DNA from: an uncultured Pelagibacteraceae bacterium
GTDB lineage: Bacteria; Pseudomonadota; Alphaproteobacteria; Pelagibacterales; Pelagibacteraceae
Length of the DNA: 64,000 nucleotides
Assembly: GCA_902615435.1 (NCBI GenBank)
Contig: CACMOZ010000001.1
Span: forward strand, 1-64,000
Direction: 5' to 3'
Part shown: piece after piece, positions 1 through 64,000 of the stretch
Layout: each line of letters begins with the position of its first letter
How positions within the stretch are numbered: the stretch's first letter is position 1
Notes under the pieces: model-generated
The model's input: the letters and a program-made list of their open reading frames with translations, nothing else
The model's database searches: none
Told to the model about the DNA's origin: nothing
Program-made: the position numbers and the translations under genes

Positions 1-438
1 TTGGCTTATTAGTGAGGGAGAGTGCGCTCCTGTAGATAAATCAGCAAAAAGAGTTTGAATATCCCTTGCTCTAACTTCTTTATCATTTATGAAATATTTT
101 GAACCTTTATCTTTTTCAATTTTTCTTTTAATTAATATTTCATCAAATTCTTTGAATTGGGAAGGTCCTTCTTTATTTTTATTATCAAGCAAAAGTGTGA
201 CTTCAGAAATATTCTTAGAAGGTTTATTCGAAGTTCCTGAAAAGATAACATCTTCCATACCTGAACCTCTCATACTTTTGGCAGAACTTTCTCCCATACA
301 CCAGCGTAGAGCTTCAACAATATTTGATTTTCCACAACCATTAGGACCAACAACTCCAGTTAACCCGCTCTCAATTAAAAATGTTGTTTTTTCTGAGAAA
401 GATTTAAAACCAGTAATATCAAGTTGCTTAAATTTCAT
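1..438 (-). CDS. smc: Chromosome segregation ATPase SMC, N-terminal part (cut by window edge)
   Basis: The first 146 residues of SMC are encoded here and the frame runs off the left edge. The N-terminal ATPase half is visible: it opens with MKFKQLDITGFKSFSEKT and carries the Walker A motif GPNGCGKSN at about residues 33-41, followed by the family's RWCMGE stretch. SMC with ScpA/ScpB organises and segregates the chromosome. The ATG at 438 directly abuts the stop codon of the DsbA-like gene, so it is probably the last gene of the DUF721-dsbA-smc operon, an order common in alphaproteobacteria. The coiled coil, hinge and C-terminal ATPase half lie outside the window. Confidence 0.93.
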   Translation of the reverse strand, partial: MKFKQLDITGFKSFSEKTTFLIESGLTGVVGPNGCGKSNIVEALRWCMGESSAKSMRGSGMEDVIFSGTSNKPSKNISEVTLLLDNKNKEGPSQFKEFDEILIKRKIEKDKGSKYFINDKEVRARDIQTLFADLSTGAHSPSLISQ

Positions 439-1029
439 TTATAAATTTTTCTCAATAATTTTCTTAAAATTTTTATAATCTACTTTTCCTGAGTATTTTT
501 TTCCATTTACGATAATTGTTGGAGTAGAATTAATTTTATATTTTTTTTGAGCCTCTATTCTTTCATTAAGAATTTCGTCTTGAGTGTTATTATTTTTCAA
601 ACATTTATTCATTTTATCTTCTGTCAAATCGAAATTTAATCCTACCTTTTTTATTAAAATATTAATTTTATTTATATCAGATCCAATAGCCCAATTTTTT
701 TGTTTAAGGTAAATTTCCCCTAATAGTTCGAATCTTTTATCATTATTATTTTGACATCTTACAACTATTTCTGCATTGAGCGCTGCGAGATCTAATGGGA
801 AAGCATGATGCTCAAATTTCACTAAACCTTTGTCTATGTAGTCTTTTTTTAAATTATTAAAAATATTTGTATGAAAAGTTGCACAATGGGGACATGTTAA
901 TGATGAAAAAACTTTTACGGTAACCTTGGCATTTTCATCTCCCATACTTAATATTTTACTTTCTAATTTTGAAGTAAAGATTAATAAAATTATAAAAAAT
1001 GTTTTTAAGAATTTATTTATTTCTTTCAT
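439..1029 (-). CDS. DsbA-family thiol:disulfide oxidoreductase
   Basis: A 196-residue secreted thioredoxin-fold protein. A hydrophobic signal segment spans about residues 8-20, the redox motif CPHC is at 46-49, and the cis-proline loop STPTIIVNG is near 168-176; the helical insertion typical of DsbA/DsbG-like proteins lies between. CPHC is the classical oxidising DsbA motif, so a role in making or shuffling periplasmic disulfides is expected. Its start overlaps the end of the DUF721 gene by 17 bases and its stop abuts smc, indicating cotranscription. Whether it acts as oxidase or isomerase cannot be told from sequence alone. Confidence 0.88.
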   Translation of the reverse strand: MKEINKFLKTFFIILLIFTSKLESKILSMGDENAKVTVKVFSSLTCPHCATFHTNIFNNLKKDYIDKGLVKFEHHAFPLDLAALNAEIVVRCQNNNDKRFELLGEIYLKQKNWAIGSDINKINILIKKVGLNFDLTEDKMNKCLKNNNTQDEILNERIEAQKKYKINSTPTIIVNGKKYSGKVDYKNFKKIIEKNL

Positions 1030-1495
1030 TGTAAGCTTTCAAAAAACAATTTAAAGAATTTTTTAGTTCATTGTTTTTTATTTTTTTCATTTTTTTCTCA
1101 ATTGTCGAAAAGTTCTTAATTTTAGGAAAAACTTTATTTGACATTATTTTATCTTGCACAATTTTTAAATTGATCTGACTAATGCATTTGTAACCAAAAA
1201 AACAATTTACTTTATCAATAATTTCTTTTTTTTCATACTCAATTTCCATTTCTTTTCCATGAATTACATTTAATATCAAAATACCTTCTCGCATTTCTTT
1301 GTTCATTTTTACTTTTATAGGATAACAAGCATCAGAGACTTTTTTAGGCATCATTTTTGTCCAATTATCAACTATGTTAGAATAATTATAACCACCTTTT
1401 TTAAGATATTTTTTTAAAGTTTTTGGTATTGAGCTTGAAAAAGGCCTTAGGCCTTGTATGAACATCTGGGTTTTATTATTATTTTTAAAATGCAT
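1013..1495 (-). CDS. DUF721 (DciA-like) protein
   Basis: A 160-residue basic protein with the DUF721 pattern: an N-terminal LRPFSSSIPKTLKKYLKK segment, then a WTKMMPKKVSDACYPIKV-type core. DUF721 includes DciA, a helicase loader in many bacteria lacking DnaC, but this alphaproteobacterial short form is only a distant relative, so a replication role is inference. The ATG at 1495 lies in the palindrome ATGCAT shared with the divergent mutY start. An in-frame ATG at 1465 is an alternative start that would leave a small gap. It leads the dsbA-smc operon. Confidence 0.75.
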   Translation of the reverse strand: MHFKNNNKTQMFIQGLRPFSSSIPKTLKKYLKKGGYNYSNIVDNWTKMMPKKVSDACYPIKVKMNKEMREGILILNVIHGKEMEIEYEKKEIIDKVNCFFGYKCISQINLKIVQDKIMSNKVFPKIKNFSTIEKKMKKIKNNELKNSLNCFLKAYNERNK

Positions 1496-2491
1496 ATAAA
1501 CAAAACTTTATCAAAAAAAATTCTTGGTTGGTATGATAATAGCAAACGTGATCTTCCATGGCGTGTTAGCAAAAAATCACCTAAAAAGCTATATTACAGA
1601 CTTTTGAGTGAATTTATGTTGCAACAAACACAAGTAAAAACAGTCATCCCTTATTTTAAAAAATTTACTAAAAAATATAAGACGCTCAAGTCTCTATCTA
1701 AAGCAAATGAAACTCAAACTCTAAAAATGTGGGAAGGTTTGGGTTACTACAGAAGGGTTAGAAATTTGTTAGCGTCAGCTAAAATATTAGTAAAAAAATA
1801 CAATTCTAAGTTACCAAATACATTTAAAGAAATAAAAAAATTACCAGGAGTTGGAGATTATACTGCTAACGCGTTAATGGGTTTTATTCATAATTATCCA
1901 ACAATAGCTTTAGACGGTAATGTAAAAAGAGTATTCGCAAGATATCTAAATAAAAAAGAGTCCAAGATAAATTTTGAAAAGTTTATTGTTTCTAATAAAA
2001 AAAATCTTTTCATTACAAATAGAAACTCTGATTTTGTTGAGGCTATTATGGAATTTGGAGCTTTAGTTTGCAAACCAAAAGACCCAAAATGTAGTCAATG
2101 TTGTTTGAATAAAAGTTGTAGGTATTTAAAATCGTCGAATAAGATAGAAATTAACAAAAGAAAAAAAATAAAAGTTATGAACTACAACATTTTTTGTTAT
2201 TTAAGTAAAAAAAAACAAATAGCTTTGACGAAAGAGAATGAAATAAAATTTCTCAAAAATTTTAATTTACCATTAATCAAAGAGATGAAAAATCATTCTG
2301 TAAATAAAGATTGGAAATTTTTGAAAAATTACAAAAATTCCATTTCAAACTTAAATCTTAACATTAATTTATATTATAAATTTTCAAGCAGGATTCCGAA
2401 ATCATATAATTGGTACTCTTTAAATAATAATAAAGAGTTCATTCCTAGTTTTACTAAAAGAATACTTAATCAAGTTTCATCTTTATTTTAA
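1490..2491 (+). CDS. mutY: A/G-specific adenine glycosylase MutY
   Basis: A 333-residue base-excision enzyme that removes adenine mispaired with 8-oxoguanine. Visible features are the catalytic glutamate E41 in EFMLQQTQV, a helix-hairpin-helix LPGVGDYTA at 118-126, the catalytic aspartate D142 in ALDGNV, and the 4Fe-4S cysteines C194, C201, C204 and C210 with C-x6-C-x2-C-x5-C spacing. A NUDIX-like C-terminal part follows. The ATG at 1490 is preferred because MHINKTLSKKILGWYDNSKR matches the usual short lead to the RDLPWR motif; the longer frame from 1454 would run deep into the divergent DUF721 gene. Its stop overlaps the next ATG by one base. Confidence 0.95.
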   Translation: MHINKTLSKKILGWYDNSKRDLPWRVSKKSPKKLYYRLLSEFMLQQTQVKTVIPYFKKFTKKYKTLKSLSKANETQTLKMWEGLGYYRRVRNLLASAKILVKKYNSKLPNTFKEIKKLPGVGDYTANALMGFIHNYPTIALDGNVKRVFARYLNKKESKINFEKFIVSNKKNLFITNRNSDFVEAIMEFGALVCKPKDPKCSQCCLNKSCRYLKSSNKIEINKRKKIKVMNYNIFCYLSKKKQIALTKENEIKFLKNFNLPLIKEMKNHSVNKDWKFLKNYKNSISNLNLNINLYYKFSSRIPKSYNWYSLNNNKEFIPSFTKRILNQVSSLF

Positions 2492-3624
2492 TGAAAAAGA
2501 AAATTGCAATAATTGGCGCTGGTATAGCAGGACTATCTTTAGCAAATTTAATTAAAAAATATACAGACCACGAATTTATGGTTTATGAAAGAGAAGAAAG
2601 CTTGTCTCTTGAAGAAGGCTACGGTATTCAATTAGCAACTAATAGTATAAAAATTTTAAATCAAATAAGTTTTGATAAAATTGACAACAAAAAAATTTTT
2701 CAACCAAAAACTATAGATTTTTACAATTTACAAAATGAAAAAATATGTGATTTAAATTTATCTAAGTTTAATAGCCCTGAAGCAAAATACACAACGTTAC
2801 AAAGATCTACTTTAATTGAATTTTTGAAAGAGGATATTTATACACAGCACATAAGATTTGGAAAAAAAATTAAAGAAGTTTCTGAACTTAAAGACAAAGT
2901 TCTTATCAAATTTAATGATAATACAAATGATCTAGTAGATTTCGTTGTAGCTGCTGATGGAATATTTTCAAACACCAGATCTTTTTTTGAAATGAAAAAA
3001 ATTGAACCAAGATTTAAAAAGGCTATTGCAGCAAGAGTGATATTAAACTCAAAATCTGAATTAGATATAAATGTAGAAAATATAAGTTTAATGCTTGGAA
3101 GCAACAGTCATATTGTCCTTTATCCAATAAATAAAAAAAAAGAACTTAATATGGTTTGTATAATGAGATGTAAAAAATATGAGCCTGATAATGTCAAACA
3201 GTTAGTTCAAGAAATAGTTTTAAAACAAAACCCAAAATTAAAAAATATATTTGAGAATGAAATAAAAACATGGCCTTTATATTTTACTCCAAAAATTATT
3301 CCTTCATCCAATAAAAAGGTATTTTATATTGGAGATGCCTTTAATGGTTTTTTGCCGACACTCGCACAAGGTGCTGGGCAGTCAATAGAAAGTGCTTTTG
3401 AAATATTTAATTTATTAAAAAATGATAAGCTTGATAAAGAAAATAATTATTTTGAAATTAGATCAAAAAGGGCAAGAATTATTAGAAGTAGATCAAATTT
3501 TAATTTCTATGTGTTTCATTTTTCAAGCAAAATTATGCAAAATATAAGAAATCTATTTTTGAAGCTTTTGGTAAAACGTAAATTTTTTGTTAAAACATAC
3601 TTAGGTAAAGTTTATAAGAATTAA
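2491..3624 (+). CDS. FAD-dependent monooxygenase (UbiH/aromatic hydroxylase family)
   Basis: A 377-residue flavoprotein of the PF01494 type. The N-terminal dinucleotide motif GAGIAG is at 9-14, and the second FAD motif, here GDAFNGFLPTLAQGAGQS, starts near 281. These enzymes hydroxylate aromatic rings with NAD(P)H and O2; ubiquinone ring hydroxylases (UbiH/UbiF/VisC) and salicylate hydroxylases belong here. The substrate is not readable from the sequence. It is translationally linked to mutY through a TAATG overlap and converges on ccrM, overlapping that gene's 3' end by 4 bases. Confidence 0.82.
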   Translation: MKKKIAIIGAGIAGLSLANLIKKYTDHEFMVYEREESLSLEEGYGIQLATNSIKILNQISFDKIDNKKIFQPKTIDFYNLQNEKICDLNLSKFNSPEAKYTTLQRSTLIEFLKEDIYTQHIRFGKKIKEVSELKDKVLIKFNDNTNDLVDFVVAADGIFSNTRSFFEMKKIEPRFKKAIAARVILNSKSELDINVENISLMLGSNSHIVLYPINKKKELNMVCIMRCKKYEPDNVKQLVQEIVLKQNPKLKNIFENEIKTWPLYFTPKIIPSSNKKVFYIGDAFNGFLPTLAQGAGQSIESAFEIFNLLKNDKLDKENNYFEIRSKRARIIRSRSNFNFYVFHFSSKIMQNIRNLFLKLLVKRKFFVKTYLGKVYKN

Positions 3625-4694
3625 ACTTTTGTTTCAGTAATGAATTTTTGCCGTAAACTATCAATTACAACAGTAGATCCATTTATATTACAATGCCAAT
3701 AAGTCCATCCATTATAGCTTTCAGCACCCATTATTCTTGCTGCCACTTTATGAATAGAACCTTCTGACTCTTTATATTTAATACTTCCGTCAGCCATAAT
3801 TTTAGCGTTAATTTTTTTTTTCGGATCAAATAGGGTAGTACCCGGCTTTAATATTCCTAGTTCAACAAGAGAACCAAAAGGTATTCTTGGTTTAGATTTA
3901 TTATTTTCAATAGTATCTAAATAATTATCCTCTATAGCTTTTGTTTTATTTACTCTTTCACTAGCAGCTTTAAAATACTTTTTATCTCTTTCTATACCAA
4001 AATATTTTCTACCTAATTTTTTAGCAACTACTGCTGTTGTTCCAGTTCCTAAAAAGGGATCAAAGATGGCATCACCTTTGTTTGTAGTAGCTAAAATAAT
4101 TCTATGTAAAAGAGCCTCTGGTTTTTGTGTAGAATGAATTTTTTTTCCGTTTTTCTTAAGTCTTTCTTTTCCGTTACAAATAGGCAATTTCCAGTCAGAT
4201 CTCATCTGTAAGTCATCATTTAAGCATTTCAATGATTGATAATTAAATGTGTATTTTGATTTCTTATTTTTTGAGGCCCAGATAAGAGTTTCATGTGCAT
4301 TAGTAAATCGTGTACCTCTAAAATTTGGCATAGGATTATTTTTTCTCCAAATAACATCATTTAGTAGCCAGTAATCTAAATTCTGTAAGTGATAACCTAG
4401 ACGAAAAATATTATGATAGGATCCTATTACCCAAATACTTCCATTATCTTTTAGAATTCTTTTACACTCATTAAGCCAAGTAATGCAGAATTTATCGTAA
4501 TGTTTGAAACTACTAAATTGATCCCAATTATCATTTACACCATTCACTTTGCTTGCATCAGGGCGAGTTAATTTTTCACCAATTTGCATATTGTAAGGAG
4601 GATCAGCAAAAACTAAATCAAAAGACTTATCAGGAATTTTTTTTATTTCCTTTAAACAATCTCCATTAACGATTTGATCAGAAAATTTTAACAT
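3621..4694 (-). CDS. ccrM: Cell-cycle adenine DNA methyltransferase CcrM (GANTC)
   Basis: A 357-residue beta-class N6-adenine methyltransferase. The catalytic DPPY is at about 31-34 and the SAM-binding DPFLGTG at about 212-218, in the order (catalytic motif before SAM motif) typical of CcrM. The C-terminal RAMA-type domain (about 255-355, rich in GTTLFDPKKK and GWTYWHC segments) is present, so the protein is full length and matches the CcrM family of alphaproteobacteria, which methylates GANTC after replication. I take the ATG at 4694; a TTG at 4706 is the only longer option. The 77-base gap upstream contains three GANTC sites (separate entry), which suggests self-regulation. Confidence 0.95.
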   Translation of the reverse strand: MLKFSDQIVNGDCLKEIKKIPDKSFDLVFADPPYNMQIGEKLTRPDASKVNGVNDNWDQFSSFKHYDKFCITWLNECKRILKDNGSIWVIGSYHNIFRLGYHLQNLDYWLLNDVIWRKNNPMPNFRGTRFTNAHETLIWASKNKKSKYTFNYQSLKCLNDDLQMRSDWKLPICNGKERLKKNGKKIHSTQKPEALLHRIILATTNKGDAIFDPFLGTGTTAVVAKKLGRKYFGIERDKKYFKAASERVNKTKAIEDNYLDTIENNKSKPRIPFGSLVELGILKPGTTLFDPKKKINAKIMADGSIKYKESEGSIHKVAARIMGAESYNGWTYWHCNINGSTVVIDSLRQKFITETKV

Positions 4695-4771
4695 TTTTAG
4701 ATTCAACTCTAAATTGAATCCAGGGTCAAACGTTTTTGATGAAAAAATAAGTCTTCTTGTGTTTTAGATTC
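4695..4771 (-). promoter_or_regulatory. ccrM upstream region with three GANTC sites
   Basis: The whole gap between the rnhB stop and the ccrM ATG contains GANTC at 4700-4704, 4716-4720 and 4767-4771. The first two sit in a perfect inverted repeat, GATTCAA (4700-4706) and TTGAATC (4714-4720), with a 7-base spacer. On the minus strand a TTGACC -35-like hexamer precedes the pair, with a weak -10 overlapping the start-proximal GANTC. By analogy with Caulobacter, where GANTC sites in the ccrM promoter make it methylation-sensitive, this is a candidate autoregulatory region; the function here is inference. Confidence 0.5.
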
Positions 4772-5344
4772 TTAGTTAGACAATATCTTGTGTACGGGTT
4801 TAAAACCTTTTCGATGATGAGCGGTAATACCAAATTTTTTTAAACCTTCTAAATGAGCCTTAGTTCCATAACCAAAATTACTTTCCCAAGCATAGTCTGA
4901 AAATTCTTCTGAAAGTTTAATCATGAGGTTATCTCTATAAACTTTTGCAATAATTGAAGCCGCGCTTATCACTTTTATTTTTTCATCACCATTAACAATT
5001 GTTTTGTAATTTTTTAATCCACTTGGTGCAAAATTTCCATCTATCAATGTCAAATCTGGTTTAACAGTTAGTTGTTCTAAGGCTCTTTTCATCGATAACA
5101 ATGAAGCTTGCAGAATATTTAAATTTAAAATTTCATCTACGGTTGCTAAACCTATGGCATAAAAAGAATGAGATTTTATATGATCAGAAATTTCTTGTCT
5201 TTTTTTAAAATTAATTTTTTTGGAGTCTTTAAGAAGGTCCAGATTAATTCCCTTTTTTAGTATTACAGCTGCAGAAACTACTGGACCTGCAAGACATCCT
5301 CTACCAACTTCGTCAATTCCAGCAGTAATAATTTTTTTTTTCAA
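4772..5344 (-). CDS. rnhB: Ribonuclease HII
   Basis: A 190-residue enzyme that nicks RNA-DNA hybrids and misincorporated ribonucleotides. The acidic active-site residues are all visible: D11 and E12 in GIDEVGRG, D102 in LIDGN, and D138 in AKVYRD. The length is normal for RNase HII. The start is a TTG at 5344, 5 bases after the stop of the uracil-DNA glycosylase; no ATG fits because the conserved domain begins almost at once. It sits in a minus-strand DNA-repair set (glycosylase, RNase HII, CcrM). Confidence 0.94.
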   Translation of the reverse strand: MKKKIITAGIDEVGRGCLAGPVVSAAVILKKGINLDLLKDSKKINFKKRQEISDHIKSHSFYAIGLATVDEILNLNILQASLLSMKRALEQLTVKPDLTLIDGNFAPSGLKNYKTIVNGDEKIKVISAASIIAKVYRDNLMIKLSEEFSDYAWESNFGYGTKAHLEGLKKFGITAHHRKGFKPVHKILSN

Positions 5345-5349
5345 TCTAA

Positions 5350-6039
5350 TTATATTTTTTTATCTCTTATCATTTTTAAGTCTATCCAAGCCATTTTCTT
5401 TTGAGCAGGTTGTCTCATTAAAAAAGCAGGATGAAATGTAACAATTACAGAGGTTTTACAATTACCGAATTTTTTTTCTATCCATTTACCTCTCATTTTA
5501 GATATTACAACGTCGCTCCCAATTAATGCATTCATAGCTGTACTTCCAAGTAAAACTAAGATTTTTGGACTTATAATCTCTATGTGCTTTGTAATAAAAG
5601 GCAGATATCTTCTAATTTCTTCATCTGTCGGTCTTCTATTTTCAGGAGGCCGGTAATTTACAATATTTGAAATATATACTTTTTTTCTATCTAATTCGAT
5701 TGCAGCAAGCATTTTATCAAGTAATGCTCCAGCACGACCTACAAATGGCATGCCTTCTTTATCTTCATTGGCACCAGGAGCTTCTCCAATCAACATGATT
5801 TTTGATTTTGGATTACCATCACCAAAAACCATGTTTGTTGCATGATATTTGAGACTACAATTTTTGATATTGTTAATAGTTTTTTTAAGTTTCTCTAAAT
5901 TATCAGTTTTATCAGCAGATATTTCATAACTGTCCTTTTTATACCTATTGATTGCCTCATTATTGTAAATTAAATTGTAATTTATAAAGTTATAATATTG
6001 AATTAACTTTACTGGATTTGGGAAATTTTTTTTTACCAT
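5350..6039 (-). CDS. Uracil-DNA glycosylase, family-4-like, lacking the Fe-S cysteines
   Basis: A 229-residue glycosylase of the family 4/5 fold. Motif 1, [12 protein letters not shown], starts at 85 and motif 2, HPAFLMRQP, is at 203-211; both match type-4 uracil-DNA glycosylases. Canonical family 4 enzymes carry a 4Fe-4S cluster on four cysteines. Here only C61 ([10 protein letters not shown]) remains of the first pair, and the positions usually occupied by cysteine near KCRPP and ACRPY are tyrosines Y129 and Y145, so no cluster is expected. It removes uracil from DNA by family inference. It is the first gene before rnhB; its 5' end overlaps no other gene if the TPR gene starts at 6048. Confidence 0.85.
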
Positions 6040-6047
6040 TTGTTTAT

Positions 6048-7742
6048 ATGAAATTTTTAATTTTTTATATCAAGTCTATAGTATCAATATTATTTGTCAT
6101 TATTTTTTTGTCCACATCACAAGCTAATTCTTTGGATAAGTTTAACAAGTCCGAACGTGTTTCTGACTATTTTTCAGGAATATTATTACTTAATGAAAAT
6201 CAATACGAAAAATCTTTTAATTTTTTAAAAAGACTAAATGGATTAGAAAAAAGTCATATAAACTACTCTTCTAAGTACTTATATTCATTAGTAAATTCTG
6301 GAAATTTAAAAAAAGCTTTTGAATATTCAAAGATTCTTGAGAAACAAAAAATAGATAGTTTTGAGAGCCAACTTATTATGGGAATTTTTTATCTTAAAAA
6401 TTCTCAAATAGATTTAGCTCAAAAATATTTTCTCAAAGCCAAGACAAGAAATTCAAGATTTATTTTAAATAATTTTCTTTCAAGCTCAATTTATACTTGG
6501 ACAGTGCTTGATAATTATAATTTAGATCAGGTCACTTTTGAGTTAAAAAAACTCGACGAAAGATTTGATAATTTAATAAAAATACAAAATGTTCTTTTAA
6601 ATTGTTACTTTAATAGCTCGGCTACAAATAATTTATTTAAAGAATTAACTTCAAATAAAAATACAGATTTTTCGAGATACAATTATTTTCATGCTTCCTT
6701 TGTAGCTAACTCTGGAAATATGGATAAAGCAAAAGAGATTATAAATTCTGCTTTAACATCGAGCCCAAGAAACTTATTGCTTAATCAATTTAAGTTGGAT
6801 TTAGATCAAAATAACGATTTATCAATATTTAATTGTAAAATTAAGGAACATGTTATTGCAGAAATTTTGTACATAGCTTCAAATGCATTATCCTCACAAT
6901 CAATTTATCCTCTTTCAGATTTCTATTTAAATTTAGCAAAGAATTTAAATAAAAATTTTCATTTTTATGATGCTTTGCTAGCAGAAAATTCTTATAATGT
7001 GAATAATTTTGAAAATGCAAAAAAAATTTATAATGACTTAAGCAAGAAAGGAAGAGCATTTTTATGGTATTCTTCAAAGCAACTAGCAAGAATTTATATT
7101 CAGGAAGAAAACAAAGAGTATGCAACAAAGGTTTTAGACAATGCATATAAAAACTTAGTCAGTAAAGATGTTTATGAAACTTTTGATTATGCTGAATTTT
7201 TAAAAAATAATGAAAAATTTAAAGAGTCTATTATTTACTATAACGAAGTAATAAATGCAGTAAACAAAAATCATCCATTATATAAAGAGTCAACCGATGG
7301 AAGGGGAGTAGCTTATGAGAGAATTGGCGATTGGGAAAAAGCCGAGAGAGACTTGCTTGCCTCATTAGAAGCTGACCCTGATCAGGCGTATGTTCTTAAC
7401 TATTTAGCTTATTCTTGGATTGAACAAGGAGTTAAAATTGAAAAATCGTTAGACATGTTAGAAAAGGCAAATAAATTAAGATCTAACGATCCTTACATAA
7501 CTGACTCCTTGGGTTGGGCATTATTTAAACTAAAAAGATACAAGGAGTCCAAAGATTTTCTTCAATTAGCGGTTAAACTTTTGCCTGGAGACCCAATAGT
7601 AAACGATCATTATGGAGACGTGTTATGGAAAAATGGCAACGAAATCCAAGCAAGATATTATTGGAATTATGTTTTAGGCCTTGAAAAAACAGAGGAAGAA
7701 CTTAAAAAAAATATCGAAGAAAAATTAATTAGAGGACTATAA
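6048..7742 (+). CDS. Secreted tetratricopeptide-repeat protein
   Basis: A 564-residue protein with an N-terminal signal segment (MKFLIFYIKSIVSILFVIIF, ending near an SQANS cleavage-like stretch) followed by many helix-turn-helix repeats. The clearest TPR units lie in the C-terminal third, for example GDWEKAERDLLASLEADPDQ and LGWALFKLKRYKESKDFLQ. Alphaproteobacterial TPR proteins of this size next to ispE are common but not characterised in detail; a periplasmic or outer-membrane-attached scaffold is likely. I start it at 6048 because that ATG begins the signal peptide and avoids overlap with the divergent glycosylase start. It is followed after 3 bases by ispE. Confidence 0.8.
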   Translation: MKFLIFYIKSIVSILFVIIFLSTSQANSLDKFNKSERVSDYFSGILLLNENQYEKSFNFLKRLNGLEKSHINYSSKYLYSLVNSGNLKKAFEYSKILEKQKIDSFESQLIMGIFYLKNSQIDLAQKYFLKAKTRNSRFILNNFLSSSIYTWTVLDNYNLDQVTFELKKLDERFDNLIKIQNVLLNCYFNSSATNNLFKELTSNKNTDFSRYNYFHASFVANSGNMDKAKEIINSALTSSPRNLLLNQFKLDLDQNNDLSIFNCKIKEHVIAEILYIASNALSSQSIYPLSDFYLNLAKNLNKNFHFYDALLAENSYNVNNFENAKKIYNDLSKKGRAFLWYSSKQLARIYIQEENKEYATKVLDNAYKNLVSKDVYETFDYAEFLKNNEKFKESIIYYNEVINAVNKNHPLYKESTDGRGVAYERIGDWEKAERDLLASLEADPDQAYVLNYLAYSWIEQGVKIEKSLDMLEKANKLRSNDPYITDSLGWALFKLKRYKESKDFLQLAVKLLPGDPIVNDHYGDVLWKNGNEIQARYYWNYVLGLEKTEEELKKNIEEKLIRGL

Positions 7743-7745
7743 TTT

Positions 7746-8582
7746 ATGGTCTTAAGTTCATATGCTAAAATTAATTTAACCCTTAAAGTAAATTTCAGAG
7801 GCAGCAATAATTTACACGAAATACAATCTTACTTTTGTCTAATAAATTTAGCAGATGAAATTAAAATAAAAAGAATTAAAAATAAAAAAGACAAAATTTC
7901 TTTTAATGGTCCTTTTGCAAAATTTGTAAATAAATCAAATAATTCTATAAATAAACTTCTAAAGCTACTAAGAGAATTAGAATTAATTTCTAATTACTAC
8001 TCAGTAACAATTAAAAAAAATATTCCAGTTTTCGGGGGTTTAGGAGGCGGAACTGGAAATACTGCATTTATTTTTAAACATCTTTTGAAAAAAAAAATTA
8101 ACAAATCTCTAATAAACATTGTATGCGATAAAATTGGGTCTGATTTTAAACTTTTCTTTTATAAACAAGGTTTTTTAAAAAATTTAAGATCAATAATTAA
8201 TCTTAAAAAAAAGCAAAATATGTTTTTTGTATTAATTCAACCACACGTAAAATGTTCAACGAAATTAATTTACTCAAGAGTTAAAAATTATTCTAACAAG
8301 AAACCATTCGAAAAAAGCAGGATAAATTCCAGACTTAAGTTTATTAGCTATCTATCTAAAAGTAATAATGAATTACAATCAATTGTTGAAAAAAAATATC
8401 CCATTATCAAAGAATTATTAAAAGATATAAAAAATGAAAAAGGATGCTATTTTTCACGAATGACAGGATCTGGGTCAGTTTGTTACGGTTTATTTAATAA
8501 TGAAATTAAAGCAAAAAAGGCCTTAAATAATTTAAAAATAAAATATCCTAAATTCTGGTCTTCATTTGCTAAAACTATTTAA
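7746..8582 (+). CDS. ispE: 4-diphosphocytidyl-2-C-methyl-D-erythritol kinase
   Basis: A 278-residue GHMP kinase of the MEP isoprenoid pathway, which phosphorylates CDP-methylerythritol. It shows the N-terminal AKINLTLKV with K8, the glycine-rich ATP loop GGLGGGTGN at about 97-105, and the catalytic aspartate D133 in IGSDFKLFF, and ends with the TGSGSVCYG loop near the C terminus. The normal GADVPFF stretch is altered to GSDFKLFF but the aspartate is kept. It is probably cotranscribed with the TPR gene and lies directly upstream of a tRNA gene. Confidence 0.92.
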   Translation: MVLSSYAKINLTLKVNFRGSNNLHEIQSYFCLINLADEIKIKRIKNKKDKISFNGPFAKFVNKSNNSINKLLKLLRELELISNYYSVTIKKNIPVFGGLGGGTGNTAFIFKHLLKKKINKSLINIVCDKIGSDFKLFFYKQGFLKNLRSIINLKKKQNMFFVLIQPHVKCSTKLIYSRVKNYSNKKPFEKSRINSRLKFISYLSKSNNELQSIVEKKYPIIKELLKDIKNEKGCYFSRMTGSGSVCYGLFNNEIKAKKALNNLKIKYPKFWSSFAKTI

Positions 8583-8589
8583 TTTTTGT

Positions 8590-8604
8590 GATATATGATA
8601 TATC
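8590..8604. repeat. Short perfect inverted repeat upstream of tRNA-Gln
   Basis: GATATA (8590-8595) and TATATC (8599-8604) flank TGA. It lies between the ispE stop and the tRNA, where a promoter or a processing site would be expected. All-A/T arms make it weak evidence of function. Confidence 0.35.
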
Positions 8605-8619
8605 AAACCTTTTAAATAT

Positions 8620-8693
8620 TGGGGCATAGCCAAGCGGTAAGGCAGCGGTTTTTGATACCGCCATCCTAGGTTCGAATCCTAGTGCCCCAGCCA
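8620..8693 (+). tRNA. tRNA-Gln (anticodon TTG)
   Basis: A complete cloverleaf: acceptor TGGGGCA (8620-8626) pairs with TGCCCCA (8683-8689), the discriminator is G8690 and CCA is encoded at 8691-8693. The anticodon stem GCGGT/ACCGC encloses the loop TTTTGAT, giving anticodon TTG; the T arm holds GGTTCGAATCC. A U1-A72 pair start is usual for tRNA-Gln. The 3' end is only 5 bases before the cca start codon. Confidence 0.97.
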
Positions 8694-8698
8694 TAATT

Positions 8699-9958
8699 AT
8701 GTTTGATATAAGTTTCAACTTTATTGATAAAATTATAAAAAACTTTTTTCCATTTTATAAAAATAAAAAATTAAAATTTGTTTTTAATAAACTTCAGGAA
8801 GGTTATTCATCAGACACAGTAACTGCAAGATTTGTTGGAGGTTGTGTCAGAAAATATCTGACTAACAACAAAATCGATGATATCGATATTGCAACAATTT
8901 TAAGTGCTAAAGAGATTAAAGAAAGATTTAAAAATACAAACTTTAAAGTCATTGAAACCGGCATTGAACACGGAACAGTAACTCTTATTTGTGAAAATTT
9001 AAGACTTGAAATAACAACTCTAAGAAAAGATGTTGAAACAGATGGCAGACATGCTGAAGTAGAATACATCAATGATTGGCAACTTGATTCAGAAAGAAGA
9101 GATTTTACCATAAACGCTATTTACCTCGATATTGACGGAAACATATTTGATCCTCAAATGGGAATGATTGACTTAAAAAATAATAATGTAAAGTTTATTG
9201 GTGATCCTCAAAAAAGAATTGAAGAAGATTACTTACGCATCATTCGCTTTATTCGATTTAAAATTATGTATGACGGCAAAGTTGAAACAACAACAAATAA
9301 TGCAATTAAACAAAATTTAGATGGTATTAAAAAAATTTCTAAAGAAAGAATTTTAATTGAATTATTTAAAATTTTAGATTTAAAAAATTTTATTAATTTA
9401 AATGAACGTGTTTATATAAAGGAAATTTTTACCCTTATTTTTCCAGAATTTTATATTAAGCGGATAGATCGATTAGCGAAAATTTATGATCATTTACAAA
9501 TTAATCGTGAACTTTTATTAACTATTTTACTTATCGATGAAAAAAATAATCATGAATATTTTGCACATAAGTATAATGTTTCTAATAATATAAAAGACCA
9601 ACTAAATTTATTTTCTAAAAACTTTAAACATTTCAAAGAAAATAAAAATTTTTTTAATAAAGATCTTGAAAAGAATATTTATTTAAATGATAAAAATCAT
9701 ATAATTAACTTAAATATTCTTAATTTTATAACAAATACAAAACTTAAATATAAAGATTTTTCTGAGACTTTAAGTAAAATACTTAATTCTAAAATTCATA
9801 GCTTTCCCTATGATGGAAAATATTTGAAGGAAAATGGTATGGAACAAGGTTCATTAATTGGCCAAGCCTTAAATGAAATCGAGGAGGAATGGATATTAAA
9901 TAATTTTAAGATAAGTAATGAAAGAGTCAAAGAAATTATTCGATCGTATTCAAATTAA
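8699..9958 (+). CDS. cca: CCA tRNA nucleotidyltransferase / poly(A) polymerase family
   Basis: A 419-residue class II nucleotidyltransferase that adds or repairs the 3' CCA of tRNAs. The nucleotidyltransferase head begins with FVGGCVR at about 45-51, then the DxD metal site D61/D63, and the RRDFTINA motif near 137, followed by the helical neck and body (ERI..EL at about 215-225). The ATG at 8699 is the only ATG in the N-terminal region. It begins 5 bases after the encoded CCA of tRNA-Gln, so no Shine-Dalgarno sequence exists outside the tRNA; the two must share a transcript unless a promoter lies within the tRNA. It converges on greA with a 4-base overlap. Confidence 0.92.
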   Translation: MFDISFNFIDKIIKNFFPFYKNKKLKFVFNKLQEGYSSDTVTARFVGGCVRKYLTNNKIDDIDIATILSAKEIKERFKNTNFKVIETGIEHGTVTLICENLRLEITTLRKDVETDGRHAEVEYINDWQLDSERRDFTINAIYLDIDGNIFDPQMGMIDLKNNNVKFIGDPQKRIEEDYLRIIRFIRFKIMYDGKVETTTNNAIKQNLDGIKKISKERILIELFKILDLKNFINLNERVYIKEIFTLIFPEFYIKRIDRLAKIYDHLQINRELLLTILLIDEKNNHEYFAHKYNVSNNIKDQLNLFSKNFKHFKENKNFFNKDLEKNIYLNDKNHIINLNILNFITNTKLKYKDFSETLSKILNSKIHSFPYDGKYLKENGMEQGSLIGQALNEIEEEWILNNFKISNERVKEIIRSYSN

Positions 9959-10431
9959 ATATATTCAACATCTAATATCTCAAAATTTTTCTCACCTGCA
10001 GGCGTACTTACAATCACCATCTCACCTTTATCTTTTCCAATCAAAGCTTTACCAATCGGGCTTTTAAAAAATATAAGATGTTTTTTAATATCCGCTTCAT
10101 CTTGACCAACTAATTTATAAGTAATTTTTTTATCTGTCTCAAGATCTTGGAGTTTAACAGTAGCACCAAAAATTACCTTTCCATTATTTTCAATTTTGGT
10201 TACATCAATAACATTTGCCCTTGCAATTAAATCATTAATAGCAATTACTCTACTTTCTATTAAAGCTTGTTGTTCTTTTGCAGCATGATACTCAGCATTT
10301 TCTTTTAAATCTCCATGAGATCTAGCTTCAGCTATTGCCTCAACAACTTTTGGTCTCTGAACATTCTTTAGATCTTCTAGTTCTACTTTTAAATTTTGAA
10401 GACCATTTACTGTAATAGGTTCTTTATCCAT
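9955..10431 (-). CDS. greA: Transcription elongation factor GreA
   Basis: A 158-residue protein, exactly the usual GreA length when started at the ATG at 10431 (MDKEPITVNGLQNLK). The N-terminal coiled coil, with the LKENAEYHAAKEQQ segment, inserts into the RNA polymerase secondary channel and its tip acids stimulate cleavage of backtracked RNA; the C-terminal FKBP-like domain with FKSPIGKALIGK is intact. An ATG at 10443 would add four residues and overlap hemF. It follows hemF after 2 bases, likely in the trmL-hemF-greA operon. Confidence 0.94.
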   Translation of the reverse strand: MDKEPITVNGLQNLKVELEDLKNVQRPKVVEAIAEARSHGDLKENAEYHAAKEQQALIESRVIAINDLIARANVIDVTKIENNGKVIFGATVKLQDLETDKKITYKLVGQDEADIKKHLIFFKSPIGKALIGKDKGEMVIVSTPAGEKNFEILDVEYI

Positions 10432-10433
10432 AA

Positions 10434-11258
10434 TTATTTCCATTTAGCCTCTGGCGGCAAAGACATCAATATAGACTCTATATTTCCACCAGAATTTAAA
10501 CCAAATTTTGTGCCTCTATCATACAACAAATTAAATTCTACATATCTTCCTCGTTTAAACAATTGTTTTTCTTTATCTTTATGTGAGTATTTAATTTTTT
10601 TTTTTCTATTTATTATTTTATTTGAAATATCAATAAAAGCTAATCCAAGATCTCTAACAAATTTAAAATTTTTAATCCAATCTTTGGTTTCATAATCGAA
10701 AAAAATTCCACCAATTCCTCTTGGCTCTTTTCTATGAGGAAGATAAAAATATTTATCACACCAGTTTTTATATTTTTTATAATTTTTTTTATTTTGAATG
10801 CAAACTTTTTTAAGTTCATTGTGAAAAATCCTTCTTTCTACTTTGTCATTATGACTAGGTGTTGCATCGACTCCACCACCAAACCACTCTTTAGAAGTAA
10901 CAATAAATCTCGTATTAAAATGAACTGCTGGTATTTTTGGATTTTTCATGTGAGCAACAACTGAAATTCCAGAGGCCCAATATTTACCCTTTTTTTTAGC
11001 ACCTAAAATTTGTGATCTAAATCTTTTTGGGAAGATACCAGAGACAGTAGATTTATTTACTCCGACTTTATCAAAAATCTCTCCACCAGTTAAAAGGTAT
11101 GAAGTTCCGCCACCTTCTTTGATACTTTTCTTATACCAATCTCTTTTAATGAATTTCAGTTTATTATTTTCTAAACGCTCAAAGGATTTACATATTTGAA
11201 TTTGCAAGTATGTAAACCAGCTTTCGGCCATTTTTTTTCTATAGTCAGATGAAATCAT
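10434..11258 (-). CDS. hemF: Oxygen-dependent coproporphyrinogen III oxidase
   Basis: A 274-residue aerobic haem-synthesis enzyme that decarboxylates coproporphyrinogen III to protoporphyrinogen IX with O2. Family signatures are HFNTRF around 155, GGGVDATPSHND around 168-180, RGIGGIFFDY around 225 and the C-terminal RYVEFNLLYDRGTKFGL segment. It is slightly shorter than the usual 300 residues but complete. The ATG at 11258 overlaps the trmL stop by one base, so the two are translationally coupled. Confidence 0.95.
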   Translation of the reverse strand: MISSDYRKKMAESWFTYLQIQICKSFERLENNKLKFIKRDWYKKSIKEGGGTSYLLTGGEIFDKVGVNKSTVSGIFPKRFRSQILGAKKKGKYWASGISVVAHMKNPKIPAVHFNTRFIVTSKEWFGGGVDATPSHNDKVERRIFHNELKKVCIQNKKNYKKYKNWCDKYFYLPHRKEPRGIGGIFFDYETKDWIKNFKFVRDLGLAFIDISNKIINRKKKIKYSHKDKEKQLFKRGRYVEFNLLYDRGTKFGLNSGGNIESILMSLPPEAKWK

Positions 11259-11707
11259 TATTTTAATAAGTTGTTCTGTCTTAGAGCCTCAGCTGAAATG
11301 ATAGCTACGCTCATTGCAACATTAAGCGATCTAGTTTTTTTATTTATTGGAACTTTAACTTTATTTTTAATAGTCTTATGAAGACTTTCCGGTACCCCGG
11401 CACTTTCTCTACCAAATAAAAGAATATCATTTTTTTTAAAAATAAATTTATGATAGTTTTTTTTAGCCTTAGTTGTCATAAGAATGATCCTTTTTTTTTT
11501 ATTCTTAGTTAAAAATTTATCATAATCCTCATACCTCAATATTTTACTTAATCCAAAATAATCCATCGCGACTCTTTTAAATTTAGAGTCATTTAAATTA
11601 AAACCACAAGGCTCAATAATATGAATTTTTAGATTTAAGCAGGCTCCCAATCTTATTATAGCTGCAGTATTTTGAGGTATATCGGGTTTATATAGAGCTA
11701 TGTGCAT
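11258..11707 (-). CDS. trmL: tRNA (cytidine/uridine(34)-2'-O)-methyltransferase, SPOUT family
   Basis: A 149-residue SPOUT methyltransferase. It shows YKPDIPQNTAAIIRLGACL at the N terminus, LLFGRESAGVPE at about 101-112, and the knotted C-terminal SLNVAMSVAI segment. TrmL methylates the ribose of the wobble base of tRNA-Leu isoacceptors with S-adenosylmethionine. It heads the trmL-hemF-greA minus-strand operon and is divergent from petA with an 89-base gap that must hold both promoters. Confidence 0.92.
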   Translation of the reverse strand: MHIALYKPDIPQNTAAIIRLGACLNLKIHIIEPCGFNLNDSKFKRVAMDYFGLSKILRYEDYDKFLTKNKKKRIILMTTKAKKNYHKFIFKKNDILLFGRESAGVPESLHKTIKNKVKVPINKKTRSLNVAMSVAIISAEALRQNNLLK

Positions 11708-11796
11708 TATTATTGCTTAATTTATGTGTCATTCTGACCCTAGAGTATTTAAAAACATAGTTTAAATAAATATATACATTATAAACACATACATAA

Positions 11797-12318
11797 ATGA
11801 GCAAAGAAGAAAAGAAAATAAATCGAAGAGATTTTTTATTTACAGCTAGCTATACTATTGGAGCGGTAGGGGTCGGCGCAGTAATTTGGCCAATGATAGA
11901 TCAAATGAATCCTGATAAAGCTCAACAAGCTTTAGCAACTACAGAAGTTGACATTAGTAGTATAGAACCTGGCAAATCTATTACTGTTTTATGGAGAGGA
12001 AAACCAGTATTTATAAAAAAAAGAACTTTAGAGGAAATAGCTGAGGCCAGGGCGGTAAAATTGGACGATTTGCCTGATCCTCAAAAAGATGAGGATAGAG
12101 TAAAAGACGGAAAAGATGAATGGTTAGTCATGTTAGGAGTTTGTACACACCTTGGATGCGTACCTTTAAAAGATAAAGGAGACTTCAATGGCTGGTTTTG
12201 TCCTTGCCATGGTTCACATTACGATGTATCAGGCAGGATAAGAAAAGGACCAGCTCCAACAAATATGGAAATACCAAAGTTTGAATTTGTTGATAGCAAT
12301 ACTATTAAAATTGGATAA
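11797..12318 (+). CDS. petA: Ubiquinol-cytochrome c reductase iron-sulfur (Rieske) subunit
   Basis: A 173-residue Rieske protein of the bc1 complex. A twin-arginine stretch (NRRDFLF, R10-R11) precedes a single membrane helix at about 16-33, consistent with Tat-dependent insertion. The 2Fe-2S ligands are C116 and H118 in CTHLGC and C135 and H138 in CPCHGSH, with C121 and C137 forming the usual disulfide. It passes electrons from quinol to cytochrome c1 at the periplasmic side. It is the first gene of petABC, 6 bases before petB. Confidence 0.97.
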   Translation: MSKEEKKINRRDFLFTASYTIGAVGVGAVIWPMIDQMNPDKAQQALATTEVDISSIEPGKSITVLWRGKPVFIKKRTLEEIAEARAVKLDDLPDPQKDEDRVKDGKDEWLVMLGVCTHLGCVPLKDKGDFNGWFCPCHGSHYDVSGRIRKGPAPTNMEIPKFEFVDSNTIKIG

Positions 12319-12324
12319 ATAATT

Positions 12325-13584
12325 ATGAGTGATCACGAATACGTACCAAAATCTAAAGCAGGAAAATGGTTTAATGACCGTTTACCCTTGCTTACGCTTG
12401 GAGCACATCTAACAGATTACCCAACTCCCAAAAATTTAAATTATTGGTGGACCTTTGGCGGAATTTTAACTTTTTGCTTGATCACTCAAATAGTTACAGG
12501 AATTGTTTTAGCAATGCATTATGTCGCCCACGCTGATTTAGCTTTTGCAAGTGTGGAACACATAATGAGAGATGTAAATTATGGTTGGTTAATAAGATAT
12601 ATACATAGCAATGGTGCATCTATGTTTTTCCTAGCAGTTTACATACACATTTTTAGATCTTTGTTTTATGGATCTTATAAGTCACCAAGAGAAGTAATTT
12701 GGATAATTGGTCTTATGATTTATTTATTAATGATGGCAGCAGCTTTCATGGGTTACGTTTTGCCTTGGGGTCAAATGAGCTTCTGGGGTGCTACTGTGAT
12801 AACTAATTTATTTAGCGCGATACCATTAGTTGGGGAAAGTATTACAACTTGGTTATGGGGAGCATACTCTGTAGATAATCCAACGCTAAACAGATTCTTT
12901 AGTTTACATTATTTAATACCGTTTTTAATTTTGGGATTAGTAGTTTTACACATTTGGGCTTTACATGTTCCAGGAAATAATAACCCTGTAGGAATTGATA
13001 TAAAAAAACCGTCTAAAGATACAGTGCCATTCCATCCTTATATAACAATTAAAGATGCTTTCGCGCTTTTAGTATTTATGATCATATTTGCTGGATTTGT
13101 ATTTTTCACTCCTAATGTTTTGGGTCACTCAGACAATTATATACCTGCCAATCCTTTAGTTACACCTGCTCATATCGTGCCCGAATGGTATTTGTTACCA
13201 TTTTACGCAATTTTGAGATCAGTACCTGATAAATTAGGTGGGGTAATTTTAATGTTCAGCGCAATTTTTATTTTATTTGTCTTACCTTGGTTAGATACAT
13301 CAAAAGTTAGATCGGCTGTTTTTAGACCCATTTATAGACAGTTCTTTTGGATATTAGTAATAGACGTACTAATGCTTGGTTATGTAGGTGCGATGCCAGC
13401 TGAAGGAATTTACTTAATATTAGCTAGAGTGGGAACTGTTTATTACTTCTTACATTTTATAGTAGTTATGCCTGTCGTCGGTTATTTGGAAAAAACAGAT
13501 CCGGTTCCTATGAGCATCTCCGAGCCAGTATTAACCGGAGGAGCAGAAGCATCTTTAGCTAGGAAGGTTAATGATAAAGTTTAA
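12325..13584 (+). CDS. petB: Cytochrome b of the bc1 complex
   Basis: A 419-residue integral membrane subunit with the quinol-oxidising and quinone-reducing sites. Transmembrane helices fill the chain; haem-ligating histidines lie in helices B and D (for example AMHYVAH and [15 protein letters not shown]), and the Qo-site motif PEWY is present ([15 protein letters not shown] at about 288-302). The length matches alphaproteobacterial one-piece cytochrome b. The C terminus overlaps the petC start by 14 bases. Confidence 0.98.
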
Positions 13585-14353
13585 TATAAAACTACTCGTT
13601 TTATCTTTCTTGTTACTTATCTCACTTAGACCACTACAAAGCGCTGAAATGGTTGATCCAATTAAAGTGAATTGGAGTTTTAAAGGTTTAACAGGAACTT
13701 TTGATAGAGCATCACTACAAAGAGGTTTTCAAGTTTATAAAGAAGTCTGTGCTTCTTGTCACTCAATGCAATACCTTAGCTATAGAAATCTAGGAGAACC
13801 CGGCGGACCTGAGTTTTCAGAACAAGAGGTAAAAGCTATCGCTGCTAGTTTTGAAATAGAAGATGGTCCAGATTCTCAGGGAGAAATGTTTACTCGACCA
13901 GGAAAACCTTCAGATAAATTTAAAAACCCATACCCTAATGTTCAGGCAGCAACAGCTGCAAATGGTGGAGCATACCCTCCTGATATGTCAGTTTTAGTTA
14001 AAGCAAGAAAAGGAGGAGCTAATTACATTTATTCAGTTCTTGTCGGCTACGAAGATCCTCCTCCAGGTGTAACTCTTGATGACGGTGTTTACTATAATAA
14101 ATATATGGCCGGCAATAAGATTAAAATGCCAAACAATTTAATGGATGGTTTAGTTGAATATGCAGATGGTACCCAGTCTACTGTTGATCAGATGGCTAAA
14201 GATGTAACAACTTTTTTAGCTTGGGCTGCCGAACCTGAACTTGAAGAAAGACATAGAACGGGTGTAAAAGTAATTATTTATTTAATTCTTTTAACTACCT
14301 TAGTTTATTTAAGTATGAAAAAAATATGGTCACGGATTGACACGGAAGTATAA
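13571..14353 (+). CDS. petC: Cytochrome c1
   Basis: A 260-residue membrane-anchored c-type cytochrome. A signal peptide (about 1-25) is followed by the haem-attachment motif C60-A-S-C63-H64 and the probable sixth ligand M186 in [10 protein letters not shown]; a C-terminal membrane anchor spans about 234-250. It accepts electrons from the Rieske protein and delivers them to soluble or membrane cytochrome c. The gene converges on ychF with a 24-base overlap of coding ends, leaving no room for a separate terminator. Confidence 0.97.
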
Positions 14354-15400
14354 GACGTCTCCATCTTTAACTATATAATCTTTACCTTCAATTCTAAGCT
14401 TTCCGTTTTCTTTACATTTTTCCGCACTGCCAAACTTTATAAAATCTTCACAAGTAATTGCCTCTGCTCGAATAAAGTTTTTTTCAAAATCGGTATGAAT
14501 TACACTCGCTGCTTTTGGAGCAAGCGTATTTTTTTCTACTGTCCAAGCTCTACTTTCTTCTGGTCCTGATGTAAAAAATGTATCAAGATTCAAAAGTTCG
14601 TACCCCTCTTTAATTAATTGATTAAGACCAGTTTTATTTAATCCAATCTCTTTCATAAAAGTTTCTCTTTCATCATTATCTAACCCCATAATTTGATCCT
14701 CAATATCAGCGCAAATAGTAATAATTTTTTCATTTGAATATTTTTTTTTTACATTCTCAGTAAAATTATTTCCACTAGCCAAACTATCTTCATCAACATT
14801 ACATACTATGATTTTTGGTTTAATACTTAATAACCCTAATGAGGACAAAAGCTTTTTTTCATATTCGTCGTTTGACAATATTTCTTTGCCATCATTTAAA
14901 TGATTTAATTTTTCTTCAAGTATTTTAATCTCCTTTTCTTGCATTAATTTTTTTTTACCTTTTTCAAGTTTTTTTTGAATAACATCTAAATCAGATAATA
15001 TTATTTCTGTTTTGATAGTCTCAAGGTCTTCTACTGGATTAATTTTAGAATTTACGTGAGTGATTTTATCAGACTCAAAGCATCTTACTAAGTGAATGAT
15101 GGCATCCACTTCCCTTATATGAGAAAGAAATTTATTTCCTAAACCTTCACCTTTTGATGCTCCCTTGACTAATCCAGCGATATCCACAAAAGTTATATTG
15201 GTATATATTTTTTTCTTTGAATTAGATAGTTTTGTTAACTTATCTAATCTTTCATCAATGACATCAACAATTCCAATATTTGGATCGATAGTACAGAATG
15301 GAAAATTAGCTGCCTCCGCATTTTTTGATGCAGTTAACGCATTAAATAAAGTAGACTTGCCAACATTTGGAAGTCCTACAATTCCACATTTAAACCCCAT
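14330..15400 (-). CDS. ychF: Ribosome-associated ATPase/GTPase YchF (OLA1 family)
   Basis: A 356-residue Obg-related P-loop protein. The G1 motif GLPNVGKST is at about 8-16, the switch/G3 region DIAGLVKGASKGEGLGN follows near 70, and the NVDE motif near 200 replaces the canonical NKxD, which explains the family's preference for ATP. The C-terminal TGS-like domain with FIRAEAITCEDF is intact. YchF binds ribosomes and modulates stress responses. It overlaps pth by 11 bases; this pth-ychF pairing is widespread. Confidence 0.95.
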   Translation of the reverse strand: MGFKCGIVGLPNVGKSTLFNALTASKNAEAANFPFCTIDPNIGIVDVIDERLDKLTKLSNSKKKIYTNITFVDIAGLVKGASKGEGLGNKFLSHIREVDAIIHLVRCFESDKITHVNSKINPVEDLETIKTEIILSDLDVIQKKLEKGKKKLMQEKEIKILEEKLNHLNDGKEILSNDEYEKKLLSSLGLLSIKPKIIVCNVDEDSLASGNNFTENVKKKYSNEKIITICADIEDQIMGLDNDERETFMKEIGLNKTGLNQLIKEGYELLNLDTFFTSGPEESRAWTVEKNTLAPKAASVIHTDFEKNFIRAEAITCEDFIKFGSAEKCKENGKLRIEGKDYIVKDGDVLYFRVNP

Positions 15401-15962
15401 TTAGGTCTTGATTTACTTTACTTGAAAAAAGATCAATTTTTTTATCAATCAATGTTGGTAATTGTTTTACAATATTTTCTGTAATTTCATTAATTTTCTC
15501 CTCTTCGTCCTCTTTAAAATCTTCTAAAACATGATTGTTAACTTTTTTCTTTTGTTTAGGATGTCCTATTCCTATACGAACCCTCGAATAATCTTTGCCT
15601 ATAAATTTATCAATAGACTCTATTCCATTGTGTCCAGCACTACTTCCTCCAAATTTTGCTTTTATCTTTCCAAAGTCAATATCCATATCATCATGAAAAA
15701 CAAAAACATCTTTTGCTTCAATTTTAAAATAATCAATCAGTTCTTTAATTGCTGTTCCTGAATTATTCATAAAAGTTAATGGTTTAATTGCGTATATTTT
15801 TTTTTCTTCAATATTTCCGGTTGTAAGTAGGCCTTTGAATTTAGGTTTTTGTTTTGACAACTTAAAGTGGGCATTGATAGCGTCAATTATTTTAAAACCT
15901 ATATTGTGTCTAGTGTTAGTATAATTGGACCCAGGATTTCCTAATCCGACGAGTAAAAGCAT
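15390..15962 (-). CDS. pth: Peptidyl-tRNA hydrolase
   Basis: A 190-residue enzyme that recycles peptidyl-tRNA released from stalled ribosomes. It begins with LVGLGNPGSNYTNTRHNIGF containing the catalytic histidine H19, has the FMNNSG substrate motif near 65 and the HDDMDIDFGK segment near 90, then GGSSAGHNGIES. The C-terminal tail is more charged than usual. It follows rplY after 5 bases; rplY-pth-ychF is a standard translation operon. Confidence 0.95.
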   Translation of the reverse strand: MLLLVGLGNPGSNYTNTRHNIGFKIIDAINAHFKLSKQKPKFKGLLTTGNIEEKKIYAIKPLTFMNNSGTAIKELIDYFKIEAKDVFVFHDDMDIDFGKIKAKFGGSSAGHNGIESIDKFIGKDYSRVRIGIGHPKQKKKVNNHVLEDFKEDEEEKINEITENIVKQLPTLIDKKIDLFSSKVNQDLNGV

Positions 15963-15967
15963 ATTAA

Positions 15968-16720
15968 TTATTTCTTTTCAGCAGGTTTTTTTTCAGCAGG
16001 TTTTTTATCTTCGGTTTTTTTATCAGCACCTTCTTTTGCTTTTTCATCTTTTTTAGCACTTTCTCCATCTTTGGCTGCCGCTTCTGCGCCTTCTGCAGGA
16101 ACTTCTCCTTCAGCGCCCTCTGTAGTAGTTTCTCCCTCTGCTGGTTTTTCTGGTTCCTTAATGACCGTTGGAGAAGCCACTGTAGCAATAACAAAATCTC
16201 GATCAGTAATTGTTGGAATTACATTATCATCCAATTTTACAGAAGAAATTTTAATACTTGTTCCAATATCTGTGCCTGTTAAATCAACAATAATTTCATT
16301 TGGTATATTTTCTGCTGGACATTTTAATTCAACTTTTCTTCTTACAATATTTAACACTCCACCTCTCTTTAGGCCTGGAGAGTCTGGATGATTTATAAAT
16401 TTTACAGGTATCTCTAAAATAATTTTTTTGCCAGTTACAATTCTCATAAAATCAATGTGAATAGGCTCTTCAGATACTACATTGAAAGCTACTTCTCTTG
16501 GAATTACTTTTTCTTTTTTACCATTAATATCTAGTTCCAAAACCTTAGATAAAAAAGTATCTGAATTAATTAAATTTTTAATATCTTTTTTTTCTATAGA
16601 TATATTTAGATTTGCGTCTTTACCGCCATATAATATGGCAGGGATAAATCCTTTAGATCTCAGTTTATTATTAGCACCTGAGGAAGTTTTCTCTCTTTTT
16701 ATTGCCTTTAAATTGCTCAT
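15968..16720 (-). CDS. rplY: 50S ribosomal protein L25/Ctc with a charged low-complexity tail
   Basis: A 250-residue CTC-type L25. The N-terminal 5S rRNA-binding domain (about 1-90, with GFIPAILYGGKDANL) and the C-terminal TL5-like beta domain (about 95-185) are clear. Residues from about 190 to the end are an Ala/Glu then Lys/Glu-rich tail ending in two PAEKK repeats; such tails occur on Ctc proteins of other alphaproteobacteria and are probably disordered. A sigma70-type promoter can be fitted just upstream, in the gap after prs. Confidence 0.95.
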   Translation of the reverse strand: MSNLKAIKREKTSSGANNKLRSKGFIPAILYGGKDANLNISIEKKDIKNLINSDTFLSKVLELDINGKKEKVIPREVAFNVVSEEPIHIDFMRIVTGKKIILEIPVKFINHPDSPGLKRGGVLNIVRRKVELKCPAENIPNEIIVDLTGTDIGTSIKISSVKLDDNVIPTITDRDFVIATVASPTVIKEPEKPAEGETTTEGAEGEVPAEGAEAAAKDGESAKKDEKAKEGADKKTEDKKPAEKKPAEKK

Positions 16721-16737
16721 AATTTTATTGAAGAGCG

Positions 16738-16766
16738 TATATAACCCATGATCTTAATCAAAACAA
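16738..16766 (-). promoter_or_regulatory. Predicted sigma70 promoter for rplY-pth-ychF
   Basis: On the minus strand a -35 TTGTTT (16766-16761) and a -10 TATATA (16743-16738) are separated by 17 bases, placing transcription start about 10 bases before the rplY ATG at 16720. It lies entirely in the 49-base gap to prs. Predicted from hexamers only. Confidence 0.4.
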
Positions 16767-16769
16767 GTA

Positions 16770-17702
16770 TTAATTAAATAAATCGGATACCGAATTTGAA
16801 TTAGCAATCCTTTTTATTGCTTCTGACATTAATGAAGATATAGATAAAACCTCGATTTTACTATTATTATTAATTTTTTTACTATTATCTATGGTGTCAG
16901 TTACTACAAGTTTCTTAATTTTTGAATTTTTTATTTTTTTTGCCGCATCTCCGCTTAAGACACCATGAGAAATAAATACATAAACTTCATTTGCCCCACT
17001 TTTTATTAAAGCATTAACAGCATTAATTATTGTGCCTCCGCTATCAATTATATCGTCAACAATTATACATGTTTTATTTTTAACATTTCCTAAAATATTC
17101 ATAACTTCAGATTTACCAGGAGCGGGTCTTCTCTTGTCTATAATTGCGAGATCAGCTTTTATTCTGTTGGCTAGATCTCTAGTTCTTGCTACACCACCAA
17201 CGTCTGGAGAAACACATATAAGTTTTTTACCACCCAACTTTTTCTTAATATATTTTGCAAATAATGGGGCCGTATATAAATTATCTACTGGCATATCAAA
17301 GAAGCCTTGAATTTGACCAGCATGTAAATCTACAGTAACAACTCTTGTTGCGCCTGCATTAGTTATTAAATTTGCCATCACCTTGGCTGAAATAGAAGTT
17401 CTTGGCGCTACCTTACGATCTTGTCTTGCATATCCAAAGTATGGAATTACAGCTGTTATGGTTTTAGCTGAAGATCTTTTTAGCGCATCAATTACTAAAA
17501 GTAATTCCATTAAATTATCGTTTGCTGGATTGGAAGTAGATTGAATTACAAATACACTATTGCCCCTAATATTTTCATTTATTTCAATATAAATTTCCCC
17601 ATCAGCAAATCTTCTGATGTTAGTATTGATTAATTTTAGCTTTAAGTTTTTAGCAATATTTTTACTTAGTTTTAAATTGCTTGTTCCAGATAAAATTTTC
17701 AT
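16770..17702 (-). CDS. prs: Ribose-phosphate pyrophosphokinase
   Basis: A 310-residue class I PRPP synthetase, full length. It has the RRFADGEIYIEI region near 33, the FGYARQDRK ATP-binding flap near 97-105, DLHAGQIQGFFDMP near 130-143, the KRRP catalytic segment near 195, and the PRPP loop VDDIIDSGGT near 222-231. It supplies PRPP for nucleotide, His, Trp and cofactor synthesis. It lies in the long lgt-midA-pgeF-prs minus-strand run, 41 bases after pgeF. Confidence 0.96.
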   Translation of the reverse strand: MKILSGTSNLKLSKNIAKNLKLKLINTNIRRFADGEIYIEINENIRGNSVFVIQSTSNPANDNLMELLLVIDALKRSSAKTITAVIPYFGYARQDRKVAPRTSISAKVMANLITNAGATRVVTVDLHAGQIQGFFDMPVDNLYTAPLFAKYIKKKLGGKKLICVSPDVGGVARTRDLANRIKADLAIIDKRRPAPGKSEVMNILGNVKNKTCIIVDDIIDSGGTIINAVNALIKSGANEVYVFISHGVLSGDAAKKIKNSKIKKLVVTDTIDNSKKINNNSKIEVLSISSLMSEAIKRIANSNSVSDLFN

Positions 17703-17743
17703 GAAATGTAATTATTTATACCTTATTTCTATATCTTTTCAAA

Positions 17744-18505
17744 TTAATAAAGTTTGGGCATACAAATAGTAGAAATACATCTACCATAATCTTTTTCACT
17801 TAATTTTGTCGATCTTCTATAGCTAAAAAAATTGTTTTTTTGGGAAAAAGTATCTTTATCAACTTGGTCAACTTTTATTTTATATTTGAGGAGCTTATCA
17901 GTCACAAATTTTCTTAAATTAAAAAGCTTCTTTTTATCATTTTTATTTCTAAAATATTTTTTATTTTTGCTTGATAAATTAATAAATTTTTTAAAGAAAT
18001 CTATATCAACTTCATAACTTTTTTGGCTTATACATGGACCCACACTTGCATAAATAAGATTATTTGAATTCATTTTTTTTATTTTTTTAATAGTATTATT
18101 AATTATTCCCAAATATGCACCCTTCCAACCTGCATGAACACAACCTATAATTTGATTTTTGACATCATAAATAATAACTGGAACACAATCAGCCGTAACT
18201 ACTCCTAGCGCTATTCCTTTCATTCTAGTCACCATTGCATCAGCTTTGATTTTTGTTTTATAATTATTTTTTTTTATTTCTACTACTTTGTTACTGTGTG
18301 TTTGGTGCATTAACATAAGTTTATTTTTTGAGACCCCCATTTCTTTTGAGACAAAAATTAAATTTTTATTTATATTTTTTTTGTTATCTCTTGACCCTTT
18401 TCCACAATTTAGACTTGCGTAAATACCTCTAGAGAATCCCTTTTTCCTCGAAAAAAAACAATGGTTTATATTTTTAAATTTTTTAAAATTTTTTGAATAG
18501 AACAT
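17744..18505 (-). CDS. pgeF: Purine-nucleoside phosphorylase/laccase-domain protein (YfiH/PgeF family)
   Basis: A 253-residue protein with the multicopper-oxidase-like laccase domain. The metal-ligand signatures are present: HQTHSNKVVEI near 82-92, TADCVPV near 120-126 and HAGWKGAYLGI near 138-148. Members cleave purine nucleosides (FAM in animals) or edit peptidoglycan precursors in E. coli (PgeF); which applies here is unknown. It overlaps the midA stop by one base, so they are coupled. Confidence 0.88.
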   Translation of the reverse strand: MFYSKNFKKFKNINHCFFSRKKGFSRGIYASLNCGKGSRDNKKNINKNLIFVSKEMGVSKNKLMLMHQTHSNKVVEIKKNNYKTKIKADAMVTRMKGIALGVVTADCVPVIIYDVKNQIIGCVHAGWKGAYLGIINNTIKKIKKMNSNNLIYASVGPCISQKSYEVDIDFFKKFINLSSKNKKYFRNKNDKKKLFNLRKFVTDKLLKYKIKVDQVDKDTFSQKNNFFSYRRSTKLSEKDYGRCISTICMPKLY

Positions 18506-19569
18506 TATTTGAAACCAGAAAAATTATTCTTATTAAATTTATATGCTAAAATTACTTTAAATAACTCACCCATCGAACTGGGGCTCAATAGTCTTTTAAT
18601 TCTTAAATAAAGGTCAGACTGTTCAGCAAATTTCATTTTTTTTGTAACAATTTTAGCTCTTTCTACAATACCCATATTTTTTAAAAAATCTTTCTGTGTG
18701 ATTACATTGCTAACTTTTAAACTGTTTTTTAAAAAAAATTCATTAAGTAAATCAAAATTTACATGTGAGGTAATATCTGCTTTTCCCAGGTTATCTAATA
18801 AACTATTTTTTTTATGTCTCATCACTGACTGTAAAGTATTCCGATTATTAGATTTTAAATATCCATAATCTATTATTAATATACACCCAGTTAACTTTGA
18901 AATTTTTTTAGTCATTTTTTTTAATTCTTGAAAACCCAATTTAGGTAACTCAATAAAATGTAGTTTTTTTAATGATTTGTAAGATTTTAAAATTTTGATG
19001 TCATTTTTTAAGGCTTTATAAAAAACTTCTTTAACTTTATAATTTTTATCAAGTTTATAGTTTTTTTCCAAAATAGAGTTTTTTTTTCTTTTAAACTGTT
19101 TAATTGGAAGAGCATCAAAAAATTCATTACCAAAAAATATTACTGGTCCTTTTTTTATTGTATTAAAATTCTTTATCCAACTTACTTTTTTATCTGAAAT
19201 ATTTTTTTTCTGTATTTTTTTTAAATAATCACTTTCTTCGTATAAAAAAATTTTTTTAATCGAATTAAATTCTGGAAATTGTTTAAATGATTTAAGTAGA
19301 ACTTTTGTCAGACTACCATCTCCAGGACCAAGCTCAACAATATTAAAGTTTTTTGGTTTACCAAACAATTCCCAGGTAGAGATTAGCCAAATAGCAATCA
19401 TTTCAGAAAACAAAAAAGAAATTTTTGGAGATGTAATAAAATCACCGTTGGCTCCAAATGGAAGTTTAGATGTGTAGTATCCAAAATTTTTATCGTATAA
19501 AACGTTTTTAAAAAATTCATCAACTGGTAGAATTTTTGATTTCTTAAAAAACTTTATATTAGATTTCAT
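18505..19569 (-). CDS. MidA/NDUFAF7-family SAM-dependent methyltransferase
   Basis: A 354-residue class I methyltransferase of the PF02636 family. The SAM-binding motif VELGPGDGSL is at about 97-106 and FGNEFFDALPIKQF follows near 152-165; the early segment with FGYYTSKLPFGANGDFITSP is a family hallmark. The mitochondrial relative NDUFAF7 methylates an arginine of a complex I subunit during assembly; a similar role here is inferred. It overlaps lgt by 11 bases. Confidence 0.88.
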   Translation of the reverse strand: MKSNIKFFKKSKILPVDEFFKNVLYDKNFGYYTSKLPFGANGDFITSPKISFLFSEMIAIWLISTWELFGKPKNFNIVELGPGDGSLTKVLLKSFKQFPEFNSIKKIFLYEESDYLKKIQKKNISDKKVSWIKNFNTIKKGPVIFFGNEFFDALPIKQFKRKKNSILEKNYKLDKNYKVKEVFYKALKNDIKILKSYKSLKKLHFIELPKLGFQELKKMTKKISKLTGCILIIDYGYLKSNNRNTLQSVMRHKKNSLLDNLGKADITSHVNFDLLNEFFLKNSLKVSNVITQKDFLKNMGIVERAKIVTKKMKFAEQSDLYLRIKRLLSPSSMGELFKVILAYKFNKNNFSGFK

Positions 19570-20350
19570 TTTTTCTTAAAATTCTTAAAATTACTAAACC
19601 ACTTAAAACCATAAGAAAACTAAGTGCGGTACCCATACTAATCGAGTTAAACAAGTAGCCTATTTGAGCGTCCGGTTCTCTAAAGGTTTCTGAAATGATT
19701 CTAAAAACACCGTAAAAAATTAAAAATAAACAAGAACTTGAACCGATTTTGTATTTTCTTTTATATATTAAAATATTTAGAATAAAAAATAAAACCACTC
19801 CTTCCAACATTGCTTCATATAATTGAGAAGGGTGTCTTGGTAATTTATCAACCAAAGGAAAAGTCACACTCCATGAAATATTTGTAACCTTACCAATAAG
19901 CTCACTATTTATAAAATTTGCTATACGTCCTAAAAAAATTCCTATGGGAGCAACACAAGCTACAATATCTAGCATAAGAAATGTTGAGATTCCTTTTTTT
20001 TTTGAAAATAAGTAAGTGCCAATTATTATTCCTAATAATGCACCGTGAAATGACATCCCACCTTCCCAGACCTTAAAAATGTCTGATGGGTTAGAAATAT
20101 AATATTTAAAATTGTAAAAAATTACATAACCAAGTCTCCCACCTATAACTATAGAGAAAATCACATAACTTATAAAATCATCAAAATCATCTATTTTAAA
20201 TTTTATGCTATTCGTTTTTAAGATGTGCCTAATGATTTTTTTTCCAAACCACCATCCAATTACAATTCCAATAATATATGCCAGAGAATACCATCTAATA
20301 GAAATGAACCCAAAATCTATTAAAACAGGGTCTAAATTATGGGTATACAT
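19559..20350 (-). CDS. lgt: Prolipoprotein diacylglyceryl transferase
   Basis: A 263-residue inner-membrane enzyme that moves diacylglycerol from phosphatidylglycerol to the lipobox cysteine of prolipoproteins. Seven or so hydrophobic segments are seen, with the signature GRIANFINSELIGK near 140-153, GGMSFHGALLG near 92-102 and RHPSQLYEA near 172-180. It starts the minus-strand lgt-midA-pgeF-prs run and is divergent from the small ubiK-like gene with a 51-base gap. Confidence 0.95.
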   Translation of the reverse strand: MYTHNLDPVLIDFGFISIRWYSLAYIIGIVIGWWFGKKIIRHILKTNSIKFKIDDFDDFISYVIFSIVIGGRLGYVIFYNFKYYISNPSDIFKVWEGGMSFHGALLGIIIGTYLFSKKKGISTFLMLDIVACVAPIGIFLGRIANFINSELIGKVTNISWSVTFPLVDKLPRHPSQLYEAMLEGVVLFFILNILIYKRKYKIGSSSCLFLIFYGVFRIISETFREPDAQIGYLFNSISMGTALSFLMVLSGLVILRILRKNEI

Positions 20351-20401
20351 AGTTTCTTATATCATATTTGAAATTAGTATTACCATCAAATATGGTATGG
20401 T

Positions 20402-20647
20402 ATGAAAAATTCAGAAAAAATTTTAAAATCACTATCCAGCTTAATTGAAAATGGCATTCTTACTTCCAAGGATATCAAAAAAGAAATATCTACAGATCTA
20501 AAATTTACAAGAGATAAAATAATAAACAAACTTGATATTGTTTCTAGAGAAGAATTTGAGGTTTTAAAAAAAATTGTTCAGAAGCAAAATACAATTATAA
20601 ATAAACTTATTAAAAACAAAAAGATTAAAAAGGCAAAGAAATCCTAA
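20402..20647 (+). CDS. BMFP/YqiC-type ubiquinone biosynthesis accessory factor (UbiK-like)
   Basis: An 81-residue helical protein. The N-terminal half is amphipathic helix and the second half (VSREEFEVLKKIVQKQNTII) is a trimeric coiled-coil segment followed by a lysine-rich tail, as in BMFP/YqiC. UbiK in E. coli is a fusogenic accessory factor for aerobic ubiquinone synthesis; assignment rests on overall pattern, as the family has few invariant residues. Its 3' end overlaps the convergent histidine-kinase gene by 23 bases. Confidence 0.8.
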   Translation: MKNSEKILKSLSSLIENGILTSKDIKKEISTDLKFTRDKIINKLDIVSREEFEVLKKIVQKQNTIINKLIKNKKIKKAKKS

Positions 20648-21944
20648 CCAATAATCCGTTATATTTACTTTTATTCAGTTGTATATTCCCTCCATGTGAA
20701 TTTATTACATCCTCTACAATAGCTAAGCCTAAACCAACACCAGATTGATTTAGACTTCTACTTTTATCTAACCTAAAAAATGGCTTAAAAACATTTTTAT
20801 ATTGATCCTCTGGAATACCTGGACCGTCGTCTTCAATTGTTACTAAAGCTCTTTTGTTTCCTTTTTGAATATGCACATAAACTTTATTTCCATAAGTTAA
20901 ACCGTTTTGAATTATATTTTCAAAAGACCTTTTCAAGGCTATTGGTCTACCTTTCAATTCTATTTTTTCATCATTATTCTCAAATATAAATTTGTCGTTA
21001 TTCAAATCACTTTTTATGGAATTAATAAGATTGTTAATATCTATCGTAGTGGTATTCTCTAGTGTTTGATTTTTAGCAAAATGTAAATAATCGTTAAGCA
21101 TTTTCTCCATTTCATCAATATCCTTTGTCATTTTTTCGGAAATATCTTTTTGTTTTAACATTGCAAGCTGTAATTTTAATCTAGTAAGAGGCGTTCTTAA
21201 ATCGTGGCTAATACCAGACAACATTTCGGCTCTCTGATTTAAATGCCGATTTATTCTTTTTGCCATACGATCAAACTCAAAAGCAGCTTTTCTAATTTCT
21301 TGGGATCCAGAAGCTCTAAAATCATTTACATAATCTCCTTTTCCAAATCTTTCAGCTGCTTTTGCTAATTTAACGAGTGGTTTAGTTTGATTTTTTAAAA
21401 ATATCAAAGCTATTATTATTAAGAGTAAAGAAGGTAGTGTTGTCCATAAAACAAATAATCTTACTGAAGAATTTGAAACCATTTCTTTTGGTACTAAAAA
21501 TTCAATTACATCTTTGCCCGATCTAATTCTTATTTCAACTGCATTTTTAAATTTAGATGTATTAAACCAATAATTACCATTCCCAAAAACAGACTTTAAT
21601 TCCCGTCTTAAAGATCTATCCATAGGACTGAACTTTCTTTCTCCACTATCATTTGGAAAAATCTCTTGGTTAATGCCAATTTCAAAATTAAAATTATTTT
21701 TATAACTATCAGTAAAAAAATCTAAATTTTTTTTATCGTTTTGATAAACTTCCTCAATAGTTTTAAGTTGGCTAACCAATGATCTAGTAATATTTTTATT
21801 TGCTTTAATCCAAACACTATCATAAAAAACTATTGTTACAATTATTTGTAATAAGATTGTTGGAGCAGCAACAATAATTAAAGCTCTGTAAAATAATCTT
21901 TTTGGTAAAAGATATTTTATAAAATTATTCAATCCAGAGAACAT
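20625..21944 (-). CDS. Sensor histidine kinase, EnvZ-like
   Basis: A 439-residue two-component sensor. Two membrane helices (about 20-40 and 162-184) enclose a periplasmic domain of about 120 residues, followed by a HAMP linker, the phosphoacceptor H247 in SGISHDLRTPL, and a HATPase domain with NIIQNG, DDGPGIP and SGVGLGLAIV boxes. The architecture is that of EnvZ-type kinases. Its start overlaps the response-regulator gene by 20 bases, so the pair is cotranscribed and surely cognate. The stimulus is not evident. Confidence 0.92.
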   Translation of the reverse strand: MFSGLNNFIKYLLPKRLFYRALIIVAAPTILLQIIVTIVFYDSVWIKANKNITRSLVSQLKTIEEVYQNDKKNLDFFTDSYKNNFNFEIGINQEIFPNDSGERKFSPMDRSLRRELKSVFGNGNYWFNTSKFKNAVEIRIRSGKDVIEFLVPKEMVSNSSVRLFVLWTTLPSLLLIIIALIFLKNQTKPLVKLAKAAERFGKGDYVNDFRASGSQEIRKAAFEFDRMAKRINRHLNQRAEMLSGISHDLRTPLTRLKLQLAMLKQKDISEKMTKDIDEMEKMLNDYLHFAKNQTLENTTTIDINNLINSIKSDLNNDKFIFENNDEKIELKGRPIALKRSFENIIQNGLTYGNKVYVHIQKGNKRALVTIEDDGPGIPEDQYKNVFKPFFRLDKSRSLNQSGVGLGLAIVEDVINSHGGNIQLNKSKYNGLLVRISLPF

Positions 21945-22602
21945 AACCTGAGCCCCTTATAGTTTGAAGATATTTTGGATTTTTAGGATTTACCTCTAAT
22001 TTTTGTCTTAGTCGTGTTATCATAACATCAATTGAACGTTCTTGGCTAATACCTGAAATTTTTCCAATTTCCTCTCTAGAATAAGTTGTTCCTGGATTTG
22101 CAAGCATTTCAATTAAAACTTTTTTTTCAGAATTATTAATCTTCTTCAATTTGTTATTTAAATTTACTGTCATTTTATTAAGATCTATCTTTGCAGCACC
22201 AACAGTATGTAAAGATTTCATATCAATTCTATTACTTTTATTAATTATATTTTTTATTCTTAACAATAATTCTTTTGGCTCAAAAGGTTTTCCTAGATAA
22301 TCATCAGCCCCAAGTTCCAATCCTTTTATTCTATTTTCAACTTCTCCTTTTGCTGTTAATAAAATGATAGGGATTTTAATTTGTTTTTTTATTTCTTTTG
22401 TTAAGTCATAACCACTTTGACCTGGCATCATCACATCCAGAATAATAATATCAAATTTGAAAAATTCTATTCTCTCTTTAGCTTGATCTGCATTTTCTGC
22501 TGTTGAAACAATATAATTATTTTCAGAAAGGTAATCTTTTAAAAGATCACGAATTCTATCATCATCATCAACTATGAGTATATGTTTTTTATTATTTTCC
22601 AT
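21925..22602 (-). CDS. OmpR-family response regulator
   Basis: A 225-residue regulator with receiver domain (acidic pocket VDDDDR at 11-16, phosphoacceptor D56 in LDVMMPG, switch lysine in GKPFEP near 108) and a C-terminal winged-helix DNA-binding domain (RSIDVMITRLRQKLE). It sits between a MarR-family gene and the kinase. In Rhodobacter the petP-petR pair is likewise a MarR-type gene followed by an OmpR-type gene that controls bc1 expression; equivalence here is possible but unproven. Confidence 0.92.
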   Translation of the reverse strand: MENNKKHILIVDDDDRIRDLLKDYLSENNYIVSTAENADQAKERIEFFKFDIIILDVMMPGQSGYDLTKEIKKQIKIPIILLTAKGEVENRIKGLELGADDYLGKPFEPKELLLRIKNIINKSNRIDMKSLHTVGAAKIDLNKMTVNLNNKLKKINNSEKKVLIEMLANPGTTYSREEIGKISGISQERSIDVMITRLRQKLEVNPKNPKYLQTIRGSGYVLWIE

Positions 22603-23032
22603 CTACTATCTTTTTTAAAACATCTCTGAATTTAATAACAGAGTCTGAGCTTGAATTTTTTAAAGCATTAAATATTCTTTTTTTTTGAGCACTATAAACG
22701 GTTTCGAAAAAAGTCTTTCCCTCTTTATCTAAATATAAATTTTTTTTTCTTGTATCTGTTTCATCTTGAATTTGTTTAATCATTTTAGACTTAATTAAAT
22801 CTCTTAGAACTCTGTTTAAACTTTGTTTTGTTACCTTAAGTCTAAAAATTAATTCTCCTAAATTAATGCCAGGATTTCTCTCTATTAAATTTAAAGCGCG
22901 TAAATGAGCTGGCCCAAAAAATTTTTTTGACAAAACATCTTTTGGATCAGAAAATGTTTCTCGGTAGGCATAATAAAGCAATTGAATAAACTCTTTGATT
23001 TGTTCATCTTTAAGATAAAGTAAATCTTTCAT
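22592..23032 (-). CDS. MarR-family transcriptional regulator (PetP-like)
   Basis: A 146-residue winged-helix protein with N- and C-terminal dimerisation helices. The DNA-recognition region is GINLGELIFRLKVTKQSLNRVLRDL, and a wing follows with DETDTRKKNLYLDKEG, the DxRxKxxxL pattern of MarR proteins. The end overlaps the response-regulator start by 11 bases. The ATG at 23032 has almost no leader; an inverted repeat at 23038-23054 lies right before it and could be its own operator. Confidence 0.88.
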   Translation of the reverse strand: MKDLLYLKDEQIKEFIQLLYYAYRETFSDPKDVLSKKFFGPAHLRALNLIERNPGINLGELIFRLKVTKQSLNRVLRDLIKSKMIKQIQDETDTRKKNLYLDKEGKTFFETVYSAQKKRIFNALKNSSSDSVIKFRDVLKKIVDGK

Positions 23033-23037
23033 AATGG

Positions 23038-23054
23038 TAAGTTATATTGACTTA
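23038..23054. promoter_or_regulatory. Inverted repeat, candidate MarR operator
   Basis: TAAGT (23038-23042) and ACTTA (23050-23054) are perfect arms around a 7-base spacer, in the 76-base gap between the divergent MarR-type gene and ilvE. The 17-base dyad is of MarR-operator size and begins 6 bases from the regulator's start codon. Binding is inference. Confidence 0.35.
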
Positions 23055-23108
23055 TCCTTATAATGAATATACTTTTTTATAAATAAAAAATCTATATATT
23101 TACTATAA

Positions 23109-23996
23109 ATGGAAAGCATACCTTACGACAAACGGTCTGGAAAAATTTGGTTTAATGGAAAAACTGTAGATTGGGCAGATGCAAACATCCACATACTTAA
23201 TCATGGACTTCATTACGCGAGCTGTGTTTTTGAAGGCGAAAGAGTTTACGATGGAGAAATATTTAAACTAGAAGAACATACTGAGAGACTATTTTACTCT
23301 GCAAAAAGAATGGGAATTAAAGTTCCATATTCCCAAGATGAAATAAATGATGCTTGTAAAAATATTGTTAACATTCAAAAAGTTCAGAATGGATATGTAA
23401 GACCTTTAATTTGGAGAGGGAGTGAAATGATGGCTATCTCTGCTCAAAAAAATAAGATTCATGTTGCAATTGCAACATGGGAGTGGGGTTCATATTTTGA
23501 TCCTAAACTAAAATTAAACGGAATAAAATTAAACATATCAAGTTGGAGAAGACCTGCACCAAACACAATTCCCTGGGATACTAAAGCAGCAGGATTGTAT
23601 ATGATATGCACTTTATCTAAACATGAAGCAGAAGCAAAAGGATTTACAGATTCTTTAATGTTAGACCACGAAGGTAACATAGCTGAAGCTACAGGAGCTA
23701 ATATTTTTTTCAAAAATAAATCAGGAGAATTACATACTCCAATACCGGACTCCTTCTTAGATGGAATAACTAGACGAGAAGTTATTAAAATTGCAAAATC
23801 TAAAGGTGTGAAAATTATTGAAAGAAAAATTAAGCCTGAGGAAATGCAAGAATTTGTAGGTTGTTTTTTAACAGGAACAGCTGCCGAGGTTACGCCAGTG
23901 TCTCAAATATCTGAATATAATTTCAAAGTTTGTGAGTTAATTACTGATTTAAATGAGTCATACCAAGCAGTTGTTAGAAAAAAATCAGCAGCTTAA
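23109..23996 (+). CDS. ilvE: Branched-chain amino acid aminotransferase
   Basis: A 295-residue class IV PLP aminotransferase catalysing the last step of Val, Leu and Ile synthesis. K159 in WDTKAAGLYM is the Schiff-base lysine; HYASCVFEGERVY near 35-47 and EATGANIFF are family signatures, and the GTAAEVTPV segment near 256-264 binds the cofactor phosphate. Length and domain order are normal. Its stop overlaps the convergent pgsA end by 4 bases. Confidence 0.94.
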   Translation: MESIPYDKRSGKIWFNGKTVDWADANIHILNHGLHYASCVFEGERVYDGEIFKLEEHTERLFYSAKRMGIKVPYSQDEINDACKNIVNIQKVQNGYVRPLIWRGSEMMAISAQKNKIHVAIATWEWGSYFDPKLKLNGIKLNISSWRRPAPNTIPWDTKAAGLYMICTLSKHEAEAKGFTDSLMLDHEGNIAEATGANIFFKNKSGELHTPIPDSFLDGITRREVIKIAKSKGVKIIERKIKPEEMQEFVGCFLTGTAAEVTPVSQISEYNFKVCELITDLNESYQAVVRKKSAA

Positions 23997-24577
23997 TCTT
24001 TACTATCCTCATTAATCGCATGATCTATACCTTTTCTTAAATAGTCATATCCAGTGTAAAGTGTCAAAAAAGCTGAAAGCCATAAAAGAATAATTCCTAT
24101 AGTTTGTGCATTATAATCTTGAAAATTAATTATCTTATTCCCACTTTCACCAGTAAGCAGTATTGCTATAGAAACCATTTGAATAAAAGTTTTTAATTTA
24201 GATAAACTTGTTACCTGCATTGTAATTTGCCCTTTAGCTAAAAATTCTCTTAAGCCTGAAATTAAAATCTCTCTTGTAAGTATTATAATTGCAGCTATCA
24301 CTTCATAATTTTTTATAGTTCCGTTCATTACTAAAAGGATCAGAGCAGCTGCAACGAGAATTTTATCAGCAATAGGGTCAAGTAGTTCACCTAACTTTGA
24401 CTCTTCTCTGAATATTCTGGCTAATAAACCATCAAGATAATCTGTAAAACTAGCTAAAGCGAATAGAAAAAATGGAATTAAATCTCCGAAAAACCCTGGG
24501 ATAAAAAAGGTTAAAACAAAAATTGGAACAATAATTATACGTCCAATTGTTAAAATATTTGGTATTTTTAGTTTCAT
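23993..24577 (-). CDS. pgsA: CDP-diacylglycerol-glycerol-3-phosphate 3-phosphatidyltransferase
   Basis: A 194-residue membrane enzyme making phosphatidylglycerol phosphate. The CDP-alcohol phosphotransferase motif DG-xx-AR-x8-G-xxx-D-xxx-D is complete in DYLDGLLARIFREESKLG and the LDPIADK that follows (about 47-71). Five hydrophobic segments are seen. It follows uvrC after 6 bases; uvrC-pgsA is a classic proteobacterial pair. Confidence 0.93.
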   Translation of the reverse strand: MKLKIPNILTIGRIIIVPIFVLTFFIPGFFGDLIPFFLFALASFTDYLDGLLARIFREESKLGELLDPIADKILVAAALILLVMNGTIKNYEVIAAIIILTREILISGLREFLAKGQITMQVTSLSKLKTFIQMVSIAILLTGESGNKIINFQDYNAQTIGIILLWLSAFLTLYTGYDYLRKGIDHAINEDSKD

Positions 24578-24583
24578 GCTCTT

Positions 24584-26422
24584 TTATTCGTGAAAGTAAT
24601 TATATATTTTATTTGCTATGCTGTCTTCTATTCCCTCAATAGCTTTTAGGTCTTCAAGACTTGCTGACTCCACAGCTCTTGCAGAACCAAAATGGTTTAA
24701 TAAAGCTCTCTTTCTTTGTTTCCCAATACCTTTTATCTGGTCTAAAAGAGATTTACTCAAATTCTTCTTTCTTTTTGCTCTATGAGTGCTTATTGCAAAC
24801 CTATGAGCCTCATCTCTTAGTCTTTGAATAAAAAATAGTAGAGGGTCACTTTTGTTCAAGATAAACTCTTTATTTTCATGGTAAATTTTTTCTTCACCAG
24901 CATTTCTTTTTTTACCTTTTGCTACAGCTAAAATTGGCAGATCGTGTAAGCCAAGTTCATTCAAAACTTCTCTACTTGCTGAATATTGACCTTTACCTCC
25001 ATCAATCAAAATTAAATTTGGAAGCGATAAAGATCCTGATTTTTCTTTAACTGCTTTAGAGAATCTTCTAAACAGAACCTCTTTCATCATTCCATAATCG
25101 TCATTTTTAACTTTTTCATCTCTTATGTTAAATTTTCTATATCTTTTTTTTACAAAACCCTCATTACTAAAGCATATTAGAGCTCCAATAGAATCAGTTC
25201 CCTGAATGTGACTGTTATCGTAAACTTCTATGAGGTCTATACTGCTATTTAGTTTAAATTTAGTAGCAAGAGACTCAATTAAATTGTTATTTGTATCAGA
25301 CTGAATGAGTTTTTGTTTTAAAGCTTGTTTTGCATTTTTTTCAGCAAGTTTTGAAATAGATGTTTCATTTTTTGCTTTAGCCTTTTTAATTATTATTTCT
25401 TTATTTTCTTTAGTAGAAAAAGTTTTTTCAAGAAGCTTTTTTTCTTTTACTTCTATATTTGTAAGGATTAGAGCAGGGATAGCTTTATTTTCATAAAATT
25501 GAGGTAAAAAAGATGACATGATTTCTTCAATTGAGTCATCCGTGTCATGTTTTGGGTAAAATGCTTGGTTACCCCAGTTTTGTTTAGATCTAAAAAAGAA
25601 AACTTGAATACAGGTTTTTCCAGTTTCTTTATAGATACTAATAACATCTGCTTCATTTAAATTTGTTTGGTTTATTTTTTGTGAAGTCTGTATCTGAGTT
25701 AAAGCTTTGATTCTATCTCTCGCAATAGCTGCTTTTTCATAATCAAGCTCTTTACTGGCTTCCTCCATCTCTTTAGATAAGTTTTTTTGAATCCTTCTTG
25801 ATTTACCTGAAATAAAATCTATTGCATCATTCACTGTAGACAAATAATCTTTTTCTTGAATATGACCAACACAAGGGCCGGAGCATCTTTTTATTTGATA
25901 AAGAATGCATGGACGGTCTCTGTTTTTGAAAACTGTATCATCACATACTCTTAATTGAAAAATCTTTTGTAGAATTTTTATTGTCCAATTGGCTGAACCT
26001 ATTGATGCAAATGGACCAAAGTAATAACCTGTTTTTGATTTTTTTCCTCTTAACTTAGTTAGTTGCGGCCATTTATCTTTATTACCAATATATATATATG
26101 GAAAAGATTTATCGTCTCTTAATAGAATATTGTATCGAGGCTTATGTTTTTTAATTAAATTTGCTTCAAGTAATAAAGCCTCACTTTCATTACTTGTAGT
26201 AGTCGTTTCCAGGTTATGAGTGAGAGATAACATTCTTTCTGTCCTTATTGGCAAGTTAGAGTCTGTGACGTAACTTTTTAATCTATTTGGTATATTTTTT
26301 GCTTTACCAATATAAAGAATTTCTCCTGTAGAGCTTAACATTTTATATACCCCAGGATTTTTGGGAATTAATGGTATTTTATCTTTAATTACTTTTTTTC
26401 CTAGCTCTAAACTGTTAATCAT
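24584..26422 (-). CDS. uvrC: Excinuclease ABC subunit C
   Basis: A 612-residue nucleotide-excision repair nuclease making both incisions. The GIY-YIG domain ([20 protein letters not shown] at about 24-43), the UVR motif ([13 protein letters not shown] near 225), the RNase H-like endonuclease domain ([18 protein letters not shown] near 400, [10 protein letters not shown] near 473), and the terminal helix-hairpin-helix pair ([18 protein letters not shown]) are all intact. The ATG overlaps the folB stop by 4 bases. Confidence 0.97.
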
Positions 26423-26814
26423 AATTTAGTCTTTGATACTTCAATACCAACTGATTTTGTTTTTTTTAGGATATCTAGTTTTTCTAATTTTATAACTATT
26501 TTTTTAACAAGTTTGTTTTTAAATATTATATTAAAAATATTTTCTGCTAAATCTTCGAGCAGTTTGTGGTGTTTTGAATCTGTGAGTTTTGTGATTTCCA
26601 TTACAACCTCTTCATAATTTAAAATTGTATTTAAATCCTTACTATTTGCAGATACATAAGGATCTGTCAAAATTTCAATATTAAATTTTACCCTTTGCTT
26701 CTTTTTTTTCTCAAAATTATGTATTCCAACTAAAATCTTCAAAGTTAGATCTTTGATGATTACTTTTCTTTTGTATTTATATTTTTCTTTTTTTTTAAAT
26801 TTAATTACTTTCAT
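26419..26814 (-). CDS. folB: Dihydroneopterin aldolase family protein (FolB-like)
   Basis: A 131-residue tunnelling-fold protein. The active-site glutamate lies in [12 protein letters not shown] (about 29-40) and the conserved lysine in [15 protein letters not shown] near 107-120. It should act in folate synthesis on 7,8-dihydroneopterin, or as the related epimerase. It has an unusually lysine-rich N terminus. It overlaps both neighbours by 4 bases within the uvrB-SDR-folB-uvrC block, and pairing with a pteridine-reductase-like SDR supports a pterin role. Confidence 0.85.
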
Positions 26815-27566
26815 TCTTTCGCATTAATTATATCAGGTGTTTGCCATGCCAGTCTTTGCCCGCTATCAATATTAATTATTTCCCCAGTTATACTTTTACT
26901 TTCAATAAGAAATTTTACTCCATTACAGATATTTTCTAAATCTACTTTTTTTCTCAATATTATTGACTTCCACTGTTTTTTAAAATGTCTCTCAGATTGT
27001 CTTTTATTTTTTAAAGTAGGTCCGGGTGAGATACCATTCACTCTAATGTTGGGAGCCAATTTCATAGCTGAGGTTTTTGTTAAAATTGCTAAAGATGATT
27101 TACTTAAAGTATATGAGAAAAAAAAGGGAGTTAGCTTTTCGACTCTTTGATCAATAATATTAACAATGCATCCCTCTTTATTTTTCATTAACTTACTGAA
27201 ATTTTGAGTTAAAATTGCAGGCGCTTTTAAGTTAATATTAATATGCTTTGAAAATGATTTTTCAGAGAAATTTTCAAGATTATCGTTTTCAAAAATAGAA
27301 GCATTATTAATTAGACAATCTAAACCTTTCATCTTTGAATACGCATTCTTAATTAAACTGTTTGTTTGCTTAAAATTATTTAAATCTGCTTTTAATAAAT
27401 AAGTTTCGGCACCAAGACTTTCTAGTTCTTTTTTTAATTTTAAAGCACTGTTTTTAGATCTATTGAAATGAATAACAATTTTTGTATCAAAATTTATAAG
27501 GCTTTTTGCAATTGCAGCACCTATTCTTGTGGCTCCACCAGTAATAATTATTTTTTTGGCTTCCAT
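26811..27566 (-). CDS. Short-chain dehydrogenase, FolM/pteridine-reductase-like
   Basis: A 251-residue SDR with intact catalytic set: cofactor motif TGGATRIG at about 9-16, NNAS near 86-89, and the Y-TLS-K motif near 151. The TG-xxx-R-xG variant at the cofactor loop is the mark of pteridine reductases and FolM, as opposed to the usual TG-xxx-GxG. With folB directly downstream, dihydromonapterin or dihydrofolate reduction is a reasonable inference. Its start overlaps the uvrB 3' end by 19 bases. Confidence 0.82.
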
Positions 27567-29719
27567 TTTTTTATTGCTTTTTTAGGTTTTGTGCCTGGCA
27601 TACCCATAGTTGATCTCCCTTTTGGGTAAACCTTACTTTTTAAATTATATTGAGAAATTTTAGGATTTAAAGTTATTTCAAGTTCAGTTGCTTCCAGTTT
27701 TCTCATTTCATCTCTCAATTTTGCTGCTTCCTCAAACTCCAGGTTAGAAGCAGCTTCTTTCATTTTTCTATTCAATGCTTTTAGATGTTTTTTTAAGTTT
27801 CCACCTACGTTTGAACCCTCGCTAATTTTTATGTAATCTTTTTCGTAAACAGACTCTAAAATATCGCTTATTTCTTTTTTTACAGACTCTGCAGTTATTC
27901 CATTTTTTTTATTATATTCTAATTGTTTATTTCTTCTTCTCTCTGTTTCCTTAATGGCTTTATCAATACTTTTTGTGACTTTATCGGCATATAAAATTAC
28001 TTTACCATCTATATTTCGAGCTGCCCTTCCAATAGTTTGTATTAAAGAAGTTTCTGATCTTAAAAAACCCTCTTTATCCGCATCTAATATAGCCACCAAT
28101 GCACACTCAGGAATATCTAGTCCTTCTCTCAATAAGTTAATACCGACAAGAATATCAAATACTCCCATTCTTAAATCTCTAATAATTTCAATTCTTTCAA
28201 GAGTATCGATATCGGAGTGCATATATCTTACTTTAAGACCATTTTCATGTAAATATTCAGTAAGATCTTCTGCCATCTTTTTAGTAAGTGTTGTTGCAAG
28301 AACTCTGTAACCTTTTTTTACAATTTCTTTTGCTTCATGCATAAGATCGTCAACCTGAGTTTTGGCTGGTCTTATTTCTACCGTAGGATCTATTAAACCT
28401 GTTGGTCTAATGATTTGGTCAATGTGTTTATTGTTAGTTTGTTTCAGTTCCCATGGACCCGGAGTAGCAGATACGAACACAGTTTGTGTTCTCATTAAAT
28501 CCCACTCTTCAAACTTTAAAGGTCTATTATCCATACAGGACGGCAGTCTAAACCCATACTCGGCCAATGTACTTTTCCTTGTGCGGTCTCCTTTATACAT
28601 TCCATTCAATTGAGGAACAGTTACATGACTTTCATCTACAAATATAATCGCGTTATCTGGAAAATATTCAAATAGAGTAGGTGGAGGTTCTCCAGCTTTT
28701 CTACCAGACAAAAATCTTGAATAATTTTCAATGCCTGCACAAGTTCCAGTCGCTTCAATCATTTCTAAATCAAATTTAGTTCTTTCTCTTAATCGCTGCT
28801 CTTCTAAAAGCTTATTATTTTCTCTGTGTTTTTTTAATGTTTCAGCTAATTCAGATTTTATTTGTCTTATAGCTTGTTCGATAGTTGGTTTAGGAGTTAT
28901 GTAGTGGCTATTAGCGTAAATTTTAATAATAGAGTAATCGTTAGTTTTATCACCAGTAAGTGGATCAAACTCTTCAATTTTTTCTAATTTATTAAAATTT
29001 AAACTTATTCTCCAGGCTCTATCCTCTAAATGAGATGGAAAGATTTCTAAATTTTCTCCTCTTACCCTAAAAGTTCCTCTAAAAAAATTTTGATCATTTC
29101 TTTTGTACTGTAAATTTATAAAAGCTCTAATTAAATCATCTCGTTCATATTCATAATTTTTTTTTAAAGTAATTGTCATTTTTGAGTAGGCCTCTACTGA
29201 ACCTAAACCATAAATACATGAGACACTTGCTACAATAATTACATCATCTCTTTCTAGTAACGATCTAGTTGCGGAATGCCTCATACGATCTATTTGTTCA
29301 TTTATTGAAGCCTCTTTTTCTATATAAGTATCTGATCTGGGCACGTAAGCTTCTGGAGTGTAATAATCATAATATGAAACAAAATATTCAACAGCGTTGT
29401 CTGGAAAAAAACTTTTGAACTCACCGTATAATTGAGCAGCTAAAGTCTTATTTGGCGCTAGAATAAGAGCTGGCCTATTAGCCTTTTCGATAACTTTTGC
29501 CATTGTAAAAGTTTTACCCGATCCAGTAACCCCCAAAAGCACTTGTTCTTGTTTGTTATCTTTTAAGTTTTTTAGTATTTGCTTTATAGCCTCCGGTTGG
29601 TCCCCGCTAGGTTGAAAATCACTTTTGATTTTAAAGTTAATACCTCCCTCTAACTTCTTAATTTTTTTAGAGTTATTAACCTCTAGGTCAGCTAATTTTT
29701 CTTGATAAGTATTTTGCAT
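27548..29719 (-). CDS. uvrB: Excinuclease ABC subunit B
   Basis: A 723-residue helicase-like damage-verification subunit. Walker [10 protein letters not shown] is at about 63-71, the beta-hairpin region [12 protein letters not shown] follows near 116, DESH lies near 363, and the helicase motif VI IGRAARN is near 568-574; a C-terminal UVR motif ([13 protein letters not shown]) binds UvrC. A lysine-rich C-terminal tail ends the protein. It leads the uvrB-SDR-folB-uvrC-pgsA operon and is divergent from aspC with a 38-base gap. Confidence 0.97.
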
Positions 29720-29751
29720 TATATGTTAATAGTATTTATAAATTATTATAA

Positions 29752-30942
<1,191 letters not shown>

Positions 30943-30962
30943 ATAATAAATTATTGATTTTC

Positions 30963-31712
30963 TTATTTTAAGTTTTTAATTTTTCCACCATCAATCGATA
31001 AATTTTTGAAATTTGAATTTCTATTTCTTATTAATTTTAAAACAAGTTTTGAAATTTCATCTGGTTTGTTCGGCCTCTTAATCTTATCGGCTTTACATCT
31101 TTCTTTAAGTAGTCTGTTTACACTTTTTCTAAAAATCTTAGAATCTGTTTCTAATAATTTTTGCAATCTTCCAGTCAGGGTCATTCCCGGATGAATAATT
31201 GAAACAGAAACTTTATCAATTTTACCCTGCATAGCTAAGGCTTTTGAAAAATTATTTAAAGCAGAGTTTACTGCCCCACCAATCATAAAAGTATGAGAAG
31301 GGTTTCTGGCTGCACCACCGCCAATGTTAATTACTTTACCTTTATTTTTTTTAAGAACTGGCCATAAAGCTCTACTTAATCTTACAGCTGCTTTAAATTT
31401 TAAATTAAAACCATCATCCCAAATATTATCTTTTAAATTTAAAAACTTCCCTCCTTTAGTCGCACCAGCAACATTAATTAAATAATTTAGTCTTTTTATT
31501 TTTTTTCCAATATCATTACACGCAGATAAAGATCTTAAATCCTTAGCAATGATGAAAGAATTTTTCGGGTGCCTTAAATTATTTTTAATACTTTTTAATT
31601 TCTTTTTTGATCTTGATACTAAAATGACTTTAATTTTGTTGTTATTTAGTTCGTAAGCAATAGCTGCACCTATTCCTTGACTTGCTCCAGTTATCAAAGC
31701 TGTTTTTATCAT
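30963..31712 (-). CDS. SDR-fold protein lacking the catalytic Ser-Tyr-Lys set
   Basis: A 249-residue SDR with a good cofactor half: TGASQGIG at 8-15 and NVAGAT at 80-85. The active-site half is altered: where SDRs have a serine the chain reads NIGGGAARN (129-137), and where the Y-xxx-K motif should be it reads MIGGAVNSAL (143-152) with neither tyrosine nor lysine. A normal dehydrogenase activity is therefore doubtful; it could bind NAD(P) or have a changed reaction. It is coupled by a 4-base overlap to the hydratase-like gene upstream. Confidence 0.75.
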   Translation of the reverse strand: MIKTALITGASQGIGAAIAYELNNNKIKVILVSRSKKKLKSIKNNLRHPKNSFIIAKDLRSLSACNDIGKKIKRLNYLINVAGATKGGKFLNLKDNIWDDGFNLKFKAAVRLSRALWPVLKKNKGKVINIGGGAARNPSHTFMIGGAVNSALNNFSKALAMQGKIDKVSVSIIHPGMTLTGRLQKLLETDSKIFRKSVNRLLKERCKADKIKRPNKPDEISKLVLKLIRNRNSNFKNLSIDGGKIKNLK

Positions 31713-32488
31713 GATACCTTAATTTTAATATTCCCTAAATTTTCATAATTAACAACTATTTTATCATTCATCTTTATAACGTAAGGTTGAGTTAAAGAAC
31801 CACAAAGGAGATAATCTCCTTTATTAAAAATCATATTTTTTTCTTTAAACTCATCTATAAAAGCTTTTAATGAAACTTTAGGATCTATTCTTTTTGAACC
31901 AGTAAAAAAAGGTTCAGTTAATTGGTCATTTATTTTTAAGGTAATTTTGACATTGTTTATTTCAACATTTTTCCAATTTTTAATTTCATTACCTATGATT
32001 ATTTTCCCCCCGTTTCCATGATCAGAGATACCCAAATACATTTGAGTTAATTTACTAAACTTTTCTTTTGAACTTTGTACATATCGAGATGAAGTAATAT
32101 CTATGGCTGTAAATAGGCTTAAGTTATGGAGTTCACTATTTAAATTATCATCAATTTTATAGTCTTTATTAAATTTAAAAGCATATTCACACTCAAGATT
32201 TGATGCAGGAATATCATCAAATTTTATTTCGCAATCAGGTTCTAAAATTGTTTCTTCAAATATTTTTCCAGGAACTGGACCGTCAAAGCCTTCTTCTTTT
32301 TGCACCTCCTTAGCAACTGCTCCTATTTTCCATCCAACTGTTTTTTTATTTAACTTTTTATAAAAAATGTTCAGGGCTTTATAAGCTTCGTCACGTGTTT
32401 TAGGTATTTCATTATTATTAAATTTATTTAGGTCTACTAACTTCTTGTTCAACCAAGCATCTGCTAAATCGCTTCCTAACTTATTCAT
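31709..32488 (-). CDS. 2-keto-4-pentenoate hydratase-like protein (MhpD/FAH superfamily)
   Basis: A 259-residue enzyme of the fumarylacetoacetase-like fold, hydratase/decarboxylase branch. Visible signatures are VGWKIGAVAKEVQ near 55-67, the metal-binding NLECEYAFKF near 117-126 and the closing GDYLLCGSLTQPY segment near 224-236. MhpD hydrates 2-hydroxypenta-2,4-dienoate in aromatic meta-cleavage; related proteins decarboxylate 4-oxalocrotonate. The substrate here is unknown. It precedes the altered SDR in a two-gene operon divergent from the DUF1907 gene. Confidence 0.75.
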   Translation of the reverse strand: MNKLGSDLADAWLNKKLVDLNKFNNNEIPKTRDEAYKALNIFYKKLNKKTVGWKIGAVAKEVQKEEGFDGPVPGKIFEETILEPDCEIKFDDIPASNLECEYAFKFNKDYKIDDNLNSELHNLSLFTAIDITSSRYVQSSKEKFSKLTQMYLGISDHGNGGKIIIGNEIKNWKNVEINNVKITLKINDQLTEPFFTGSKRIDPKVSLKAFIDEFKEKNMIFNKGDYLLCGSLTQPYVIKMNDKIVVNYENLGNIKIKVS

Positions 32489-32552
32489 ATAATAATTATA
32501 TATAATATTTAGATTTAATTTGATTATCTAATTTTTATAGTATTAATACAAT

Positions 32553-33518
32553 ATGGAATTAACAATTAAAAAAGCGCAATTTGCTAAAACTTCTTTAGAA
32601 CAAATTTCAGAGGCTTTAAAAAAAGGGTTACAAAAAAATTACAAATTAGTTGAAATATCAATTGTTGATTGTCCAAACTTAAAACAATGGGATTGTCCAG
32701 CTGAAGGGTTAAGCGGTAATCAAAAAATAATTGATGTAGGTGGTGAACCTTACATGCATGATAAAAAATTGATTGGTGCTGAGTTTGACTATGAAGAAAT
32801 AGCAAAAAAAATTGGTTCAGAAAAATCTTATGCGCTCGGTGCTGGTTCTGGCGCTATGTCATGCCTTGGTGGCCATTGCGGTGAATTGGTAATCAATGAA
32901 AACCTCATAACAAATGAGTCTAGATCAATCATTGCACAAGTGGATGAAAATCAAAAATGCAAATCATCAAAATACACTGCTCGTAAACATGGAGGGTTAG
33001 GAAATATTTATTATTCAGATGGAAAGCCGGGGAAGGTTATTAAGATTAAAATTAAGGGCAGGTTAGGCAAACAAGGTTCATTACCTCAAGCAATGAGAAC
33101 TGCCTTAAAAGAAAATTTATCAACTGAAAATGACAATCACTTTGCTGTTGCAGGTGTTTTTAGAATATTAAACGGTAAAATTAAATCTCATGTTCAGCCA
33201 GACTACGATACAATAAAACATGAATACTACGATCCTAAACAAATGAAATGTGTAAAAGATTTTTTAAAATTTTATGAACCAATCGGACCTCATTTTCAGT
33301 GCTATTCGATACTTTGGACTGGAGATCCAACAGGAGGAAAGCTAAACTTAAGAGAGTCAGGAGAACATACTCATTTTCATTCTTACAAAGGAACACAAGA
33401 TGCTGGTCACTATCATTTTGATGTCACTCCTGAAGAAATTGAATATGAATGTTACTTCAATATTCCTGAAGAAGTTCATAGAGTAAATAATATATACAAA
33501 GAACTAGCCTCTAAATAA
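32553..33518 (+). CDS. DUF1907 (C11orf54/PTD012-like) zinc enzyme
   Basis: A 321-residue protein resembling human PTD012/C11orf54, an ester-hydrolase-like zinc protein. Its HxH-x9-H zinc motif is present as H274, H276 and H286 within EHTHFHSYKGTQDAGHYHFD, and the glycine-rich YALGAGSGAMSCLGGHCGE stretch (93-111) is typical of the family. In-cell substrate is not known for bacterial members. It leads a plus-strand set of three with a winged-helix protein and a PanB-like enzyme, which suggests a small regulated catabolic unit. Confidence 0.72.
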   Translation: MELTIKKAQFAKTSLEQISEALKKGLQKNYKLVEISIVDCPNLKQWDCPAEGLSGNQKIIDVGGEPYMHDKKLIGAEFDYEEIAKKIGSEKSYALGAGSGAMSCLGGHCGELVINENLITNESRSIIAQVDENQKCKSSKYTARKHGGLGNIYYSDGKPGKVIKIKIKGRLGKQGSLPQAMRTALKENLSTENDNHFAVAGVFRILNGKIKSHVQPDYDTIKHEYYDPKQMKCVKDFLKFYEPIGPHFQCYSILWTGDPTGGKLNLRESGEHTHFHSYKGTQDAGHYHFDVTPEEIEYECYFNIPEEVHRVNNIYKELASK

Positions 33519-33571
33519 TCATAAGAAATCATTGATATGAATAAATATTTTAATTAAAATTTAAAATATTT

Positions 33572-33958
33572 ATGGTGGCTAGCTCTAATAAAAGACTAAA
33601 AAAGATAACTAAATTATCTGAAATTTCTCTAAAGGATTTTACTGATAAAGCACAAAATGAAGTTTTGAATTGGTTTTCTATGACCCCAGCACATTGGGTC
33701 ATGCTTCATAGGGTTATGATTTCTTTTTTTAAAGGTGAGACGGTAACTAAAAATCAGCTCATAAGGTTTGTTGAAAAATCTTATATGACTTCAAATGCCT
33801 ATATCGATGCAGCTGTAAAAAAAAATTACTTTAAAACTATTAGAAACACAAATGATAAAAGATCTATATTTATTTTACCGACAGAATTGACTGTTAAAGA
33901 GTTTGAAAAATATGTTGCTAAAAGAGCTTGGCTTTACAAGGATATTAATTTGAAATGA
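33572..33958 (+). CDS. Small MarR-like winged-helix protein
   Basis: A 128-residue protein without a clear named family. Residues 30-115 look like a winged helix: a helix with TPAHWVMLHRVMISFF, a helix-turn-helix around VTKNQLIRFVEKSYMTSNAYIDAAVKK, and a wing with NTNDKRSIFILP, where NDKR resembles the D-x-R wing of MarR proteins. It overlaps the PanB-like start by 4 bases and probably regulates the local genes. Function is inference from fold pattern and context. Confidence 0.6.
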   Translation: MVASSNKRLKKITKLSEISLKDFTDKAQNEVLNWFSMTPAHWVMLHRVMISFFKGETVTKNQLIRFVEKSYMTSNAYIDAAVKKNYFKTIRNTNDKRSIFILPTELTVKEFEKYVAKRAWLYKDINLK

Positions 33959-34767
33959 AAAATATTTATACATGGGCTGCTCAACCAGCTCAAAGAAATA
34001 TCACAGTTGGAGAAATTATTGCCGCAAAGGGGAAAAAAGTTTTAACTCAAGTTACAGCCAACAATGCTTTAGAGGCAAAAGCTGCAGAAGAAGCAGGTTT
34101 TGATATGATTATTGGAAGTGCGTATAATGTAAAAAAAGTTAGAGAGGGATCTAAAAAACTTTTTTATACAGCCGCTTTAGAATTACATAATTATCAAACA
34201 GCTGAAGACGTTTTACGTGGTGCTTTTACTGCATTGGAGAACGGAGCTGACGCGGTAATGACTGCTAGAAGTATGGATGTTGTTTCAATGCTAGCAAAAG
34301 AAGATGTTCCAGTGATGGGTCATCTAGGCTTGGTCCCAAGAAAATCAACTTGGATTGGAGGATTAAGAGCAGTTGGAAAAACTGCTGAAGAAGCATACGA
34401 ATTATATAAAAGATTTAAAAGATTGGAAGAAGCAGGTGCTTTCTCTGCCGAATGTGAAGTTATTCCAGAAAATGTAATGGGTGAAATATCGAAAAGAACA
34501 AAAATTTCTACTGTTTCTTTAGGATCAGGAAAAAAAGCTGATGTAATGTACTTATTTATGAATGATATTTGCGGTGAACAAGAAAAATCTCCACGCCACG
34601 CTAAAGCTTATATAAATCTAAAAAAAATGAGAGAAGATATTGAAATTGAAAGAGTTAAAGCGCTTAAAGCATTTATTAAAGATAGTTTAGAGGGGAAATT
34701 TCCTGGACCTGAAAATTCAGTAAATGTTAGTGAAGAAATTCTAGAAAATTTTAAGAAGAAACTTTAA
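33955..34767 (+). CDS. PanB-like (ketopantoate hydroxymethyltransferase superfamily) enzyme with altered active site
   Basis: A 270-residue TIM-barrel protein related to PanB. Retained are VMGHLGLVPRKS at 120-131 with the family histidine H123, and the glutamate segment ECEVIP at 166-171. Lost are the acidic metal ligands: the VGDS loop is IIGSAY (52-57), the second aspartate strand reads LFYTAALEL, and the VKIEGG lysine/glutamate strand is VMTARS (101-106). Ketopantoate synthesis is therefore unlikely; another aldolase or lyase reaction on a 2-oxo acid is possible. It is translationally coupled to the winged-helix gene. Confidence 0.72.
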   Translation: MKNIYTWAAQPAQRNITVGEIIAAKGKKVLTQVTANNALEAKAAEEAGFDMIIGSAYNVKKVREGSKKLFYTAALELHNYQTAEDVLRGAFTALENGADAVMTARSMDVVSMLAKEDVPVMGHLGLVPRKSTWIGGLRAVGKTAEEAYELYKRFKRLEEAGAFSAECEVIPENVMGEISKRTKISTVSLGSGKKADVMYLFMNDICGEQEKSPRHAKAYINLKKMREDIEIERVKALKAFIKDSLEGKFPGPENSVNVSEEILENFKKKL

Positions 34768-35687
34768 TCCTTTTTAATAGGTATAGTTGGGTGTCTAGTA
34801 GTGGATGTAACTATATTTACTCCTAATTTTGCTTCCCTTAATATAATATAAAGACCTGCTCCAATAATTAAAATACTACCGATATAAACATTGATTGTTG
34901 GTATATCTTTAAATATTAAATAACCCAAAATTCCCCCAGCTAATATTTGAATGTACTGTGCAGATGCAAAAATTGATGACGGCAAATGTCTCGCTGAGTT
35001 AATTACAAATATAATTCCTATCCCTCTTAAAATGCCAGATCCTAAATTAGTTACTAAATCATTTAAAGGCATGGGTTTATAGAAATAAACAGCTATTAAT
35101 GACGAAAATAATATCATCAATAATTTACCGTAGATTAAAAACGAGTATAACGTTTCTTGGTGCCCATATTTTCTCACAATTAAATAACTTGCTGTAGGAA
35201 ATAAAGGCATAAGAATAGCTATTATCCCTATTTTGGTAAACTCACTACCTAAAGGGTCAATTGCGATAATCGCACCAATAAATCCTACACCAGTAGCAAA
35301 ATATCTTCGCCAGCTTACTTTTTCATTTAAAAAGATTGCTCCACCAATAGTCAACAATAAAGGAATAGTAAAGATTATACTATAAAGAGTAGTTAGTGGA
35401 AGAAAGAAAGTAGAATATATAAAGCAACTCATTGCTAAAAACATAGTTAAAGTCCTAAAGAAATGAACAGTGAAGTTAGCTTTTCTTATTTTATGCCACG
35501 CATTTTTCCATTGAGTATAGATGACCACAGTAATCAATGCAGCAATAGATGCAAATAAAACAATTTGAGTTGCGTGATATCTTGTAATTAAATCTTTATT
35601 AACCGTATCTTGGCAGACAAACAAAAAATACCCAAGTAAAGCGAGGGCGAAGTCTTTGTAATAGACTCCTTTAGTAACTGATTGCAT
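34764..35687 (-). CDS. EamA/DMT-superfamily transporter
   Basis: A 307-residue membrane protein with about ten hydrophobic helices arranged as two EamA repeats; the second starts near residue 160. Such proteins are often exporters or facilitators of amino acids and small metabolites. It is the last gene of the minus-strand operon, 3 bases after the PhyH-type oxygenase gene, so it may move the product of that pathway. Substrate unknown. Confidence 0.85.
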   Translation of the reverse strand: MQSVTKGVYYKDFALALLGYFLFVCQDTVNKDLITRYHATQIVLFASIAALITVVIYTQWKNAWHKIRKANFTVHFFRTLTMFLAMSCFIYSTFFLPLTTLYSIIFTIPLLLTIGGAIFLNEKVSWRRYFATGVGFIGAIIAIDPLGSEFTKIGIIAILMPLFPTASYLIVRKYGHQETLYSFLIYGKLLMILFSSLIAVYFYKPMPLNDLVTNLGSGILRGIGIIFVINSARHLPSSIFASAQYIQILAGGILGYLIFKDIPTINVYIGSILIIGAGLYIILREAKLGVNIVTSTTRHPTIPIKKD

Positions 35688-35690
35688 TAA

Positions 35691-36680
35691 TTAAGAAGAT
35701 ATAATATTTGTTAAATCTCTTCTGTTTCCTTTAAAAGTTGGTAATGGATATTTATAAGACCATTTTCTTGGAATGCATTTTACTTTAGCTTCTTCCCATA
35801 AAGCAATCCACTGTTTGTAATTTTGTACTTTGATTTTGTTTTTGCTTTTACTTTTGACAATAAAACTAGGTAATGGATCTCTTCCAGAAGGCTGGCCTGC
35901 TTTATTATATCTTAAGTCCATACTTATTCTAAAATTTTTAGATTTATTTGGAAGCGAACAATGGAGTAGATATTTATTTAATAATATTATATCTCCAACA
36001 TCTGCTTCAAGAGCAATTGATGGCAATTTATCAATCATCTCTTTACCTTTTATTTCTACCTGCCCTTTGCTGCCTGTAACATGATTAACTAATCCGTATT
36101 TATGACTTTCTTTTACAGCAAGCATACAGCCGTTTTCAATTCTTGTTCTAGTAAAAGGTATCCAACAAGTTACTAATTCAGTACCTTTCTGTCCTTTTTT
36201 ATTCATTACGCCAGCATCTTGATGCCATGGAGTTCTGCCAACTAATCCATCATGAAGATTTTTACTTAAAATTCTTTTTTCAGGTTGTTTTATTCTTGAA
36301 TTCTGACAAGGATTAGAAGCTATCTCGGGTCCTAGAATTTTTTCAATCTTATCTAAAATCTTTTTATTTTTAATTAAATTCCATATTGATTGACTTGCAA
36401 AAAAATCACTATTAGCATTTATATTGTTCTGAGGAAGTCTTATGTTAAAATATTGATCTAGTTCAGGAATTCTTAACCCTACTAAGTAAGAATATTTTCT
36501 TTTAAAATTATATTTTAAAACTTTAACTTTATCTTTCTTTGGTACAAATCTATGAACAAGTCTGTCCATAATAAATGCCATATCATTTAAAACTGGTTCT
36601 AAATCTTCTTTATAATCTAATACGCCTTTGAGTCTTATAAAACCTTGTTTCTCAAAAACTTTTTTTATGTTCTGGCTCAT
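35691..36680 (-). CDS. Phytanoyl-CoA dioxygenase (PhyH) family 2OG-Fe(II) oxygenase
   Basis: A 329-residue double-stranded beta-helix oxygenase. The iron triad is intact: H153 and D155 in PWHQDAGVM and H240 in LLHCSLPNKS, with R251 in RISMDLRY as the 2-oxoglutarate-binding arginine. Family members hydroxylate small molecules at unactivated carbons, giving succinate and CO2. It follows livG after 36 bases, so it belongs to the transporter operon; hydroxylation of the imported compound is an inference. Confidence 0.85.
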   Translation of the reverse strand: MSQNIKKVFEKQGFIRLKGVLDYKEDLEPVLNDMAFIMDRLVHRFVPKKDKVKVLKYNFKRKYSYLVGLRIPELDQYFNIRLPQNNINANSDFFASQSIWNLIKNKKILDKIEKILGPEIASNPCQNSRIKQPEKRILSKNLHDGLVGRTPWHQDAGVMNKKGQKGTELVTCWIPFTRTRIENGCMLAVKESHKYGLVNHVTGSKGQVEIKGKEMIDKLPSIALEADVGDIILLNKYLLHCSLPNKSKNFRISMDLRYNKAGQPSGRDPLPSFIVKSKSKNKIKVQNYKQWIALWEEAKVKCIPRKWSYKYPLPTFKGNRRDLTNIISS

Positions 36681-36716
36681 TGAATCAAGTTGAAAATTAA
36701 TATTACCAAATCGATA

Positions 36717-37514
36717 TTAAACTGCAAGTGCCTTTCTCATTTCTTCATCGTCCATTTTTTTACCCAAATATGCCTCGATCACAGCGTTGTCATCTTTAAC
36801 TTGAGCTGGAGTGCCCTCTGCAATTTTCTGGCCGTGGTCAAAAACAGTTACTGAATTACAAGTATCCATTACGACTTTTAAAATATGCTCTATAATAATA
36901 AGAGTAAGGCCATACTTTTCTTTCAGCTGCATGATTATTTTCATTAAATTATCAACATTGACCGGCGATAATCCAGCTGCTGGTTCATCTAACATTAATA
37001 ATTTAGGTTTCATAGCAATAGCTCTAGCTAGAACTAAAAGTCTTCTCTGGCCTCCAGAAAGTTCACTTGCATTCAGCTCTGCATAATCAGCTAAACCAAC
37101 AAATGATAGCAATTCCATCATTTCTTCTTTAATTGCTCTTTCTTGATCCCAGATTTTTTTTCTTCCTATGACTGCATCGAAAAACTTATAAGGAACTCTA
37201 GTATGATACCCCGACATAACATTATTTATAACTGTCATATCTTGATAAAGTCTAAGTAATTGGAACGTTCTTGATAAACCATAACTAGCAATCTCATGTG
37301 GAGGAGTAAAAGTAATATCATGACCATCAAATTCAATATAACTGCCAGGATCACTATCATAGATGCCAGAAACCAAATTGAAAAATGTACTTTTTCCTGA
37401 TCCATTAGGACCAATTATTCCTCTGATTTCATTTTTAGGAAGCTCAAAATCAACTTTATTCATGGCTTTAAGACCACCAAAAGATTTTGAGAGTTGTTTA
37501 GTTTTTAAAAGCAT
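36717..37514 (-). CDS. livG: HAAT-family ABC transporter ATP-binding protein LivG
   Basis: A 265-residue ATPase with Walker A GPNGSGKST near 35-43, signature LSGGQRRL near 151-158, Walker B LLMLDEPAAG near 171-180 and the switch histidine in IIIEHILK. The longer loop between Walker A and signature is typical of LivG rather than LivF. It energises import with LivF, LivH and LivM. It overlaps the livM stop by one base. Confidence 0.93.
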   Translation of the reverse strand: MLLKTKQLSKSFGGLKAMNKVDFELPKNEIRGIIGPNGSGKSTFFNLVSGIYDSDPGSYIEFDGHDITFTPPHEIASYGLSRTFQLLRLYQDMTVINNVMSGYHTRVPYKFFDAVIGRKKIWDQERAIKEEMMELLSFVGLADYAELNASELSGGQRRLLVLARAIAMKPKLLMLDEPAAGLSPVNVDNLMKIIMQLKEKYGLTLIIIEHILKVVMDTCNSVTVFDHGQKIAEGTPAQVKDDNAVIEAYLGKKMDDEEMRKALAV

Positions 37515-38503
37515 TATGTTTTTTCTGTTCCAGTTTTCTTTTTAAATCTCTTTTCTAAAAAATATCTGTCAATAAAACCCCCTAAACCCTTTGGCATAAA
37601 TAAAATCGTTAATACAATTGTTAAACCAAATATTAAAAGCTGATATTTATATAATGGTCTAGTTAAGTCATAAACAATTGTAATTACTATAGCGCCAATA
37701 ATTCCACCCCAAATATGACCGAGACCTCCTAGGACAACCATGGCCAAGAAGGTTACCATTTCTATAACTGTGTAATTATTAGGATGAATGTACCCTGGAG
37801 GCATGTGAGCATAAACTGCACCTGCAGCACCAGCGAACATAGCGCTCAGAATAAAAGCTAAGATTTTATATTTTTTTACATTAATTCCAGCGGCTGCAGC
37901 ACAAATTGGATCCTCTCTTATAGACATAAAAGCTCTTCCAACTCCAGATCTTAAAATACTAAATGAAAAATAAACTGCAATAATCATTACAGTCATCGAA
38001 ATAAAATAATATCTATCAGGTGAGTCAAAATTAAATCCCATTAAAGATGGAGTGGGGATATCAGAAATTCCAAATGTTGATCTGAAAAAATTTCCATTCT
38101 CAATAAATAATCTTATTGCTTCACCTCCGCCCAGTGTAGCTAAGGCTAAATAAGGCCCTTCCAATCTAAAGGAAGGAATTCCCATTGCTACGCCAAAAAA
38201 CGCTGTAACTATTATTGCGATGGGTAAAGTTACCCAAAAGCCAAGGCCTAAATATAAGAATAATGTACCTGCAGTATATGAGCCTACCGCAAACAGACCA
38301 ACATGCCCTACTGTAACTTGACCACAGTAGCCCTTAACAATATTAAGTCCTGCAGCAACAACAATGTTTACAAATATTAATGTTGCAAGGTGGGACTGGT
38401 AAACATCTGTGAATACAACTGACGGAACAAAAGCTAAAATTACGAAAGCAATAATAAAAGCTATGAATGGATAATCTCGTATAATTGATTTAAATTTTTC
38501 CAT
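37514..38503 (-). CDS. livM: HAAT-family ABC transporter permease LivM
   Basis: A 329-residue permease with eight or more membrane helices. The LivM coupling region is present, GRAFMSIREDPICAAAAGIN near 198-217, as is the VVLGGLGHIWGGIIGA segment near 263-278. It pairs with LivH, which is encoded on the divergent operon. Its start overlaps the stop of the 2OG oxygenase gene by one base. Confidence 0.93.
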   Translation of the reverse strand: MEKFKSIIRDYPFIAFIIAFVILAFVPSVVFTDVYQSHLATLIFVNIVVAAGLNIVKGYCGQVTVGHVGLFAVGSYTAGTLFLYLGLGFWVTLPIAIIVTAFFGVAMGIPSFRLEGPYLALATLGGGEAIRLFIENGNFFRSTFGISDIPTPSLMGFNFDSPDRYYFISMTVMIIAVYFSFSILRSGVGRAFMSIREDPICAAAAGINVKKYKILAFILSAMFAGAAGAVYAHMPPGYIHPNNYTVIEMVTFLAMVVLGGLGHIWGGIIGAIVITIVYDLTRPLYKYQLLIFGLTIVLTILFMPKGLGGFIDRYFLEKRFKKKTGTEKT

Positions 38504-39369
38504 TAGCCAACTTCTCGCATTAAATAATCTGAGTCATGTGATGAAGTAAGCATTCGTTTATTTGTACTTTTAATTTTTGGTAAGTAACTCACGTTTTTAT
38601 ATCTCCAAACTACTGGCTTACTTAAAGCGTAACTTCCATAAATAAAAAATCTTTTTCTGCCATTTGTTTCTTTAAATAATGAAACACCGTGATAAGAATT
38701 TGGAGTGGACTGAAAAAAAATCACACTGCCTTTAGAAGGTGTAAATTCTGTCACTTTTGCTAATTCAGAAATACCTGGAAATCTTTTAAAACTTTTTCTG
38801 TATTTCATATCAGCTTTCTTTTTAAAGATTGATAAAGCTCCTCCATTTTTTTTTGGTATATCGTTTAGATAAATTAAAAAATTATATAGTCGAGTAACAT
38901 CATCTCTATGTGGTCTTAATCTATAGCCACCTCTAGAAACTGAAAAATCAATATCTAAATTAACATTTGGATTTTTGTAAGTTTTACCCAACATTTTAAT
39001 TAATTCTTTAGAGTTCATAAGTTTTTTATTAGTAAATTTTTCTCTTGAAAATCTATTAGGAAGATATGCGTTTAACCAACCATAATCTTTAAAAGTTTTT
39101 TTAAATTTTTTTTCAACCTTTTTATAAAAGGATTGACTATTAAACTGTTTGTAAAGATTGTTTGAAAGTTTTGAATTTTTTAAATAATTTTTAAAATTTT
39201 TAGAGCCTTTATTTATTCTATTTCTGCCACCCATAATCATATCATCAAAAGATTTGGCATTTTTAATCTCATTAATTAATCTCTCGCAATCCTTTGCAGA
39301 TATTGCCCCTTTCCCAATCATGACCGGAAAGTTACTTTTTACCTTCTTCAATTTGTTAACGTTTATCAT
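38503..39369 (-). CDS. Prolyl-hydroxylase-type 2OG-Fe(II) oxygenase
   Basis: A 288-residue protein whose second half is a 2OG-Fe(II) oxygenase domain. H154 and D156 in LRPHRDDVT and H227 in SYHGVSLF are the iron ligands, and R238 or R240 in GRKRFFIYG should bind 2-oxoglutarate. The N-terminal 90 residues are lysine-rich and unassigned. It lies between the substrate-binding protein gene and livM, coupled to livM by a one-base overlap, and is downstream of a strong hairpin terminator. The substrate is unknown; action on the transported compound is an inference. Confidence 0.82.
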   Translation of the reverse strand: MINVNKLKKVKSNFPVMIGKGAISAKDCERLINEIKNAKSFDDMIMGGRNRINKGSKNFKNYLKNSKLSNNLYKQFNSQSFYKKVEKKFKKTFKDYGWLNAYLPNRFSREKFTNKKLMNSKELIKMLGKTYKNPNVNLDIDFSVSRGGYRLRPHRDDVTRLYNFLIYLNDIPKKNGGALSIFKKKADMKYRKSFKRFPGISELAKVTEFTPSKGSVIFFQSTPNSYHGVSLFKETNGRKRFFIYGSYALSKPVVWRYKNVSYLPKIKSTNKRMLTSSHDSDYLMREVG

Positions 39370-39380
39370 ATTGTGTTTTG

Positions 39381-39414
39381 TTAAAAAAATGAGCGGTAGA
39401 TAAACTACCGCTCA
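39381..39414 (-). terminator. Hairpin terminator/attenuator after the substrate-binding protein gene
   Basis: TGAGCGGTAG (39390-39399) and CTACCGCTCA (39405-39414) are perfect 10-base arms with a 5-base loop; read on the minus strand they are followed by seven T residues (39389-39383). It lies 13 bases after the livJ stop. It is the most GC-rich stem I found in any gap of the window and should end most transcripts, leaving lower expression of the oxygenase, livM and livG. Confidence 0.85.
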
Positions 39415-39427
39415 TAAATTTTAGTTT

Positions 39428-40618
39428 TTATAAACCAGCGCTAGCATTGAATGTTACAGTACCAGCAACTTTTGTTTTAAAGTTTTTACCACCTTTTGTG
39501 TATTCGATCATAACAGGTGTTCTGTTACCATCTCTACACTCAGGAGTTCCTGATTTACAGAAATTGATTGGACCAGATGCTAACCCTCTGAAATCAGTAG
39601 TAGCCGCAATCGCGTCTCTTACTTTATTTCTGTCAGCAGCTAGATCTCCAGTGAATTTAACTTTTTTAAGAGCTATCTCTAGAATATCTAGTAAGTCCAT
39701 CATTTGTGAAAAGTCGTGACCAGGTACAACACCATATTTGTCTTTAACCATCTTCACAAATTTCTTAGCTACAGGTCTTTTATCAGATGCAGCAAATGCA
39801 GCAGCATACGTTACACCTTTAGCAGCAGAACCAGCATTTATTGGTATCTCTACTTTAGAACCAATAGAAGCTGTTACTCTGTGAACAGATTTTGGTATTC
39901 CAACTTCATACGATTGTACAAGTCCTCGAACTGTTTCATCCAATAGAGCTGAAATTACAAGAACTTCTGGATTAGTAGCTTTAGCTTTAGTTAAGTAACT
40001 TCTAAAGTCAGTTTCTTTTTCTCCAGATTGAACCATATAAGTTGGCTCAACGTTGTAGTTCTCTCTCATGTAATCAGCTAAAGATAATGCAAAATCTTTA
40101 CCAGCAGCATCAGGACCATAGATATAAGCTATCTTAGTACCTTGATTTTCTGCAGTAAATTTACCTTGTACGATTTTGTAAAATCTTGATGATACAGGCA
40201 CTCTAAAAATGTATTCACTCCCTTTTTTAGTAATGTCAGCATTTGTTGAGTGAGGTATGATTTGCGGAACTCCAGCTTTAGCTGAAACAGGTACCATAGG
40301 TAATGTTACAGAACTACAGCTAGATCCAATTATAACGTGAACTTTATCTTGGTAAGCAAGCTTAGTTGCATTTGCTACACCTTTCTCAGATTTACACTCA
40401 TCGTTATAAAGTGTTAAGTCGATTTTTTGACCGTTGATAGTGCCTTCTTTATTCCACTTTGCAACAGTATCAGTAATTAACTCACCATGTTTGTAACCCA
40501 CATCAGAAAGCATTCTGAATGAAACACCAATTTTGATTGTTTCTGCTTGAGCTATTGATGTAGCTATCAAACCAAAGGTAAAGACAATAACTGAAAAAAC
40601 ATTTTTAAGTTTATTCAT
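39428..40618 (-). CDS. livJ: HAAT-family ABC transporter substrate-binding protein
   Basis: A 396-residue periplasmic binding protein. A signal peptide (about 1-25, ending near SIAQA) precedes the type I periplasmic fold, with IKIGVSFRM near 29, the IIGSSCSSVTLPM ligand loop near 94-106 and YIYGPDAAGKDFA near 165-177. Relatives bind branched-chain amino acids, amides, urea or aromatic acids, so the ligand is open. Codons here are more GC-rich than in the neighbours, consistent with high expression. It has its own terminator and is divergent from livF with a 106-base gap. Confidence 0.92.
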   Translation of the reverse strand: MNKLKNVFSVIVFTFGLIATSIAQAETIKIGVSFRMLSDVGYKHGELITDTVAKWNKEGTINGQKIDLTLYNDECKSEKGVANATKLAYQDKVHVIIGSSCSSVTLPMVPVSAKAGVPQIIPHSTNADITKKGSEYIFRVPVSSRFYKIVQGKFTAENQGTKIAYIYGPDAAGKDFALSLADYMRENYNVEPTYMVQSGEKETDFRSYLTKAKATNPEVLVISALLDETVRGLVQSYEVGIPKSVHRVTASIGSKVEIPINAGSAAKGVTYAAAFAASDKRPVAKKFVKMVKDKYGVVPGHDFSQMMDLLDILEIALKKVKFTGDLAADRNKVRDAIAATTDFRGLASGPINFCKSGTPECRDGNRTPVMIEYTKGGKNFKTKVAGTVTFNASAGL

Positions 40619-40643
40619 ATATCCCCCATTAATTAATTAATTG

Positions 40644-40673
40644 TTGATTAGGCTATAAAATTAAAGTTATAAT
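40644..40673 (+). promoter_or_regulatory. Predicted promoter for the livF-livH operon
   Basis: TTGATT (40644-40649) and a perfect TATAAT (40668-40673) are 18 bases apart in the 106-base divergent gap between livJ and livF. A second TATAAT at 40690-40695 could serve as an alternative -10. Hexamer evidence only. Confidence 0.35.
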
Positions 40674-40724
40674 GTCTATGAAAAATAGATATAATTTTTA
40701 TACATAACAATTCAGGAGGGGGAA

Positions 40725-41447
40725 TTGCTTAAGATAGATCAGCTTGTTTCAGGCTATGGTACAGTTCAAATTTTAAATGGTGCCAACATGAAAGTTGATG
40801 ATCAATCTATAGTTGCATTATTAGGTGGTAACGGTACAGGAAAATCCACAATCTTAAAAGCTACATCAGGATTAATTAGAGCTTGGAAAGGATCAATAGA
40901 ATTTGATGGAGAGCAAATCCATAATTTACCTCCACATGAAATAGTTGGCCGAGGTCTTGTTCAAGTTACACAAGGTAAAGATGTTTTTCCTGCAATGTCA
41001 GTAATAGAAAATTTAAGACTAGGTGGCTTCATTCTTAAAACTAAAAAACAATTAAACGATAATTTAGAAAAGGTTTTTAATTATTTTCCAAGATTAAATG
41101 AGAGAAAAGATCAATTAGCAGCAACACTTTCGGGTGGAGAGTTACAAATGCTTTGTATTGGAAGAGGATTAATGTCTAACCCTAAAATGATAATGTTAGA
41201 CGAGCCAAGCGCTGCCTTGGCGCCGCAAATTGTTTTAGATATTTTTAAGAACATAAATAGAATTAGAAAAGATGGTTTAACAGTTTTAATAGTAGAGCAA
41301 AATGTAAGAATGGCTCTTCTTTTGGCAGATTATGGATATGTAATAAAAGACGGTGTGATTAATGTTGAGGGCGATAGTAAAAAACTTATGTACGATGAAA
41401 GCGTTAAGGAATCTTATTTAGGAGGAACAAAAGCTAATGTTCAATAA
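40725..41447 (+). CDS. livF: HAAT-family ABC transporter ATP-binding protein LivF
   Basis: A 240-residue ATPase. Walker A GGNGTGKST near 34-42, signature LSGGELQML near 134-142, and Walker B MIMLDEPSAAL near 155-165; the QNVRMALLLADYGYVI segment is typical of LivF. The start is TTG at 40725, 5 bases after an excellent AGGAGG Shine-Dalgarno sequence (40714-40719), and no ATG fits the N-terminal beta strand. It overlaps livH by 11 bases. Together with livG it powers the transporter split over the two operons. Confidence 0.93.
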   Translation: MLKIDQLVSGYGTVQILNGANMKVDDQSIVALLGGNGTGKSTILKATSGLIRAWKGSIEFDGEQIHNLPPHEIVGRGLVQVTQGKDVFPAMSVIENLRLGGFILKTKKQLNDNLEKVFNYFPRLNERKDQLAATLSGGELQMLCIGRGLMSNPKMIMLDEPSAALAPQIVLDIFKNINRIRKDGLTVLIVEQNVRMALLLADYGYVIKDGVINVEGDSKKLMYDESVKESYLGGTKANVQ

Positions 41448-42474
41448 GCTTAGAATTGGAAAAAAGGGTGAAAATATAATTTTTAGTGTTTTTGTTCTTA
41501 TTTATATTGCTTGGTGCGTTAATAGTCCTGACATGAACATTGAATCGTTAAAATCAGTTTTAACTATTGGTTTATCTGTAGGTATAATTTATGGCCTTGT
41601 AGCTTTAGGTATTTCATTAATTTACACAGGTTTAGATGTTGTAAACTTTTCTCACGGAGAATTTTTTATGATCGGTGCGTTTGCTGGTTTAACAATGTTT
41701 AACGTTTTAGGAGATCAAGATTGGATTTTTAATGTTTTTCCTGATGCTTATGGCTGGATAATATATGTGGTTTGTTTATTTACAGCTTTTGTTTCAATGG
41801 GTCTATTTGGTGTTTTTATTGAGAGAGTATTTTTAAGACCATTAACAAAAAAAGGTGGCGGTTATACCGTTGCTGGTATGGGAATAATCATTTGCGGATT
41901 TGGTTTATCAGTGGTTTTGATTAACGTAGCTTATTTAATTTGGAATCCTGTTGCAAAACCTTTTCCAGCGGAATTAGGTTTGCCAATGGAAATTGGAGGA
42001 TTATTTTTGCCTATCACTTACATTTGGATGATTATTGTGGGTCTTGGAGTGGCTGCAGGTCTTTGGTTCTTTTTAAATAAAACTAAAATGGGACTAGGAA
42101 TTCGTGCTGTAGCATTTTCTAAAGATGTCTCAAACTTAGTAGGAATAAATGTTCCTTTATATATTTCAATAATTTTTGGAATAGCATGTGCAATTGCTGG
42201 TATTGGAGGGACACTTGTTGGTCCAACTTATCAAGTTGTGGTTTTCATGGGTTACATTATTCTAATGAAGGCTTTTGCAGCAGCAGTTGTTGGTGGATTT
42301 GGAAATCTTCCAGGCGCCATCTTAGGCGGATTTACTGTTGGTCTATTTGAAACAGCTTCATCTTTTTATATTTCTGGAAGCCATAAAGATCTATATGCAT
42401 TTTTATTAATGATAGTTGTTTTAATGATTAAACCAACTGGTTTCTTTGGAACTCAAGTCAAAATGAAAGCTTAA
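41437..42474 (+). CDS. livH: HAAT-family ABC transporter permease LivH
   Basis: A 345-residue permease with eight to ten membrane helices. The LivH signature is clear: IYGLVALGISLIYTGLDVVN near 50-69, FSHGEFFMIGAF after it, and the coupling helix MGLGIRAVAFSKDVSNLVGI near 209-228; AAAVVGGFGNLPGAILGG follows. It is longer than the usual 290-300 residues because of an extra loop near 95-110. It is coupled to the PanE-like gene through TAATG. Confidence 0.93.
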   Translation: MFNKLRIGKKGENIIFSVFVLIYIAWCVNSPDMNIESLKSVLTIGLSVGIIYGLVALGISLIYTGLDVVNFSHGEFFMIGAFAGLTMFNVLGDQDWIFNVFPDAYGWIIYVVCLFTAFVSMGLFGVFIERVFLRPLTKKGGGYTVAGMGIIICGFGLSVVLINVAYLIWNPVAKPFPAELGLPMEIGGLFLPITYIWMIIVGLGVAAGLWFFLNKTKMGLGIRAVAFSKDVSNLVGINVPLYISIIFGIACAIAGIGGTLVGPTYQVVVFMGYIILMKAFAAAVVGGFGNLPGAILGGFTVGLFETASSFYISGSHKDLYAFLLMIVVLMIKPTGFFGTQVKMKA

Positions 42475-43418
42475 TGATAAATAAAGATACAAAAGTTGCT
42501 GTATTAGGCGCTGGAGCAATGGGCTGTCTATTTGGAGGTTTATTAGCTGAAAAGGGTTTAAACGTAACTCTTATAGATGTTTGGCAAGAACATGTAGATG
42601 AAATTAATAAAAAAGGGTTAAAAATGATGGGTTATGGTGGAGATCGAACAATTAAAATTAAAGCTACTACTGAACCTAAAACATTAGATAAAGTTGATGC
42701 AATTATAGTGATGTGCAAAGCAACAGCTTTAAAAACAGCTTTGACAAATTCAAAAAATATCATTGGCGACAAGACAATGTTAATGTCTTTTCAAAACGGT
42801 ATTGGTCATGAGGAAATCATGCAAGAAATTGCTGGTGTAGATAAAGTTTTAGGGGGGTCTACTACTCAAGCAGCGAGTGTTCAAGGTCCAGGAATTATTC
42901 AAAATCATGCAAGTCTTCCATCTTGGATTGGTGAATATAATGGTGGAGCAACTGAAAGAGTTAAAGATTTAGCTGAAACTTTTACCGCTTTTGGATTAGA
43001 AACAAGAACTGAAGAAAATATTAAAAAAAGAAAATGGATGAAGTTATTTGCACTTACTGCAATAGGTCCTCTATCAGCTATATTTGATCTACATCATACA
43101 GATTTATATATCAGCAATAAAAATCAAAACATGTCTAGAAAATTAGGAAAAGATATAATTCTTGAAACTAGAAATGTAGCTAAAGCAGATGGTGTCGATG
43201 TAACAGAAGATGAGTGTTTAGAAATGTTCAATAGAATTGTCGACTCTAGGCAAACAAATAAATCTTCCATGGCGTTTGATGTTCTTAAAAAGAGAGCCTC
43301 GGAAATTGATTTTATTAGTGGCGCTGTGTCTAGGATAGGAAAAAAACACGGGGTAAAAACCCCATTAAACGATTTAATGTATAGTATTATCAAAATCAAA
43401 GAGGGTATGTACGTATAA
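42474..43418 (+). CDS. PanE/ApbA-family 2-hydroxyacid reductase-like protein with altered substrate site
   Basis: A 314-residue NADP-dependent enzyme of the ketopantoate reductase family. The dinucleotide motif GAGAMG is at 12-17, FQNGIGHEE at 106-114, the catalytic lysine is K190 in KWMKLFAL and the glutamate E277 in SEIDFISGAV. Two asparagines that hold the ketopantoate carboxylate in E. coli PanE correspond here to L194 and G198, so a different 2-oxo/2-hydroxy acid is likely. It is downstream of livH and 5 bases before the acyl-CoA synthetase gene, which argues for catabolism. Confidence 0.78.
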   Translation: MINKDTKVAVLGAGAMGCLFGGLLAEKGLNVTLIDVWQEHVDEINKKGLKMMGYGGDRTIKIKATTEPKTLDKVDAIIVMCKATALKTALTNSKNIIGDKTMLMSFQNGIGHEEIMQEIAGVDKVLGGSTTQAASVQGPGIIQNHASLPSWIGEYNGGATERVKDLAETFTAFGLETRTEENIKKRKWMKLFALTAIGPLSAIFDLHHTDLYISNKNQNMSRKLGKDIILETRNVAKADGVDVTEDECLEMFNRIVDSRQTNKSSMAFDVLKKRASEIDFISGAVSRIGKKHGVKTPLNDLMYSIIKIKEGMYV

Positions 43419-43423
43419 GAGTT

Positions 43424-45337
43424 GTGTCTAAAGAAATCATTTGGCATCCATCTAAAAATCAAGTTCAAAATTCAAAACTAACTAAATTTATTAAATACTG
43501 TAAAACGAAAGATTATGATGAATTAGAAAAGAAAAGTTTTTCGGATCCAGGATGGCTTTGGGACAAAGTAATTAAATTTAGTGATTTAAAATTTTATAAA
43601 CCATATACAAAAATATTAGATGAATCCGAGGGAACTCCTTGGACTAAGTGGTGTGTAGGAGGGAAAACTAATATTGTTCTTAATTGTATAGATCGACATA
43701 AGAATCAAGAATTTTTTAAAAAGACTTTTATTTTTGCTGAAAGGGAAGATGGGAAAGAAAGCTCAATTACTTATGAGGAATTTGATAAGCAAATATCAAA
43801 GGTTGGGAATACTTTAAAGACTAATGGTTTTAAAAAAGGTGATGTGATTGCGTTATATATGCCTCAATTTATAGAAACTTACGTTGCTTACTTTGCTATT
43901 TTAAAAGTTGGGTGTGTGGTACTACCATTATTTTCTGGATATGGATCAAAGGCAGTCATTGAAAGAATGAGCATAGCAAAAGCAAAAGGAATTTTTACTG
44001 TTGAAAAGACATTTAGAAAAGCAAAAGAGATAAGAATGTTTGATCAAATTAAAGATGATTTAGATCAAGTAATTTCTTTAGAAAAAATATTTTTACTAGG
44101 AAAAGAAAAAGGAAAGAAAATTTTTAACTGGGAAAATTTTCAAAATGTTTCCGATAATTTAAAAACAGAGGAAACAAATTCAGAAGATCCTGCAATTATT
44201 CATTTTACATCAGGCACAACAGGAAAACCCAAAGGATGTGTTTATACTCATATTGGTTTAGTTACCAAGATGTCTTTTGATGAGGGAGTTTTAGCAGACT
44301 TTAAACAAACTGATGTTCATTTGTGTATGGCTGACATGGGATGGATGGTGGGTTCTAAGTCTGCAACAATAGCTTCCGTACATGGAGCGCAAATGGTAAT
44401 TGCAGAAGGTGTACCTGATTTTCCTGATGAAGTTCGTTTCTGGAAACTTATTGAAAAATACAAGGTTTCCTGGACAGAACTTTCTCCTGCTCTCATTAGA
44501 GCGCAAATGATTAAAGATGAAAATCTTTTTAAAAATTTAGATTTAAGCTCGTTAAGGATGATTTGTACTGGTGGAGAACCTTGGACAGAAAAACCTTGGA
44601 AATGGTTATTTAAAGTCATCGGTAAATCTAAAGTTCCTATTATGAATTCAGCTGGAGGGACCGAGGTTTCTGGTTCTATTTTACATTGTTGTTTACATCG
44701 TCCTTTTAAAGTTGGATCTTTTAATGCTCCCATTCCCGGAATGAGTGCGGACATCTTAAATTTAGATGGAAAAAAAGTATCTACAAATGAAATGGGTGAA
44801 TTGGTCATGAGAAAATCATCAATTGGATTAACAAAGAGTTTATGGAATGACGATAAACGTTACATCGATAATTACTGGAGTATAATTAAAGATTATTGGG
44901 TGCATGGCGATCTTGCAAGTAGAGATCCTGATGGTCATTGGTATTTACATGGGAGATCTGATGATACTATTAAAGTTTCAGGAAAAAGAATAGGTCCTAC
45001 TGAACTTGAAAGTGTTATAGTGAAAAGCGGAAAAGTAAAAGAGGTTGCTGCTGTTGGAATACCTGACGAAAATAAAGGATCAAAAATCATTTTATCTATA
45101 GTTCCTGCAGAAAATAATGATCAAAAAGAAAGTTTTTTTGAAGATTTAGTTATAAAAGATTTAGGAAAATCATTTAAGCCTGATAGGGTAATTTTTGTAA
45201 AAGATTTACCTAAAACAAGAAATATGAAAATTATGAGAAGAGTTATAAAATCATGTTTAGCAAACCAAGATCCAGGTGATTTAACAACACTATTAAATCC
45301 AGAGTCAGTAGATGAAATTAGATCACATGCAATTTAA
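43424..45337 (+). CDS. Acyl-CoA synthetase (AMP-forming), acetyl/acetoacetyl-CoA synthetase-like
   Basis: A 637-residue ANL-superfamily ligase that activates an acid as the adenylate and then the CoA thioester. The P-loop FTSGTTGKPKGC is near 263-274, NSAGGTEVSG near 409-418, HGDLASRDPDGHWYLHGRSD near 492-511 and the hinge lysine stretch KVSGKRIGPTELE near 515-527. The long N terminus resembles short-chain (acetyl, acetoacetyl, propionyl) synthetases. A conserved-type acetylation lysine region is near the C terminus (KTRNMKIMRR). The start is GTG at 43424. Substrate unknown. Confidence 0.88.
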   Translation: MSKEIIWHPSKNQVQNSKLTKFIKYCKTKDYDELEKKSFSDPGWLWDKVIKFSDLKFYKPYTKILDESEGTPWTKWCVGGKTNIVLNCIDRHKNQEFFKKTFIFAEREDGKESSITYEEFDKQISKVGNTLKTNGFKKGDVIALYMPQFIETYVAYFAILKVGCVVLPLFSGYGSKAVIERMSIAKAKGIFTVEKTFRKAKEIRMFDQIKDDLDQVISLEKIFLLGKEKGKKIFNWENFQNVSDNLKTEETNSEDPAIIHFTSGTTGKPKGCVYTHIGLVTKMSFDEGVLADFKQTDVHLCMADMGWMVGSKSATIASVHGAQMVIAEGVPDFPDEVRFWKLIEKYKVSWTELSPALIRAQMIKDENLFKNLDLSSLRMICTGGEPWTEKPWKWLFKVIGKSKVPIMNSAGGTEVSGSILHCCLHRPFKVGSFNAPIPGMSADILNLDGKKVSTNEMGELVMRKSSIGLTKSLWNDDKRYIDNYWSIIKDYWVHGDLASRDPDGHWYLHGRSDDTIKVSGKRIGPTELESVIVKSGKVKEVAAVGIPDENKGSKIILSIVPAENNDQKESFFEDLVIKDLGKSFKPDRVIFVKDLPKTRNMKIMRRVIKSCLANQDPGDLTTLLNPESVDEIRSHAI

Positions 45338-46097
45338 AGATATATTATATGAAGTAAAAGGTGATTACGCTCATGTCACTATAAATAGACCTAAGGTGTT
45401 AAATGCTTTTACACCAGTAACTCTTCAAGAACTTAAGGAAGCTCTCGATGCCGCAGAAAAAGATAAAGAGGTTGGAGTAATAGTTTTATCAGGCAGTGGA
45501 GGTAGAGCATTTTGCTCAGGTGGAGATATGAACTGGGAAAGCTCAAAAGAATTTCAAGATCATGAATACGAATTTCACATTCACTTAACTAAGTGTAGTA
45601 AACCTATAATTGCAAAAGTAGATGGTTACGCAATAGGCGGGGGGAATCACATGGCTTACTTTTGTGATTTAACTATAGCAAGTGAGAATTCAATTTTTGG
45701 TCAAAATGGACCAAGAGTTGGTTCACCAGCTGGAGGAGCAATCGTTGCACATTCAGCAAACATTCTTGGTCATAAACGAGCCAGAGAAATGTGGATGACA
45801 TGTAAAAGATACTCAGCAACTGAAATGATGAATTGGGGATTAGTCAACTCAGTTGTCAAAAAAGAAAAATTAGATGAGGAAGTTAAAAAGTATGGTGATG
45901 AAATATTAAAAGCAGCTCCAACGTGTTTAAAAATTTTGAAAGCGAGTTTCAGAAAACAATTTGATGAGATTTTAAAGATTACGCAAAAAAGTATGGTGGA
46001 AGAGGTGTCCCCAGAGTATTTTAAAACAGGAGAGCAAGCAGAGGGTGCAAAAGCTTTCTTAGAAAAAAGAAAGCCTAATTTCAAAAAATTTAGGTAA
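45312..46097 (+). CDS. Enoyl-CoA hydratase/isomerase family (crotonase), MenB/BadI-like branch
   Basis: A 261-residue crotonase acting on CoA thioesters. The oxyanion-hole segments are FCSGGDMNW near 62-70 and GYAIGGGNHM near 105-114. The FGQNGPRVGSPAGGA stretch resembles MenB and BadI (1,4-dihydroxynaphthoyl- or ketocyclohexanecarboxyl-CoA enzymes), but the aspartate those enzymes have in the SFDGG position is missing (SPAGG). An ATG at 45327 (MQFKDILYEV) is the likelier true start, giving 256 residues. It follows the synthetase with overlapping ends, so it probably acts on the CoA ester that enzyme makes. Confidence 0.85.
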   Translation: MKLDHMQFKDILYEVKGDYAHVTINRPKVLNAFTPVTLQELKEALDAAEKDKEVGVIVLSGSGGRAFCSGGDMNWESSKEFQDHEYEFHIHLTKCSKPIIAKVDGYAIGGGNHMAYFCDLTIASENSIFGQNGPRVGSPAGGAIVAHSANILGHKRAREMWMTCKRYSATEMMNWGLVNSVVKKEKLDEEVKKYGDEILKAAPTCLKILKASFRKQFDEILKITQKSMVEEVSPEYFKTGEQAEGAKAFLEKRKPNFKKFR

Positions 46098-47186
46098 ATG
46101 AAAATAAAATCTATCAAAGCCATAACTTTGAGCATGCCTTTTAGTCATGGAGGAAAAAAAGTTATTTTCCATGGAAAGGAATGGAAGAGTTTAGAATTTA
46201 ATTTAGTCAAAGTAGAAACTGATAAAGGAATTATTGGTTGGGGCGAAGCCTTTGGCTATACAAGCTGGAAGGCAGTAAAAATAGCAATTGAAGATATGGT
46301 TGCTCCTTTATTAGTTGGCAAGGATATGACTAATATACCCGAACTTATTTTAATCCTTCAAAAATCTCTTCATTTATTCGGTAGATATGGAATTACAATG
46401 TTCGCAATCTCTGGTGTTGAAATCGCACTATGGGATGCACTAGGCAAAGAAAAAAATAAACCAATTCATGAATTATTAGGAAAAAAAAATAAAGATCTCT
46501 TTAAAGCTTACTCAAGTTTATTTAGATATGGCGACCCAAAGATTGTAGAACAAAAATGCAAACAATCATTAGATGATGGTTATCAGGCAATAAAACTTCA
46601 TGAAATAGAAAATAATTGTATTGAGGCTGGTAGAAAAGGAACTGGGAATCTACCTTTAATGTTAGACACTAATTGTCCTTGGACTTACGAAGAAACTTTG
46701 GCAAAAAAAAATTTCTTGCAGGAAATGAGGCTTACATGGTTAGAGGAACCAATTTATCCTCCTGAGGATTATCAGACGTTAGCCAAATTAAAAAAAGAGT
46801 TAGATATACCAATTGCCTGTGGTGAAAATGCTTGCACAGAATTTGAGTTTAAATCAATAATCGATCAAAATGCGGTAACATATGTTCAGCCTTCAGTGAT
46901 AAAGGTTGGAGGAATTTATGAAATGTTTAAAATTATTCAACACGCAGAAAAAAATAACATTTTGGTAATGCCACATACAGCATATTTTGGACCTGGGTTT
47001 CTTGCGACGCTTCAATTAGCTTCATTGATGAAAAACGAAACTTATATTGAAAGATTTTATCTTGATATAGATCAAGAATTTTATCCAAATTTTAAAAGAG
47101 CATTAAATGGTAAATATAAACTACCCTCAGGTCCAGGTTTAGGTATAGATTTAGATTATAAAAAACTGAGCAAATATGAAATTTAG
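46098..47186 (+). CDS. Mandelate racemase/muconate lactonizing family protein (enolase superfamily)
   Basis: A 362-residue enolase-superfamily enzyme that removes a proton next to a carboxylate. Metal ligands D190 (MLDTN), E216 (WLEEP) and E243 (CGENAC) are present. On the barrel's base side it has K166-x-H168 in IKLHE in place of the common KxK, and H293 (MPHTAYFG) on the other side, preceded by VQPSVIKVGG. This pattern fits acid-sugar dehydratases or racemases. It begins directly after the crotonase stop, with no gap. Substrate unknown. Confidence 0.85.
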   Translation: MKIKSIKAITLSMPFSHGGKKVIFHGKEWKSLEFNLVKVETDKGIIGWGEAFGYTSWKAVKIAIEDMVAPLLVGKDMTNIPELILILQKSLHLFGRYGITMFAISGVEIALWDALGKEKNKPIHELLGKKNKDLFKAYSSLFRYGDPKIVEQKCKQSLDDGYQAIKLHEIENNCIEAGRKGTGNLPLMLDTNCPWTYEETLAKKNFLQEMRLTWLEEPIYPPEDYQTLAKLKKELDIPIACGENACTEFEFKSIIDQNAVTYVQPSVIKVGGIYEMFKIIQHAEKNNILVMPHTAYFGPGFLATLQLASLMKNETYIERFYLDIDQEFYPNFKRALNGKYKLPSGPGLGIDLDYKKLSKYEI

Positions 47187-47826
47187 ATCAGTATTATTTG
47201 TTCCCGGTCATGAGGAAAAAAAAATAAAAAAAGCATACACCTTAGATGCCGATTTAATCGTAATTGATCTGGAGTCGACAGTTCCTAATAATGAAAAAGA
47301 TAATGCCAAGAAGATAATTCAAAATTGCAATGTAAATAAAAGCAATACTTACATTAGAATTAATTCAAATTCAGATTTAAATTTTGTTTGTGATGAAAAA
47401 TTTATAGGTATTTTTCTTCCGTTTACTGAAAGCAAAAACCAATTGACCGAAATACATGAGGAACTTAAAAAAATTGAAAAGCTAAATACAGATATAATTC
47501 CAATTATAGAAAGTCAGAAAGGTTTAGATAATCTCAATGAAATATCAAATTTCAAAGAGAGAATAAAAAATATATCTTTTGGTTCTCATGATTTGGCTAA
47601 GTCAATAAATCTAAGAGTCTCTGCTGATGAAAAGGAGATACTTGAGTACAGGAAACTCATTGCAAAGTATTCAAAAAACCCTATAGATACCTCTTATCTT
47701 AATTTTAAAGATCTAGATGGTTTTAAAAAATCTTGCTTGCTTGTAAAAGATCTAGGTTACGCCGGTAAAGCTTGCATCCATCCTAATCAGATTGAGATAG
47801 CAAATAATATATTTAATGAAAAATAA
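47176..47826 (+). CDS. CitE-like HpcH/HpaI aldolase family lyase (short form)
   Basis: A 216-residue TIM-barrel lyase, shorter than the usual 270-300. It has RSVLFVPGHEEKK near 4-16, VIDLESTVP near 29-37 (the family usually has LEDAVP), YIRINS near 58-63, the metal glutamate in PIIESQKG near 112-119, and the closing KACIHPNQIEIAN. Relatives cleave citryl-, malyl- or methylmalyl-type CoA thioesters. It overlaps the enolase-superfamily gene by 11 bases and the next gene by 11 bases, so it is certainly part of the operon. Confidence 0.82.
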   Translation: MKFRSVLFVPGHEEKKIKKAYTLDADLIVIDLESTVPNNEKDNAKKIIQNCNVNKSNTYIRINSNSDLNFVCDEKFIGIFLPFTESKNQLTEIHEELKKIEKLNTDIIPIIESQKGLDNLNEISNFKERIKNISFGSHDLAKSINLRVSADEKEILEYRKLIAKYSKNPIDTSYLNFKDLDGFKKSCLLVKDLGYAGKACIHPNQIEIANNIFNEK

Positions 47827-48859
47827 AGTAAAAATAGCTGTAGTTGGAATTGGTCTAATGGGAAACCAGCATTTAAAAGCAATTCATTTAAGTAAAAAAG
47901 CTACCCTCCATTCAATTGTAGATATAAGTGACAAATCAAGAATACATGCCAAAAAATTTAAAGTTCCATTTTATAGATCGTCGACTGAATTACTTAATAA
48001 CAACGAACCAGATGCCGTAATCGTAGCTACGCCCAATCAGTTTCACGAAAAACATACGATAAGTTTTTTGAATTCAAAAATACCTGTTTTATTAGAAAAA
48101 CCAATTTCAGATAATATCTCAAAAGCAAAAAAAATTATTCAAAGCTCCAAAAAAAATAAAACTCATCTTCTTATTGGCTATCATAGAAGACATAACAGTA
48201 TCGTAACTAAAGTAAAGAAACAGATTGATAGTGGAAGTCTTGGAAAAATTGTAGCTGCTAATGTTATGTGTTGGTTGTACAAGAATAAAGACTGGTACAA
48301 AGAAAAATGGCGTATTAAAAAAGGAGGAGGTCCTTTAGGAATTAATCTAGTCCATGATATTGATCTTATTTGTTACTTGCTAGGTCCCATAACTCATGTT
48401 CAAGCAACAACTTCAAACAAAATTAGAAAATATGAAGTTGAGGATACAGCAATAGTTAATTTTTCCTTTAGTTCAGGTTCGTTATGTACATTAAGTGTTT
48501 CAGATACAATTGTAGCTCCATATAGTTATGAACTCACAGCTGGAGAAAATCCAGCCTACCCTATAACAAATCAATCAGCATATTTTATTGGAGGGACAAA
48601 AGGCTCAATACAATTTCCAAACTTAAAACATTGGTACAACAAAGGTGAGAGAAGTTGGTGGAAACCGATTTATCATAAGGATTTTAATATTCGTTTGAGT
48701 AGATTTACTTTAATAAATCAAATTGATCATTTATGTGATGTTGTGTCTGGAAAAGCTAAACCAAAAGTTAGTGGTAATGATGGCTTGCAATCACTTAAAA
48801 TATTTGATGCCATATTAAGAAGTACTAAAACTGGAAAAAAAATTAAAATAAAACAATGA
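47816..48859 (+). CDS. Gfo/Idh/MocA family NAD(P)-dependent oxidoreductase
   Basis: A 347-residue dehydrogenase. The Rossmann motif GIGLMG is at 11-16, the cofactor-side lysine is in LLEKPIS near 94-100, and the second domain starts near 130 with a GGGPLGINLVHDIDLICYLL region carrying the usual catalytic H-D pair. Members oxidise or reduce sugars, inositols and related polyols, or bile pigments. It is the last gene of the livF operon, and its presence suggests that the substrate passes through a polyhydroxylated or sugar-acid stage. Confidence 0.88.
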   Translation: MKNKVKIAVVGIGLMGNQHLKAIHLSKKATLHSIVDISDKSRIHAKKFKVPFYRSSTELLNNNEPDAVIVATPNQFHEKHTISFLNSKIPVLLEKPISDNISKAKKIIQSSKKNKTHLLIGYHRRHNSIVTKVKKQIDSGSLGKIVAANVMCWLYKNKDWYKEKWRIKKGGGPLGINLVHDIDLICYLLGPITHVQATTSNKIRKYEVEDTAIVNFSFSSGSLCTLSVSDTIVAPYSYELTAGENPAYPITNQSAYFIGGTKGSIQFPNLKHWYNKGERSWWKPIYHKDFNIRLSRFTLINQIDHLCDVVSGKAKPKVSGNDGLQSLKIFDAILRSTKTGKKIKIKQ

Positions 48860-48880
48860 TTTGAGTAACCATTGATCTTT

Positions 48881-49831
48881 TTAGTCTTTAGCTGCTAAAT
48901 ATTTTTCTGCCTCAAGAGCAGACATACAACCCATGCCAGCTGCAGTTACCGCTTGCCTAAATATTTTATCTTTTACGTCACCAGCAGCAAACACACCAGG
49001 TATATTTGTTTCAGTTGAGTCTGGCTTAGTAATTAAGTATCCCTCTTTATCCATTTTTAATTGATCTTTGAACAAAGATGTTGCTGGATCATGACCTATA
49101 GCAATAAATAAACCGTCAACTTTAAGATCTTTAACTTTATTATCTTTTACATTTTTAATTTTTAATGCATTCACAGTTTTAGGCTCTTTTGTACCTAATA
49201 CGTCTTCAACAACGCTGTCCCAAATAATTTCTATTTTTTTGTTTGCTTTTAATTTTGCTTGAAGCATTTTTTCTGCTCTTAATTCATTCCTTCTATGGAT
49301 TAGATAAACTTTTGAAGCAAACTTAGTTAGAAACATTGCTTCTTCAACTGCAGCATTTCCACCACCTACTACAGCCACCTCTTTATCTTTAAAGAAGAAT
49401 CCGTCACAAGTAGCACATGCTGAAACTCCAAAACCTCTAAATTCTTGCTCTGACTTTATATTTAACCAACGAGCTTGCGCTCCAGTAGATATTATAAAAC
49501 TATCTGCAGTATAAATTTGACCACTGTCTCCAATAGCTTCAAAAGGTTTTTTAGATAAATCCACTTTATTTATGTGATCTTGTATCATTTCAGTGCCTAC
49601 AGCTTCGGCTTGGCCCTTCATTTCATCCATCAACCATGGGCCTTGAATCACTTTGGAGTATCCAGGGTAATTTTCAACATCTGTAGTAGTAGTTAATTGT
49701 CCTCCAGGTTGTGATCCATGAACAAGTATTGGTTTAAGCATAGCTCTAGCCGCATAAATAGCTGCTGTATAGCCAGCCGGACCAGATCCAAGAATTAACA
49801 CTTTTGTATGTTTAGATGATTTATTACTCAT
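48881..49831 (-). CDS. trxB: Thioredoxin-disulfide reductase
   Basis: A 316-residue FAD/NADPH enzyme that reduces thioredoxin. FAD motif GSGPAGYTAAIYAARA at 15-30, redox disulfide C139-ATC142 in CATCDG, the NADPH motif GGGNAAVEEA near 155-164 and the second FAD motif FAAGDV near 285. Full length. Single-gene unit that converges on the Gfo/Idh gene and is divergent from the ELM1-like gene with 24 bases between start codons. Confidence 0.96.
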   Translation of the reverse strand: MSNKSSKHTKVLILGSGPAGYTAAIYAARAMLKPILVHGSQPGGQLTTTTDVENYPGYSKVIQGPWLMDEMKGQAEAVGTEMIQDHINKVDLSKKPFEAIGDSGQIYTADSFIISTGAQARWLNIKSEQEFRGFGVSACATCDGFFFKDKEVAVVGGGNAAVEEAMFLTKFASKVYLIHRRNELRAEKMLQAKLKANKKIEIIWDSVVEDVLGTKEPKTVNALKIKNVKDNKVKDLKVDGLFIAIGHDPATSLFKDQLKMDKEGYLITKPDSTETNIPGVFAAGDVKDKIFRQAVTAAGMGCMSALEAEKYLAAKD

Positions 49832-49855
49832 AATGTAAAGGTTATATAGTAACTA

Positions 49856-50809
49856 ATGTTAGAATTAAAAGCACTTCTTTTAACGCAAGGTATGCACGGT
49901 ATGGTTAGTCAAGTAGAAGGGTTAGCTAAAGCTTTGGGCCTAAGTTATAAACACCAAAAAATTGAATTAAAATCTTTTTGGAATTTTATTCCTCCAAAAA
50001 TCAGCCCAATATCAGAAAATTTGGTAAAAAATAAATTCGTATGTGATTGTAAAGTTATTATATCCTGTGGAAGAAAAAGTGTAATTCCATCAATAGCTCT
50101 AAAAAAAAGATTAGGAAACCAAATTTTTAACATTCACATTCAAGACCCTAAAGTTTCTTTTGAAAACTTCGATCTCATAGTGAGCCCAGAGCATGACAAT
50201 CTAAAAGGAGAAAATATAATTAACACCACAGGAGCTATTCATTATTTAAATAAAAAAGAAATAAATGATAATTCTCTATATTTAGGTATAGAAAAAGATA
50301 AGAAAAGAGAATTAGTTGCTTTTATCATTGGTGGACCAAACAAATATTACAAGTATTCTGAAAAACAAATTCATGAACTTTTTAACAAAGTTAAAACCTT
50401 ATTTACCCCAGATAGATTTAAGATAATTGTAATTCCTTCATATAGAACATCTGAAAATATTTTAAAAGCAGCCTTTAACACATTCAATGTTGACCATCAC
50501 GTTGTCAAATCAGTTGATAAAAAGGCTTATCTCTCAGCATTAGCAATTTCAAATTATTTAGTTGTAACATGCGACTCTACGTCTATGATCTCAGAGGCAG
50601 CTATGACTGGAAAACCTGTTTACATTGCGATGATGAAGTCCTCAAAGCCAAATGGAAGATTTAAAAAATTTTATTCACAATTGAGAGATTTAGGTATAAC
50701 AAGAGAATTAGAAGACAGAGTTGAAAGTTGGAGTTACAATAAATTAAATGAGGTAAACAGAATTACACCGATTGTAAAAGCAAAGATGAAAAAAAATGGA
50801 ATTATTTAA
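49856..50809 (+). CDS. ELM1/GtrOC1-family putative nucleoside-diphosphate-sugar glycosyltransferase
   Basis: A 317-residue protein of the ELM1 (DUF1022) family. Recognisable parts are the N-terminal TQGMHGMVSQVEGLAKAL, the ISCGRKSVIPSIALKKR stretch near 63-79, IHIQDPK near 90-96, VAFIIGGPNKYY near 150-161, and VTCDSTSMISEAAMTGKPV near 238-256. Plant ELM1 is a mitochondrial fission factor; bacterial forms are thought to be lipid or polysaccharide glycosyltransferases. It overlaps the next gene by 14 bases. Confidence 0.78.
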   Translation: MLELKALLLTQGMHGMVSQVEGLAKALGLSYKHQKIELKSFWNFIPPKISPISENLVKNKFVCDCKVIISCGRKSVIPSIALKKRLGNQIFNIHIQDPKVSFENFDLIVSPEHDNLKGENIINTTGAIHYLNKKEINDNSLYLGIEKDKKRELVAFIIGGPNKYYKYSEKQIHELFNKVKTLFTPDRFKIIVIPSYRTSENILKAAFNTFNVDHHVVKSVDKKAYLSALAISNYLVVTCDSTSMISEAAMTGKPVYIAMMKSSKPNGRFKKFYSQLRDLGITRELEDRVESWSYNKLNEVNRITPIVKAKMKKNGII

Positions 50810-51461
50810 ATCTTTAGAAAGCAAAACAAAATTATTTACAGACCCTTTTAAACACTTTGAAATCAATGAACCATTGACACAAAATGCAATTGATGAAATT
50901 TGCAGTGCTGAAATTGCAGATCCTAGAAAGCAAAATTTGAATTATGACGGCACTAGAGCTTTAGATGGAGGAGAGGGGACTTTTCGAGCTGGAATTCAAG
51001 ATGGAGGTAAAGCAAAAAAACTTAGATGCTATGTTACTAAAGAAAACTCTAGTAAATTTCCTTATCTAACAAATTTTATTGAAGAACTAAGATCACCTGA
51101 AGTTTATAAAAAAATAGGTTCTTTAATTGAAAAAGATTTAAGTAATTCTTATGTGAGACTAGAGGTAATTTGTGACCGGGAGGGTTTTTGGCTGAAACCT
51201 CATTGTGATATAAAAGAGAAATTAATGTCCTCAATAGTTTTTGTTAATTTACATAACGAGTCAGAAAATTTAGGAACTGATTTTTATGATGCAAATTTAA
51301 ATAAAGTCAAAACCGTTCCTTATAAACATAATTATGGATATTTCTTTACTAGTGGACCAAATACATGGCATGGAATGGAAAAAAAAGAGATTAAAAAAGA
51401 AAGAAGATGTATCCAAATAAATTACGTTACTTTTGAGACTGATTGGAAAGTAAAAAGTTAA
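50796..51461 (+). CDS. 2OG-Fe(II) oxygenase-like protein
   Basis: A 221-residue protein with the iron-binding pattern of 2OG oxygenases: H136 and D138 in [10 protein letters not shown]192 in NTWHGMEKK and R204 in ERRCIQINY. The spacing fits the prolyl-hydroxylase-like fold. It overlaps the ELM1-like gene and converges on carB with a 4-base overlap. Pairing with a putative glycosyltransferase hints at surface-glycan or lipid modification, but the substrate is unknown. Confidence 0.75.
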
Positions 51462-54400
51462 ATATCCTGTAATGATGTAACAGTAATATCTTTCAATTTT
51501 AGAGATTTTATTCCCTCCAAACAAACTTTAGCAGTAGACATATTAGTACAATATGGAACTTTATTGACCAAAGTAGCTCTTCTCAAAGCTACTGCATCGC
51601 TTAATTGTGCCTCACTATTTCCTCCTCCAGTATTAATTACCAAAGCTATTTTTTTAGCATTAAGAACATCTACAATATGTGGAGATCCTTGATTTACTTT
51701 GTTTATTTTTTTACACTTGATTCCATGCTGACTGATATAATCAGCAGTGCCTCCAGTTCCACAAAGTTTAAAGTTTAACTTAACCAATTGCTTAGCTAAA
51801 TGTACCCCTTCTTCTTTATGACTATTTTTTAAAGAGATAAAAGCCAAGCCCTTTTTAGGAAGAGAATTTGAAGCTGCAATTTGACTTTTTGCAAAAGCCA
51901 TACCAAAATTTTTATCAAAACCCATCACCTCACCTGTTGATTTCATTTCTGGACCAAGTAAAAGATCACTATTTGGAAATTTATTGAATGGAAATACTGC
52001 TTCTTTAACTGCAAACATATCTTTCGTTTTACTTTTTAAGTTGAACTTAGTTAATTGTTCACCAGCCATTACTCTTGAGGCTATCTTAGCAAGTGGTAAA
52101 TTTTTTGCTTTTGAGACAAACGGAACAGTTCTACTAGCTCTTGGATTTACCTCTATTACATATATTTTGTCATTTTTAATTGCGTATTGAACATTCATGA
52201 AGCCTTTGACCTTAAGAGCTAGAGCTAATTTTTTTGTTTGACTTTCTATTTCTTTAATTAAAAAAGGTTTAATTGATACCGGCGGTAGACTACAAGCAGA
52301 GTCACCTGAGTGAATTCCAGCCTCTTCTATATGCTGCATAATACCAGCTACGAAAACATTTTTTCCATCTGAAATAGCATCCACATCAACTTCCATTGCA
52401 TTATCAATGAACTTATCAATTAAGATCGGATTTTTTTCAGCAACTTTAAATGCCTCTTTTACAAAGCTTTTAAGCTGGCTTTTTTCATGAACTATTTCCA
52501 TAGCTCTTCCTCCTAGTACATATGAAGGTCTTACCATTAAGGGCAATCCTATTTTATCGGCTATCTTAATTGCTTGAGTAAAGGTTTTTGCTATACCGCT
52601 TTCAGCTTGATTTAAATTTAACTTGTTTAAAAGATTTCTAAATCTGTCCCTATCTTCGGCAAGATCAATCGATGTATACTGTGTACCTAAAATCGGAAGT
52701 TTGTTTTCGTGTAAAAATTTTGCAAGTTTTATAGGTGTTTGACCCCCGAATTGAGTAATTACTCCTTTCACATTACCTTTTGATTTCTCTTTTTTTATAA
52801 TGTTAAAAACATATTCATCAATTAAGGGTTCAAAATATAATCTATCACTCGTATCGTAATCTGTTGATACAGTTTCTGGATTACAATTGACCATAATTGT
52901 TTCATACTTAGCCTCTTTAAGAGCAAAACTAGCTTGGCAACAGCAATAATCAAACTCAATTCCTTGACCAATTCTATTTGGACCTCCACCCAGTATTATA
53001 ATTTTATTTTTACTAGAAGGATCAGACTCACATTCTACATAAGATGAGAAATGTCTTTGATAAGTAGAATACATGTATGGTGTAAAAGATTTAAATTCTG
53101 CAGCACAAGTATCTACTTTTTTATAAACTGGTAAAACTTTTAACGCAGTTCTTTTTTTTCTAATTAATGACTCCGAGGTATTAGTAAGTTCCGATAATTT
53201 TTTATCAGAAAATCCTATTGATTTAATATAGTTGAATTCATTGAAAGTTTTTGGAAGACCTTTTTTCTTTATTTTGATTTCACTATCTACGATCTCTTTA
53301 ATTTGACTTAAAAACCAAGGGTCTATCTTTGAAAGATTATGTATTTTATTTAAATCGGTTTTTTTTCTGAATGCTTCTGCAACGAGTAAAATTTTATTGG
53401 GAATATTTTCTTTTAGCTTCTTTTCTATTTTTTCTTTACTAAGATTAAATATTTGATCTAAACCCGAGAAACCAGTCTCCAAAGAAACCAAAGCTTTTTG
53501 CAAAGACTCTTTAAAGTTTCTGCCTATTGCCATAGCTTCACCTACAGATTTCATTGACGTTCCTAAAACTGCAGCTGAAGTTGAGAATTTTTCAAAGGTA
53601 AATCTTGGAATTTTTGTCACTACATAATCTATTGTTGGCTCAAAGGAGGCAGGAGTTACTTTTGTGATTTCATTTTTTAATTCATCTAAAGTATATCCAA
53701 CCGCTAGCTTTGCAGCTACTTTTGCTATTGGAAACCCAGTTGCTTTAGAAGCTAAAGCAGATGACCTTGAAACTCTAGGGTTCATCTCAATAATTACCAT
53801 CCTTCCATTTTTTGGATTGATCGCAAATTGAACATTAGATCCACCTGTTTCTACTCCAATTTTTCTTAAGCAAGCTATGGAAGCATTTCTCATTACTTGG
53901 TACTCTTTGTCGGTTAAAGTAAGTGCAGGTGCAATAGTAACGGAGTCACCAGTATGTATGCCCATAGGATCTACATTTTCTATTGAACAGATAATAATAC
54001 AATTATCATTTTTATCTCTTACTACTTCCATCTCAAATTCCTTCCAACCTTCTAAACACTCTTCTACTAAAACTTGACTTACAGGGGACTCATGTAGTCC
54101 ATTCTTTATTATTTTAAAAAACTCTCTCTTATTTCTAGCAATACCACCGCCTAACCCACCAAGAGTGAAAGCTGGTCTAATGATTGCAGGTAATCCAATC
54201 TGCTTTATTGCTTGGGTGGACTGATTAAAATTATTTACAATTTTTGATTTAGGAAGATCTAAACCGATTTCAATCATGTTTTTTCTAAACTTTTTTCTAT
54301 CCTCAGCATTAGAAATTGCTTTTGAATTAGCACCTATTAGTTCAATTTTATATTTTTTTAGAATTCCTTTTTTTTCAGCTTCCATTGCTAAATTTAATGC

Positions 54401-54682
54401 AGTTTGACCTCCCATGGTTGGTAAAATTGCATCGGGTTTTTCTTTGATAAGAATTTTCTCTAGAATTTCTATCGTAATTGGCTCGATGTAAGTTTTATCT
54501 GCAATATTTGGATCAGTCATTATGGTTGCTGGATTAGAGTTAACTAAAATTACTTTGAATCCTTCATCTTTTAATGCTTTACATGCCTGAGTTCCTGAGT
54601 AATCAAATTCACAAGCCTGCCCAATGATGATTGGCCCCGCTCCAACAACTAAAATCTTTTTAATATCTTTTCTTTTTGGCAT
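51458..54682 (-). CDS. carB: Carbamoyl-phosphate synthase large subunit
   Basis: A 1074-residue, full-length duplicated ATP-grasp enzyme forming carbamoyl phosphate from bicarbonate, ammonia and two ATP. The first half opens with [20 protein letters not shown], the second with a matching [15 protein letters not shown] near 565; [11 protein letters not shown] and [10 protein letters not shown] are the two glycine-rich ATP loops, and an MGS-like allosteric domain closes the protein ([13 protein letters not shown] onwards). Product feeds arginine and pyrimidines. It overlaps the carA end by 23 bases. Confidence 0.98.
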
Positions 54683-55868
54683 ATTTTTTCATACTATTTA
54701 TAAATTCTTTAAATAAATAAACACTGTCCTGTGGGCCTGGGTTGGACTCAGGATGGTATTGCACAGAATAAACAGGTTTATTTTTTAATTTTATTCCCTC
54801 AATACTGTTATCAAAAAGAGATTGATGAGTAATTTGTATGTTTTTTTTTAAACTACTTTTAACTATTTCAAACCCATGATTTTGACTTGTGATTTCTACG
54901 TTCCCGTTAATTAAATTTTTGACTGGATGATTTGCTCCTCTGTGGCCAATACTCATTTTTTTTGTTTTTGCACCCAATGCTAAGGCAAGAATTTGATGGC
55001 CTAGACAAATACCGAATATAGGCAAATTGTTTTTGATTAATTCTTTTATTATTGGTATTGCATATTTACCTGTTGCAGCTGGATCACCTGGTCCATTAGA
55101 TAGAAAAATTCCGTTTGGTTTTAATTTCATTATATCAGAAGCTAATGTTTTGCATGAAACCACTGTAACTTTACAATTAAAATCTGAAAAATATCTTAAA
55201 ATGTTTTTTTTTACACCATAATCTATTGCAACAACGTGTAAGTTTTTTTTATTATTTTTTACAAAACCATCTTCTTTTTTCCATGTTTTAAAACCTTTCC
55301 AAGTGTAATTTTTTTTCGTAGAAACTTTTTGGGCTAAATCTAAATTTTTAAGTCCGCTCCATTTTAGTGTTTGTCTTAGAAGTTTTTTAATATTTAGTTT
55401 ATTTTTTTTTGAGAATGATATGGTTCCTTTAGGGGCTCCTTTATCTCTTATAAAATTTGTAAGATTTCTTGTATCGATGCCAGTAATACCCACAATTTTA
55501 TTTTTCTTTAACCAATCATCTAGGTGTTTAAGCGCTCTGTAATTAGAAGGACTTGTTATCTCAGAGTTTATAATAACTCCCTTTGTCCAGATTTTATCAG
55601 ACTCATGATCTTCCAAATTAGTCCCTACGTTTCCAATGTGTGGGAATGTGAAATTTATAATTTGTTCAGCGTAAGATGGGTCTGATATAATTTCTTGGTA
55701 TCCAGTAATAGAGGTATTAAAGCATACTTCACCTGTAGCGGTGCCTTGATAACCTAATCCAAGGCCTCTAAAAAATTTACCGTTTTGAAGAATTAAAATA
55801 GCAGTGGAATCGATCTTATTAAGATTTTTAATTGAGTTTATATATTGAATAGAAGGTTTCAAATACAA
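54660..55868 (-). CDS. carA: Carbamoyl-phosphate synthase small subunit
   Basis: A 402-residue glutamine amidotransferase subunit that supplies ammonia to CarB. The N-terminal CPSase domain has [11 protein letters not shown] at 50-60, and the class I amidotransferase triad is C288 (GICLGHQ), H372 and E374 (YHPESNPGP). The conserved domain starts at about residue 22, and the only start that fits is TTG at 55868; no in-frame ATG exists in the first 100 or so codons, so initiation is probably weak or a TTG nearer the domain is used. Confidence 0.95.
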
Positions 55869-55990
55869 CTCATGAGTTAAAGTAAAATACTTATAAACAT
55901 GATTTTGCGCAACATATGAAATAGTAATAAAATCGTCAAGAAAGTTCTTTTTATTTTAGATAAGAATTGTGATTAAAATAATTTTTAAAC

Positions 55991-56446
55991 ATGTCTCTAA
56001 AAAAGCAAATTGACGAAAAACTAAATCAAGCACTAAAAGCAAAGGACAAGAGCACGTACCCAACCCTTAGGCTTGTAGTGTCAGCCATAAAAGATGCTGA
56101 GATTGCCGCTAGAACCAAAGGTCAAAAGGAAATGGCCGATAGCGATATAATGGCAATTTTAAAAAAAATGATTAAACAGAGAAAAGAGTCATGTGAAGTA
56201 TACAAAAATGCAGGTCGTAACGAGCTATTAGAAAACGAAACAAAAGAAATTGAAGTAATAAGTAATTTTTTGCCTAAACAACTAAGTGAAGAAGAGACTA
56301 AAAAGTTATGCCAGGAAGCAATAAAATCTTCTGGAGCATCTTCTATGAAAGACATGGGAAAAGTCATGGGAATATTAAAATCAAAAAACGCGGACACTCT
56401 TGATTTTTTAAAAGTCAGCTCAATTATTAAAGAACTCTTGAATTAA
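55991..56446 (+). CDS. GatB/YqeY domain protein
   Basis: A 151-residue helical protein of the YqeY family, related to the tail domain of GatB. It has LRLVVSAIKDAEIAARTKG near 26-44, FLPKQLSEEE near 91-100 and MKDMGKVMGILKSK near 121-134. It is thought to touch tRNA, by analogy with amidotransferase tails, but its function is unsettled. Its stop codon directly precedes the dnaG ATG, so yqeY-dnaG-rpoD form a set, as in other alphaproteobacteria. Confidence 0.9.
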   Translation: MSLKKQIDEKLNQALKAKDKSTYPTLRLVVSAIKDAEIAARTKGQKEMADSDIMAILKKMIKQRKESCEVYKNAGRNELLENETKEIEVISNFLPKQLSEEETKKLCQEAIKSSGASSMKDMGKVMGILKSKNADTLDFLKVSSIIKELLN

Positions 56447-58234
56447 ATGAAATATCCAAAAGAATATCTTGATGAAATAAAACTAAGATTAAAAGTTTCT
56501 CAAGTTGTAGGAAAAATAGTTAAATTAAAAAAAAGAGGAAAAGAATTTATTGGACTTTCACCTTTTAAAAATGAAAAAAGTCCTTCATTTACTGTTAATG
56601 ATGAAAAAGAATTTTATCACTGTTTTAGCAGCGGTGAACATGGAAACATTTTTGATTTTTTAATGAAAACAAAATCTATTGGATTTGGAGAGGCCGTAAG
56701 ATCTTTAGCTGCTGAAGCAGGAATGCAACCCTATAGGTTTTCAAATTTTGATCAAAAAAAAGATTTAAGATTTCAAACTTATAAAAGTATTTTTAAAGAT
56801 TATTCATATTATTTTCACCAGCAATTATTTAATATAAATAATAAGGAAGCAAGAGAGTACCTTTTTAAAAGAGGTTTAGATAAAAAAATTATTGAAGAGT
56901 TTCAATTAGGATACGTTCCTTGGCAAAATAACTTCTATGAAGAACTATTAAAAAAATATTCTGAAGAAGAAATAAACTTAACAGGCCTATATTATAAAAA
57001 TGATAAAACTGGCAAATTTATAGACAGGTTTAATTCAAGAATAATATTTCCTGTTAACAATATCACTGGTGACACAATTGCCTTTGGGGGAAGAATAATT
57101 CGGGAAAGTAAGTTAGCTAAGTATATTAATTCTCCAGAAACCGAATTTTACAAAAAGGGCAGTATAATTTTTAATTTAGATAAAGCAAAAGATTTACGAT
57201 CAAATACAACCGATGTTTTAATTGTAGAGGGATATATGGATGTAGTAAGTGTATATGCTTCAGGAATAAAAAATGTTATTGCTAACTCAGGAACCGCACT
57301 CACTGAAAGACAAATAAGTTTAATTTGGAAATTTTTCAATAATCCAATTCTTTGTTTAGATGGCGATGAAAGCGGCCAAAAAGCAGCTTTGAGAATTGCA
57401 GAAAGATTATTTCCTTTGATAAATGAAAAAAATAAAATTTATTTTTCTATTATGCCCGATGGAAAAGACCCAGATGATTATATTAAAGAAAATGGAAAAA
57501 ATGGATTATTAAATTTGTTAAAAGAAAAAGAAGTTATACAATCTTTTATTTGGAATTATCATATTAGTAAAATTGACCAAAATAATCCTTATGAAATTTC
57601 AAGATTTGAAAAAGAAATAAAAAAACTATCATATTCTATTTTAGATGAAACTTTAAAAAAATATGTGCTTGAAGACTTTCTTGAAAAAATAAAAAAACTT
57701 ACACCAATACAAAGTTCAAAACAAAATTATAAATATTCACCATTTAAAAAAAAAAAAGATTTTCAAATTCTTAAGGAAACAAAAATTTTACATCAAAAAA
57801 GAAAAGATTTGTCTAAAATTCAAATAATAGAATTTTCAATTTTATTCATAATTTTAAATTATTTAGAAATAGCAAAAAAAAAAATTGAGGATTTATCGGA
57901 ACTTAAATTTTTAGCTGAAAAAAATGAGAGTTTAAAAAATTTAGTTTTGAACTCACTCTTTGAAGGCAGTGATAAAGATCATATAAAGTCAAAAATAGAA
58001 ATTGAATATGATAAAATTATTAATGAAATTAACGCGAATTCAAATATTCAAATAATAACAAAAAATAAAACCGACCAAGACATTATTGAATTACTTGATG
58101 AATTGATAATAGATCATACGGAACAAAGCAATTTAAGAAAGATAGAATCCTTGGAGCAAAAATTAATTAACAACCTCGATGAAAACTCTTATTCTGAACT
58201 TATTAAGCTCAAAAACCAACTAAATAGGGATTAA
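56447..58234 (+). CDS. dnaG: DNA primase, zinc ligands of the CHC2 finger replaced
   Basis: A 595-residue primase. The N-terminal CHC2-type domain keeps its frame (PSFTVNDEKEFYHCF) but the ligands are changed: the CPFH motif is SPFK (38-41) and the CFGCG motif is CFSSG, so only C59 remains and zinc binding is unlikely. The catalytic TOPRIM domain is intact (VEGYMDVVS near 262, CLDGDESGQKAA near 304-315). The C-terminal DnaB-interaction part is poorly conserved and lysine/isoleucine-rich. Loss of these ligands is, to my recollection, shared with other alphaproteobacteria. Confidence 0.95.
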   Translation: MKYPKEYLDEIKLRLKVSQVVGKIVKLKKRGKEFIGLSPFKNEKSPSFTVNDEKEFYHCFSSGEHGNIFDFLMKTKSIGFGEAVRSLAAEAGMQPYRFSNFDQKKDLRFQTYKSIFKDYSYYFHQQLFNINNKEAREYLFKRGLDKKIIEEFQLGYVPWQNNFYEELLKKYSEEEINLTGLYYKNDKTGKFIDRFNSRIIFPVNNITGDTIAFGGRIIRESKLAKYINSPETEFYKKGSIIFNLDKAKDLRSNTTDVLIVEGYMDVVSVYASGIKNVIANSGTALTERQISLIWKFFNNPILCLDGDESGQKAALRIAERLFPLINEKNKIYFSIMPDGKDPDDYIKENGKNGLLNLLKEKEVIQSFIWNYHISKIDQNNPYEISRFEKEIKKLSYSILDETLKKYVLEDFLEKIKKLTPIQSSKQNYKYSPFKKKKDFQILKETKILHQKRKDLSKIQIIEFSILFIILNYLEIAKKKIEDLSELKFLAEKNESLKNLVLNSLFEGSDKDHIKSKIEIEYDKIINEINANSNIQIITKNKTDQDIIELLDELIIDHTEQSNLRKIESLEQKLINNLDENSYSELIKLKNQLNRD

Positions 58235-58287
58235 ATAAAGTATAGATTTTTTAAACCTAGTCATTATATATATTCCACTAATCATTT

Positions 58288-60153
58288 ATGGCTGAAAAAC
58301 TCATAACAAAATCATTTGAGAGACTTCTAGATAAAGGAAAACATAGAGGTTTTATCACATATGAAGAGCTTGGAAAATCTTTAGGAAAAAGAAATAGTAC
58401 TAACGAGAATATCGAGCGAGCATTCTTAATATTGGTTGACGAAAAAATAACTCTCGTAGAGAAGAAATCTCAATATCAATCAAATAAGAAAAAAGAGACA
58501 ACAGCGCAGACAGAAGAAAAATCTTCAGATAAGAGTGACGATCCAATTAGAATGTATCTTAGAGAGATGGGTGGGGTTGAACTTCTTTCAAGAGAAGGGG
58601 AGATTGCAATTGCAAAAAGAATTGAAGCTGGAAAAGATGTAATGATTAATGCACTTACACAGAGCCCAATAGTAGGAAAAAAAATATTTGAGTGGAAAGA
58701 ACAGATAGAGAATCAACAAATGTTAGTGAGAGATATTATAGATATTGACTCAACTTATGAAGATTTTGAAGCATTAGATGATAATGATGATTTAAAAATT
58801 AACAAAAAAAATAATCTAAAAAAAGAAAAAGATAAAATAGATGATCCTGAAAAAAAAGAAGAAAATGTTAACAATGAAGACGATGAATTCAACGTTTCAC
58901 TTGCTAAGATGGAAGAAGAAATTAAACCTAAGATTATAAATATTTTAGACTCTCTAAACAAAAACTACTCAAAACTTCAGAAGTATCAGGTTGAAAAGCT
59001 TGAATGTTTATTAGCTTCAAAAGAACTTTCAGTTTCTAAAAATAAAAATTTCAAAAAGATCCAAGAAATCCTTGTTGATAATTTTAAAAACCTTCAACTA
59101 GCACCTCACATTGTGGAGGAATTAGTTCAAGCGCATTATAAAGAAAATAAAAAAATTGTGTCCTTAGAGGGAGTTCTGTTGAGATTAGCAATGGATAATA
59201 AGATTTCTCGAGAAGAATTTTTAAAGTATTATGTGGGAAATGAAATAAACCCTAAGTTTGAGACTTTTTTAAAAGAGAACGCTACCTGGAAAGCCTTTTT
59301 TAAAAAATATAAAAAAGATTTTACTGAGATAAAAGACAGATTAGTAGAATTTAGCAAAAAAATTGGTCTATCAGTTGGTGAATTTAAAAAATTAGTCAGC
59401 AGAATTCAAAAAGGTGAAAGAGAGTCAAGGATAGCCAAAAAAGAAATGGTAGAGGCTAATTTAAGATTAGTAATTTCAATAGCTAAAAAATATACAAATA
59501 GAGGTCTACAATTTTTAGATTTGATCCAAGAAGGTAACATTGGTTTAATGAAAGCAGTAGACAAGTTTGAATATAGAAGAGGTTACAAATTTTCAACTTA
59601 TGCAACTTGGTGGATAAGACAAGCAATCACTAGGTCTATTGCGGACCAAGCAAGAACAATTAGGATACCAGTACATATGATTGAAACAATTAATAAAATA
59701 GTAAGAACTCAAAGACAAATTATGAGTGAATTTGGTAGAGAGCCAACTCCGGAGGAATTAGCAAAAAAACTAGCAATGCCACTTGAAAAAGTTAGAAAAG
59801 TTTTAAAAATTGCTAAAGAACCTGTTTCACTAGAAACACCAGTTGGTGATGAAGAAGATAGTAGTTTAGGTGATTTTATAGAGGATAAAAATGCATTACA
59901 ACCATTAGATACAGCTATTCAATCAAACTTAAGCGAGTCAACAACAAAAATTTTAGCTTCTCTTACACCTCGAGAAGAAAGGGTTTTAAGAATGCGTTTT
60001 GGTATTGGAATGAATACAGATCATACTTTAGAGGAAGTTGGATTACAGTTTTCAGTAACAAGGGAGAGAATTAGGCAAATTGAGGCTAAAGCATTAAGAA
60101 AACTTAAACATCCAAGCAGGTCAAAACAACTAAAAAGTTTCCTTGAAAAGTAA
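58288..60153 (+). CDS. rpoD: RNA polymerase sigma-70 factor RpoD
   Basis: A 621-residue primary sigma factor. Region 1.1 (about 1-70) and 1.2 ([21 protein letters not shown] near 84-104) are present, followed by a long acidic and lysine-rich non-conserved part (about 150-215). Region 2 ([20 protein letters not shown] near 390, [15 protein letters not shown] near 435), region 3 ([13 protein letters not shown]) and region 4 ([20 protein letters not shown]) are intact. It drives housekeeping transcription. It lies 53 bases after dnaG, a gap with a TATATAT stretch that may hold an internal promoter. Confidence 0.97.
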
Positions 60154-60165
60154 AAACTTTTGATT

Positions 60166-60834
60166 TTAGTTTAAATTCTTTTTATAAAGAACTTGTGCTA
60201 TATCGAAATCAATACTTTCATCGATATCAGTACTTTCTAATTTATCCAAAATAAAAAATTTAGGTTTTTTTCCGACGATATTTTTAAATTTAATCATTTT
60301 TTTTCTCGATATGATATTTATTCCAAAAGTAAGCTCGTAATAATTACTGGGAAGATCTTGGGAATTTGGCGCGTTAAAAGAATTATAATTAAGAGATTTA
60401 TTTCCTTTCCACATAAATGTACTCAATCGGCTTACTGTGTTAAAACTATCATATTTATTTTTATATATTTTAAAATTTTTTAAAAATTTTTTGTAAGTAA
60501 CATGTTTTATAATTGGAGATGTGCATGGACAATACATTAAATAATCACCTTTTATCGACAAGGCAAGATGTTGAAAGAAATCACTACCCGAACACTTTGA
60601 GCTAGCAAAATACTTCTTTCTATTATGAAAATGAATGCCATATTTTTTTGAGATATATTGAGCCTTTTTAGAGTCTGAGCTGACTACAATTTTATCAATC
60701 TCTTTAATCTTTTTCAATTGCTCTATTTTAATTTCAAGAAGTGATTTATTTTTAAAAAATTTTTTAAAATTTTTATTTTTAATTCTTTGAGAATTTTTCC
60801 TAATTGGAATAATAGCAACAATTTTTGATTTCAT
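60166..60834 (-). CDS. Cytidylyltransferase of the NeuA/KdsB (CMP-sugar synthetase) type
   Basis: A 222-residue nucleotidyltransferase. The N-terminal CTP-binding motif IIPIRKNSQRIKNKNFK is at about 9-25, VVSSDSKKAQYISKKYG near 50-66, and LESTDIDESIDFDIA near 200-214 carries the metal-binding aspartates of NeuA-like enzymes. It would activate a 3-deoxy-2-ulosonic or nonulosonic-type sugar for surface glycans. It is coupled to the aldolase-like gene by one base and converges on rpoD with a 12-base gap. Confidence 0.82.
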   Translation of the reverse strand: MKSKIVAIIPIRKNSQRIKNKNFKKFFKNKSLLEIKIEQLKKIKEIDKIVVSSDSKKAQYISKKYGIHFHNRKKYFASSKCSGSDFFQHLALSIKGDYLMYCPCTSPIIKHVTYKKFLKNFKIYKNKYDSFNTVSRLSTFMWKGNKSLNYNSFNAPNSQDLPSNYYELTFGINIISRKKMIKFKNIVGKKPKFFILDKLESTDIDESIDFDIAQVLYKKNLN

Positions 60835-61610
60835 TATTTTCTTAAATTATGGATTCTCTTTTTAAGTTCTTTAATTCTTGTAAAATTGTCGTTTTTTATT
60901 CGGTTTTTTACTCTAAGGAATTTTTTTTGTTTAAATCTAATCCATTCTAATTCAAAATTAAATATATCAATTATCAATTTATCAAAATTATTTAAAACTT
61001 TATCATTTAATTTAATTTCAATATTACGAGTTTCAACTCTATCCAATAATTTCATATAAAATAGTCTTCTTGCAAATTTTAAAGATTGTGGAGTAAGTGA
61101 TCCCCCCATTTTTGTGATAATTTTTTTTCTTTTTATTTTTTTTAGTAGGTTGAGTACTAAATTAAATATTCTCTTAGAGTCTACCTCTGACTTTTGTAAA
61201 TTTAAAGATCCAGCTAAATCTGACCTTCCTATCACAATACCTTTGAGTTTTTTAAAATTCTTTGTTTTTATAATTTTATCAATATTTTTAAAAGCCTGAA
61301 TACTTTCAAGATTTATATAAAGATTCTGTTTTTTATTTTTAGAAATTATTTGCATAAATTTTTTTAAAGCATATTCAGACTCAACCATTGGAGCTACAAT
61401 TCCATTAACACCTAACTTTTCACAAAAATAGATATCGGTTTTAGCTTCGCACCCACCGACTTTTATATTTAATTGTAATCCTGCTCTCTTAGAAATTGAT
61501 CTCATTAATTTCAATTCATCGAAACTTGCGCCTTCATCTTCAAGCGATTGTTTTACAGCAACAATATTTTGTTTTTTTAATTTTTTTAAATAATTGATTA
61601 TTTTTTTCAT
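60834..61610 (-). CDS. HpcH/HpaI aldolase-family protein
   Basis: A 258-residue TIM-barrel aldolase-like protein. VGGCEAKTDIYFCEKLGVNG (about 51-70), APMVESEYALKKF (73-85) and VIGRSDLAGS (125-134) match the HpcH/HpaI/CitE-type barrel, including the metal glutamate and aspartate. In polysaccharide clusters such enzymes accompany CMP-sugar synthetases. The C-terminal third is very lysine/arginine-rich. Its coupling to the cytidylyltransferase gene suggests both handle the same sugar acid. Confidence 0.75.
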   Translation of the reverse strand: MKKIINYLKKLKKQNIVAVKQSLEDEGASFDELKLMRSISKRAGLQLNIKVGGCEAKTDIYFCEKLGVNGIVAPMVESEYALKKFMQIISKNKKQNLYINLESIQAFKNIDKIIKTKNFKKLKGIVIGRSDLAGSLNLQKSEVDSKRIFNLVLNLLKKIKRKKIITKMGGSLTPQSLKFARRLFYMKLLDRVETRNIEIKLNDKVLNNFDKLIIDIFNFELEWIRFKQKKFLRVKNRIKNDNFTRIKELKKRIHNLRK

Positions 61611-61616
61611 TCAATT

Positions 61617-62402
61617 TTATTCAGAAAAGAATTTAGATTTTCTTTTTGGTGAAGAAACCTGTACTTTAGAATTCCAGAAATTATTTTGATTGTTACCTTT
61701 TTTTCGATTTTTAAGTTTGGCTCCTCCTTGGCCAGATGGAAAATCATAAACTATATAAAAATATTTTCTATCTTTAATACCTTTGTATTTTGTTACTGAA
61801 TGGTATGACCATGGAACATTTAAAGTAAATAAACAAAAATTATTTTTAATCTTATACCTTTTATATGAAATCAAATCTTTTTTTGAGGGGAAAATATCAT
61901 AGATTTTTTTATGTTTTCTTAATTTTAAAATTTTAATATCCCCTCCTTTATTACTTTGAGAGCTAGAGTAATATAAAACATGAATTAAGTGATCTCTTCT
62001 ATCTAAGTGTGCACTTTTTAAATATCCTTTTTTCATTACAGAAAAAGTAGAGTGTTGGCTAAATTTAGATCGATGATATTTTTTTTTTACATTTTCCTTT
62101 ATGGGTTTCTCAAATTTTTCAATAATATGGGGTTTTAAATCTTTAAAAAGCTTATTAAAGCTTCTAAAAATTTTATTTTTTTCTAACTTTTTGTACCTTT
62201 CTGAATTAGGTAATAAAGTTTTTTTTGTCCCAGACGAACTCTGAAAATAAATTTTTTTTTCAGTAATTTCTTTGAAACTAGGTAAAATTTCATTTAACTG
62301 CTTTAAATTCTTTTGTGGTATTAAATTTTTTACAACGAAATACGGGAAGGGTTTTAAATGTAAATCGCTTTTTTTAATTTGATTTAATGAATATTTTAGC
62401 AT
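61617..62402 (-). CDS. Prolyl-4-hydroxylase-like 2OG-Fe(II) oxygenase
   Basis: A 261-residue protein with H132 and D134 in SAHLDRRDHLIH, H201 in WSYHSVTKYKG and R212 in DRKYFYIVYDF as the iron triad and 2-oxoglutarate arginine. The N-terminal FPYFVVKNLIPQKNLKQLN is typical of 2OG oxygenases found in glycan and LPS clusters. It leads the three-gene minus-strand set, 6 bases before the aldolase-like gene. Substrate unknown; hydroxylation of a sugar or lipid is inference. Confidence 0.78.
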   Translation of the reverse strand: MLKYSLNQIKKSDLHLKPFPYFVVKNLIPQKNLKQLNEILPSFKEITEKKIYFQSSSGTKKTLLPNSERYKKLEKNKIFRSFNKLFKDLKPHIIEKFEKPIKENVKKKYHRSKFSQHSTFSVMKKGYLKSAHLDRRDHLIHVLYYSSSQSNKGGDIKILKLRKHKKIYDIFPSKKDLISYKRYKIKNNFCLFTLNVPWSYHSVTKYKGIKDRKYFYIVYDFPSGQGGAKLKNRKKGNNQNNFWNSKVQVSSPKRKSKFFSE

Positions 62403-62466
62403 AATTCAAATTAACACTTTTAATGTATTAATCAATCACATACAAACTTCTTCTAGAATTCTAAAT

Positions 62467-62495
62467 TTGAATTTGGCTTAAAAGCCTTGTATATA
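62467..62495 (+). promoter_or_regulatory. Predicted sigma70 promoter for the CAT tRNA
   Basis: TTGAAT (62467-62472), a 17-base spacer, then TATATA (62490-62495), 13 bases before the tRNA 5' end. The spacer contains GGCTT-AA-AAGCC, a short dyad. Confidence 0.5.
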
Positions 62496-62508
62496 TTTAT
62501 TTAAACAA

Positions 62509-62585
62509 GGGCCTGTAGCTCAGTTGGTTAGAGCAGTACACTCATAATGTATTGGTCCCAGGTTCGAGTCCTGGCGGGCCCACCA
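62509..62585 (+). tRNA. tRNA with anticodon CAT (elongator Met or Ile2)
   Basis: Full cloverleaf: acceptor GGGCCTG (62509-62515) pairs with CGGGCCC (62575-62581) with one G-T pair, discriminator A62582, and CCA at 62583-62585. D arm GCTC/GAGC, anticodon stem GTACA/TGTAT around the loop CTCATAA giving CAT, and T arm CCAGG/CCTGG. The paired G1-C72 rules out initiator tRNA. Its GGGCCTG acceptor and TGGTCCCAGG region make the lysidine-modified tRNA-Ile2 my preference over elongator Met. Confidence 0.9.
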
Positions 62586-62633
62586 ATAAAATCAACACTT
62601 TTAGAAGATTTAGAAATTTTTAAAAACGTCCAG

Positions 62634-62651
62634 GTACACAATTTGTACACA
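62634..62651. repeat. Pair of GTACACA direct repeats downstream of the tRNA
   Basis: GTACACA occurs at 62634-62640 and 62645-62651, an 11-base repeat distance; the same bases form a dyad GTACA-CAATT-TGTAC. The location about 50 bases after a tRNA 3' end fits integrase or regulator binding sites. No integrase gene is seen in the window. Confidence 0.45.
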
Positions 62652-62664
62652 GTGAAATATGTTA

Positions 62665-63108
62665 TTAAAATTTTTGTTTAGCTTTTTCGCAATTATAAAA
62701 ATATTGCATCAAATACTTTGAGTCATCATTTGTATTTCCCGCTGTATACGTCAGTCGACCATTATATCTATTTAAATTAATCGAAATATAGTTTGTATTT
62801 TTTGATATAACAAACGTATAGTTATCATCATCGACTTTACTTACAAATTTTTCACTTTTTACTAAATCTAAATTAGCCATTGGCATATCTGTTTTAAATC
62901 CATACTTATTATTTTTACCATTAGTAATGTTGAAATATATTATTTTAGGGTTGGTATCATCTTTTATAGTTTCCCCAAATTGCCCAGCGTCCCAATTTCT
63001 GTAATAGGTTTCAACATATTCACAAGTTAATTTTGTTTCTTTTGAGAAAGAAATTTCAAACCATAAAAAACTTAAAAGTGAGAAAGCTGCTATTTTTTTT
63101 AGAGTCAT
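62665..63108 (-). CDS. Secreted protein of unknown function
   Basis: A 147-residue protein that I do not recognise. The N terminus is a signal peptide (about 1-21, hydrophobic core FSLLSFLW, cleavage near SFSKE). The mature part has two cysteines (C29 and one near the C terminus, YNCEKAK), possibly a disulfide, and a beta-rich pattern (NYTFVISKNTNYISINLNR) resembling small periplasmic or outer-membrane-associated proteins. It follows the next upstream gene with no gap, so it belongs to the small minus-strand set after the tRNA. Confidence 0.65.
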   Translation of the reverse strand: MTLKKIAAFSLLSFLWFEISFSKETKLTCEYVETYYRNWDAGQFGETIKDDTNPKIIYFNITNGKNNKYGFKTDMPMANLDLVKSEKFVSKVDDDNYTFVISKNTNYISINLNRYNGRLTYTAGNTNDDSKYLMQYFYNCEKAKQKF

Positions 63109-63387
63109 TTATCTGTAATAAATATGAATTGTAGAAACAACGGAAAATATTAAAAATGCAATTGGCGTTAGTAGGAAAAATATTTTTTTCTCTTCTGGGT
63201 GTTCTTTTCTTGTTTTTAATTCAGCACCAATAGTCCATATCCAAATAAAAGTAGAAAGCGGGAGTAAAAAAATAAATAAAAAATCAGCTTTTGAAAATTC
63301 AAACCAAACAGATACCCAGTATAAAGCTGGAATAATTGTCGAGGCACCACCTATTTGCTCTGCGTATTTATCAATAAAGTTTTTCAT
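63109..63387 (-). CDS. Small membrane protein of unknown function
   Basis: About 92 residues with three hydrophobic segments: around IIPALYWVSVWFEF, ADFLFIFLLPLSTFIWIWTI and FFLLTPIAFLIFSVVS. No family is recognised. I start it at the ATG at 63387 (MKNFIDKYAEQIGGAS), 4 bases after the preceding stop; an ATG at 63429 would add 14 residues but overlap that gene. It ends directly before the secreted-protein gene. Confidence 0.6.
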   Translation of the reverse strand: MKNFIDKYAEQIGGASTIIPALYWVSVWFEFSKADFLFIFLLPLSTFIWIWTIGAELKTRKEHPEEKKIFFLLTPIAFLIFSVVSTIHIYYR

Positions 63388-63391
63388 TTTT

Positions 63392-63667
63392 TTATTTATA
63401 AAATTCTTCTGGATTATTTTCAAATTCATTCAAAGCTAACTGAATTGACTCTTTTTCGGAATACCCTTTTTTTTGATATTTTTTGATTACAAATTTAAAT
63501 CTTGCTTTTGCTACAGCATTTTTTGTTATCGGATGATTTGAGTCTACATATTTTGAGGCTTCCCCCATATCTTTCAAACTATCTGATGTTATTTGAATTG
63601 ATGGAATTACAATTTTAAAAACAAACCAAATTGCAACTAATATTATTATGATTATTAAAATTTCCAT
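63392..63667 (-). CDS. Small membrane-anchored protein of unknown function
   Basis: A 91-residue protein with one N-terminal membrane helix (about 2-24, ILIIIIILVAIWFVFKIVI) and a soluble, charged C-terminal part with GYSEKESIQLALNEFENNPE. No known domain recognised. It begins 4 bases after the next upstream gene and belongs to the same compact minus-strand group. Confidence 0.6.
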   Translation of the reverse strand: MEILIIIIILVAIWFVFKIVIPSIQITSDSLKDMGEASKYVDSNHPITKNAVAKARFKFVIKKYQKKGYSEKESIQLALNEFENNPEEFYK

Positions 63668-63671
63668 AAAT

Positions 63672-63935
63672 CTAATTTTGTTTTTCTGTAGTTACAAAAC
63701 CGTTTTCTTTCATAAATTGTTCTGCGTCTTCTTTTGTCTCAAAATTCCAAGAATGCATTGGTTGAGGAGGGCTTATATTTCTATATTGTACAACACACCA
63801 ATGCTTTTCACCCTCTTTGGTTTTATCTGGATGAGTTAAAGTTTTTGAAACTGTTAATTGATATACAAATTTTCTATGATCTCGATATATTCGCGGTATC
63901 GGTGGAGGGTAAATAATGTCATCTTCATTATCCAT
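63672..63935 (-). CDS. Small soluble protein of unknown function
   Basis: An 87-residue protein with no signal peptide. The first 20 residues are proline-rich (IIYPPPIPRIYRDHRKF), the middle has HWCVVQYRN, and the C terminus has NFETKEDAEQFMKENGF, a small alpha/beta pattern. I do not recognise a family. It leads the minus-strand group; its ATG at 63935 is 45 bases from a divergent start at 63981, with TGTCACAG repeats in between. Confidence 0.6.
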   Translation of the reverse strand: MDNEDDIIYPPPIPRIYRDHRKFVYQLTVSKTLTHPDKTKEGEKHWCVVQYRNISPPQPMHSWNFETKEDAEQFMKENGFVTTEKQN

Positions 63936-63936
63936 A

Positions 63937-63966
63937 TGTCACAGTTGTGTCACAGCTATGTGTCAA
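63937..63966. repeat. TGTCACAG direct repeats between divergent starts
   Basis: TGTCACAG at 63937-63944 and 63948-63955, 11 bases apart, and a partial third copy TGTCAA at 63961-63966. They fill most of the 45-base gap between the minus-strand start at 63935 and a plus-strand start at 63981, a place where a regulator could control both directions. Confidence 0.45.
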
Positions 63967-63980
63967 TTTAAAGGAGTTCT

Positions 63981-64000
63981 ATGAAATTTTTTTCTTATTT
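63981..64000 (+). CDS. Start of a plus-strand gene cut by the window end
   Basis: An ATG at 63981 follows the Shine-Dalgarno-like AAGGAG (63971-63976) with a 4-base spacer, and the frame stays open to the window end (MKFFSY). Only six codons are visible, so the product cannot be named; the hydrophobic-looking beginning would fit a signal peptide. Confidence 0.35.

Follow-up and report, generated by a model that had tools for sequence, protein, structure and literature searches.

GANTC sites in the presumed core promoter of ccrM in Pelagibacteraceae and their counterparts in other Alphaproteobacteria

The ccrM locus

The window, by which we mean the whole stretch of 64,000 nucleotides analysed here, comes from an uncultured Pelagibacteraceae bacterium and carries on its minus strand rnhB followed by a gene for an orphan adenine methyltransferase (Table 1). 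A preliminary description had named this gene ccrM, and the domains of its product bear this out: an N6_N4_Mtase domain (Pfam PF01555, 2.5e-67) is joined to a C-terminal RAMA domain (PF18755, 3.2e-14), and the protein matches the structure of Caulobacter CcrM, 6pbd, over almost its full length (E 1.1e-137, residues 3-349). With 572 bits the product did not reach the cut-off of the NCBIfam CcrM equivalog model (830 bits), a model that may be narrow, its name ending in Caul. Judged by its sequence the gene is ccrM, and its product is predicted to methylate GANTC.

Table 1. Features of the rnhB–ccrM region of the window
Feature	Position	Strand	Basis or remarks
rnhB (RNase HII), upstream neighbour of ccrM	4772..5344	-	PF01351, 2.9e-37
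rnhB–ccrM gap, 77 bp, presumed ccrM promoter/leader region	4695..4771	-	
Distal GANTC, directly after rnhB stop	4767..4771	-	GANTC there in 77/109 loci (duplicates included)
Degenerate further site GACTT	4749..4753	-	GACTC in many of the relatives listed
TTGACC, -35-like element	4724..4729	-	TTGAC invariant in 101/101 unique upstreams; -35 assignment putative
GANTC site 1 (GATTC in gene orientation), 3 nt past TTGACC	4716..4720	-	Intact in 90/101
Dyad GATTCAATTTAGAGTTGAATC (GATTCAA/TTGAATC, perfect inverted repeat)	4700..4720	-	
TTGAAT, candidate -10, 17 nt past TTGACC, overlaps site 2	4701..4706	-	Invariant in 101/101; putative, other registers possible
GANTC site 2 (GAATC in gene orientation), 5 nt before ATG	4700..4704	-	Intact in 92/101
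ccrM, orphan GANTC adenine methyltransferase, 357 aa (N6_N4_Mtase + RAMA)	3621..4694	-	Pfam, structure match

The gap is bordered by the stop codon of rnhB (4772-4774) and the ATG of ccrM (4692-4694). Read in gene orientation, it begins with GAATC and runs up to the start codon as TTTGACCCTG-GATTC-AATTTAGAGTT-GAATC-TAAAA-ATG. The three GANTC sites reported earlier were found again at the positions given in Table 1, and the two nearest the start do form a perfect inverted repeat. There is no TTAA in the 77-bp gap, hence no CtrA box (TTAA-N7-TTAA or a half site), so that one feature of the Caulobacter-type ccrM promoter, two GANTC sites, is found in the presumed promoter region and the other, the CtrA box, is absent from it. 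The candidate -10 of the window's genus, TTGAAT at 17 nt, is without the usual A at position 2, and the -10 of this genus is uncertain. From its distance to the ATG (4692-4706 in the window) one would predict that the ccrM mRNA of the window's relatives has little or no leader.

Density of GANTC in the genome

The preliminary description had assumed one GANTC per 350-400 bases, which proved too dense. A sample of 464,536 bases (about 45% of the assembly) contained 736 sites, one per 631 bp, with one per 656 in coding sequence and one per 473 outside it, the split resting on a rough ORF call with ATG starts only. The Poisson expectation for 77 bp is 0.12-0.16 sites and the probability of at least three is 0.0003-0.0006, so the local excess claimed earlier stands on this count, but three GANTC within 80 bp occur eight times in the sample. 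At least three sites were found in 7 of 239 gaps overall and in 2 of the 184 gaps of up to 150 bp. Because of these other clusters the excess alone is unconvincing, and we regard density by itself as moderate evidence; it is the comparison between genomes that convinces.

Within the window itself GANTC is scarcer than expected, 101 sites being found where dinucleotide shuffles gave 173. Other clusters of three within 80 bp were seen in gaps of the same genome at L155:4112-4180, L157:10594-10662 and L170:9655-9678. The sites of the L157 cluster are spaced 34 and 34 bp apart; the L170 cluster has a small cysteine-rich ORF (9207-9596, minus strand) downstream of it and, on its upstream side, an ORF that by eye resembles a glycosyltransferase.

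Conservation among close relatives

The close-relative set was assembled from 110 ccrM loci (one, L014, could not be anchored), 18 further upstream stretches and L221 from a sister genus, giving 128 loci with 101 unique upstream sequences. The coded genomes in this set belong to the window's genus, L221 excepted; 80 named records carry no genus code. In 108 of the 109 loci, duplicates counted, ccrM is closely preceded by a C-terminal motif of rnhB.

It had been proposed to look for the sites in relatives, and they are kept in most of the 101 upstream sequences: sites 1 and 2 are both intact in 83, and neither is in two (L012 and L037). The absence from relatives that the preliminary description had named as a refutation is therefore not what we observed. 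The core ATTCAATTT-N3-GTTGAAT is present in all 101 if one variant base is allowed in L146, and in 99 of them GTTGAAT ends 6 or 7 nt before the ATG. Within 115 bp, the 101 upstream sequences hold four GANTC in 38 cases, three in 33, two in 24 and one in 6; the would-be fourth site of the window is degenerate. We also considered GTTGAAT as a general element of translation starts, but with 3 of 431 genes having it, ccrM itself among them, where 0.5 would be expected, the signal was weak and the idea was dropped.

A quick tree was drawn from the 84 ccrM genes that were long enough. Each of the two sites is lost in eight tips and needs eight changes, so no loss is shared. Outside the tree, L146 and L147 are alike and both without site 1, and may have one loss in common. 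Counted by column over the 84 genes, both halves of the core, ATTCAATTT and GTTGAAT, show no change at all, the bases that complete GANTC show 8, and columns -2 and +20, which flank the sites, show 20 each; nearby A/T columns (-18, -11, +21, +23 and +24) show just 4-9. In a genome of 29% G+C, the GANTC-completing G and C are kept at about 90%, which speaks for selection on the sites, if less than on the core. Since the core has 0 changes and the completing columns have 8, the element would appear to be constrained by something besides methylation, most simply by the promoter itself or by a bound protein. What is chiefly constrained may be a different binding site, or the promoter.

It is highly improbable that the cluster arose by chance and was kept, without function, by shared ancestry. 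The relatives are indeed correlated, and the eight clusters in 464.5 kb show that three sites can come together elsewhere; against this, no loss is shared among the 84 genes, the columns directly flanking the sites vary freely, and the same ingredients recur in fixed geometry across the class, as described below.

The invariant core could also be the operator of a dimeric regulator, with ATTCAA-N7-TTGAAT binding a protein in the window's relatives and the GANTC sites at its edges tuning the binding or merely overlapping with it. This would fit the invariance of the core amid variable flanks in the 84 genes, its presence even in L012 and L037, where both GANTC sites are lost, and the single occurrence of the dyad, at ccrM, in 464.5 kb of the genome. 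However, it would be unusual for a regulator to have a single operator in 45% of a genome, the invariance of TTGAAT may reflect a role as -10, and the dyad is absent from other genera except that of L221, most of which keep GANTC and TTGAC. We consider an operator unlikely.

The dyad was also examined as an RNA hairpin that would regulate translation from just before the ccrM start, in an mRNA starting further upstream, for example by read-through from rnhB. The 21-nt dyad folds at -5.9 kcal/mol with a z-score of -3.9 (-2.1 for a 49-nt stretch and -1.6 for the whole gap), and L037 has A-T in place of the outer G-C pair. On the other hand, the outer pair is broken in 9 of the 101 sequences, which lost site 1 alone; the invariant G of GTTGAAT pairs by G-U alone and yet is never A; L114 and L115 carry GAATC twice in direct orientation and can form no stem; and other lineages are without the dyad. 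A hairpin is thus very unlikely.

The arrangement upstream of ccrM in the order and class

To see how far the arrangement extends, we drew 191 genomes of the class, 160 of which had CcrM-like matches. From the top of the E-value list 89 loci were taken (29 + 60; G167 was passed over), the window's own being excluded. Closer CcrM sequences are over-represented in this sample, and some of its genomes come from the same genus or family; L174 and L175 belong to the window's family. All loci but L239, which was too short, were anchored by tblastn, leaving 88.

The signature TTGAC-N1..6-GANTC-N3..7-GANTC was found in 33 of the 88 upstream regions and at least its first half in 48; 40 had no signature at all. 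The regions, of up to 295 bp, hold 3.5 GANTC on average, and ten hold none. Seven control palindromes of the same make-up gave 0 or 1 two-site and 0-3 one-site matches in the 88 regions, and on the opposite strand the signature was absent from all 88. A shuffle control was run on 83 regions with a different anchoring (some anchors were wrong and six loci were without one) and a looser second gap, N3-12 instead of N3-7; here 33 two-site and 46 one-site matches were observed, whereas the shuffles gave means of 0.03 (maximum 1) and 0.44 (maximum 2).

The common arrangement consists of TTGACN, a GANTC, and a second GANTC whose last C opens a -10-like CANNNT 17 nt on. Outside the Pelagibacterales there are 32 two-site cases, and in 29 the final C lies exactly 17 nt from TTGACN, although the pattern permitted a range of about ten; the other three measure 18, 18 and 15 nt. 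The first site floats, the gaps before and behind it compensating each other (2+6 in 15 cases, 4+4 in 8, 3+5 in 5 and 1+7 in 1). Counted from the final C, CANNNT has its A at position 2 in 31 of the 32 and its T at position 6 in 30. A sigma70 promoter would be expected to show this 17-nt register if its putative -10 began with the final base of a methylation target.

Within the order, a second family has TTGACC-N2-GANTC-N6-GANTC in 17 of 20 anchored loci (16 of 19 plus L222; L117 failed anchoring); its last C falls 17 nt from the -35-like hexamer, and CATATT takes the place of the -10. In another genus of the window's family two sites were found at all 13 loci; the final C lies at 18 nt, and TCTAAT (12 loci) or TCTACT (one) stands at 17 nt as -10. 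The two-site signature was absent from the further genera of this family represented by L175, L216, L218, L219 and L220, which have 0 or 1 site; L215 and L217 were not anchored.

In the sequence sampled the signature is also rare away from ccrM. In each of two genomes chosen for carrying it, 200 kb around ccrM held the strict form once, at ccrM. The SAR11 sample has no strict form and two copies of a relaxed one, at ccrM and at L168:1612. The window does not fit the class-wide signature, its final C lying at 23 nt. We infer that its ccrM promoter may be a remodelled variant of the common arrangement, the ancestry of which is likewise presumed. The dyad noted in the preliminary description is a feature of the close relatives, with its core in 101 of 101 upstream sequences, but not part of the common arrangement of the class.

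Two loci of a single genus, L176 and L179, have seven and eight GANTC within 150 bp upstream of ccrM.

Relation to GcrA

GcrA is a sigma70 cofactor that prefers methylated GANTC. It is possible, though rather unlikely, that GcrA binds the spacer sites and activates ccrM, by a positive feedback or with GcrA setting the timing. Of the 101 genomes of the order that were searched, 78 had a match to the GcrA family, the window's own among them (G000:C20:2936-3370; 135.7 bits, over the Pfam cut-off, and 123 of 280 bits in NCBIfam GcrA, below it). A GANTC would lie between -35 and -10, provided that the candidate elements TTGACC and TTGAAT are the hexamers. Methylated promoters are reported to recruit GcrA, which stimulates open-complex formation there (PMC3667746, PMC7403470), and in Caulobacter those starts that have GANTC between -10 and -35 become active at 40-60 min (PMC4287350). 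The GcrA-type methylated sigma70 promoters, such as Caulobacter ctrA P1 and mipZ, have GANTC between or near -35 and -10 (PMC4287350), as the present one would on these assignments. Unlike these, the ccrM signature does not track the presence of GcrA: among the 88 class regions it occurs in 9 of 17 without a detectable GcrA and in 39 of 71 with one (Fisher P = 1), and a dependence on GcrA was dropped, with the reservation that a profile search can miss a divergent GcrA (in 2 of the 122 genomes matched, nothing exceeded the cut-off). According to a posterior-probability screen, likely GcrA targets are very few in Pelagibacter ubique (PMC7987155). The Pfam GcrA profile also exceeded its cut-off in the control genome of Sulfolobus acidocaldarius, and single matches need care.

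Three further ideas were dropped. An element shared with gcrA was suggested by GTTGAATT, which stands ahead of gcrA in L111-L113; it does not do so in the window's genome. An Agrobacterium-like cluster of GANTC at gcrA was not seen, as there are 0 sites in the 250 bp upstream of the gcrA match in that genome. Mutual exclusion of the signature and CtrA-box-like motifs was unsupported (3 of 47 versus 5 of 39, P = 0.46).

A presumed promoter that may respond to its own methylation

Similar arrangements recur in close relatives and in many other members of the Alphaproteobacteria, which suggests that CcrM helps to control its own gene. We lean towards the view that the gap is the ccrM promoter, a sigma70 core with CcrM targets built in, which would be damped by full methylation and released after the fork has passed. 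In the common form, TTGACN would be the -35, one GANTC would lie in the spacer, and the last base of the second would be the first base of the CANNNT. In the window's close relatives the spacing would have been remodelled, with site 2 placed 5-6 bp further downstream, where it forms the dyad with site 1 and covers the candidate -10. With both strands methylated, methyl-adenines would sit at the edge of the -10, or inside it in the window's relatives, and would weaken sigma70 binding or melting and keep ccrM low; passage of the fork would leave the promoter hemimethylated and raise ccrM, and the new CcrM would re-methylate the promoter and shut off its own gene. Promoter activity, direct sensitivity to methylation, its sign (repression by full methylation) and the leaderless or nearly leaderless mRNA are presumed here from sequence comparison.

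A parallel is offered by the gcrA promoter of Agrobacterium tumefaciens, which is GANTC-dense like the present one, with six sites, and less active under CcrM methylation; the damping is also reported in E. coli, without alphaproteobacterial regulators (PMC11514494). That promoter drives gcrA, whereas here the gene is ccrM. Because of this report, and because the signature is independent of a GcrA match, direct sensing by the polymerase is favoured over activation by GcrA, and repression by full methylation over activation. The sign of the response could be the opposite, by analogy with other promoters that CcrM methylation activates (PMC3973325). GANTC is methylated in Pelagibacter, with a gradient from ori to ter, and in one culture 3477 of 3482 sites were fully methylated (PMC9516812), which leaves little room for a hemimethylated state in that culture.

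More tentatively, and with less confidence than in the promoter itself, one may imagine an ancient ccrM promoter of the Alphaproteobacteria that reads methylation itself, the polymerase sensing the mark directly without GcrA or CtrA, and that SAR11 kept and rebuilt. If so, two CcrM targets would lie in a sigma70 core promoter, where the second would keep a fixed register with the -10, and would form a minimal negative-feedback clock tied to fork passage, retained by SAR11 while other regulators were lost.

Relation to known systems

The preliminary description had seen in the gap a feedback loop retained from a Caulobacter-like state. The conserved sites and their overlap with a -35-like and -10-like arrangement agree with this; the missing CtrA box and the wide occurrence of the two-site arrangement in the class do not. 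The ccrM promoter of Caulobacter crescentus has two GANTC sites, like that of the window, and its expression is raised when it is hemimethylated (PMC10073500), an effect described as 'most probably' direct (PMC3973325). In Caulobacter, ccrM is activated by CtrA (PMC10073500), whereas the SAR11 gap has instead the TTGAC -35-like element and no TTAA; a ctrA ortholog was not found in Pelagibacter in a 2010 study (PMC2877005).

Several of these points are already in print: the probable autoregulation of Caulobacter ccrM (PMC3973325, PMC10073500, PMC8865702), and the under-representation and intergenic bias of GANTC together with the CcrM of SAR11 (PMC3973325). The comparative study of 2010 counted GANTC upstream of cell-cycle genes and, in its passages on these counts, drew no conclusion on control (PMC2877005). 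For the 17-nt register of GANTC and -10 at ccrM we found no description in the open-licence literature searched, mostly by passages, and priority is not established. The register bears on how the level of CcrM may be timed where CtrA, or its box at ccrM, is missing. Recurring across the class, this fixed register provides a precise and testable rule for how a core promoter could read a DNA mark. It also suggests that a lineage which is among the most streamlined of free-living ones has kept the register and rebuilt it.

Second, shorter CcrM-like methyltransferases were seen in four genomes (G133:C30, G184:C2, G270:C8 and G178:C50), in frames of 264-284 aa with 42-47% identity, each beside a longer CcrM match in the same genome.
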